Below the pieces are notes generated by a model that was not told the origin of the DNA, did no database searches, and saw only the letters and a list, made by a program, of their open reading frames with translations. The position numbers were made by a program, and so were the translations under genes. Positions 1 to 33,846 of a stretch of 33,846 bases of DNA are shown here, piece after piece (position 1 is the first letter of the stretch; each line of letters begins with the position of its first letter). The stretch covers positions 1 through 33,846 of the forward strand of contig NZ_BBPO01000075.1 of the NCBI RefSeq assembly GCF_000787815.1. The letters are read 5' to 3'. The stretch comes from Streptacidiphilus neutrinimicus (GTDB lineage: Bacteria; Actinomycetota; Actinomycetes; Streptomycetales; Streptomycetaceae).

Positions 1-1
1 G

Positions 2-136
2 GGCACGTCCGCCCCCGCCGCGGCGCCCTCCGCGGCGACGACCGCCACGCTCCAGCAGGAGCAGGCGAAGGTCGACGCTGCACAGTCCGCGGCCGCGGCC
101 GCCGATTCGGACGCGGCGACCGACCCGAACGGCTAG
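2..136 (+). CDS. C-terminal fragment of an unidentified protein
   Basis: The frame is open from the window edge to a TAG at 134-136. The 44 visible residues are dominated by Ala, with Ser, Thr and Asp, and include a short charged segment (LQQEQAKVDAAQ) before an Ala-rich tail ending in DPNG. No domain can be recognised. An Ala-rich helix with a disordered acidic end is common in actinobacterial secreted or cell-division proteins, but the fragment is too short to assign. Confidence 0.5.
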   Translation, partial: GTSAPAAAPSAATTATLQQEQAKVDAAQSAAAAADSDAATDPNG

Positions 137-194
137 CCGCCGAGGGCCGGAAAGGTCGGGCCAGGACAGGTGAGGCTGTGTCAGGCTGCGCCGC

Positions 195-2387
195 ATGGCC
201 TCCTCCGCATCCTTCCCGCCCGCATCCGACCCGGACCCCGTCCCCGCGCCCACCGCGCCCACCGCTGATGCGGCGTCGGCCGCCGACGCCGCACCCACCG
301 CATCCGCCGCTGACGCCTGGCAGGCCGCCGACTCCGCATCCGCCGCCGACGCCGGGCAGGCCACCCCGGACTCGCTGCCGCGTCAGCTCGCGCGGACGCG
401 CCGCTTCACCCTCGGCGCGCCCGCCCAGCTCGCCGTCACCGCCGACGGCGCGACCGTGCTGTTCCTGCGCGGTCGCGACGGCGCGGACGCGCGGACCTGC
501 CTGTGGGCGCGCGAGCTCGCCACCGGGGAGGAGCGGGTCGTCGTCGACGGCGCCGACGGGGCCGTCACCGCCTACGGGACGGACGCCGCCGGCCGCCGGG
601 TCGCCTTTGTGCGGGCCGGGCGGCTGTGGCTCGCCGACCTCGGGACCGGCCCGTCCGCGCCGGACGTCGTACGGCCCGTGCACGGCGTCCATGGGCCGGT
701 GTCGGATCCGCGGCCGGATCCGACCGGCAGGCGGATCGCGTACCTGGACGGCCGCGCGCTGCGGGTCGTCGACCTGGCCGGGAGCGACGACCGGGCCGTG
801 GCCGCGCCGGGGCCGGGCGACGGGCCCGAGGTCCGCTACGGCGTGTCCGAGCATGTCGCCCGGGAGTCGATGTCCCGCCCCTGCGGCTACTGGTGGTCGC
901 CCGACGGCCAGCGGCTCCTCGTCGCCCGGATCGACGAGGAGCCCGTCGCCGTCTGGTACGTCGCGGATCCGGCGAACCCGGCCGTGCCGCCCCGCGCCGT
1001 CCGGTACGCGTCCGTCGGGACGGCCAACGCGGACGTGCGGCTGGGCATCGTGGACGCCGTCCGACGGGAGCACCCTCGGCCCGAGGCCGAGGGAGACTGG
1101 ACCGAGGTGGCCTGGGACCGGGCCGCCTTCGAGTACCTGACCAGCGCCGGCTGGGACGCGCACGGCCCGTTCGCCTCCGTGCAGAGTCGCGATCAGCGGA
1201 CCGTGCGCGTCCTCGGCGTCGATCCGGCCGCCGGCGCGACGCGGCTGCTGGCCGAGCAGCACGACGAGGCGTGGGTCCAGCTCGTGCGCGGCCTGCCGGT
1301 CCGGACCGCATCCGGCGCGCTGCTGACCCACCTGGACGTCGGCGACACCCGGCACCTGGCCGCCGACGGCGAGCCGCTGACCCCGCCCGGCCTCAACCTG
1401 CGCGAGGTGCTCGGCGTCGACGGCGACGACGTCCTGTTCACCGCGACGTCCGAGAGCGACCCCTTCTCGACGCACCTGTGGCGCGTCGGTGTCCCGGACG
1501 GCACGCCGGAGCAGCTCAGCGCGGAGCCGGGCGTGCACGACGGCGTGCTGCGCGGCGGCGCTCTGGTCCGTCCGGGCGATCTTGCCGACCTCTCCGAGAC
1601 GCCGCTCGTCCCGCTGCGGCGGACGCTGCTCCGGGTCGGCGAGCGGCGGCTCTGCACGGCCGTGCACCTGCCGTCCTGGCACACCCCGGGCTCCCGGCTG
1701 CCGGTCCTGCTGGACCCCTACGCCGGTCCGGCGATGCAGCGGGTCACCGCGGGCGGCGGCTGGGCGACGCACCTGTCGCAGTGGTTCGCCGAGCAGGGCT
1801 TCGTCGTGCTGGTCGTCGACGGGGTGGGCACGCCCGGCCGCGGCCCGCGCTGGGAGCGCGAGGTTCACGGCGACGTCTTCGCCGGCCCGCTGCGCGACCA
1901 GATCGACGCGCTGCACGCCGTCGCCGAGACGCACCCGGAGTACGGGCTGGACCTGGAGCGGGTCGCCATCCGCGGCTGGTCCTACAGCGGCTCGCTCGCC
2001 GAGGTCGCGGTGCTGCGCCGCCCGGACGTCTTCCACGCGGCGGTGGCCGGCGCCGGCGTGACCGACCAGCTGCTCTACGACACGCACTGGCGCGAGCGGT
2101 TCCTCGGCCACCCGGACAGCTCACCCGAGGCCTACGCCGCCTGCGACATCCTGCGCGACGCGCCGAAGCTGCGCCGCCCGCTGCTGCTGATGCACGGTCT
2201 GGGCGACGACAACGTCTTCCCCGTCAGCACACTGCGACTCTCCCAGGCCCTGCTGGCGGCGGGCCGCCCGCACGAGGTCCTGCCGCTGAGCGGCGCGGGC
2301 CACCGGGTGACGCAGCAGGCCGTCGCCGAGAACCTGATCCTGCACCAGCTGGACTTCCTGCGGCGGGCGCTGCGGCTGAAGGACTGA
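195..2387 (+). CDS. S9 family dipeptidyl-peptidase (DPP IV-like prolyl oligopeptidase)
   Basis: This 730-residue protein has an N-terminal beta-propeller and a C-terminal alpha/beta-hydrolase domain, as in dipeptidyl peptidase IV, which removes Xaa-Pro dipeptides from peptide N termini. Visible motifs are the nucleophile elbow GWSYSG with Ser596, the Asp in HGLGDDNV (671/672), and His703 in GAGHRV. A Glu-Glu pair at 248-249 (DEEPV) matches the propeller motif that binds the substrate amino terminus and marks dipeptidyl aminopeptidases. There is no clear signal peptide, so it is probably cytosolic. Residues 1-60 are a low-complexity Ala/Asp/Ser extension containing a 12-residue duplication; recognisable homology begins near LPRQLARTRRF. 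I know of no better in-frame start, but the ATG has only a weak ribosome site, so the N terminus is uncertain. Confidence 0.9.
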   Translation: MASSASFPPASDPDPVPAPTAPTADAASAADAAPTASAADAWQAADSASAADAGQATPDSLPRQLARTRRFTLGAPAQLAVTADGATVLFLRGRDGADARTCLWARELATGEERVVVDGADGAVTAYGTDAAGRRVAFVRAGRLWLADLGTGPSAPDVVRPVHGVHGPVSDPRPDPTGRRIAYLDGRALRVVDLAGSDDRAVAAPGPGDGPEVRYGVSEHVARESMSRPCGYWWSPDGQRLLVARIDEEPVAVWYVADPANPAVPPRAVRYASVGTANADVRLGIVDAVRREHPRPEAEGDWTEVAWDRAAFEYLTSAGWDAHGPFASVQSRDQRTVRVLGVDPAAGATRLLAEQHDEAWVQLVRGLPVRTASGALLTHLDVGDTRHLAADGEPLTPPGLNLREVLGVDGDDVLFTATSESDPFSTHLWRVGVPDGTPEQLSAEPGVHDGVLRGGALVRPGDLADLSETPLVPLRRTLLRVGERRLCTAVHLPSWHTPGSRLPVLLDPYAGPAMQRVTAGGGWATHLSQWFAEQGFVVLVVDGVGTPGRGPRWEREVHGDVFAGPLRDQIDALHAVAETHPEYGLDLERVAIRGWSYSGSLAEVAVLRRPDVFHAAVAGAGVTDQLLYDTHWRERFLGHPDSSPEAYAACDILRDAPKLRRPLLLMHGLGDDNVFPVSTLRLSQALLAAGRPHEVLPLSGAGHRVTQQAVAENLILHQLDFLRRALRLKD
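298..369. repeat. Two tandem 36-bp units in the S9 peptidase N-terminal tail
   Basis: A 36-bp unit beginning CCGCATCCGCCGC occurs at 298 and again at 334. In frame it encodes a 12-residue duplication (ASAADAWQAAD then ASAADAGQATP). It lies in the low-complexity extension ahead of the propeller domain. Confidence 0.7.
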
Positions 2388-2424
2388 GGGACCGAGGACG
2401 GCCGGGTGGGCGAGGCGGGGCCGG

Positions 2425-2748
2425 TCAGACGCCGGTGACGGTGGTCAGCAGGACGACCGCGTCGCTCAGGGCCATCAGGTCGTGCCGCTCCTGGGGCACC
2501 TCGGCGAGTTCGCCCGCGGCGAGGGAGACCATCGCGCCGGACTCCGTGCTGATCTGCACGCTCCCGGCCAGCACCAGCACGCTGGCGGCGTGCGGGGACT
2601 CGTGCTCACCCATCACGGACCCCTGGGTCAGCGCGATGAGGGACTGGCGCAGCATGTTCAGATGCAGCAGCAGGCGCGCGGCCCGCCCGTTGGGCGACTG
2701 CCGCGCCTGCTCGAGCTGGCCGCGGGCGACGAGGGTGAGTTCGTCCAT
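2425..2748 (-). CDS. Small cupin-like protein
   Basis: The gene encodes 107 residues from an ATG at 2748-2746. The N-terminal half (LARGQLEQARQSPNGRAARLLLHLNMLRQSLIALTQG, read approximately) is helical. The C-terminal half has the cupin pattern: GEHESPHAASVLVLAGSVQI, then a Gly turn, then GELAEVPQERHDLMAL. This is a small single-domain beta-barrel, usually a metal or small-molecule binder. His in ESPHA and in ERHDL are candidate ligands. It is convergent with the S9 peptidase (37-bp gap) and divergent from argS (85-bp gap). The substrate cannot be inferred. The longer open frame upstream is antisense to argS and is not coding. Confidence 0.75.
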   Translation of the reverse strand: MDELTLVARGQLEQARQSPNGRAARLLLHLNMLRQSLIALTQGSVMGEHESPHAASVLVLAGSVQISTESGAMVSLAAGELAEVPQERHDLMALSDAVVLLTTVTGV

Positions 2749-2833
2749 GGGATCAGTGTGGGGGCGGCGCCTTGTGTCCGCACGGCGAGGTAAACCAGGT
2801 GCCGGGAGGTCCGCTGTCCGGCGAGAATGCCGC

Positions 2834-4621
2834 ATGACCACCACAGCAGCCGCGCCGCAGTGCGCGCCCGCCGCCGTCCACGCGCCCGTCGAGTCGCTCG
2901 CGGTCGTGGTGGAGCGTCGCGTCGCGAGCGCGCTGGGCGGGGCGGAGCCCCTGCTGCGGCGGAGTGACCGGGCGGACTTCCAGGCCAACGGCGTGCTGCC
3001 GCTGGCCAAGGCGCGGGGGACGAATCCGGCCGCTCTCGCGGCCGAGGTCGCCGCGCGGGTCGCGGAGCTGGATGTGGTCGCGCACTGCGCGGCCTCGGGG
3101 CCGGGCTTCCTCAACATCGACGTCACCGACCGGGCCCTGCTGGAGAACCTGGCCGCGCGGGTGGCCGATCCGCGGCTCGGGGTGCCGCTGATCGCCGCGC
3201 CCGGCGTGACCGTCGTCGATTTCAGTTCGCCCAACGTCGCCAAGGAGATGCACGTCGGCCACGTGCGGTCGACGGTGATCGGCGACGCGCTGGCCCGGGT
3301 GTTCGCGTTCACCGGGGAGACCGTGGTCCGGCGGAACCACGTCGGCGACTGGGGCACCTCCTTCGGCATGCTCATCGAGCAGCTCTTCGAGGAGGGGGAG
3401 ACCCCACAGGACATCCACGCGCTCGGGGCGGCGTACCGGCGGGCGCGGGCGCGGTTCGACGCGGAGGCGGACTTCGCCGAGCGGGCCCGGCTGCGGGTCG
3501 TCGCCCTGCAGGCCGGGGACGAGCGGACACTGGCGGAGTGGCGGGAGCTGGTGGCGGTGTCCCAGCGGCACTTCCAGGAGATCTACGCCCAGCTCGGGGT
3601 GCTGCTCCAGGAGTCCGACGCGGTCGGCGAGAGCCACTACAACCCGAAGCTGCCGCAGGTCTGCGCGGACCTGGAGGCGGCGGGCATCGCGGTCGCGTCG
3701 CAGGGCGCCCTCTGCGTCTTCCCCGAGGGCGAGGGCGAGGGCGAGGGCGAGGGCGAGGGCCGGGGCGACGGCGGCGCGCCGCTGATCGTGCGGAAGGGCG
3801 ACGGCGGTTACGGCTACGCGGCGACCGACCTGGCGGCGGTCCGGGAGCGGGTGGGCGGCCTGGGGGCGCGGCGGCTGCTCTACCTGGTGGACGCGCGGCA
3901 GGCGCGGCACTTCGCGCAGGTCTTCGCGACGGCGCGGCGGGCGGGCTGGCTGCCGGAGGGGGTGACGGCGCGGCACCTCCCCTTCGGCATGGTGCTCGGC
4001 GCCGACGGGCGGCCGTTCCGGACCCGGTCGGGTGACACGGTCGCGCTGCAGGAGCTGCTCGACCAGGCCACGGCGAAGGCGGCGGAGATCGTCGCCGCCA
4101 AGAACCCCGGGCTGACCGGGCAGGAGCTGGCCACCCGGGCGCGGCAGGTCGGCGTGGGCGCGCTCAAGTACGCGGACCTTTCCAACAACCGGATCAAGGA
4201 CTACGTCTTCGACCCGGACCGGATGCTCTCGCTCACCGGCGACACGGCGACCTACCTCCAGTACGCCCATGCCCGGATGCGCTCGGTGCTGCGGAAGGCC
4301 GCTGAGGCCGGTCGGGGCGGCGAGCCGGGCGCCGTGGCGTGCGGGCTCCCCTTGGAGCCCGCCGAGCGGGCGCTCGGACTGCTGCTGGACGAGTTCGGCG
4401 CCGCGGTCGCCGCCGTCGCGGAGACGTGTGAGCCGCACCGGCTCTGCGCCTACCTGCACGCTCTGGCCACGGCTTTCTCGGGGTTCTGGGAGCACTGCCC
4501 GGTACTGATGGCCGAGGACGAGGGGGTCCGGCGGAACCGGCTGCTGCTCTGCGCGCTCAGCGCGCGGACGCTGGAGCTGGGGATGGGCCTGCTGGGGATC
4601 GAGGCTCCGCCGCAGCTGTAG
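2834..4621 (+). CDS. argS: Arginyl-tRNA synthetase
   Basis: This 595-residue class I synthetase charges tRNA-Arg. The N-terminal Add1 domain has the typical RRSDRADFQANG stretch (42-53). The HIGH signature is HVGH at 140-143 within SPNVAKEMHVGHVRSTVIGD. The KMSKS-equivalent region is FRTRSG (395-400), following FGMVLGADGRP. The C-terminal anticodon-binding DALR domain begins near YLQYAHARMRSVL and the protein ends in IEAPPQL. The ATG at 2834 precedes the first conserved block. A (Glu-Gly)6 tract at 298-309 sits in the loop between CVFPEG and LIVRKGDGGYGYA, where other ArgRS have a short charged loop. Streptomycetes often carry more than one ArgRS-like gene; whether this is the only copy cannot be told from the window. 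Confidence 0.95.
   Translation: MTTTAAAPQCAPAAVHAPVESLAVVVERRVASALGGAEPLLRRSDRADFQANGVLPLAKARGTNPAALAAEVAARVAELDVVAHCAASGPGFLNIDVTDRALLENLAARVADPRLGVPLIAAPGVTVVDFSSPNVAKEMHVGHVRSTVIGDALARVFAFTGETVVRRNHVGDWGTSFGMLIEQLFEEGETPQDIHALGAAYRRARARFDAEADFAERARLRVVALQAGDERTLAEWRELVAVSQRHFQEIYAQLGVLLQESDAVGESHYNPKLPQVCADLEAAGIAVASQGALCVFPEGEGEGEGEGEGRGDGGAPLIVRKGDGGYGYAATDLAAVRERVGGLGARRLLYLVDARQARHFAQVFATARRAGWLPEGVTARHLPFGMVLGADGRPFRTRSGDTVALQELLDQATAKAAEIVAAKNPGLTGQELATRARQVGVGALKYADLSNNRIKDYVFDPDRMLSLTGDTATYLQYAHARMRSVLRKAAEAGRGGEPGAVACGLPLEPAERALGLLLDEFGAAVAAVAETCEPHRLCAYLHALATAFSGFWEHCPVLMAEDEGVRRNRLLLCALSARTLELGMGLLGIEAPPQL
3725..3760. repeat. Hexanucleotide tandem repeat (GAGGGC)x6 inside argS
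   Basis: Six perfect copies of GAGGGC run from 3725 to 3760, in frame as (Glu-Gly)6. Unit loss or gain would keep the frame. The tract lies in an ArgRS surface loop. Confidence 0.95.
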
Positions 4622-5000
4622 TGGCCTCCAGGCACCTGGGGATAACTTCATCCCTCTTGGCAGAGACGGATGTTCGCCACGAGGGGCGGTGCCGACGCAC
4701 TGTGCGCCCTGTGGCCAAACGGATATGTCGAGCCGTCAGTTTCATTGCATAACAGGCGAGTTGAGCGAACCTGTGAGCGGCCTTTCAGTGGGCCCGTGAC
4801 GGGCGCCGGGGCCGCTCGCGGGACGGCAGGACCCTCGTGCGGCCGCATAGTTATCCACAGGGCCGAACCCTAACGCGCCGGATACTGTGGATAACGACGG
4901 ACGTCTACTCCGTGAGGATGACTTTTCCCTCATCCGGGCCTAGGGCCGATCGCGACCATGGGCTGATGAACCTCATACCTCTCCAGGCTACGGTGCAGTT
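4622..5000. other. 379-bp intergenic region with three DnaA-box-like sites
   Basis: No gene is supported here. Two perfect TTATCCACA boxes lie at 4851-4859 (plus) and 4886-4894 (minus) as an 11-bp inverted repeat, and a third 8/9 match (TTATCCCCA, minus) lies at 4637-4645. The stretch 4725-4760 is less GC-rich than its surroundings (TTTCATTGCATAAC) and could hold a promoter, but I see no good -35/-10 pair. The region separates argS from the DedA gene, both on the plus strand. Confidence 0.55.
4850..4895. promoter_or_regulatory. Inverted pair of perfect DnaA boxes
   Basis: GTTATCCACAG (4850-4860) and CTGTGGATAAC (4885-4895) are exact reverse complements separated by 24 bp. Each contains TTATCCACA, the classical DnaA box, which also fits the relaxed streptomycete consensus. 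No dnaA, dnaN, gyrB or rpmH is adjacent, so this is not recognisable as oriC. A regulatory or DnaA-titrating site is possible by inference. Confidence 0.55.
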
Positions 5001-5633
5001 GTGTTGACCCACCTGCTCGCAGCGGTGAACCCGATGAACGGGTCCTCGCTGCTGTCCGCGTTCGGCGCGCTCGCCGTGCTGGTCGTGACGTTCGCCGAAT
5101 CAGGCCTGCTGATCGTCGGCTTCTTCCTGCCCGGGGACACCCTGCTGTTCCCCGCCGGCGTCCTGTGCGCGGCGCCCGCCGCGCACGGGGGCACGAGCCT
5201 GGCGCTGTGGCAGGTGCTCCTCGGCGCAGCGGTGGGTACCTGCCTCGGCAGTCAGCTGGGCTTCCTCATCGGCCGCCGGGGCGGTGTGGCCATGCTCGCG
5301 CGCTCCAGGAGCGCGCGCCTGAAGTCCACGGTGGCCCACGGCGAGGAGCTGCTGGCCCGCTACGGGCAGCGCAAGGCGATCTTCATCGGGCGGTTCATCC
5401 CGCTGGTCCGCACCGTTCTCGGTCCGGTCGCCGGGGTCCTGCAGGTCCCGACCAGGACCTTCACGGTGTGGCAGGTGGCGGGCGGCGTCGTGTGGTCGCA
5501 GTCGCTGGTCCTGCTCGGCTACTGGCTGGGCGCGGCCATCCCGGGCGTGGACAACTACCTGCTGCCGCTGGTGGCCCTGGTGGTGCTGGTGTCGTTCCTG
5601 CCGGTGCTGCTCGAGCGGCGCCGGAAGTCGTAG
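5001..5633 (+). CDS. DedA family membrane protein
   Basis: The gene encodes 210 residues from a GTG start. Family motifs are the re-entrant-loop block FAESGLLIVGFFLPGDTLLF (31-50, with Glu33 and Asp46) and GRFIPLVRTVLGPVAG (130-145, with Arg131 and Arg137), which match the conserved acidic and basic residues of DedA proteins. Hydrophobic segments near 17-40, 45-60, 68-92, 155-175 and 183-205 give a polytopic inner-membrane protein. DedA proteins act in membrane homeostasis, and several members are phospholipid or undecaprenyl-phosphate flippases; the exact substrate here is not inferable. It ends 37 bp from the convergent crcB operon. Confidence 0.9.
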   Translation: MLTHLLAAVNPMNGSSLLSAFGALAVLVVTFAESGLLIVGFFLPGDTLLFPAGVLCAAPAAHGGTSLALWQVLLGAAVGTCLGSQLGFLIGRRGGVAMLARSRSARLKSTVAHGEELLARYGQRKAIFIGRFIPLVRTVLGPVAGVLQVPTRTFTVWQVAGGVVWSQSLVLLGYWLGAAIPGVDNYLLPLVALVVLVSFLPVLLERRRKS

Positions 5634-5670
5634 CCCGGGCGGCCCCGGCCGAGCGGTCCGCGACCGGGAG

Positions 5671-6039
5671 CTACAGCGCGGTGACCAACGCCCAGCCCGC
5701 CGCCGCGGCGGTGAGGCCCGCCGCGAGCGAACCGAGCACGTTCAGCGCCGCGAAGCGCAACGCCCCGGCGTCGAGCAGCCGCACCGTCTCGTAGCCGAAG
5801 GTCGAGAACGTGGTCAGGCCGCCGCAGACACCCGTCCCGACGAAGAGGGACACGTCGGTCGGCCAGCCCTCCCGGGCCACGCCCGCGGCGATCATGCCGA
5901 GGACGAAGGAGCCGACCACGTTGACCGTGAACGTGCCCCACGGGAAGAGGCTGTCGTGCCGCGACTGCACCGCGCGGTCGGTGAGGTAGCGCAGCGGGGC
6001 GCCCAGCATGCCGCCCACGAAGACCAGCAGGACCGCCAT
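5671..6039 (-). CDS. crcB: Fluoride efflux channel CrcB/Fluc (second subunit)
   Basis: This 122-residue protein has four hydrophobic helices. Fluc motifs are GGMLGAPLRYLTDR near the N terminus, FPWGTFTVNVVGSFVLG (32-48) and the signature GGLTTFSTFGYET (73-85). Fluc channels are dual-topology dimers that export fluoride; genomes with two adjacent crcB genes usually make a heterodimer of oppositely oriented subunits. The ATG shares one base with the stop of the preceding DUF190 gene (TGATG), so the two are translationally coupled. It is the last gene of the crcB-DUF190-crcB run and converges on the DedA gene. Confidence 0.93.
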   Translation of the reverse strand: MAVLLVFVGGMLGAPLRYLTDRAVQSRHDSLFPWGTFTVNVVGSFVLGMIAAGVAREGWPTDVSLFVGTGVCGGLTTFSTFGYETVRLLDAGALRFAALNVLGSLAAGLTAAAAGWALVTAL

Positions 6040-6368
6040 CAGAGCACGACCTCCACGCGGTCCAGGGTGATCAGGCCGTTGCCCTCGCCGAGCACCTCGC
6101 GCACCTGGGGGACGAACGCCCGCACGCGGGCCTCCTCGTCGACCACGACGACGGCGATCGGCAGGTCCTCGGCGAGGTCCAGCAGCCGGGTGGTGTGGAC
6201 GCGGCCGTGACGGCCGTAACCCTCGATGCCGCGGAAAACGGCCGCCCCGGCGAGCCCCGCCGCGTGGGCGCGGTGGACGATCTCGGAATAGACGGGCCGG
6301 TGGTGCCACTTCCCGCTCTCGCGCAGGTAGACGGTCATCCGCAGCCGGACCTCGGGTTCGGACGTCAT
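6039..6368 (-). CDS. DUF190 family protein (PII-like)
   Basis: The gene encodes 109 residues. The pattern [52 protein letters not shown] is the DUF190 signature: a beta-strand, a Tyr/His-containing loop, a helix and GxxGYG. DUF190 proteins have a ferredoxin-like PII-type fold and occur repeatedly next to crcB, but their ligand is not established as far as I know. Here the gene is sandwiched between two crcB genes, overlapping each by one base, so it is almost certainly co-expressed with the channel. A regulatory or fluoride-sensing role is inference. Confidence 0.9.
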
Positions 6369-6868
6369 CAGCGCTGCCCTTCCGTACTCGGCACGGGCTC
6401 CGGTTCCGCGACCGGCCCACCGCGACGGCGGGCGCGCGGCAGCGTCCGGGTCAGGGCCGCGCCGCCGAAGACGGCGAGGAGCCCGAGCACGACGCTCGCC
6501 AGCAGGTACAGGCCTGCCGTGCCGAGGTGACCGCCGCCGAGCAGCCCGCGGGTCTCCAGCATCGCGGTCGAGAAGGTCGTGTAGCCGCCGCAGATGCCGA
6601 CGCCCAGGAAGGGACGGCGGTAGCGCGACGGCGGCCAGACCTCGAGGACCAGGTACATGAGGCCGCCCAGCACAGCGCACCCGGTCACGTTGGTGATCAG
6701 CGTCGCCCAGGGGAAACCCCCGGCGGGCGTCGGGATGCCGCGCGCCAGGCCGTAGCGGGCGATGCTGCCGATCCCGCCGCCGACCGCGATGACGGCGACG
6801 ATGTCGAGGTCCCGTCTCGCGGTCCGCCAACCGCCCTGCCCGTCCCTGGTCACGCCGTCCCTGGTCAC
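6368..6868 (-). CDS. crcB: Fluoride efflux channel CrcB/Fluc (first subunit)
   Basis: The 166-residue product has the Fluc blocks [34 protein letters not shown] and [13 protein letters not shown]. It is longer than a minimal Fluc because of a charged 20-residue N terminus and a hydrophilic C-terminal tail ([16 protein letters not shown]...). The start is ambiguous: GTG at 6868 or, after an exact 15-bp direct repeat, GTG at 6853; neither has a clear ribosome site. The gene starts 22 bp after the LCP stop on the same strand, so it may be read from the LCP promoter. It pairs with the second crcB as a probable heterodimer. Confidence 0.92.
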
Positions 6869-6890
6869 GCGACAAGCGTATCCGTGCCCG

Positions 6891-8564
6891 TCAGGGGGCC
6901 GAGTTCGGCACCTTCGGGCTGAGCGCGTAGGCCCGGGTCGGGGTCATGCCGCCGTATCCCGGCAGGGAGACGGTGTCGAAGGTGCTCACCTGGGCGCAGC
7001 TGTTCTGGTTGGCGGTCTGCGCGTGCGCGTCGGTCAGCGCCGCCTTGGTGTTGGCCGGCGCCGGCGCGGCGCTGCCGCCCGGGAAGGCGCTGCCGCTGGA
7101 CCAGTCGGAGCCGATCAGCAGCACGATCGAGCTGCTGACGCTGCTCTGCTTGACCGCCGAGGACTTCAGGCCCAGGTCCTTGGCGACGGCCTGCGCCTCC
7201 GCGGACTTGCCGGCCGGGTAGGTGAGGGTCGTGGTCGAGGTCGAGGGGCCGCTGAGGGCGACGGTGTTCTGGCTGAAGCCGTCACCGATCAGCTTCTGGC
7301 TGATCGCGCCGGCGCGGCCGCTGATGCCGGTGCCGTTCTCGACCTTCACCGCCACGTCCGCCTTGTTGACCGGGCTGGCGGTCGCGGAGGGGGAGGCGCC
7401 GCCCTTGCTCTTGCTCTTGATCTCGCTGAGCGACTGGTCGTTGGCGATAGAGTCGAACAGCGACCGGGCGCCCGGGCCGACGACCAGGCGGGCGCTGTTC
7501 GCGGGGTCGGGCAGCGTCTGCATGGTCAGGAACGTGATGTTGTCCATGGAGATGCCGCTCAGCTCCTGGCCGAGACCGGCGAGCTTGAAGACGCTGCTCA
7601 GACCGGTGTCCACGGTCAGCGCCTTGGTGGCGGCCTGGGCCAGGCTGTACATCGCGGGGATGTCGGTGAGCGTGCCGGCGCTCTTCATCTTCTTCACCAT
7701 GTCCGAGATGAACAGGTGCTGCGCGAAGGTGCGCCCGAGGTCGCCGCCGTCGCCGAAGCCGTGCCGGGTGCGGACGAACTCCAGGGCGGAGACGCCCTTG
7801 AGGGTGTGCGGGCCGGCGGCCAGCTTGAGGTGCGAGTACGGGTCGTAGACGTTCTTGTCGACGCAGACGTTGACGCCGCCCACCGCGTCCGACATGGCGA
7901 CCACGCCGCCGAAGTCGACCTTCATGAAGTGGTCGATGTGGATGCCGGTCAGCTGTTGCACCGCCGCGACGCTGCAGCCCGGGCCCCAGTTGAGCGCGGC
8001 GTTGATCATGTCGGTGTGGGCCGGCTGGCTCGGCGAGCCCTTGACGGAGTCGCACTGCGGGATGGTGGCCTCCAGGTCGCGCGGGACGCTCATCACCGTC
8101 GCGTTGGAGCGGTCCGCGGAGACGTGCAGCACCATCTCGACGTCGGCGCGGGCGCCGGGGCTCCCGCAGTCGCCGCCCAGGTTGCAGTCGGCCTGGCTGT
8201 CGCGCTCGTCGGAGCCGATCAGCAGGATGTTGATCGGGCTGCGCCCGAAGGCGTCGACCTTCTCCTTGCTGCTGCAGGTGGCGCCGGAGCAGAGGTCGGA
8301 CGAGGTGATGTTGCCGTCCAGGGAGTGCACCACGTAGTAGGTGCCGGCGGCCCCGATCACCGCCAGGGAGAGCACGATCGCACCGGCGATCTTGAGGCCC
8401 TTGTGCTTGCTGCCGCCGGATTTCTTCCGGCCGCGCCGCGCCGCGGCGCGGCCTCCGAGAGCCGTGGAGCCGCCTGAGCCGTCGCTGTCGCCCGTGGTCC
8501 CGCCGTCGGCTATGGAGGAGCCTGCCCGGCGTCGGCCCTGTCCTGCGGCGCGGTTTGCGGTCAC
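6891..8564 (-). CDS. LytR-CpsA-Psr (LCP) family cell-wall glycopolymer ligase with LytR_C domain
   Basis: LCP enzymes transfer undecaprenyl-linked glycopolymers onto peptidoglycan at the outer membrane face. With a GTG start at 8564 the product has 557 residues: a basic, Gly/Ser-rich cytoplasmic N terminus, one transmembrane helix (about 57-81), an LCP domain (about 105-295) and a LytR_C domain (about 403-490, KVENGTGISGRAGAISQKL). Active-site arginines appear in SVPRDL (Arg162) and RTRHGFGDGGDLGR (Arg265, Arg267, Arg278). I chose 8564 because AGAGGA lies 7 nt upstream; in-frame GTGs at 8570 and 8612 are alternatives. The crcB operon follows 22 bp downstream. The 65-residue tail after LytR_C is unassigned. 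Confidence 0.92.
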   Translation of the reverse strand: MTANRAAGQGRRRAGSSIADGGTTGDSDGSGGSTALGGRAAARRGRKKSGGSKHKGLKIAGAIVLSLAVIGAAGTYYVVHSLDGNITSSDLCSGATCSSKEKVDAFGRSPINILLIGSDERDSQADCNLGGDCGSPGARADVEMVLHVSADRSNATVMSVPRDLEATIPQCDSVKGSPSQPAHTDMINAALNWGPGCSVAAVQQLTGIHIDHFMKVDFGGVVAMSDAVGGVNVCVDKNVYDPYSHLKLAAGPHTLKGVSALEFVRTRHGFGDGGDLGRTFAQHLFISDMVKKMKSAGTLTDIPAMYSLAQAATKALTVDTGLSSVFKLAGLGQELSGISMDNITFLTMQTLPDPANSARLVVGPGARSLFDSIANDQSLSEIKSKSKGGASPSATASPVNKADVAVKVENGTGISGRAGAISQKLIGDGFSQNTVALSGPSTSTTTLTYPAGKSAEAQAVAKDLGLKSSAVKQSSVSSSIVLLIGSDWSSGSAFPGGSAAPAPANTKAALTDAHAQTANQNSCAQVSTFDTVSLPGYGGMTPTRAYALSPKVPNSAP

Positions 8565-8644
8565 GGTCACATCCTCTGCGGCGAGCTTCGGTCCACCCCC
8601 GGGGTGGGGCACTGTAGCAATCCCCGCTGGGCGATCCCTGGGAG

Positions 8645-8661
8645 GCGGGTTCGACTCCCGT
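8645..8661 (+). other. tRNA T-arm-like hairpin, no complete tRNA
   Basis: GCGGG, TTCGACT and CCCGT form a 5-bp stem (one G-U pair) with a canonical 7-nt T-loop. No matching acceptor, D or anticodon arms are visible in the 75 bp upstream, so this is not an intact tRNA. It may be a tRNA 3'-end remnant or chance. Confidence 0.35.
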
Positions 8662-8892
8662 TTTGATGGGTATAAGGGGCGACTCTGCCACAGCTCTGAT
8701 CACAAATGGAACGGCGGGGGTCACATCCGGGGAGCATCCTTGTGCCCGCGCGGCCTGATCGCCCCCGTGGCCAGCGCGAACACATGCCGCACGTGTACGT
8801 AGAGGTCCTGTGCACTTCCTCTGCGCGCATTGACGCCCCTGCTGACACCCCACGAAGATGGGTGGTCGTTGTCACAGAACCGGTCATCCTCT

Positions 8893-8935
8893 CCCAGCCT
8901 TCGGCCGGGGGTACCCCCACCGGTCGTCGGACCGG
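8893..8935. repeat. Double hairpin, resembles a streptomycete interspersed element
   Basis: GGGGGTACCCCC (8907-8918) is a perfect palindrome preceded by CCAGCCTTCGGCC; it is followed at once by CCGGTC (8920-8925) and GACCGG (8930-8935) with a 4-nt loop. The CCTTCGGCCGGGGGTACCCCCA string looks like a sequence I associate with repeated intergenic positions in Streptomyces genomes; that is from memory and not checkable here. It sits 26 bp before the ATPase start. Confidence 0.5.
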
Positions 8936-8961
8936 CCGAGGCCCGAAGGGCGCTGCACACC

Positions 8962-10071
8962 TTGATAGTGATCGACGCCGTGACCAAGCGGTATCCCGAC
9001 GGGACCACCGCGGTCGACCGGCTCACACTGGAGATCCCCGACGGCTCGATCACGGTGCTGGTAGGCCCCTCCGGCTGTGGCAAGACCACCACCCTGCGCA
9101 TGATCAACCGGATGGTCGAGCCCACCGAGGGCCGGATCCTGCTGGACGGCCGGGACGTGCGCGAGGCCCCGGTCAACGCGCTGCGCCGTTCCATGGGTTA
9201 CGTCATCCAGCACGCAGGGCTCTTCCCGCACCGCAGCGTGGTCGACAACATCGCCACCGTCCCGCGCCTGCTCGGCTGGGACAAGAACAAGGCGCGCGAC
9301 CGGGCGAGGGAGCTGATGGAGCGCGTCGGTCTGGACGCCTCCTTCGCCAAGCGCTACCCCTACCAGCTCTCCGGTGGTCAGCAGCAGCGCGTCGGCGTCG
9401 CCCGCGCCCTGGCCGCGGACCCGCCGGTGCTGCTGATGGACGAGCCGTTCTCCGCCGTCGACCCGATCGTCCGCAAGGGCCTCCAGGACGAACTGCTGCG
9501 CATCCAGGCTGATCTGGGCAAGACCGTGGTCTTCGTCACCCACGACATCGACGAGGCCATCAAGCTCGGCGACATGGTCGCGGTGCTGCGCGAGGGAGGG
9601 CGCCTGGCCCAGTACGCGCCGCCCGCCCAGCTGCTCTCCGCGCCCGCCGACGCGTTCGTGGAGGACTTCCTCGGTGTCGACCGCGGCATCCGCCACCTGT
9701 CCTTCTTCGGCACTGAGGGGCTGGAGCTGAGCACCGAGCCGATCGTCGCCGAGGACGCCACGGCCGAGCAGGTCCGCGCCGCCACCCTCGCGGAGACCCC
9801 CTTCGTCCTGGTCACCGACGCCGAGGGCCGCCCGCGCGGCTGGGCCGACGCGCTCGACCTGGCCACCGGCGGGGCGGGCGAACTGCTGCCCTACGGCCAC
9901 GCGTTCACGATCGGCCGCGACTCGCTGCGGGCCGCGCTCGACTCCGCGGTGCTCTCGCCCACGGGCTGGGCCGTCGCCGTCGACGAGCAGGGCCGCGCCG
10001 TCGGGGTCGCCGCCCAGGAGGCCGTCGCCGCCGCGATACGCAGCGCCCACACGGCGGACGTGCTGCGGTGA
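8962..10071 (+). CDS. Compatible-solute ABC importer, ATP-binding subunit (OpuCA/ProV-like)
   Basis: This 369-residue ATPase belongs to the quaternary-amine (glycine betaine, carnitine, choline) importer family. It has Walker A GPSGCGKT (35-42), signature LSGGQ (136-140) and Walker B VLLMDEP (156-162), followed by THDIDEAIKLGD, typical of OpuCA/ProV. A C-terminal region (about 255-365) has the length and pattern of tandem CBS domains, which gate these importers by ionic strength or c-di-AMP in related systems. I chose TTG at 8962 because MIVIDAVTKRYPDG matches the family start; GTG at 8968 is the alternative. The next gene overlaps by 4 bp (GTGA). The matching binding protein is at 15703-16656, across the conservon. 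Confidence 0.9.
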   Translation: MIVIDAVTKRYPDGTTAVDRLTLEIPDGSITVLVGPSGCGKTTTLRMINRMVEPTEGRILLDGRDVREAPVNALRRSMGYVIQHAGLFPHRSVVDNIATVPRLLGWDKNKARDRARELMERVGLDASFAKRYPYQLSGGQQQRVGVARALAADPPVLLMDEPFSAVDPIVRKGLQDELLRIQADLGKTVVFVTHDIDEAIKLGDMVAVLREGGRLAQYAPPAQLLSAPADAFVEDFLGVDRGIRHLSFFGTEGLELSTEPIVAEDATAEQVRAATLAETPFVLVTDAEGRPRGWADALDLATGGAGELLPYGHAFTIGRDSLRAALDSAVLSPTGWAVAVDEQGRAVGVAAQEAVAAAIRSAHTADVLR

Positions 10072-10724
10072 GCCACGGAGGATTCTTCGAGGTCCCGAGC
10101 GACCTGCAGAACACCTGGTGGGGTCTGGTCGGCTGGCAGCTGCAGCTGACGCTCGTCCCCGTCCTGTGCGGGCTGGTGATCGCGCTGCCGATCGCCCTGT
10201 TCTGCCGCCGCTTCGGCTGGATCTACCCGCCGGTCCTGGGCGTCTCCACCGTCTTCTACGCGGTCCCCTCGCTGGCCCTCTTCGTGTTCCTGATCGACTG
10301 GTTCGGCGAGAGCGACCTCACCGTCGAGATCCCGCTGACCCTCTACACCCTGGTCGTGCTCGTGCCGGCCATCGTCGACGGCATGCGCTCGGTCTCCGAG
10401 GACACCCGTGCGGCCGCGGAGGCCATGGGCTTCGGCACGCTGCGCCGCTACTTCCAGGTGGAGCTCCCGATCGCCGTCCCCGCCGTCTTCGCGGGCCTGC
10501 GCGTCGCCACCGTCTCCAGCGTCAGCCTGGTCAGCGTCGGCATGCTGATCGGCAACGAGGGCGCGCTCGGCAACCTGCTCTCCGACGCCCTCAACTACCA
10601 CCGCCCGCTCCTCGCCTGGGACGCGGTGCTCTCCATCGCCGTCATCGGCGTGCTGCTGGACACCCTGCTCGTGCTGGCCCGGCGGCTGCTGACGCCCTGG
10701 GCGAGGAAGGCCACGGCCAAGTGA
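10068..10724 (+). CDS. Compatible-solute ABC importer, permease (OpuCB/ProW-like)
   Basis: The 218-residue polytopic protein carries the BPD_transp_1 fold: about five to six hydrophobic helices and the coupling loop EDTRAAAEAMGFGTLRRYFQVELPIAVPAVFAGLR (EAA-type motif) that docks on the ATPase. It begins with GTG overlapping the ATPase stop, and its own TGA overlaps the next GTG, so the three importer genes are translationally coupled. With the second permease it should form the heterodimeric membrane channel. Sequences such as PSLALFVFLIDWFGES and GALGNLLSDALNY fit the betaine/choline subclass. Confidence 0.9.
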   Translation: MSHGGFFEVPSDLQNTWWGLVGWQLQLTLVPVLCGLVIALPIALFCRRFGWIYPPVLGVSTVFYAVPSLALFVFLIDWFGESDLTVEIPLTLYTLVVLVPAIVDGMRSVSEDTRAAAEAMGFGTLRRYFQVELPIAVPAVFAGLRVATVSSVSLVSVGMLIGNEGALGNLLSDALNYHRPLLAWDAVLSIAVIGVLLDTLLVLARRLLTPWARKATAK

Positions 10725-11389
10725 ACATCTTCGGCTACGCCCAGCAGTTCTTCGACGCCCCCGGCCGCTGGTCCGGCGCCGACGGCATCCCCACCCGCAT
10801 GCTGGAACACGTCCAGTACAGCGCGCTGGCCCTGCTGATCGCCCTGGTGATCGCGCTGCCCGTCGGCCTGGTCACCGGTCACACCGGCCGCGGCGGCAAC
10901 GCCCTGGCCGTGCTGGCGACGGCCGCCCGCGCGCTGCCGTCCTTCGGCCTGCTGGTCCTGCTCACCATCCTGATGGGCCTGGGCCTGACGCCGGTGATGG
11001 TTCCCCTCGTCGCCCTCGCCGTCCCGCCGATCCTGGTCACCACCTACGAGGCGATGCGCGGCGTCGACCCCTCGCTGGTCGACGCGGCACGCGGCGTCGG
11101 CCTGCCCTGGTGGCGCGTTCTCGCCCAGGTCGAGCTGCCGGTGGCGCTGCCGCTGATCCTGAGCGGGATCCGCTCGGGCGCCATCCAGATCGTCTCGACC
11201 GCGACGATCGCCGCCTACGTCTCCTTCGGCGGCCTCGGCCGCTACATCGTCGACGGCCTCAGCCAGGTCGACTACGCCAAGGTCGTGGGCGGCGCCGTGC
11301 TGGTCGCGGCGCTGGCGCTGGCCACCCTGGGGCTCTTCTGGCTGCTGGACAGGCTCCTGGTCTCGCCCGGGGTGCGCCGCGGCCGGTAG
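10721..11389 (+). CDS. Compatible-solute ABC importer, second permease (OpuCD/ProW-like)
   Basis: This 222-residue permease starts at GTG 10721, overlapping the previous gene by 4 bp. It has the family loop DPSLVDAARGVGLPWWRVLAQVELPVALPLILSGIRSG and about six hydrophobic segments, with GFGGLGRYIVDGL-like sequence near the end. It is a paralogue of the preceding permease and completes the channel. The gene converges on cvnD, leaving a 28-bp gap with no clear terminator hairpin. The operon therefore ends without the substrate-binding gene, which is found 4.3 kb downstream. Confidence 0.9.
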   Translation: MNIFGYAQQFFDAPGRWSGADGIPTRMLEHVQYSALALLIALVIALPVGLVTGHTGRGGNALAVLATAARALPSFGLLVLLTILMGLGLTPVMVPLVALAVPPILVTTYEAMRGVDPSLVDAARGVGLPWWRVLAQVELPVALPLILSGIRSGAIQIVSTATIAAYVSFGGLGRYIVDGLSQVDYAKVVGGAVLVAALALATLGLFWLLDRLLVSPGVRRGR

Positions 11390-11417
11390 CCGGCCCCCGC
11401 GCCCCGTCGCGCCGTGG

Positions 11418-12014
11418 CTACTCCTCCTCGGCGCGCTGGAGCGCCAGTTCGAGCACCACCAGCAACGCGTCGCGGACGCTGCCGCGCTCCCGCGCGTCGA
11501 AGAGGACCAGCGGCACGGAGTCCGGGATGTCGAGCGCCCAGCGGACCTCGTCGAGGTCGTGGTCGAGGTTGCCGTCGAAGACGTTGATGCCGACGGCGAA
11601 GGGCAGGCCCTTGTTCTCGAAGTAGTCGACCGCCGCGAAGCAGTCGTCCAGCCGCCGGGTGTCCACGATCACCAGGCCACCGAGCGCGCCTGCGACCAGG
11701 TCGTCCCACATGAACCCGAACCGGTCCTGGCCGGGAGTGCCGAACAGGTACAGCTTCAGGGTCGGGTCGAGGGTGATGACGCCGAAGTCCATCGCCACCG
11801 TGGTGGTGGTCTTGTGCGGAGTGTGCGTCAGGTCGTCGACGCCCGCGGCGACCTCCGTGATGGAGGCTTCCGTCGTCAGCGGGTCGATCTCGGAGATGGA
11901 GGCGACGGTCGTGGTCTTGCCCACGCCGAAGCCGCCCGCGATGACCATCTTGACCGGCAGCGGCGGGCGGCCCGCACCGGACGCGGAGGGGTTAGGCAGG
12001 GCGGTTGTTGTCAC
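11418..12014 (-). CDS. cvnD: Conservon GTP-binding protein CvnD
   Basis: The 198-residue small GTPase has a P-loop GGFGVGKT (27-34), a switch-like TPGQDRFGFMW and a region LVIVDTRRLDDCFAAVDYFE typical of CvnD/Gtr-MglA-related proteins. In conservons the GTPase works with a histidine-kinase-like membrane protein, a roadblock protein and a DUF742 protein, in an arrangement likened to eukaryotic G-protein-coupled signalling. The GTG start lies within cvnC; the two genes overlap by 23 bp. It is last in the cvnABCD run and converges on the importer permease. Confidence 0.93.
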   Translation of the reverse strand: MTTTALPNPSASGAGRPPLPVKMVIAGGFGVGKTTTVASISEIDPLTTEASITEVAAGVDDLTHTPHKTTTTVAMDFGVITLDPTLKLYLFGTPGQDRFGFMWDDLVAGALGGLVIVDTRRLDDCFAAVDYFENKGLPFAVGINVFDGNLDHDLDEVRWALDIPDSVPLVLFDARERGSVRDALLVVLELALQRAEEE

Positions 12015-12564
12015 GCGTGAGACCTCGCGAGTCGGGGACGGCGCGGAGCCCGTCGATCACCCGTCGCAGGACGGAGAGGTCGTGGGCGGCGTCGGCCTGG
12101 GGAGCGTGGACGGTCAGGTGTCCGGCGGAGCGCAGGTCACCGGCGAGCACCCGCACCACGTTGAGGTGGTGCTGCAGCCGGGCCGCGAGCTCCGCGAGCG
12201 ACAGCGGTTCGCGGCAGGCCGCGACGATGTCGTGCTGTTCGAAGGTGAGCGACGGCAGCGCGTCGAGGCCCGCCGCCGTGGTGACGACCTGGGTCTCCAG
12301 CGGGAGCCGGTCCGCGTCGGTCGTCCGTCCCGCGGTGACCAGGAACGGCCGGACGGAGAGGCTGCGCCGGACGGGCTCGCCGACGGGTCCCGGCCCGGCC
12401 GCCGCCGCGGTTGCCGACGCCGCGGTTCCCGGTGCCGAGGCGTCGACGGGCGCGGAGGCGGAGCCGGTCGCGGGCTCGTCCTCCTCCGGCGGGTCGACGT
12501 AGGGCCGCAGCGGCCGGACGACCCCCTCGCCGCGTCTTCCGGAGGTGTCGTCGGAGCCGCTCAC
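11992..12564 (-). CDS. cvnC: Conservon DUF742 protein CvnC
   Basis: The 190-residue protein has a DUF742 domain in its C-terminal half: VRPFLVTAGRT, ALPSLTFEQHDIVAACREPLSLAELAARLQHHLNVVRVLAGDL, then HAPQADAAHDLSVLRRVIDGLRAV. The fold contains a winged-helix-like element. The first 75 residues are a Pro/Ala/acidic linker with RRGEGVVRPLRPYV near the start. DUF742 proteins are thought to couple the roadblock and GTPase partners. The GTG start overlaps the cvnB stop by 4 bp, and its 3' end overlaps cvnD. Confidence 0.92.
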   Translation of the reverse strand: MSGSDDTSGRRGEGVVRPLRPYVDPPEEDEPATGSASAPVDASAPGTAASATAAAAGPGPVGEPVRRSLSVRPFLVTAGRTTDADRLPLETQVVTTAAGLDALPSLTFEQHDIVAACREPLSLAELAARLQHHLNVVRVLAGDLRSAGHLTVHAPQADAAHDLSVLRRVIDGLRAVPDSRGLTRDNNRPA

Positions 12565-13001
12565 GCGCCGACGCCGTTCTTCAGCTCCATGATCAGCTGC
12601 GGGCTGAGCGCGGCCCCGGCGCGGTTGGCGAAGAGGGTCATCTCGTAGGCGATGTTGCCCAGCTTGGCCTCCTTGGAGGTCACCACGCCGAGCACGCAGC
12701 CGTTGCCGATCGAACTGACCAGCAGGTGGCCGCCCTCCAGGTCGATGATGACCTTGTTCAGGCCGCCCAGGCCGTAGTTGCCGGAGGCGCCCGCCGCCAG
12801 GCTGGTGATGCCGGAGACGATCGCGGCCAGCCGCTCGGAGTCGGCGTGGTCGCGGAGCCTGGAGACGGCGATCAGGAGGCCGTCGGAGGAGACGGCGATG
12901 GCGTCGACGACGCCGGCGGTCTCCCCGGCGAAGCGGCCCAGCAGCCAGGTGAAGTCCGCCGCGGCGCCTTGCAGGTCCTGCACGGTGGGATCGGTCGTCA
13001 C
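12561..13001 (-). CDS. cvnB: Conservon roadblock/LC7 protein CvnB
   Basis: The 146-residue protein is a single roadblock/LC7 domain: FTWLLGRFAGETAGVVDAIAVSSDGLLIAVS at the N terminus, then NKVIIDLEGGHLLVSSIGNGCVLGVVTSKEAKLGNIAYEMTLFANRAGAALSPQL. Roadblock proteins dimerise and regulate small GTPases of the MglA/Rag type, here presumably CvnD. GTG start at 13001, overlapping the cvnA stop by 4 bp, with its own stop overlapping cvnC, which indicates tight translational coupling. Confidence 0.95.
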   Translation of the reverse strand: MTTDPTVQDLQGAAADFTWLLGRFAGETAGVVDAIAVSSDGLLIAVSRLRDHADSERLAAIVSGITSLAAGASGNYGLGGLNKVIIDLEGGHLLVSSIGNGCVLGVVTSKEAKLGNIAYEMTLFANRAGAALSPQLIMELKNGVGA

Positions 13002-15349
13002 TGTCCCACTCCTTCCGTTCTCTCAGGGGTGCTGGTCGTGCCGTTGGTGCTGGTGGAACCGATACTGCTGTCGCGCTCGGCGCGGCTGACCGCGGCTTCG
13101 AACTCCTCCAGGGCGGAGCGCACTTCGTCCGGATCCGCGGGGCGGGCCGCGAAGTGGACGGCGCCGCCTCGGTCCTCGCGCAGGGTCGCCCCGCGCACCC
13201 GTCGCTTCAGCCCCCCGCTCGCCTGGACGCCGTCGGCGCCGGTCTCGTTCCCGTCGCCGTGGGTGCGGGCGCCGGCGGACGCGAGGGCGGGGGCCGGCTC
13301 CGGAGCCGGAATCGCCGCCTTCAGACGCGCGGGGGAGGGCGCGAGCGCGGGCGCCGCGACCGCGGACCAGGTGAGGCCCGCGAGCGTCGCGCCCGGGGTG
13401 ACCAGATCGGCGGGCAGGGCGACGTCGCAGGTCACACCGCCGCCAGGGGTGTGCGACAGGGTGACCCTGAGGTCCCAGCGGCGGGCGAGCACGCCGACGA
13501 CGAAGAGGCCGAGCACTCTGGTGGGCGCCAGGTCCAGGCGCTCGCGGCGGACCAGCCGGGCGTTCTCCTCGAGGAGCCGTTCCGCGCTCATGCCGAGACC
13601 GTGGTCGACGATCTCCAGCACCGCCTGGCCGTGACGCTCCCGCAGCGTCACGGCGACCTCGCTGTGCGCGGGGGAGAAGGAGACCGCGTTCTCCAGCAGT
13701 TCCGCCAGCACCAGGACGAGGTCGTTGACGAGGTCCGGCGCCACGGTCGCGTCGACGTCGGCCAGCAGCCGGACCCGCTCGAAGCCCTCGATCTGGCCCA
13801 GCGCGGCCCGGACGACGTGACTCAGTTCGGCCGGGCGACCGTCGAGTTCGGTGTCCCGCAGGCCGGCCAGCAGCATCAGGGAGTCGGCGTTGCGCTGCAG
13901 ACGCACCGCGATGTGGTCGATCCGGTAGAGCTGTTCGAGCAGCGCGGGGTCGGTCTCCCCGCGCTCCACCGCGTCGATCAGCCCCAGTTGACGTCCCGTC
14001 AGGTTGGCGACCCGGCGTCCGATGTTGCCGAACATCTCCGCGATGTTGCGGCGGCTCTGCGCCTGCCGCTCCAACAGCGCGCCGGCGGTGGCCTGCACCT
14101 GGTTGAACGCCCTGGCCAGCTCGCCGATCTCGTCGCTCGCCAGGATCGGCAGGTCCTCCAGCTGCGGGGGGCCGTCGGCTGCGGGGGTGTCCTCGTCCGC
14201 GACGCGCGCCAACTCCTGGGCGGAGAGCTCGGAGACGCGCCGCGCGGCCTCGGTCACCTGCTGCAGCGGACCGACGATCGAGCGGCGGATGAGCGTGAGC
14301 AGCAGCACCCAGCCGAGGAAGAGGACGACGGCGAGGACGAGCAGCAGGCTCGCCCGCCACCAGGAGCGGCTCGAGTCGCGCCGGGCCTCGGCGGCGATCT
14401 GCGGGATCAGCCTGCTGATGACGCCGGCCCGCTGCTGGGACTCCCGGTCGGCCGCCGGCTCCAGCGCCTGCGCCGCCTTGCCTGCGGCGCGCAGTTGCGC
14501 TGCGGTGGGGTTGGCCACGGCCGAGATGTTCTGCGCCAGGTCGCTGAGCGTCGACTCGAGTTGCAGCTCGTCCGGGCCGAAGTCGATCTCGTAGAGAGCG
14601 CTGGACCGGTCGGCCGGCGCGACCGCGGCGAAGCGGGCCTGCTGGGCCTTGTAGAGCTGGTAGCTGCTCTCCGCCACACCGAACTGGACGACGGCGTCGG
14701 AGTCCCTGGTGAGCGCGGAGACGACGGACGTCTCGAACTGCGCGTGGGCCGAGTCGGCCCGGAGCAGCACGTCGAGCTGGTCCGCGAGGCGCGCGGCGCT
14801 CTGGCTGTGCTGCTGTGCGGTGAGGCCGAGGCCGTCGATCAGGCCCTCGGAGACGTCGCCGTAGGCGGCGTCGATGTTCTCGGTCGGGAGGAGGCCGGAG
14901 GCGACGGCCTGGCGAGCCAGGCCGAGCCCGTACGGCCCCAGTCTCTGCAGCGCGGTGTCCAGCTCCGCCGGCATCGCGCTGCCGAAAGCCCGTCGGACGG
15001 CGGCCGCCTGGGCGTCCGTGGCGTGCTGCGCGGCCGCGTAGGCGGCGCGGTCGGCCGGGTTCCTGCCGACGCCGGCCGTGGTGCTCCAGTAGCTCTCGTA
15101 GGCGAGGATCGCCTGCGCCTGCTCGCGCTGGATGTCGTCGACGAGGCGGGCGACGGTGGCGCTGTTGCCGAGCAGGCCGGCCTCGGTCGCCGCGGACTGG
15201 GCCTGGTTGACCTGGCCCGCCATGGCCACCGTGCCGAGCAGGGTGATGACGACGAGCGGGGCGGCGATCAGCGTGTTGAGCTTGCGCCGGAACGGCAGCC
15301 GGGTGAGACGTCGTCCGAGCCGGTCGGCCAAGGTGTCCAGGGAGGACAA
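12998..15349 (-). CDS. cvnA: Conservon sensor histidine kinase CvnA
   Basis: The 783-residue membrane protein starts at TTG 15349, preceded by AGGAGA 5 nt upstream. A first transmembrane helix (about 28-50) and a second (about 338-362) flank an extracytoplasmic helical sensor region of about 290 residues, of nitrate-sensor-like (NIT) type. A HAMP-like linker follows, then a dimerisation helix region and an HATPase_c domain with N-box ELLENAVSFSPAHSEV and G-box DHGLGMS. No well-formed phospho-accepting H-box is obvious, which is common in this nitrate-sensor-like kinase group. The C-terminal 120 residues are Ala/Pro-rich and disordered. It heads the operon cvnABCD, with a likely promoter at 15446-15475. 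Confidence 0.93.
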   Translation of the reverse strand: MSSLDTLADRLGRRLTRLPFRRKLNTLIAAPLVVITLLGTVAMAGQVNQAQSAATEAGLLGNSATVARLVDDIQREQAQAILAYESYWSTTAGVGRNPADRAAYAAAQHATDAQAAAVRRAFGSAMPAELDTALQRLGPYGLGLARQAVASGLLPTENIDAAYGDVSEGLIDGLGLTAQQHSQSAARLADQLDVLLRADSAHAQFETSVVSALTRDSDAVVQFGVAESSYQLYKAQQARFAAVAPADRSSALYEIDFGPDELQLESTLSDLAQNISAVANPTAAQLRAAGKAAQALEPAADRESQQRAGVISRLIPQIAAEARRDSSRSWWRASLLLVLAVVLFLGWVLLLTLIRRSIVGPLQQVTEAARRVSELSAQELARVADEDTPAADGPPQLEDLPILASDEIGELARAFNQVQATAGALLERQAQSRRNIAEMFGNIGRRVANLTGRQLGLIDAVERGETDPALLEQLYRIDHIAVRLQRNADSLMLLAGLRDTELDGRPAELSHVVRAALGQIEGFERVRLLADVDATVAPDLVNDLVLVLAELLENAVSFSPAHSEVAVTLRERHGQAVLEIVDHGLGMSAERLLEENARLVRRERLDLAPTRVLGLFVVGVLARRWDLRVTLSHTPGGGVTCDVALPADLVTPGATLAGLTWSAVAAPALAPSPARLKAAIPAPEPAPALASAGARTHGDGNETGADGVQASGGLKRRVRGATLREDRGGAVHFAARPADPDEVRSALEEFEAAVSRAERDSSIGSTSTNGTTSTPERTEGVGQ

Positions 15350-15445
15350 GAGGATCTCCTAATGTCCCTGTGCTTCCTGAGTGTTGACGGTGCATCCGGC
15401 GGCGGGTCGAACCTGAGCCCGCCCCCCGAACCCGTGACCGCGGCG

Positions 15446-15475
15446 AGACTACCGGTTGAGCGGTCCGTTTGTCAG
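15446..15475 (-). promoter_or_regulatory. Likely promoter of the cvnABCD operon
   Basis: On the minus strand CTGACA (15475-15470) and TAGTCT (15451-15446) are separated by 18 bp, close to the streptomycete housekeeping consensus TTGACN-N18-TAGNNT. The predicted transcript start near 15439 gives a leader of about 90 nt to the TTG of cvnA. Confidence 0.5.
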
Positions 15476-15568
15476 AGGCGACTGTGAATATTGCGCGACA
15501 ACGAGGCCCTCGGACTTCCAGTTTTCGTGCGGGGCGGTACACCATCGTTCGGTCCCAGGAGGTCGATC

Positions 15569-15631
15569 GTGACCAAATATCCGTTGACTCACCTGCGTCA
15601 CAGCGGATTTGATCATCTGTGGCCTGGGTGA
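15569..15631 (+). CDS. 20-codon leader ORF with strong ribosome site
   Basis: GTG at 15569 is preceded by AGGAGG (15557-15562) with a 6-nt spacer, the best ribosome-binding site in the neighbourhood. The ORF encodes 20 residues (MTKYPLTH...FDHLWPG) and stops at 15629-15631, 71 bp before the binding-protein start, whose own ribosome site is weak. No homologue is recognised. It may be a leader peptide that couples translation to binding-protein expression, or a chance ORF; conservation would decide. Confidence 0.35.
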   Translation: MTKYPLTHLRHSGFDHLWPG

Positions 15632-15702
15632 ACCACGCCCGAACGACACCCGACGAGCCCACGACCGAGCACAGCGACCACAGCAGAAGCCGGATTGGAA
15701 CC

Positions 15703-16656
15703 GTGACCTTCTTCCTCGCCTCCCGCTCCACCCGTACCCGTTCGGCCGCTGTCGTGGTGGCCGCCGCGGCCGCCGTCGCCCTCTCCGCCTGCGGCTCGTC
15801 CAGCTCGACCGCCGGAAACCCGCTGGCGCCCTCGGCGAGCACGGGCGGCGGCGTCATCACCGTCGGCAGCAACAACTTCTCCGAGAGCACGATCCTGGCC
15901 GACATCTACGGCCACGCCCTCGCGGCCAAGGGCTTCCAGGTGAAGTACCACCCGAACATCGGCAGCCGTGAGATCTCCTACGGGCTGATGAAGAACGGCG
16001 CGGTCACCCTGATGCCGGAGTACAACGGCGCGCTGCTCGCCTATCTCGACCAGAAGGCGGTCGGGACCAGCACCGCCGACACCGACGCCAAGACCGCCGC
16101 CAAGCTGAGCCCGACGCTGCAGCTGCTCAACCCCTCCGCGGCCGAGGACAAGGACTCGCTGACGGTCAACGCCGCCACCGCGAAGCAGCTGAACCTGACC
16201 GCGACCTCGACCATCAGCTCGCTGAGCAAGGACGCGAGCTCGCTCGTCATCGGCGCCTCCCCGGAGTTCCAGACCCGCGAGCAGGGCCTGGTGGGGCTGA
16301 AGGACACCTACGGTCTGACCTTCAAGAGCTACAAGGCCCTGGACGCCGGCGGCACGCTGACCGAGACGGCGCTGCAGAACGGCAACGTCCAGATCGCCGA
16401 CATCTTCACCACCGACTCCCTGATCCAGAAGAACGGCTGGGTGACCCTCGTCGACGACAAGGGCCTGTTCGGCTTCCAGAACGTGGTGCCGCTGGCGAAC
16501 AAGTCGCTGCCGGCCGGGGCCGTCACCGTCCTCAACAACGTCTCGTCCAAGCTCACCACCGACAACCTGATGCAGTTGGACGCCCAGGTGGGCGCCCAGG
16601 GCGCGGACCCGGGCGCGGTCGCGGACGCCTGGCTCAAGGCCAACGGGCTCTCCTGA
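15703..16656 (+). CDS. Compatible-solute substrate-binding lipoprotein (OpuCC/ProX-like)
   Basis: With GTG at 15703 the product has 317 residues and starts with a signal peptide (RSTRTRSAAVVVAAAAAVAL) and lipobox LSAC, so it is a lipoprotein on the outer membrane surface. The mature part has OpuAC-family blocks: ITVGSNNFSESTILADIYGHAL, PNIGSREISYGLMKNGAVTLMPEYNGALLAYL and a second lobe with DIFTTDSLIQKNGWVTLVDDKGLFGFQNVVPL. EYNG and TTDS fit the quaternary-amine binding class. It is the missing component of the importer at 8962-11389. A 20-codon ORF precedes it, and a perfect hairpin terminator follows at 16668-16711. Confidence 0.9.
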   Translation: MTFFLASRSTRTRSAAVVVAAAAAVALSACGSSSSTAGNPLAPSASTGGGVITVGSNNFSESTILADIYGHALAAKGFQVKYHPNIGSREISYGLMKNGAVTLMPEYNGALLAYLDQKAVGTSTADTDAKTAAKLSPTLQLLNPSAAEDKDSLTVNAATAKQLNLTATSTISSLSKDASSLVIGASPEFQTREQGLVGLKDTYGLTFKSYKALDAGGTLTETALQNGNVQIADIFTTDSLIQKNGWVTLVDDKGLFGFQNVVPLANKSLPAGAVTVLNNVSSKLTTDNLMQLDAQVGAQGADPGAVADAWLKANGLS

Positions 16657-16667
16657 CGCCTGGACGC

Positions 16668-16711
16668 CGAGAGGGGCGCGGCACCGTTTCGACGGTGCCG
16701 CGCCCCTCTCG
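16668..16711. terminator. Bidirectional hairpin terminator between convergent genes
   Basis: A perfect 20-bp stem (16668-16687 with 16692-16711) closes on a TTCG tetraloop. It lies between the binding-protein gene (plus) and the marR-type gene (minus), 12 bp and 20 bp from their stops. There is no long T-tract, as usual in actinomycetes. It probably ends transcription from both sides. Confidence 0.9.
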
Positions 16712-16731
16712 TTGCGTCGGCCTGCTCGCTG

Positions 16732-17361
16732 TCAGTGCCCGTCGCCGTCGCCGATCAGGTCCTCGGTGCGGCCCTGGGCGTCGGGCTGGTTGTCCTCGAC
16801 GCGGCGCAGCATCCGCTCCAGTGCGCCGGCCAGCTCCGAGCGCTCCTCGGCGCCGGCGTCCTGCAGCAGGCTCTCCTCGAAGACGGCGGCCATGCGCATG
16901 GACTCCAGCCACTTCTCGCGGCCCAGCTCGGTCAGCTCGATGTTGACGCGCACCCGGTTGCTCTCGTCCCGGCTGCGGGTGACCAGCCCGGCGGTGGCCA
17001 TCCGGTCGACGCGGTGCGTCATCGCCGCCGGCGTCAGCCCGATCCGCTTGGCCAGCTCGCCCGGCCCGAGCCGGTAGGGGGCCCCGGCGACGATCAGCGC
17101 CTTGAGGACCTCCCAGTCCGCGGAGGAGATGCCGAGGTCGTTGAGGTGCCGTCCGTAGGCGACGGTCATGCGCCGGACCAAGCGGCTGAGGGTCGAGACG
17201 ATCGTCTCGACCTGCGGATCCACATTGGGGAACTCGCGCTGGTAGACCGCGACCTGCTCGCTGATCGCGAGCTCGTGCGGCTCCTGGCCGGGCTCCTGCG
17301 ACGACTCTGTCATGGCAGCCAGTATCTCACGCTCAAGCCTTGCGGGATTAAAAGTTGCCAT
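16732..17361 (-). CDS. MarR family transcriptional regulator
   Basis: The 209-residue protein has a central winged-helix domain: WEVLKALIVAGAPYRLGPGELAKRIGLTPAAMTHRVDRMATAGLVTRSRDESNRVRVNIELTELG (about 83-150), with the recognition helix in TPAAMTHRVDRM and the DESNRVRV wing. Flanking helices form the dimer interface. ATG at 17361 is used; ATG at 17313 is an alternative. It is divergent from an MFS exporter gene, and the shared region contains repeated AAGAC/GTCTT half-sites, so it probably represses itself and the exporter until an exported compound is bound. The ligand is unknown. Its 3' end meets the 16668-16711 terminator. Confidence 0.93.
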   Translation of the reverse strand: MATFNPARLEREILAAMTESSQEPGQEPHELAISEQVAVYQREFPNVDPQVETIVSTLSRLVRRMTVAYGRHLNDLGISSADWEVLKALIVAGAPYRLGPGELAKRIGLTPAAMTHRVDRMATAGLVTRSRDESNRVRVNIELTELGREKWLESMRMAAVFEESLLQDAGAEERSELAGALERMLRRVEDNQPDAQGRTEDLIGDGDGH

Positions 17362-17364
17362 CTG

Positions 17365-17402
17365 AAGACTTTAATAGTGTAGTCTTTCGTTCGATACGAA
17401 GA
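17365..17402. promoter_or_regulatory. Operator-like region between marR-type and MFS genes
   Basis: Half-site AAGAC occurs at 17365-17369 and 17398-17402 and its complement GTCTT at 17382-17386. The first two pair as AAGACT-N10-AGTCTT; the second and third form GTCTTTCGT-TCGAT-ACGAAGAC, an imperfect palindrome with TTCGT/ACGAA inside. The AT-rich centre TTTAATAGTGTA (17370-17381) is the likely -10 area. This layout fits autoregulation by the divergent MarR protein. Confidence 0.55.
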
Positions 17403-17489
17403 CAGGGTCGCAAGAAGACGGCTCAAGAGACGGCTTGAGTGCGGATGAGAAGGGCGGTGTGCGAGATGGCGATCACGAGGGAGACGACG

Positions 17490-18770
17490 ATGCGGGGGGC
17501 GCTGCGCCGCGTCCAGGTGGGGAACGCCCTGAGCGCCTTCGGCAGCGGGTTCACCCTTCCTTACATGTTCGTGTACGTGGAGAAGGTGCGCGGTCTGGGT
17601 TCGATGACCGCGTGGCTGGTCTTCACGCTGTTCGCCGCCGCCGCGCTGGTGGTGCTGCCGCTGGGCGGTCGTGGCATCGACCGCTTCGGGCCGCGCCCGG
17701 TGCTGGTCGCCGGAGCCGTGTTGACCGCCCTCGGCGCGCTCAGCTTCGGGCTGGCCACCACGCACTGGACGATCCTGGTCGCGGCCTTCCTCTTCGGCGC
17801 GGGTGTCACCACCACCCAGCCGGCACTGGCCACCATGGTGGTCCGCGCCTCCACCCGGGCGACCCGGGCGCACGCCTTCGCGCTGCAGTTCACCCTGGTC
17901 AACCTGGGCATGGGCATCGGCGCCATGCTCGGCGGCCAGATCGTCGACGTCTCCCGGCCGGGCAGCCTCACGCTGCTCTTCTCGATCGAGGCGCTGATGT
18001 TCCTGGTTCTCGCCGCCGTGACCGGCACCGTCCGGCTCCCGGCCGCGGCCCCGGACACCCTGGACGCCCCGGCCCGCAAGGCCGGCGGTTCGGACTTCCG
18101 GACGCTGCTGGGCGATCGGGCGATGGTGAAGCTCTCCGTCCTGGCCGGGCTGATCTTCTTCGCCTGCTACGGCCAGTTCGAGAGCGGTGTGGCCGCGTAC
18201 GCGACCAGCACCGTCGGCATCTCGCCGTCCGCGCTCGGCATCGGCCTCGGCGTGAACACCTTCGCGATCGTGCTGCTGCAGATGTTCGTCGTCCGCATCA
18301 CCGCGCGACGCCGCCGCACCACCGCCATCGCGGCGACCGGCATCGTCTGGCTGGCCGCCTGGATCTTCGCGGGCGTGGCGGGCCTCTTCCACGGCGGCTC
18401 GTTCGCCGCGATCGGCTCGATGATGATGACGTACGCCCTGTTCGGCGTCGGCGAGGCGCTGCTCGCGCCGACCCTCGGCCCGATCGTCGCCGACCTCGCC
18501 CCGGCGCGCCTGCTCGGCACGTACAACGCGGCCTTCGCACTGGTCAAGCAGGTGGCTATCGCGCTCGGGCCCGCGCTGGGCGTGCTCCTGGTGGGCGCCG
18601 GACTGTCGACGCTCTACCTCGCCGCGCTCGCCCTGTTCTGCGTCGCCATCACGGTCGTGGCCTGGCGGCTGCGCCGGGTGCTGCCCGCTGTCGCGGACAA
18701 CGCCGCACCGGTCCGCAGTGCGGTGGTCGCCGGCTCCCCGCACACCGCGGAGCTCGCCACGGCCGCGTGA
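17490..18770 (+). CDS. MFS transporter (drug-efflux type)
   Basis: The product is 426 residues from ATG 17490, which has AGGGAG 6 nt upstream; earlier in-frame GTG/ATG codons from 17439 lack such a site. It has about 12 hydrophobic segments, with the MFS loop 2-3 motif GGRGIDRFGPRPVLVAG (motif A) and a motif-C-like region GVTTTQPALATMV. No soluble domain is present. The divergent MarR regulator suggests export of a toxic compound or antibiotic; the substrate cannot be deduced. The stop codon TGA is the first triplet of an 8-bp repeat array. Confidence 0.9.
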   Translation: MRGALRRVQVGNALSAFGSGFTLPYMFVYVEKVRGLGSMTAWLVFTLFAAAALVVLPLGGRGIDRFGPRPVLVAGAVLTALGALSFGLATTHWTILVAAFLFGAGVTTTQPALATMVVRASTRATRAHAFALQFTLVNLGMGIGAMLGGQIVDVSRPGSLTLLFSIEALMFLVLAAVTGTVRLPAAAPDTLDAPARKAGGSDFRTLLGDRAMVKLSVLAGLIFFACYGQFESGVAAYATSTVGISPSALGIGLGVNTFAIVLLQMFVVRITARRRRTTAIAATGIVWLAAWIFAGVAGLFHGGSFAAIGSMMMTYALFGVGEALLAPTLGPIVADLAPARLLGTYNAAFALVKQVAIALGPALGVLLVGAGLSTLYLAALALFCVAITVVAWRLRRVLPAVADNAAPVRSAVVAGSPHTAELATAA

Positions 18771-18847
18771 CGGTCTGACGGCGCGAGGGTCTGACAGCGC
18801 GACGGCGTCACAGTGTCACGCCGTGACGGCGCGGCGGTGTGACGGCG
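18768..18847. repeat. Degenerate octanucleotide tandem array
   Basis: Ten 8-bp units in exact register run from the MFS stop codon: TGACGGTC, TGACGGCG, CGAGGGTC, TGACAGCG, CGACGGCG, TCACAGTG, TCACGCCG, TGACGGCG, CGGCGGTG, TGACGGCG. The consensus is TGACGGCG, matched perfectly by units 2, 8 (sic: the unit at 18824) and the unit at 18840. GTCACGCCGTGAC (18815-18827) inside it is palindromic. No coding potential. Confidence 0.75.
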
Positions 18848-18854
18848 CGGTCCT

Positions 18855-18889
18855 GGCTCCCCGGTCTTCGGCCGGGGAGCCTCTTTCTT
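18855..18889. terminator. Rho-independent terminator downstream of the MFS gene
   Basis: GGCTCCCCGG (18855-18864) pairs perfectly with CCGGGGAGCC (18872-18881) around a 7-nt loop and is followed by TCTTTCTT. It should end transcripts of the MFS gene before the next gene at 18958. Confidence 0.85.
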
Positions 18890-18957
18890 GCACCTGAACG
18901 GGCGAAGCCGCCTGCTCCCGGGGTGCCGGGCCGCGAGCCGGGTGCGAGCCTCGGGAA

Positions 18958-20238
18958 GTGATCCGGGAGCTGAGGACGAACACTGCCGCGCTGCCCGCGC
19001 TGCTGCTCCTCCTCTTCGTCCTGCTCCAGGTCTTCGCCCTCCCGGCGAGCAGCTTCAGCAACGACAGCTACCGCTACGACCTGCTGGCCCGTGAGTACGC
19101 GGGCCAACCCGCCGTCGCGGCGCAGCGCGCTGCCGACGCCGACTACTGCGCCGAGTCGGCGCGGGCGGAGCTTCGAGGACGACTGGTCCTGCCCGCTGCC
19201 GCCTCCTTCCCCGCGCCCGCGCCCGTCGCGGCCGAGGCCGCCGCCTGCCGGGCGCGGCTCGGTGCGACAGTGCTGCCGCCGAACGACCCGCGCTACACGC
19301 GGATCTTCTCCACTCGGCCCGGCTACCCGCTGCTCGCGGCGCCCGCTGTCGCGCTCCTCGGCGGACCGACCGGGCTGCGGGTCACCTCGGTGCTGCTGAC
19401 GGGCCTCGCCGGCACGCTCGTCTTCGCGACGCTCCGCGTCGTCCTCCCGGCCGCGCGCAGGCTCGTCGCGGCGGTCGGGCAACTGCTCTGCTATCTCTGT
19501 CCCACCGGCGCGTACGGCGTGCGGCCGCTCTCCGAGGGGGCGGCACTGCTGTGTCTGACGACGGGTCTGCTCGCGGTGGCGCTCTGCTGCGAGCGGCGGC
19601 GACCACGGCTGTGGGCCGGAGGCTCGCTGCTCGCCGCCGCCTACCTTGCCCTCGGCCTCGTCCGGTACGCCGAGGTGCTGCCGCTCGCGCTCGTCACGGC
19701 GCTGGGCTCGGCCGTCTGCCTGGCGCTGCGCCGTCGCGGGGACCGGGCCGGAGCGCGAGGGGGAGGCGCGGTGGTGGTCGGCGCGGTCTCGCTGGCCGCG
19801 CTCGCGGGGCTCGCCGCCGCGACCGCGACGTTGCGCCTGCCCTCGCTCGCGGTGAGCCTCGACGACCTCTTCTCGGCGCACTTCACCCGGCCCCTCGCGC
19901 CCGACGCGGGCGCCCGGCTCGGGGTGCTGAACCTGCGCATGTGGTGGCAGTGGGCGCAGGGCACCGCGACGACGCCGGTGCTGCCTCTGGCGCTGCTGCT
20001 CGGAGCGCTCGGGCTGCGGCGCGCGCCGGGACCGGTCGCCGCCTACGCGGCGGGCTGCGCGGTCACCGGGATCGCGTCCGTCGTGGCCCATCCACTGACG
20101 TACGAGGCGGACCGGCTGATGACGCCGATCTGGCTGCCGGTGATCGTCGGACTCCCGCTCTGGCTCGCCACGGTGAACTTCACTCGACGGGTGAATGAAC
20201 ACCCGTCATCCCAGGGCTTGGCGTCTACACGCTTGTAG
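18958..20238 (+). CDS. Polytopic membrane protein, possible GT-C-type glycosyltransferase
   Basis: The 426-residue protein starts at GTG 18958, directly after a weak GGGAA. It has an N-terminal hydrophobic segment (about 11-30), a roughly 90-residue extracytoplasmic loop with SFSNDSYRYDLLAREYAGQP and NDPRYTRIFSTRPGYPLLAAP, then about eight further hydrophobic helices. An Asp-containing first loop followed by an R-P-G-Y segment before a helix resembles GT-C/PMT-type lipid-linked sugar transferases, but no diagnostic motif is certain. UppP follows on the same strand, which is compatible with an undecaprenyl-linked glycan role. Its stop codon lies inside the palindromic operator-like site ahead of uppP. 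Confidence 0.7.
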   Translation: MIRELRTNTAALPALLLLLFVLLQVFALPASSFSNDSYRYDLLAREYAGQPAVAAQRAADADYCAESARAELRGRLVLPAAASFPAPAPVAAEAAACRARLGATVLPPNDPRYTRIFSTRPGYPLLAAPAVALLGGPTGLRVTSVLLTGLAGTLVFATLRVVLPAARRLVAAVGQLLCYLCPTGAYGVRPLSEGAALLCLTTGLLAVALCCERRRPRLWAGGSLLAAAYLALGLVRYAEVLPLALVTALGSAVCLALRRRGDRAGARGGGAVVVGAVSLAALAGLAAATATLRLPSLAVSLDDLFSAHFTRPLAPDAGARLGVLNLRMWWQWAQGTATTPVLPLALLLGALGLRRAPGPVAAYAAGCAVTGIASVVAHPLTYEADRLMTPIWLPVIVGLPLWLATVNFTRRVNEHPSSQGLASTRL

Positions 20239-20240
20239 TA
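20225..20240. promoter_or_regulatory. TACA/TGTA palindrome upstream of uppP
   Basis: CTACA (20225-20229) and TGTAG (20234-20238) flank CGCT; the right half extends to TGTAGTA. TACTACA/TGTAGTA half-sites are the kind bound by BlaI/MecI-family repressors of cell-wall genes. The site is 54 bp before the uppP ATG. Spacing differs from the classical mec operator, so assignment is tentative. Confidence 0.4.
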
Positions 20241-20293
20241 ATTTCGGGCTGCTTGACGTCCCGTCCCTCCAGCAGCCCAAGGTCGCCATACCG

Positions 20294-21211
20294 ATGTCCG
20301 TGCTCACCTATCCCGAAGCGATCGGCGTCGGCCTGCTGCAGGGCGTCACCGAGTTGTTTCCGGTCTCCAGCCTCGGCCACAGCATCCTGATACCCGCACT
20401 GCTCGGCAAGCCGTACTCGGACGACCTGAACGTCGCCGGCGAGCAGTCGCCGTACCTCAGCGTCCTGGTCGGGCTGCACCTCGCCACCGCCGTGGCGCTG
20501 GTCGTCTACTTCCGCAAGGACTGGGCGCGGGTGCTGCAGGGGCTGTTCAGCTCGATCCGGGAACGGCGGATCGAGACGGTCAACCAGCGGCTCGCCTGGC
20601 TGCTGATCGTCGCGACCATCCCGGTCGGCGTCGCGGGCATCGCGCTGGACAAGGTCTTCCGCGAGAACCTGGGCAAGCCGATCCCGGCCGCGTTCTTCCT
20701 GATGCTGAACGGCTTCGTGCTCTTCTTCGCCGAGCGGCTCAAGCGCGGCGGCACCGGCCGCCGCCGGGCCGGTGACGGCTCGATGCCGGGCGACGAGGAG
20801 CTGCACCCCGATGTCATCTCGGACCGGCGCATCGTCAAGCTCGGCTGGGCCAGCGCGCTCTGGGTGGGCGCCGCGCAGATCCTGGCGCTGCTGCCGGGTA
20901 TCAGCCGCTCCGGCGTGACCATGAGCGCCGGCATCTTCAAGGGCCTGCGCCACGAGGACTCGGCCCGCTTCGCCTTCCTGCTGGCCACCCCCGCGATCGG
21001 CGGCGCGGCCCTGCTGAAGCTTCCCTCGCTCGCGGGCGCGCAGGGCGCGGGCATCCACGGCCAGCTGCTGGTCGGCAGCATCTGCGCCTTCGTAGCCGGC
21101 TACGTGGCGGTGCGCTTCCTCGACAAGTACTTCGAGACCAAGACGCTGACGCCGTTCGCGATCTACTGCTTCCTCGCAGGCGCCGGCAGCCTTGTCTACC
21201 TCTCCCTGTAG
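20294..21211 (+). CDS. uppP: Undecaprenyl-diphosphatase (UppP/BacA)
   Basis: The 305-residue integral membrane enzyme dephosphorylates undecaprenyl diphosphate to recycle the wall-precursor lipid carrier. Catalytic regions are GLLQGVTELFPVSSLGHS (13-30; Glu20, Ser and His29 of the E-x-H type motif) and LLPGISRSGVTMSAG (around 199-213). It is somewhat longer than usual because of a hydrophilic loop RGGTGRRRAGDGSMPGDEELHPD in the middle. Actinomycetes often have two UppP paralogues, and the LFPVSSLGHS variant fits one subgroup. ATG 20294 is chosen because the protein family starts with a short MxVLTYPEAI-like segment. A TACA/TGTA palindrome upstream may regulate it. Confidence 0.93.
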   Translation: MSVLTYPEAIGVGLLQGVTELFPVSSLGHSILIPALLGKPYSDDLNVAGEQSPYLSVLVGLHLATAVALVVYFRKDWARVLQGLFSSIRERRIETVNQRLAWLLIVATIPVGVAGIALDKVFRENLGKPIPAAFFLMLNGFVLFFAERLKRGGTGRRRAGDGSMPGDEELHPDVISDRRIVKLGWASALWVGAAQILALLPGISRSGVTMSAGIFKGLRHEDSARFAFLLATPAIGGAALLKLPSLAGAQGAGIHGQLLVGSICAFVAGYVAVRFLDKYFETKTLTPFAIYCFLAGAGSLVYLSL

Positions 21212-21322
21212 GACCCCGGTAGGACCGGAGCCGGCCGGGCCGGGCCGGAGGGTCGGCTGTGGCGCGCCGGTGACGGCGCGTCGGGCCCGTTCGGCGGGCG
21301 GCCGGATGCTGCACTGGACCAC

Positions 21323-21994
21323 GTGCGACCACTTCGTGCCCCGACCGCTCCGCCCGCTCCGCCCGCTCCGCCCGCTTCGCCCGCTCTGACCGCCCCGGCT
21401 GCCCCGACGCCGCCCGCCCGCCTCCGCGCGACGTTCCCCGCGCGGGTCGGCGCGCTGCTCCTCGCGCTGTCGTTCGGGCTGTCGTTCGGGCTGACGGGCT
21501 GCGTGCGGGTGGACGGGGGCGGCGTCGCGCTCGCGCCGCACTACGCGAAGCCCTTCGTCAGCGTCTCCCCGGTCCCACCCGCGCCGGTGCCGACGGACTA
21601 CGCCCCCGGGGTGGACGCCTCCGCCGCCGTCGCGGGGGCGCTGGCCCAGTCCCGCCGGGACGGGCGGCCGGTGCTGGTGGAGTTCGGGGCCGACTGGTGC
21701 GTCGACTGCCAGGCGCTGGGCCGCCGGGTCGCCGACCCGGCCGTGCGGCTCGTCCTCCAGCGCGACTACCGCCTGGTCACCGTCGACATCGGGCACTACG
21801 ACCGCAACGGCGCGCTGGCCGCACGCTGGATCGACCTCAAGCGCAGCGGCATCCCCGCGCTGGTGGTGCTCAACCCCGACGGCACCGTCCGGGCCACCAC
21901 CCAGGACGGCAGCTTCGCGAACGCGCGCAAGCTCTCCTCGGACGATGTCGCGAGCCGCCTCGTCGCCTGGCTCTACCCCACTTCCCGATCATGA
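21323..21994 (+). CDS. Thioredoxin-fold lipoprotein
   Basis: The 223-residue protein begins at GTG 21323, the only plausible start before the signal sequence. A Pro/Ala-rich repeat N terminus is followed by a hydrophobic segment and lipobox LTGC (Cys60), so the mature form is surface lipid-anchored. The C-terminal domain has VLVEFGADWCVDCQALGRRV with CxxC at 126-129 and a cis-Pro region SGIPALVVLNPDG, the DsbD-gamma/thioredoxin_7 pattern. It is likely a thiol-disulphide reductase or reductant carrier outside the membrane. The cytoplasmic N-terminal tail of about 40 residues is unusually long for a lipoprotein and contains a 9-bp minisatellite. Confidence 0.85.
   Translation: MRPLRAPTAPPAPPAPPASPALTAPAAPTPPARLRATFPARVGALLLALSFGLSFGLTGCVRVDGGGVALAPHYAKPFVSVSPVPPAPVPTDYAPGVDASAAVAGALAQSRRDGRPVLVEFGADWCVDCQALGRRVADPAVRLVLQRDYRLVTVDIGHYDRNGALAARWIDLKRSGIPALVVLNPDGTVRATTQDGSFANARKLSSDDVASRLVAWLYPTSRS
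21345..21389. repeat. 9-bp tandem repeat in the thioredoxin-lipoprotein N terminus
   Basis: CCGCTCCGC is repeated three times exactly at 21345, 21354 and 21363, followed by CCGCTTCGC at 21372 and a partial fifth unit. In frame it gives a Pro-Ala-Pro tract before the signal peptide. Confidence 0.85.
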
Positions 21995-22101
21995 CGAGAT
22001 TCGCTCGAAGTCATGAAACGCCCCGGCTTTGCTGGATGGTGCGGGTACGCACCTGATCTGATGTCGCCACAGGCGCTCGCGCGCCCGGAAGGCGGTGTCC
22101 G

Positions 22102-23175
22102 ATGACGAACCCTCTCGCGCTCCTGACCACCATGACGGCGGCCGCCCAGCGGCGGCTGCTCTGGATCATGCTGCTCGCCTACGCCTTCGCCGTGGGTTGG
22201 CCCGAACCGGGCCTCGCGCTGCGCGCGGTGACGCCGTTCCACGTCGGCGGCGCGGCCGTGCCGCTCCAGGCCGGGCTGCTGGCTGCCATGGTGTTCAACG
22301 CCGGCCTCACCGCCCGTACGGAGGCCCTGGCCGCCCTGCTGCGGCACCCCAGGGCGCTGCTTGTCGGCATCGCCGCCAACGCGCTGCTGCCCACCGTCCT
22401 GCTCGCCCTCGGCGCGGTGGCCGCCGACGGCTGGCACAGTCCGCGCGAGGCGCAGAGCCTGCTGGTCGGGCTGGTCCTGGTCGGCGCGATGCCGGTCGCG
22501 GCCGGCGCCACCGTCTTCGCCCAGGGCAGCGAGGGCAACGCCACGCTGACGCTGGGGCTGGTCATCGGCAGCACCCTGCTCAGTCCGCTGACCATCCCGC
22601 TCGGCCTGCACCTCGGCGGCTTCCTCGCCGCCGGCCCCTACGCCGCTGATCTGCACGCCGCGGCCGCGCACGCCTGCGTCGTCTTCGCCGTCCTCGCGGT
22701 CGTCCTGCCGTGCGCCCTGGGCCTCGCTCTCGGGCGGTTGCTGAGCGCACGCCGCCCGGCGCTGCTCGCGGCCGCGGTTCCGGTGGTCAAGGCGGGGAAC
22801 CTGGGCGTGGTCGTGCTGCTCAGCTACACCAACGCCTGCGGCGGGCTCGGACAGGTGGTCGCGCGGCCCGATCCGGACTTCCTGCTGCTGGCGGCCGTCG
22901 CCGCCGCGGCGATGTGCGGGGGCTCGTTCCTGACGGGCTGGGTGCTGGCCGCCCGGCTCGGCCTGCCGCGCGCCGACGCCATCGCGCTGGCCTACGCGTC
23001 CGGGATGAACAACAGCAGTGCGGGCGCGGTCGTCGCCGCGACCAGGCTCCCGGGCAACCCCGCGGTCCTGGTGCCGATCCTGGCCTACAGCCTGCTGCAG
23101 AAGGTCATGGCGTCCCTGCTCGGGTCCTTTGTCCGCCATGCCCGATTCGGTAACGAGAGCTCAGCCGTTCCGTGA
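22102..23175 (+). CDS. Bile acid:sodium symporter (BASS/SBF) family protein
   Basis: The 357-residue membrane protein has about ten hydrophobic helices. Features fitting the BASS family are the LVGLVLVGAMPVAAGATVFAQGSEGNATLTLGLVIGSTLLSPLTIPL block (helix 4 crossover, with E-G-N) and ASGMNNSSAGAVVA near the C terminus (second crossover, Asn-Asn-Ser). Members move organic anions such as bile acids, pantoate or pyruvate with sodium; the substrate here cannot be assigned. ATG 22102 has GGAAGG 8-13 nt upstream. The gene is followed by the c-di-AMP riboswitch region but is not itself controlled by it. Confidence 0.8.
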   Translation: MTNPLALLTTMTAAAQRRLLWIMLLAYAFAVGWPEPGLALRAVTPFHVGGAAVPLQAGLLAAMVFNAGLTARTEALAALLRHPRALLVGIAANALLPTVLLALGAVAADGWHSPREAQSLLVGLVLVGAMPVAAGATVFAQGSEGNATLTLGLVIGSTLLSPLTIPLGLHLGGFLAAGPYAADLHAAAAHACVVFAVLAVVLPCALGLALGRLLSARRPALLAAAVPVVKAGNLGVVVLLSYTNACGGLGQVVARPDPDFLLLAAVAAAAMCGGSFLTGWVLAARLGLPRADAIALAYASGMNNSSAGAVVAATRLPGNPAVLVPILAYSLLQKVMASLLGSFVRHARFGNESSAVP

Positions 23176-23261
23176 GCGGCGGGCCCTGTGGTCCCAACTG
23201 CACCCCGGGAAACACTTGGATTCAGACCGCTTTAGTATTAACTTTCCATAACAGTACGCGC

Positions 23262-23394
23262 GGACGTCGTGCGTATCGCCTAATCCGTATGGAACCGGGG
23301 ACCCAACGTACCTGGGGTGCATCGGCCTTGCGGCCGTAGGAGACCTCCCTCTCCGAACCCGTCAGCTAACCCGGTCGGCGTAGGGACGGAAAGG
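23262..23394 (+). ncRNA. c-di-AMP riboswitch (ydaO/yuaA type)
   Basis: The leader has the conserved blocks of the ydaO class in order: a TAATCCG segment (23281-23287), CCGGGGACCCAA (23295-23306), CTGGGGTGCATCGGCC (23311-23326), GGCCGTAGGAGACCTCCCTCTCCGAACCCG (from 23332) and GTCAGCTAACCCGGTCGGCGTAGGG to about 23385. This is the usual leader of wall-hydrolase genes in streptomycetes, where c-di-AMP binding shuts expression off. The M23-like gene starts 13 bp after its end. The 5' limit is approximate. AT-rich sequence at 23231-23252 upstream probably holds the promoter. Confidence 0.9.
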
Positions 23395-23406
23395 AGCACG
23401 CCAGTC

Positions 23407-24189
23407 ATGGCGGCATACCCGGCCGAGGTCCAGACCCCGGCGCCGACCGACCAACCCGTCCTCGCCGTGCCGCGGCAGCGCGGCGCCGCGCTGGGCCTCG
23501 CGGCCATGGCCGTGGGAGCCAGCAGCGTGATCGGCCTCGCCGGCCCCGCGATGGCGGCCGAGCACGCCGAGCACGGCGGCGCGACCGGCTCCCTCTTCGT
23601 CGACGAGCACGCGGGCGCGGCCTCCACGGCCCACGCCTCCGACGCGGGCACCGCGCTCCTCGACCGCATCCGTACCCAGGGGGCGCCGGACCATTCCGCA
23701 GCCGCCCCAGCCGCTCCGACGACGGCGCAGTCCGTCCGCCTCGAGGCCGCAGCCGCGGCCTCCGCGAAGGCCGCGGCGGCCGAGCGCGTGCGGGCCGTCG
23801 GCCCGCTCGTCCCGCCGATCGCCTGCGCTTCGACCGGGCTCGGACGTGACGCCTCGTACTGGTCCCACCTGCACCCCGGTCAGGACTTCCCGGCCCCCGC
23901 AGGCACGCCGGTCCGCGCGGTCGGCGCCGGGGCCGTCACCTCCGCCGGCTGGGCCGGCAGCTACGGCTACCGCGTGGTCCAGACGCTGCCCGACGGCACG
24001 GAGATCTGGTACTGCCACCTCTCCGCGATCGCCGCCACCGCGGGCTCCGTCCAGGCCGGCCACCCCCTCGGCCGCGTTGGCTCCTCCCGAGGCTTCACCA
24101 CCCCCCACGTCTACATCGAGGTCCGCCCCGACGGCGCCGACCCCGTCGACCCCTCCGCGTGGTTCGCCGCGCACGGCCTCAGCATCTGA
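23407..24189 (+). CDS. M23-family peptidase-like secreted protein lacking one predicted zinc ligand
   Basis: The 260-residue product starts at ATG 23407 with AAGGAG 10 nt upstream. Residues 24-51 form a signal peptide ending AMAAE. An Ala-rich linker (100-135) leads to an M23 lysostaphin-like domain: HLHPGQDFPAPAGTPV (His156, Asp160), YCHLS (His204) and TTPHVYIEV (His234). In M23 enzymes the last motif is H-x-H and its second His binds zinc; here that position is Tyr236 (TAC at 24112-24114), one transition from the expected CAC. The domain may thus be inactive or altered. A c-di-AMP riboswitch controls it, as for active M23 genes in the genus. Confidence 0.88.
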   Translation: MAAYPAEVQTPAPTDQPVLAVPRQRGAALGLAAMAVGASSVIGLAGPAMAAEHAEHGGATGSLFVDEHAGAASTAHASDAGTALLDRIRTQGAPDHSAAAPAAPTTAQSVRLEAAAAASAKAAAAERVRAVGPLVPPIACASTGLGRDASYWSHLHPGQDFPAPAGTPVRAVGAGAVTSAGWAGSYGYRVVQTLPDGTEIWYCHLSAIAATAGSVQAGHPLGRVGSSRGFTTPHVYIEVRPDGADPVDPSAWFAAHGLSI

Positions 24190-24327
24190 GCCTCAGGGGC
24201 GCAGCACTACTCAGGGGCGCGACGAACGGCGCGACATGCCACCGACGTCCGGATGGTCCTCAACGTTCAGGGCCATCCGCACAGGGTGGTTTCTCGCGCA
24301 GTTCCCCGCGCCCCTGAGGTGTTGCCA
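24190..24327. repeat. Inverted-repeat element of streptomycete type
   Basis: CTCAGGGGCGCG (24210-24221) is exactly complementary to CGCGCCCCTGAG (24307-24318), and a second copy CCTCAGGGGCGC (24191-24202) matches 24308-24319. On the minus strand the right arm reads AGGGGCGCGGGGAACTGCGC, a string I recall as widespread between Streptomyces genes. It lies between the convergent M23-like and small membrane protein genes and could act as a bidirectional terminator. Confidence 0.65.
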
Positions 24328-24627
24328 CTACTTCCGGTCGGCGACGGCCCAGCTCGCGAGGGCGACGGTGCCGGCCACCGTCAGGACGGACGGCCACGCG
24401 CCCAGCTTCTTCGCCAGCGGGTGGGAACCCGCGAACGCGGCCACGTAGAGGCCGCCCAGCGCGGCGGCCGCCTTCGGGCCCGCCGCCCTGCGCCACTGCC
24501 ATGCGGCCACGCCGCCCGCCGTGGCGAGCGCCACGCCGCCGAGCTCGCGGCGCTTCGTCGCGCGGGCGACGGCGTAGCCGCCGACGAGACCCGTGGCGGC
24601 GACGAGCGAAGAGGGGACCTCGGCCAT
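24328..24627 (-). CDS. Small four-helix membrane protein, function unknown
   Basis: The 99-residue protein from ATG 24627 has GGAGG at proper distance upstream. Four hydrophobic segments are visible (about 8-23, 30-46, 53-68 and 78-96), joined by short basic loops (RATKRREL, WRRAAGPK, HPLAKKLG). No known domain is recognised; its general look is that of a conserved actinobacterial small membrane protein. It begins 27 bp after the stop of the 529-residue gene on the same strand, so the two may be co-transcribed. Whether they act together is unknown. Confidence 0.75.
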   Translation of the reverse strand: MAEVPSSLVAATGLVGGYAVARATKRRELGGVALATAGGVAAWQWRRAAGPKAAAALGGLYVAAFAGSHPLAKKLGAWPSVLTVAGTVALASWAVADRK

Positions 24628-24654
24628 GGAAAGTGAACCTCCGTCAGTCAGTGG

Positions 24655-26244
24655 TCAGTTCGTGCGCGTGTTGTGCAGGTGGAGTCCGATGTAGCCGATG
24701 TAGACCCGGCCGCTGCCCGAGCAGTCGTCGTGGTAGTGCAGGCGCGGAGCCGTGCCGCCACCGCCTATTCGCAGGTGGGCGCCCATGAAGACGCGGCCCG
24801 ACGGGTCGACCTCGACCGGGACCGGCAGCTGGCGTTCCCGCTTCCACTTGGCGTTCGTGCTCACCGTCCGGGACTCGCCGCGGATCACCTTGCGCGGTGG
24901 GAAGGGGTGGCAGTCGGGCGGGGTGTTCTCGCACCAGCTGCGGAAATCGCCGCCCGCGGAGCCGGACTTGGCCGACTCGGCGTAGTCCTGCAGGGCCATC
25001 AGCGCGTCCCAGGTCATCCGGACCCAGGTGGGGTGGTCCGTCTGCTCGTCCAGCTCCTTGGTCAGCCGGGCGTCACCGGTGAACGCGAGCTGCGGGAACT
25101 CGTCCAGACGGTCCAGCAGCTCCGCGAAAGTCGCGGGCTCGGAGTCCTGCGGGCGCACGGGGCGGCCGGAGAGCGTGCGCAGCTTCGTGCGGACCGCGCG
25201 CAGCTCGCTGTACTGTTCGTCGTACTCGGCGGCCAGCAGCGACTCCCGCTCCTCCGCGGCGCGCAGCCAGCGGCGGACCTCCTGCAGCTCCTCCGCTCGG
25301 GCCCGCTGCTCGTGGGCCTCCTCCTCCTCGTGGTCCACCAGCAGGCCGCCGGGCTGGATCGCGTCCGCCTCGGGCAGGCCCTCGGGACGCAGCGGAGGCA
25401 GGCCGACCAGCTGGTCCGCCAGCGGCGCCTGCACGGCGAGCCGACGCGGCAGCCAGGCCAGCAGGCCGGATGCGCGGCGCAGGTTCTCCTCGATCGTCGT
25501 GCGGGACATCACCCGGTGCCGGGCCGCCTCCGGCGCCCATGCCGGATCAAGGCCCGGGAGGTACGTGCGGACCGCACCGCCGTAGACGCGGTGGTGCTCG
25601 AGCGCCGTGTTGAACGCGCGTTCCGCGCCGGGGGAGAGCGCGTAGAGGACGGCGATCCCGCTGCAGCTGCGCAGCAGCGGGTCGACGGTGTCGTCGAGCC
25701 AGTCCTCGAAGTCGGTGTGGAGAGGGGTGCTGGCGACGACGATGGGCAGCCGCCGGTCCGGGTCGCACAGCTCGTCGAGGATGTCGTCGACGTCGCCCCG
25801 CTCGATCACGCCCGGCAACGCGTGCACCCGCGCTGAGCCGGGCTGTTCGCCCTCCGTCGCGTCCAGCACGTCCAGCAGCCCGCGGGCGAGCGCCGGCACG
25901 GGCGCCTTCGCGGGCTCCTCGCCGCGCACCGGCAGCTGCTCGGCGTCCAGCTGCACCCAGGTGCGGCCGTCGCGCGCGGTGGCGACGGTCAGCGAGGTCT
26001 GCCAGATGCCCTGCACGGTGAACTCGCGCAGCCGCCAGCGGGCCAGCCGCCCCTGCACGGCCTTGCCACGGGCCACCTGGTCCAGCACGGCCTGCGGTCC
26101 GACGCGCCGTCGTCCGTTCCCGGAACCCGGTTCGTCGTAGTGCAGCGCCTTGAGCCACTGCCGCAGCTGCTGTTCGGCCAGGGCAACAGTCTCCTGATGC
26201 CCGTGCCCACTGGTCACGGCCATCCGGTAGATGCCATCGGTCAC
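24655..26244 (-). CDS. Unrecognised 529-residue protein
   Basis: I do not recognise this family. GTG 26244 has AGGAGG 8 nt upstream. Residues 50-105 form a mixed basic segment. Residues 165-235 look like an alpha/beta domain (LPIVVASTP, then DFEDWLDDTVDPLLRS, CSGIAVLYALSPGA, VYGGAVRTYLPG). Residues 300-360 are strongly charged and heptad-like, a probable coiled coil (from DHEEEEAHEQ to VRTKLRTL). The C-terminal 50 residues (480-529) are beta-rich and end RLHYHDD...VYIGYIG.HL.NTRTN, with His503, His505, Asp506, Asp507, His522 and His524, possibly a metal-binding or nuclease-like module. There is no signal peptide or membrane helix, so it is cytosolic. A perfect 18-bp palindrome lies 32 bp upstream. 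Confidence 0.8.
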   Translation of the reverse strand: MTDGIYRMAVTSGHGHQETVALAEQQLRQWLKALHYDEPGSGNGRRRVGPQAVLDQVARGKAVQGRLARWRLREFTVQGIWQTSLTVATARDGRTWVQLDAEQLPVRGEEPAKAPVPALARGLLDVLDATEGEQPGSARVHALPGVIERGDVDDILDELCDPDRRLPIVVASTPLHTDFEDWLDDTVDPLLRSCSGIAVLYALSPGAERAFNTALEHHRVYGGAVRTYLPGLDPAWAPEAARHRVMSRTTIEENLRRASGLLAWLPRRLAVQAPLADQLVGLPPLRPEGLPEADAIQPGGLLVDHEEEEAHEQRARAEELQEVRRWLRAAEERESLLAAEYDEQYSELRAVRTKLRTLSGRPVRPQDSEPATFAELLDRLDEFPQLAFTGDARLTKELDEQTDHPTWVRMTWDALMALQDYAESAKSGSAGGDFRSWCENTPPDCHPFPPRKVIRGESRTVSTNAKWKRERQLPVPVEVDPSGRVFMGAHLRIGGGGTAPRLHYHDDCSGSGRVYIGYIGLHLHNTRTN

Positions 26245-26276
26245 CGGCGCTGCCTCCTGACGCTGTGTCGGCGTCG

Positions 26277-26300
26277 CCGCACATCGATGTGCGGATATTC
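26277..26300 (-). promoter_or_regulatory. 18-bp perfect palindrome overlapping a probable promoter
   Basis: CCGCACATCGATGTGCGG (26277-26294) is an exact palindrome. On the minus strand it is immediately preceded by GAATAT (26300-26295), a plausible -10, placing the transcript start inside the palindrome. No convincing -35 is visible. This is the layout of a repressor operator for the 529-residue gene; a transcript 5' hairpin is the alternative. Confidence 0.5.
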
Positions 26301-26366
26301 AGAACAACGCGGCAGGGGGTCCGGATGGTTCCGGTACGGCCGAAGTCGCTGGTGGGGCGCTGATGG

Positions 26367-28175
26367 TCACCGCTCGGCGGCGGGCTGCTGCTGCTCCGGC
26401 CCCTGGTCCTCCGCCTGCTCCTCCGCCTGGTCCTTCGCTCGCTCGGGCGCGGGCGTCCCGGGCCGGGTGACGGGGTACGACGGGCCCTGCGGGTACGGCT
26501 GCGGCAGCGCGGGCTGGTACGGGTGGGGCTGGTACGGCTGGACCTGCGGGTACGCGTACGGCTGCGGGTACGGGCGCTGGGCATACGGTCCGGGCTGCGC
26601 GTAAGGGCCAGGCTGGGCGTAGGGCCCCGGCCGACCGTACGGCCCCGGCTGTCCGTAAGGGCCGGGCTGCGGGTACGGGCCCGGCTGCGCGTACGGGCCC
26701 GGCTGTGCGTACGGGCCCGGCTGCGCGTACGGACCGCCGTACCCCTGGGCGGGCACCTGCGCGGGCATGCCCATCGGCACCCCCATGGGTACCGGGCCAG
26801 GGCGACCGAACGCGGGCATCAGCGGCGGGTGCTTGCGGAACCACTCCTGCTCGCCGACGCGCGCGAACACCGTCGAGACCGCGTCCTTCCGCTCCCACAG
26901 ATGGTGCAGTAGCTCCTGCTCGCGCTCCGTGAAGTGCTGGACGGCCAGCCCGCGGGCCACCCGCTCGCGCAGCAGGGCCAGCGAGGTCGCGAAGGACAGG
27001 TACTCGCGCATGGCCCGGTCCCCGGCCGGACCCTGCTGGAACCGGGCCAGGGCGCGGGCCTGCTTGCGGGTGCGCATCGACGACATGACGACGGGGACTG
27101 GCGAGCTCATCCAGCCCGCCGTCACGTACACCGCCAGCTGGCGGCCGACCGTGCGCAGCTCGTTGCCGCGCGCCCAGACCAGCAGCCACACCATCAGCGC
27201 GAAGACCGGGACCATGAAGAGGAAGTAGACGCCGAGGAACCCTGCTGCGCCCAGCGAGGGCGAGCTGTTCCAGGTGCCGTGCATCAGCATGGCGAAGATC
27301 CAGCCCGCGATCGGCGCGCAGATCCGCTGCCAGCGCTTGCGGCTGATCGCCGCCACACCGAAGCCGACCGCGGTCATCGACGTGAACAGCGGATGCGCGA
27401 AGGGGGACATCACCTCGCGCATCAGGAAGGTGAAGACGGTGACCACGACGGCGCTGCCGCCGTCCGGGCTGCCGTCGGCGACCGAGCGGCCGATGTAGAG
27501 GATGTTCTCGGTGAAGGCGAAGCCGGTCGCGGTGAAGCCCGCGTAGACCGCGCCGTCGACGATGCCGGTGAAGTCGCGGCGGCGGAACAGGAAGATCAGC
27601 AGCAGGGCCGAGCCCTTACAGGTCTCCTCGACCAGCGGTGCGACCAGGCTGGCGCTGAGGGTCTCCCCGCCGCCCACCTGATGGCTGATCAGTTCCGTGG
27701 TGGCCCAGTCGTTGGCCAGCAGTGCGACCAGCGTGGCCGCGCAGGCGCCCCAGCCGAAACAGAAGAGCAGCAGCTTCCACGGCTTGGGCTCGACCCGGTC
27801 GAGCCAGTAGAAGGCGCCAAGGATCAGCGGCACCGGCAGCACGGCCAGCGAGACGCCGATCAGGAAGCCGGAGGTGCCGGTCATCTTCTGCAGCTTGGCG
27901 AGGATGACCACCCCGCACAGCGCCAGCACCAGCACAACCGCGAGCAGGCGCAGCCACCGGTTCTCCAGCAGGTTGCGTCGCACCTTGTAGCGGAAGCTGG
28001 TCGGCGGGCTGAACGGCAGCGCGTCCGTGCCGCCGGCCTGCGGCGCCGCCGGCAGTCCTTCGGGCAGCACCGCGGCGTCGACGGCATCGGTGGGAACGAC
28101 GGAATCGGCGGGGTGCGGTTCGGGTATCGGACCGGCTGCCGCGACGGCCGCGGGCTCCTCGTACTCGCTGCTCAC
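26367..28175 (-). CDS. PrsW family intramembrane metalloprotease
   Basis: The 602-residue protein (GTG 28175) has a disordered 60-residue N terminus, about eight hydrophobic helices (75-335) and a cytoplasmic C-terminal region. Family motifs are EETCK (183-187, EExxK), FTEN (221-224), HP at 261-262 and HG at 299-300; the Glu and His residues are the predicted metal ligands. Bacillus PrsW cleaves an anti-sigma factor, but no anti-sigma gene is adjacent, so the substrate is open. Residues 340-450 form a conserved soluble region, and 481-533 are nine hexapeptide repeats of PGPYAQ type followed by a Pro/Tyr/Gln tail. The 529-residue gene follows on the same strand after 122 bp. Confidence 0.9.
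   Translation of the reverse strand: MSSEYEEPAAVAAAGPIPEPHPADSVVPTDAVDAAVLPEGLPAAPQAGGTDALPFSPPTSFRYKVRRNLLENRWLRLLAVVLVLALCGVVILAKLQKMTGTSGFLIGVSLAVLPVPLILGAFYWLDRVEPKPWKLLLFCFGWGACAATLVALLANDWATTELISHQVGGGETLSASLVAPLVEETCKGSALLLIFLFRRRDFTGIVDGAVYAGFTATGFAFTENILYIGRSVADGSPDGGSAVVVTVFTFLMREVMSPFAHPLFTSMTAVGFGVAAISRKRWQRICAPIAGWIFAMLMHGTWNSSPSLGAAGFLGVYFLFMVPVFALMVWLLVWARGNELRTVGRQLAVYVTAGWMSSPVPVVMSSMRTRKQARALARFQQGPAGDRAMREYLSFATSLALLRERVARGLAVQHFTEREQELLHHLWERKDAVSTVFARVGEQEWFRKHPPLMPAFGRPGPVPMGVPMGMPAQVPAQGYGGPYAQPGPYAQPGPYAQPGPYPQPGPYGQPGPYGRPGPYAQPGPYAQPGPYAQRPYPQPYAYPQVQPYQPHPYQPALPQPYPQGPSYPVTRPGTPAPERAKDQAEEQAEDQGPEQQQPAAER
26577..26735. repeat. 18-bp minisatellite encoding PGPYAQ repeats
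   Basis: About nine copies of an 18-bp unit encode P-G-P-Y-(A/P/G)-(Q/R) in the C-terminal tail of the PrsW-family protein. Copies differ mostly at third positions and at the Ala codon. Low-complexity PGPYxQ tails are common in actinobacterial membrane proteins and often mediate clustering or protein binding. Confidence 0.9.
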
Positions 28176-28233
28176 CCCACGACCTTAGCGGTGGCGCGGA
28201 GCGGCCGGTAAGCAGTTCCTGCGGGTCAGACCG

Positions 28234-28983
28234 TCAGACCCGGCGGAACAGAACATCCCGGACGACGTGACCCTTGGCCAGACCCTGCCGCTCGAACTTT
28301 GTCACCGGCCGCCACTCGGGACGCGGCGCGAAGTCGGCGTGCAGGTTCGCCAGATCGGCGGAGCCGCCCAGCACCTCGAGCATCTGCTCCGCGTAGGGCT
28401 CCCAGTCGGTCGCGCAGTGCACCGTCGCACCCGGGCGCAGCCGGGAGGCGGCGAGCGAGACGAACTCCGGCTGGATCAGCCGGCGCTTGTGGTGGCGAGC
28501 CTTGGGCCATGGGTCCGGGAAGAAGATCCGCAGCCCCTCCAGGCTCTCCGGCGCGAGCTGGTCGCGCAGCAGCACCACCGCGTCGCCCTCCGCGAGCCGG
28601 ACGTTGTCCAGCGCGTCGGACTCGATCCGGCGCAGCAGGTTGCCGTGCCCCGGCGTGTGGACGTCCACGGCGAGCACGCACCGCTCGGGCTCCGCGGCGG
28701 CCATGGTCGCGGTCGCGTCCCCCATGCCGAAGCCGATCTCCAGCACGACCCGCGCGTTCGCCCGCCCGAACCACTCGTCCAGGTCCAGCTGCCGCTTTCC
28801 GTCGACGCGGATGCCGTACCGGTCCCACGACCGCGCCAGCGCGTCGTGCTGAGCGGTGCTCATGCGCCCCTTCCGCGGGTGGAAACTGCGGATCCGCCGC
28901 TCCTGATGCAGTTCGGGCGAGACGGGCGCCCCCGGACGTGCGTCGTCGGGGGCTATGGCGGGGGCGGTGGTCTGGCTGGTCAC
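28234..28983 (-). CDS. trmB: tRNA (guanine-N7-)-methyltransferase
   Basis: TrmB methylates G46 in the variable loop of tRNAs using S-adenosylmethionine. The 249-residue product has the actinobacterial N-terminal block RRIRSFHPRKGRMS (29-42), the SAM-binding motif VLEIGFGMGDATATMA (80-95), the Asp of AVDVHTPG and the family signature IFFPDPWPKARHHKRRLIQ (153-171), then ATDWEPYAEQML. GTG 28983 is chosen because GGAG lies 7 nt upstream and the N-terminal block falls at the usual distance; the frame stays open further upstream but that extension has no family match. It is separated from lhgO by a 404-bp non-coding stretch and from the PrsW-family gene by 58 bp. Confidence 0.93.
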   Translation of the reverse strand: MTSQTTAPAIAPDDARPGAPVSPELHQERRIRSFHPRKGRMSTAQHDALARSWDRYGIRVDGKRQLDLDEWFGRANARVVLEIGFGMGDATATMAAAEPERCVLAVDVHTPGHGNLLRRIESDALDNVRLAEGDAVVLLRDQLAPESLEGLRIFFPDPWPKARHHKRRLIQPEFVSLAASRLRPGATVHCATDWEPYAEQMLEVLGGSADLANLHADFAPRPEWRPVTKFERQGLAKGHVVRDVLFRRV

Positions 28984-29387
28984 AATGCGCTCCAGTCTAC
29001 GGAACCCGCAAAGGGCCCTCGGGGGCACGCGTCCCTTCCTCTGCGTGCCGCGCAGCGCATGGGCGCTCGGCCGCGCGCGGGGAACCCGCCGGAGGCGCGG
29101 TTCCGGGCTCCCCTCGGGTCCGAGAGCCCGGCCCCCTTCGTCCATGCGCTCTCGCGCGGCAACCGTGCCGGGGCGTGCTGCTGGGCCGCTCACGCCGGGG
29201 GCGGGGGACCCGCCTGCGGCACCGGGTCCGCGCATCCGCACAGCGAGGCCCGCGCTTGCGCCCGTGCGCGCCGGGTCCCCGGGGCGCGCTGCTCGGCCGT
29301 CGGCGCCGGTGGCTCCGGCCCCTCGGCGCAGGAGCCACGCTGGCGCGGCCGTTGCCGCGTGCCTGCGCGCAGGGGCGCATCCGCGTG
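28984..29387. other. 404-bp GC-rich non-coding stretch with hairpins
   Basis: Between trmB and lhgO (both minus) no coding signal is convincing on either strand. Two hairpins stand out: GTGGCTCC (29309-29316) with GGAGCCAC (29331-29338), 50-80 bp after the lhgO stop and a possible terminator, and CCGGGCTC (29103-29110) with GAGCCCGG (29124-29131). Phrases such as GGGGAACCCGCC and GGGGGACCCGCC recur in degenerate form, suggesting decayed repeats. Confidence 0.45.
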
Positions 29388-30590
29388 TCAGGCGTCCAGG
29401 GCGGTCAGGGTGCGGGAGGCGATCTCGCGGCCGATGAGGAGGGAGGCGGTCGCCGCAGGGGAGGGGGCGTTGAGGACGTGGACCGTGCGCGGGCCCTGGG
29501 CGAAGGCGAAGTCGTCGACCAGCGCACCGGTGCGGTCGACCGCCTGGGCACGGACGCCCGCGGGAGCGGGGACGAGGTCGTGCTCGGTGATGTCCGGCAG
29601 CAGGCGGCGCAGGGCGCGCGTGAACGCGCGGTGACTGAGGGAGCGGTGCAGCTCGACCGCCTCCGCGCGCCAGTGGCGGGACGCGAGGGACCAGGTGCCC
29701 GGCCAGCTCACCGTCTCGGCGAGGTCCCGCACGCTGATCCGCCCCCACCCGTACCCCTCGCGGGCCAGCGCCGGCACGGCGTTCGGGCCCACGTGGACCC
29801 CGCCCACCAGGTCGCGGGTCAGGTGCACGCCGAGGAAGGGGAACGCCGGGTCCGGCACGGGGTAGACGAGCCCGCGCACGAGCGCGGCCGCCCCGGGGGA
29901 GAGCGCGAAGTACTCGCCGCGGAACGGCACGATGCGCAGCCCGGGCTCGTCCCCGGCCAGCCGCGCGACCCGGTCGCTGTACAGACCCGCGCAGTTCACC
30001 AGCGCGCGGGCGCGGACCTCGCCGAGGGACGTCGTGACCGTCACCCCGTCCGCGCGGCGGTCGATCGCGGTGACCGCGTTCCCGGTCCGGATCCGCGCCC
30101 CCGACAGCTCCGCGTACCGCTCGGCGACGGCGGGGAAGTCGGCGAGGCCCGTCGTCCCGACGTGCAGCGCGGCGACCCCGCGCACGTGCGGTTCGTACGC
30201 CGCGATCTCGCCCGCGGCCAGCTCGCGGATCGGCAGTCCGTGCTCGCGGCCACGCTCCGCGAGGGCGCGCAGCCGGGGCAGTTCGGTCTCGTCGACGGCG
30301 ACGACGAGCTTGCCGGTCACCTCGTGCGGCAGGCCCTGCTCCTTGCAGAACTCCACCATCTCCGCCGCGCCGGCCAGCGCGAAGCGCGCCTTCAGCGAGC
30401 CGGGCTTGTAGTAGAGCCCGCTGTGGATCACGCCGCTGTTGTGCCCGGTCTGGTGCGCGCCGAGCCGCGGCTCCTTCTCCAGCACGATCACGTCCGCGTC
30501 GGGCCGCGCGAGGCTCAACGCGTATGCGGCACTGAGCCCGACGATCCCGCCACCGATGATCACGACGTCGCAGTCGTAGGAGGAACCCAT
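29388..30590 (-). CDS. lhgO: L-2-hydroxyglutarate oxidase/dehydrogenase
   Basis: The 400-residue FAD enzyme oxidises L-2-hydroxyglutarate to 2-oxoglutarate and passes electrons to oxygen or quinones. The N-terminal Rossmann motif GGGIVGLSAAYAL (13-25) with Glu38 binds FAD, and HQTGHNSGVIHSGLYYKPGSLKA (46-68) is the signature of the LhgO branch of the DAO superfamily. The substrate half includes PFRGEYFAL and PFLGVHLTRDLVGGVHVGPNA; FLNAPSPAATASL-like sequence at the C terminus closes the FAD site. ATG 30590 starts directly before the FAD motif. The gene is alone; no glutarate-degradation partner (csiD, gabD) is adjacent, so a metabolite-repair role is most likely. Confidence 0.93.
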   Translation of the reverse strand: MGSSYDCDVVIIGGGIVGLSAAYALSLARPDADVIVLEKEPRLGAHQTGHNSGVIHSGLYYKPGSLKARFALAGAAEMVEFCKEQGLPHEVTGKLVVAVDETELPRLRALAERGREHGLPIRELAAGEIAAYEPHVRGVAALHVGTTGLADFPAVAERYAELSGARIRTGNAVTAIDRRADGVTVTTSLGEVRARALVNCAGLYSDRVARLAGDEPGLRIVPFRGEYFALSPGAAALVRGLVYPVPDPAFPFLGVHLTRDLVGGVHVGPNAVPALAREGYGWGRISVRDLAETVSWPGTWSLASRHWRAEAVELHRSLSHRAFTRALRRLLPDITEHDLVPAPAGVRAQAVDRTGALVDDFAFAQGPRTVHVLNAPSPAATASLLIGREIASRTLTALDA

Positions 30591-30695
30591 GCGGGAACTC
30601 TAGTTGGAGCAGTCCGAGGGCGCTGGGCTCTGCGAAGAAGCGGCGCGGACAAGCGGTGCTGACGTGCGGTGCTGCCGTGCGGTGCGGACCTGCGG

Positions 30696-32177
30696 CTACG
30701 CCGGCGCCGCCAGGGTCAGCCTCGCCCGCTCGACGAGCTCCTCGGCGATGCGCTCGCCCTTGAAGCGGTCCAGCCGCTTGAGCATCTCGCCCAGGTACTC
30801 CCGGGTCCGTTGCGAGGAGATCCTTCCGGCCACGTCCAGCGCGCGGTTGCCCGCCGCGACCGCGCGTTCCAGCTCACCCTCGTCGAGCTCGGCCATCGCG
30901 GAGACGATGAGGCGCAGGCCGTGCGAGCGCACGTACTCCTCGGTGGGGCGTGCCAGCGCGCGCTCGGTGAACTCGCGGACCTTGCCCGGCATGCCGAGGT
31001 CGCGGAAGCCCTCCGCGGCGTCGGCCGCGAGGCGGTCCCAGGTGTAGAAGTCGACCCAGGCCGGGTCCGGATCCCCGGCCCGGGAGCGTTCCAGCCAGCT
31101 CTCGGCCGCCGCGAGCGCCGCCGCGCAGGCCGTCGCGTCGCCCGCCCGGGCGTGGGCTCTGGACTCGACCAGACGGAAGAAACTCATGGTGCGCGCGGTC
31201 GCCAGACCGCGGTTGCGCTCCACCGCCGCCTGCGCCAGGTCGACACCCTCCTCCGCCGCGCCGCGGTAGGTGGCCTGGAGGCTCATCGAGGCGAGCACGT
31301 AACCGCCCAGCGGCACGTCCGCCGCCGCGCGGGCGAGCCGGAGCGCCTGGATGTAGTAGCGCTGCGCGGCCTCGTGCTGGCCGGTGTCGAAGGCCATCCA
31401 GCCGGCCAGGCGGCTCAGCTCCGCCGTCGCGCCGAACAGCGCGCGTCCCACCTCGTCGCTGTACGAGGCGAGCAGCAGCGGCGCCGCGTCCCGGCGCAGG
31501 CACTCGGGGACCATGGAGGAGCGCCAGTCGCCGCCGCCGTAGCGGGAGTCCCAGCGGCGGGCCTCCTCCGCCGCCATGCGCAGCTTCGCCGCGTCGGCGT
31601 GGCCCACGCGGTACGGGCGGCCCCGCGTGTCGGCGAGGCGGGCCAGGTCGGAGGGCTCGTGCACGTCGGTGAACGAGGCGGCGGCCGTGGCCTCGCGGGC
31701 GACGGACCCGTCGACGGGCGTGATCAGCCAGCGTGAGACGGGTGTGGCGTACGCGGCGACGGAGAAGGTGCCGGCCAGGCTGTCCCACCACCCCGGGCCG
31801 GTCGCACCGGGTTTGCGCGCGCGCCCGGGATCGAGACGCCACAGCTCCGTGGCGGCCCGCACCGCCGCGGGGACGTCGCGCGGGAAAGAGAGGCCGACCT
31901 CCGGCGTGGGATCGGCGCTGCCCAGGCCGATCTCCTCCAACGGGACGCTCCGGCCGAGCTTGCCGCCGATCGCCGTCGCGATCAGGTGCGGCACGGGACC
32001 CTGCGGGACCATGCCCTTGGTGACCCACCGGGCCACCGACGTCTTGTCGTAGCGGAACGTCAGGCCCCGCTGTGCGCCGAGATCGTTGACCCGCCGGGCC
32101 AGCCCGGCGTTGCTGATGCCCGCGAGCGCCAGCAGGGAGCCCAGCTTCTCGTTCGGTCCGCGCCCGTTGGCCACCAT
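30696..32177 (-). CDS. TPR-containing transcriptional regulator (NsdA/NsdB-like)
   Basis: The 493-residue protein begins with a helix-turn-helix: [78 protein letters not shown] (about 7-82). The rest is helical with TPR-like repeats (for example [55 protein letters not shown]). This architecture is shared by NsdA/NsdB-type streptomycete regulators that influence development and antibiotic production; the exact role here is not established. ATG 32177 matches the usual start ([10 protein letters not shown]); the frame is open to 32321 and a longer form cannot be excluded. A likely promoter is at 32324-32352. Confidence 0.85.
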
Positions 32178-32323
32178 TCCCGGCTGCACCCCCTCGACTG
32201 CCCGGCCCGACCGCTGCGACCGCCGCGACTGCCCCGGCGGCCCTGACTGTTCTGATTCTGATCCGACTACCCTTGGAGGGGAGCCCCTTGACGGGATATC
32301 ACCCATCCTGACTGATAACACCC

Positions 32324-32352
32324 AGAGTAGTTCCCCGGGTTCCCAGGGTTAA
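32324..32352 (-). promoter_or_regulatory. Likely promoter of the TPR regulator
   Basis: On the minus strand TTAACC (32352-32347) and TACTCT (32329-32324) are 17 bp apart, a reasonable match to TTGACN/TAGNNT. A start near 32317 would give a leader of about 140 nt to ATG 32177, or a near-leaderless transcript to the in-frame ATG at 32306. Confidence 0.4.
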
Positions 32353-32699
32353 GGGGTCTTGTACCGGATGGCGGGAACCGGTACCGGCCACGGCCGAGAC
32401 GACCGGCGTCCCGCCTGCGGGATTCCCTCCGAGCGAACCGCACAGACGTGCGGCGGATGTCTGGCGTATGCCCCTGGCGCGTGCGGCGGTGCGCCCCGCC
32501 GTGCCCCCTCCCTGACGTGCAGTCGCGGCAGTTGCATGGTGGCGTGGGTCGGCCTGCCGTCGAGGACCCGGCGGGTCGGGGGACGCCGCCGCCGTACATC
32601 CCCGCGCGGCGGCGGACCGGCCCGGGGGGTGTGCGGACACCCCCCGGGCCGCGAAGTCACCGCGCAGTTCGGGGCGGGCGTGGGGCTCGTCCGTCCGGG

Positions 32700-32745
32700 C
32701 CCTCCCGGTCCGCGGCCCCAGGGGTCGGGGCCCGGACCAGGGAGG
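32700..32745. other. Long imperfect hairpin
   Basis: CCTCCCGGTCCGCGGCCCC and GGGGCCCGGACCAGGGAGG pair over about 18 bp with small bulges around a short loop. It lies roughly 210 bp before the asparagine-synthase-like gene and may be a terminator or attenuator. Confidence 0.45.
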
Positions 32746-32955
32746 GGATGGCCCGGAGCCCGACCTGCCACGTGTGGATCTTGGGTGGTTTACTCAGGTT
32801 TTCGCTGGATTTGTTGCACCTTCGAGCTGATGGATGATCAACGACCGGGCTGTGAACGTAAGTCGATCTCCGCGAGGCCGCCGACGTGCGCGCCGTGAGC
32901 TGGCACCATGTGAGCTGACGGCGCGGCACCGTGCTGCCTTGCCGGGGAGGCGACG

Positions 32956-33846
32956 ATGCGGTGGGTGGTGGGCTGGAACGGCGTGCGCGGCAGGGCCGGG
33001 CAGGAGGCCGCTGCGTTGCGGCCGGTCGGCGGGCGCCTGCTCTGGCCCGGGAACGACCCGCTGTGGGTCGTCGGCGACTGGCGCCCCGACGAGATCCGCG
33101 GCGTCGCGGTCTACCGCCACCGCCGGCATCACCGGCACGTCGTGCAGAACGGCTTCCCTGACTTCGAGGAGCTCCCCGCCCCGTTCGAGACCGGGGCGCC
33201 CACGCCCGCGTTCCCGCCGGACGACGGCGCGCTGGCCCGCCTCTTCGTCCTCGGCCGCTGCGGCGCGGCCGACTCCGCGCTGCGCACCGCCCTGCTGGCC
33301 ACCAGCGGCGGCGCCCTGCGCCATCTGACCACCTGGCCCGGCAGCTACGTCGTCGTCCTGCAGCAGGGCACCCGCGTCGCCGTCCTGGGCGATCTTGCCG
33401 GTGTCCAGCCCGTCTACTACACCGGCTGGCGCGGCGGCACCGCCTGGGCGACGGCGGCGCTGCCGCTCGCCGACCTGGTCGAGGCGCCAGTCGACCACGT
33501 CCATCTCGCCGCACGGCTGGCCCTGCCGGACTCCCCGGAGGGGGTCGGCGACACGAGCCCGTTCCTCGGCGTGCGCCGGGTCACGCCGGGGCAGGCGCTC
33601 AGCATGCGCGCCGGGGCGCCGGACGTCGCCGCCTACGAGCCGCTGCCGGGCGGGATCGGCAGCTACGAGATGACCGAGGCCTCGGCGACCGCCGAGGTCA
33701 CCCGCTCTCTGCTCGAGTCCGTCCGGTTGCGCGTGCGCACGCCCGCGCCGCGCGCCGCTTTCGGCGTCGGCATGCTCCGCGCGGCGTCGGGTGAGGCGGT
33801 CGCAGGCGCGGTCGGCGCGGTCGGCGCGGTCGGCGCGGCGGAGGGC
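32956..33846 (+). CDS. Asparagine synthase-like protein (lasso cyclase/AsnB-related), truncated by window end
   Basis: The frame is open from ATG 32956 to the last base: 297 codons, no stop. GGGGAGG lies 5 nt upstream. The visible part is the degenerate glutaminase-like N-terminal domain of the AsnB/beta-lactam-synthetase/lasso-cyclase superfamily: VGDWRPDEIR, LFVLGRCGAADSALRTAL, RHLTTWPGSYVVVLQQGTRVAVLGDLAGVQPVYYT, TAWATAALPLADLVEA and DTSPFLGVRRVTPGQALSMRAG. The N-terminal Cys of true glutaminases is absent (MRWV), so it should not hydrolyse glutamine. The ATP-binding synthetase domain with its SGG-type PP-loop would follow outside the window. A GAV repeat sits at the very end. The product could be a cyclase or amide ligase. 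Confidence 0.75.
   Translation, partial: MRWVVGWNGVRGRAGQEAAALRPVGGRLLWPGNDPLWVVGDWRPDEIRGVAVYRHRRHHRHVVQNGFPDFEELPAPFETGAPTPAFPPDDGALARLFVLGRCGAADSALRTALLATSGGALRHLTTWPGSYVVVLQQGTRVAVLGDLAGVQPVYYTGWRGGTAWATAALPLADLVEAPVDHVHLAARLALPDSPEGVGDTSPFLGVRRVTPGQALSMRAGAPDVAAYEPLPGGIGSYEMTEASATAEVTRSLLESVRLRVRTPAPRAAFGVGMLRAASGEAVAGAVGAVGAVGAAEG
33811..33837. repeat. 9-bp repeat (GGCGCGGTC) in the asparagine-synthase-like gene
   Basis: Three tandem GGCGCGGTC units encode Gly-Ala-Val repeats at the window edge, just where the linker to the ATP-binding domain is expected. The array may continue beyond the window. Confidence 0.7.

Follow-up and report, generated by a model that had tools for sequence, protein, structure and literature searches.

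Large actinomycete genomes commonly carry 5-10 conservons, and the signals to which these systems respond remain largely unknown. In some of them the core is accompanied by CvnE (a P450) or CvnF (a GAF protein), encoded beside it, which may supply the input of CvnA, and these accessories are reported with CvnAs that have no extracytoplasmic domain (PMC13343842, in excerpt). In the TorT/TorS, LuxP/LuxQ and XylFII/LytS systems, sensor kinases are stimulated by a ligand-binding protein by way of their extracytoplasmic domains (excerpts of PMC6321045). Mycobacteria have GlnH/GlnX/PknG, in which an actinobacterial solute-binding lipoprotein has a genetic link to a membrane protein; the latter is predicted to contain four-helix bundles and passes its signal to a signalling protein in the cytoplasm (PMC6069109, in part). 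The titles, abstract openings and passages searched in the open-licence conservon/cvnA literature describe no solute-binding protein as the partner of a conservon.

Such a pairing is suggested by a locus in the window, as we call the whole stretch of 33,846 nucleotides of Streptacidiphilus neutrinimicus DNA that was analysed. Here a complete cvnABCD lies on the minus strand between the plus-strand ATPase and permease genes of an OpuC-type importer and the gene for its binding lipoprotein; reading frames and Pfam matches bear out the original prediction on this point, and chance is excluded as the source of the arrangement, since cvnA adjoins the lipoprotein gene in all 14 Streptacidiphilus genomes. 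The importer has the gene set of the OpuC/ProX type by Pfam and begins with a ProV-like ATPase of 369 aa (8962..10071; PF00005, ABC_tran, 2e-37; TIGR01186 proV at 3e-88, under the cut-off of that model). Its TTG start at 8962 is supported by the conservation of an SD-like sequence together with the start: the sequence upstream contains CCGAAGGG in 56 of 67 relatives, drawn from the best 80 of 335, and CCGA-N17-GATA, running from the SD-like sequence to the start codon, in 48 of them. Two permease genes follow, P1 (10068..10724; PF00528, BPD_transp_1, 8e-22) and P2 (10721..11389, with a GTG start at 10721; PF00528, 2e-21). The solute-binding lipoprotein, of the OpuAC family (15703..16656, plus strand; PF04069, 9e-48), has an alternative in-frame GTG start at 15619, and its lipobox Cys30 is invariant in 17 aligned sequences. 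Applied to this importer, 'compatible solute' names no more than the family.

The four conservon genes have overlapping reading frames and stand in the expected order, each with its characteristic Pfam match: cvnD, a small Ras-like GTPase (11418..12014; PF03029, 8e-24; TIGR00231 at 3e-5, under its cut-off), cvnC with DUF742 (11992..12564; PF05331, 9e-25), cvnB, a roadblock protein (12561..13001; PF03259, 6e-16), and cvnA, a histidine-kinase-like sensor of 783 aa with a TTG start (12998..15349; HAMP, PF00672, 3e-9; HATPase_c, PF02518, 5e-11). The flanking genes in the window encode the permease and the OpuAC lipoprotein, and by Pfam neither a P450 (CvnE) nor a GAF (CvnF) gene adjoins the conservon.

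How this arrangement arose was addressed through gene order, with all counts taken over related genomes. The complete order recurs in 12 of the 13 relatives' loci fetched, the remaining one ending at a contig end; one of the twelve, from a 76%-complete assembly, has broken P2 and cvnA frames. Outside the genus a close lipoprotein was found at 46 loci, of which 17 are split by a conservon like the window, seven have the conservon and lipoprotein with the importer core absent from the fetched stretch, and 22 are importer operons without a conservon, to which 16 paralogous importer loci without one can be added. These conservon-free operons uphold the proposal that a conservon inserted into the importer operon, and the contiguous operon looks ancestral from the comparison of gene orders. 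In Streptomyces a single chromosomal site shows both the split and the contiguous state. Built from 58 of 66 rows, with eight short or long-branch rows left out, the importer tree needs seven changes between the two states and rejects the split loci as one clade (p-AU 0.00024); a single insertion would therefore need several later losses, and there may have been several separate insertions. A single clade of the five stand-alone conservons was likewise rejected (p-AU 2e-38).

These findings could be taken to mean that the conservon is a neutral bystander, lodged in a tolerant gap between P2 and a separately promoted lipoprotein gene and persisting there by inertia. The seven changes on the importer tree are consistent with such a history, as are a promoter-like element that already precedes the lipoprotein gene in contiguous relatives, a TetR+MFS pair occupying the same junction in a conservon-free importer locus (G061), and three genomes (G090, G096, G120) in which the importer core is complete but 6-38 kb of other genes separate P2 from cvnD. 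We nevertheless consider inertia unlikely, as adjacency of an OpuAC gene to cvnA has been retained in 38 of 43 genomes across three genera, a binding protein of another family can occupy the same place, and the link between cvnA and the lipoprotein gene outlasts that between P2 and cvnD. It is intact in those three genomes and in a fourth (G102) in which no close P2 was found; none of the 43 genomes showed the converse, loss of the cvnA-lipoprotein link with P2-cvnD kept.

The 43 genomes with a cvnA orthologue, 14 Streptacidiphilus and 29 from outside the genus, were taken from 45 of 150 listed, two being left out as other conservons (E about 1e-83, 38-48% identity). A divergent solute-binding lipoprotein gene adjoins cvnA in 41, of OpuAC type in 38 and of Peripla_BP_4 type in three. 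Among 21 other conservons in three genomes, a solute-binding protein gene adjoins cvnA once, and not divergently; neighbouring genes of this background set were called with a purpose-made GC3-based ORF picker, 20 neighbours being assigned by Pfam scan and one by eye (CvnD of the next conservon), and the set excludes the loci L140 and L149 as well as three conservons of one genome whose stretches contain no cvnA ORF. Neither partner needs the other, because two of the 43 cvnA orthologues have no such neighbour and, outside the genus, 20 of the 46 close relatives have the importer with no cvnA orthologue found. The cvnA search scored eight candidates per genome (a second search four), so a divergent cvnA may be missed; absence of the conservon at contiguous loci was checked on those loci themselves. 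The analysis supports cvnA with its divergent solute-binding lipoprotein, rather than the whole importer, as the tighter unit. Both arrangements that the original prediction had named in advance as speaking against it turned up, the same conservon without adjoining importer genes (five of the 43 genomes) and importers that are contiguous, as they are in many relatives; its suggestion of functional retention is supported for cvnA with the binding protein and less so for the whole importer, given the three genomes with the two parts far apart and the one without a close P2.

In the three genomes with a Peripla_BP_4 lipoprotein, this unrelated, sugar-type protein stands in the OpuAC place beside cvnA. 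All 19 other homologues of the swapped-in protein have their cognate ATPase and permease genes alongside, whereas no relative of either was found at the three loci, which argues that an unrelated binding protein took over the place beside cvnA. The swap was probably a single event, in one clade of three genomes. Beyond cvnD, one of these loci has part of a FecCD-type permease and a stretch resembling an ATPase. An independent case would be provided by a second conservon of Streptomyces in which a Peripla_BP_4 lipoprotein gene lies upstream of cvnA.

A divergent intergenic region separates cvnA from the lipoprotein gene (15350..15702); in relatives with the adjacency (from the best 80 of 335) the matches to the two genes lie 255-1118 bp apart, commonly 300-600. 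A scan of the window for promoter and terminator consensus sequences returned none of either; a promoter-like element common to relatives, TTGACT-N15-GGATTTGAT, lies 5' of the lipoprotein gene (15584..15613, plus strand). In the form TTGACT-N15-GGATTGGAT it precedes this gene in split and contiguous architectures, the conservon being positioned upstream of it. At a threshold of at least 11 of 15 positions, reached by 8 of 300 random 350-bp windows, the element is found in 54 of 59 split loci, including the window, and in 18 of the 21 that are contiguous; the exact pattern has 60 matches, all but one of them upstream of the lipoprotein gene (80 loci, the best 80 of 335 in both counts). Divergent layout and conserved element together invite the explanation that the conservon controls transcription of the lipoprotein gene, and of the importer, from the shared region and without any contact between the proteins. 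This appears quite improbable, given that the element is equally common in the conservon-free contiguous loci, that upstream of the Peripla_BP_4 genes beside cvnA it occurs at background level only, and that Pfam finds no DNA-binding domain in the four Cvn proteins.

It also sits poorly with sequence divergence, since the binding protein follows the sensor domain of CvnA and not its kinase domain. Given all other regions, distances for the lipoprotein and the sensor have a partial r of 0.67 over 47 loci and of 0.31 when 38 Streptomyces are taken alone (0 of 2000 permutations), against -0.04 and 0.01, that is no correlation, for the lipoprotein and the kinase domain; these values supersede an earlier one (0.85 for lipoprotein and sensor) from 29 loci and fewer control regions. 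Other pairs correlate too, the lipoprotein with P1 (0.41 and 0.31) and the sensor with P2 (0.27 in Streptomyces). Joint recombination tracts could be a partial source of the lipoprotein-sensor correlation, as the sensor is the part of the conservon nearest the lipoprotein gene.

The extracytoplasmic sensor domain claimed for CvnA is present in an AF2 model at about residues 42-332 (14354..15226, minus strand; mean pLDDT 82). It is predicted to be a helical NIT-type fold, with NasR 4akk matching at Z 25.4, rmsd 3.4 and 270 aligned residues and being also the best Foldseek match (E 2.6e-3); matches to TorS, at Z 10-12, have scores that helical bundles can reach by chance. The NIT-type extracytoplasmic domain is found in the majority of CvnAs. 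The CvnA of the window has no NIT match by sequence; with E values up to 1 allowed, 13 of 45 aligned clade sequences give such a match (best 1e-6). A regular-expression search finds the ER motif of NIT domains in 10 of 14 other CvnAs, for one of which Pfam shows NIT, and the Arg of this motif seems to be absent from the clade's sensor, the position, matched by motif and not by alignment with NasR, being His in 37 and Gln in 8 of the 45 CvnAs. The matching Arg of NasR is the residue that we take to bind nitrate. With His or Gln in its place in all 45 sequences, nitrate sensing by CvnA is doubtful. The NasR paper, in excerpt, names E175 and R176.

The original prediction had also suggested a conservon that responds to osmotic or compatible-solute conditions and has been retained beside an importer of osmoprotectants. 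Membership of the binding protein and transporter in the OpuC/ProX family, judged by sequence, speaks for it; as the main reading osmosensing was dropped and appears highly improbable. Two of the four positions of the aromatic cage in the binding protein, mapped via an OpuBC-type sensor chain and not via EgtUC itself, are not aromatic (EgtUC Y341 is Asp151, and Y419 a variable residue near 222), Y107 and F235 remaining so; a Mycobacterium tuberculosis ProX-like protein without cage aromatics binds polyphenols, and its binding of betaine, choline or carnitine was not seen; and the protein beside cvnA is sugar-type in three genomes. EgtUC among the PDB relatives and a lyase-like gene downstream of the lipoprotein gene in relatives had raised the idea of ergothioneine as ligand. 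It was not retained, because both replaced positions are cage tyrosines in EgtUC too and because in a PDB search the lyase-like product is nearer histidine ammonia-lyases than ergothionase.

The gene arrangement and its conservation, the promoter-like element common to both architectures, the almost constant binding-protein neighbour, the swap, the divergence correlation and the predicted sensor fold are computational results, and from them we infer contact, ligand control of CvnA, the downstream output and a small-solute ligand: CvnA would use the extracytoplasmic binding protein as a co-receptor, a TorT/TorS-like reading to which we give an even chance. A conservon would have entered an ancestral ATPase-P1-P2-lipoprotein operon in opposite orientation, between P2 and the lipoprotein gene's own promoter, after which cvnA and the divergently transcribed lipoprotein gene would have stayed linked because they form a sensing unit. 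The lipoprotein would bind a small solute at the outer face of the membrane and serve the importer; it would also dock on the NIT-type sensor domain, its ligand state modulating CvnA and hence the roadblock/GTPase module CvnB-CvnC-CvnD. Judged by comparison with relatives, the binding protein may also inform the signalling system of conditions outside the cell. A wider proposal, which we put somewhat short of even, is that an exchangeable extracytoplasmic solute-binding lipoprotein sets the ligand specificity of a whole clade of conservons. Such lipoproteins would be a third kind of accessory protein, external to the cell, by which binding proteins of ABC importers (OpuAC in most cases, Peripla_BP_4 in some) are coupled to a Ras-like GTPase module via a NIT-fold sensor. 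If the binding protein does supply the signal, the search for a ligand could use a soluble, purified protein in place of a membrane kinase, signalling through the conservon GTPase would become testable, and nutrient import would be directly linked to a G-protein-like system in antibiotic-producing bacteria.

Compared with the described systems, the locus shares with the CvnE and CvnF conservons a complete cvnABCD and an extra protein encoded beside the core that may inform CvnA, but that protein is here an extracytoplasmic solute-binding lipoprotein, divergent from cvnA, and this CvnA has an extracytoplasmic domain (PMC13343842, in excerpt). From GlnH/GlnX/PknG it differs in having another binding protein, in that the mycobacterial genes form one operon and in the Ser/Thr kinase output of that system (PMC6069109, in part). 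The ATPase, permeases and OpuAC protein are those of OpuC/ProX-type importers of binding-protein cluster F-III, contiguous in relatives, whereas here the binding protein is set apart by the conservon and its aromatic cage is incomplete (PMC9732360, in excerpt). As in TorT/TorS, the genes for binding protein and sensor adjoin and the modelled sensor is helical and extracytoplasmic. A TorT-like protein would come without a transporter, and on this point the loci are mixed: the window has its importer, no close P2 was found in the fourth genome, and no cognate ATPase or permease gene at the three swap loci. Finally, the likeness to TorT/TorS, LuxP/LuxQ and XylFII/LytS is known here from genes and a predicted fold, and in contrast to those systems, as excerpted in PMC6321045, the output is a roadblock/Ras-like GTPase module and the binding protein is still encoded with its importer in most genomes.

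Genes for the importer ATPase (8962-10071) and two permeases, P1 (10068-10724) and P2 (10721-11389), lie on the plus strand of the window, followed by a complete cvnABCD on the minus strand and then, again on the plus strand, by the gene for an OpuAC-family solute-binding lipoprotein (SBP, 15703-16656). The conservon has all the core features tested, and the importer is OpuC-type by family. The convergent P2 and cvnD genes are separated by 28 bp and the divergent cvnA and SBP genes by 353 bp; genes for a MarR regulator, an MFS protein and a BacA-family protein lie downstream of SBP, and a LytR-CpsA-Psr protein is encoded upstream on the minus strand. SBP and one matching CvnA adjoin in all 14 Streptacidiphilus genomes (SBP identity 59-100%), and P2 is present in 13, the exception being G013, where frames are broken. 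The whole gene order recurs in 12 of 13 loci fetched from relatives, the remaining locus beginning at a contig end. The assembly of Streptacidiphilus sp. 4-A2 (G013; loci L017 and L167) is 76% complete, and its broken P2 and cvnA frames are therefore likely to be sequencing errors.

Outside the genus, among 150 family genomes, 46 hold a close SBP (E 1e-89 or better), and a CvnA orthologue is present in 29, the weaker CvnA matches of G023 and G044 being excluded from orthologue counts; both occur in 26 genomes, SBP only in 20, CvnA only in 3 and neither in 87 (Fisher p 2e-12, kinship not corrected). Beyond the family, in a class-wide draw of 296 genomes with four candidates scored per genome, this CvnA was matched only twice at E 1e-80 or better (38-40% identity). 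When all 46 SBP loci were fetched, 17 were split by the conservon, 22 were contiguous (ATPase-P1-P2-SBP on one strand, without a conservon), and seven had the conservon and SBP with the importer core absent from the fetched stretch. Contig ends may conceal the core in three of these seven (L071, L078, L089). The P2-cvnD spacing is about 23 kb in G090, 6 kb in G096 and 38 kb in G120, with a complete core upstream, and the best P2 of G102 is 54% identical and part of a paralogous importer. Other genes intervene between the conservon loci of G090, G096 and G120 (L073, L076, L077) and their core loci (L101, L098, L099); these three genomes belong to group g6, which includes Actinacidiphila. One of the 22 loci without a conservon, L081, has a TetR and MFS pair between P2 and SBP (5706-7705), in the position occupied by the conservon in other species. 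Of 335 SBP loci in a named collection, the best 80 belong to Streptomyces, Actinacidiphila and Streptacidiphilus; among these 80, 46 were split, 21 contiguous, 12 of the conservon-plus-SBP class and one unresolved. In 11 of the 12, at most 417 bp remained past the cvnA match.

The original prediction had raised the possibility that the conservon inserted into the importer operon. The importer is contiguous in all 16 nearer paralogous loci (L039-L054), and four distant ones (L055-L058) have P1-P2-SBP contiguous with the ATPase gene reversed. Split (L033, L064, L068, L069) and non-split (L038, L080, L081) Streptomyces loci share the same downstream neighbours and are therefore alternatives at one site. 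When four distant conservons serve as the root, a CvnABCD tree places Streptacidiphilus on one side and Streptomyces with Actinacidiphila on the other, with SBP-linked members in both; the stand-alone conservons fall into two nested groups (G138/G103/G145 and G140/G032). A single early insertion into a contiguous operon, followed by repeated conservon loss and two departures, is the simplest history; conservon presence requires seven changes on the importer tree, and several insertions, or exchange by recombination, are possible. Split loci as a single clade were rejected on that tree (p-AU 0.00024).

A promoter-like element, TTGACT-N15-GGATTGGAT, was found upstream of SBP in 18 of 21 contiguous loci and 54 of 59 split ones, among them the window (15584-15613, 14 of 15 positions). 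Across the 80 named loci (2.9 Mb, both strands counted), 59 of 60 exact matches lie upstream of SBP, the sole other one (L160) being 6645 bp ahead of the SBP start, near the expected beginning of the ATPase gene. Since the element also precedes SBP in contiguous relatives, SBP appears to have been its own transcription unit there already, which would appear to be why insertion of the conservon was tolerable. In many Streptomyces only about 10 nt separate the second box from the aligned GTG start, a spacing that suggests a leaderless SBP message; in the window, an in-frame GTG at 15619 would suit such a start.

Within the locus, cvnA and a binding protein make up a tighter unit. An OpuAC SBP is divergent from and adjoins cvnA in 38 of 43 genomes with a CvnA orthologue; in G138, G103 and G145 a Peripla_BP_4 lipoprotein takes its place, and no SBP was found near cvnA in G140 and G032. 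Homologues of the Peripla_BP_4 protein number 22 in 19 of the 150 genomes, three beside cvnA and 19 elsewhere; all 19 are adjoined by genes for an ABC ATPase and a BPD_transp_2 permease, relatives of which are absent from the three cvnA-linked loci. One of these, L059, has a fragment of a FecCD-type permease and a stretch resembling an ATPase past cvnD, which represent another transporter type; in the remaining two loci, ABC genes were not recognised. The OpuAC SBP has therefore been replaced by an unrelated binding protein that is unaccompanied by its transporter. The promoter-like element is absent before the replacing genes, where scores are at background. Among 21 further conservons, taken from G000, G138 and G120, a binding protein adjoins cvnA in one (41/43 versus 1/21, Fisher p 2e-13, kinship not corrected). 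This one is of NIT type, and some Streptomyces carry it as a second conservon immediately downstream of SBP; a Peripla_BP_4 lipoprotein gene, whose product weakly matches the TorT model, precedes its cvnA on the same strand (L135, 5523-6665; L081, 12568-13626; L195, L197, L200, L209), in four of the five named loci with this cvnA and not in L185. In two conservons, a gene for an MHYT-domain membrane protein precedes cvnA (L134, 5978-6751; L153, 6486-7274), possibly another input module.

Correlated divergence was assessed by partial correlation over 10 protein regions in 47 named loci with all eight genes, 38 of them from Streptomyces. Given all other regions, SBP correlates with the CvnA sensor at 0.67 (0.31 in Streptomyces) and with P1, a positive control because it is a transport partner, at 0.41 (0.31); values are -0.04 (0.01) for the CvnA kinase domain and 0.03 (-0.05) for P2, which shows no such link. 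Permutations as high in Streptomyces numbered 0, 0 and 817 of 2000 for sensor, P1 and kinase domain. Other pairs correlate too, including P2 with cvnD (0.70; -0.03 in Streptomyces), the kinase domain with ATP_C (0.46; 0.37), P1 with P2 (0.06; 0.41) and the sensor with P2 (-0.01; 0.27), so that the measure is noisy, and, as the sensor is the conservon part closest to SBP, shared recombination tracts are a caveat.

The extracytoplasmic part of CvnA is predicted to be all-helical (AlphaFold2, 45 sequences, mean pLDDT 82) and resembles the NIT domain of NasR (Z 25.4, 270 residues); Tar and TorS score Z 10-14, the chance range for helical bundles. A Glu-Arg motif present in 10 of 14 other CvnAs is Glu-His (37/45) or Glu-Gln (8/45) in this clade, which makes it doubtful that anions are sensed directly, as in NasR. 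The PDB chains nearest SBP are OpuBC-, ProX- and EgtUC-type proteins, whose aromatic cages grip a trimethylammonium group; SBP keeps two of the four aromatics (Tyr107, Phe235), with Asp151 at one position and a variable residue at the other. A cage-less ProX-like protein of M. tuberculosis bound polyphenols, and none of betaine, choline and carnitine was found to interact with it. A gene resembling those of aromatic amino acid lyases (PF00221) immediately follows SBP in many Streptomyces and Actinacidiphila (18 loci, e.g. L019, 8725-10500; L078, 5799-7502; L088, 8848-10404); its motif is GTGDL in the 15 of 18 in which it was resolved, at the position where MIO enzymes have ASGDL.

The excerpts examined of the conservon literature describe no binding-protein partner; conservons with CvnE/CvnF accessories are on record, where the accessory accompanies CvnAs without an extracytoplasmic sensory domain (PMC13343842). 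Binding-protein-dependent sensors are already known in TorT/TorS, LuxP/LuxQ and XylFII/LytS (PMC6321045) and, within Actinobacteria, in GlnH/GlnX/PknG (PMC6069109). That the present locus works like such a sensor is, in our estimate, about evenly balanced.
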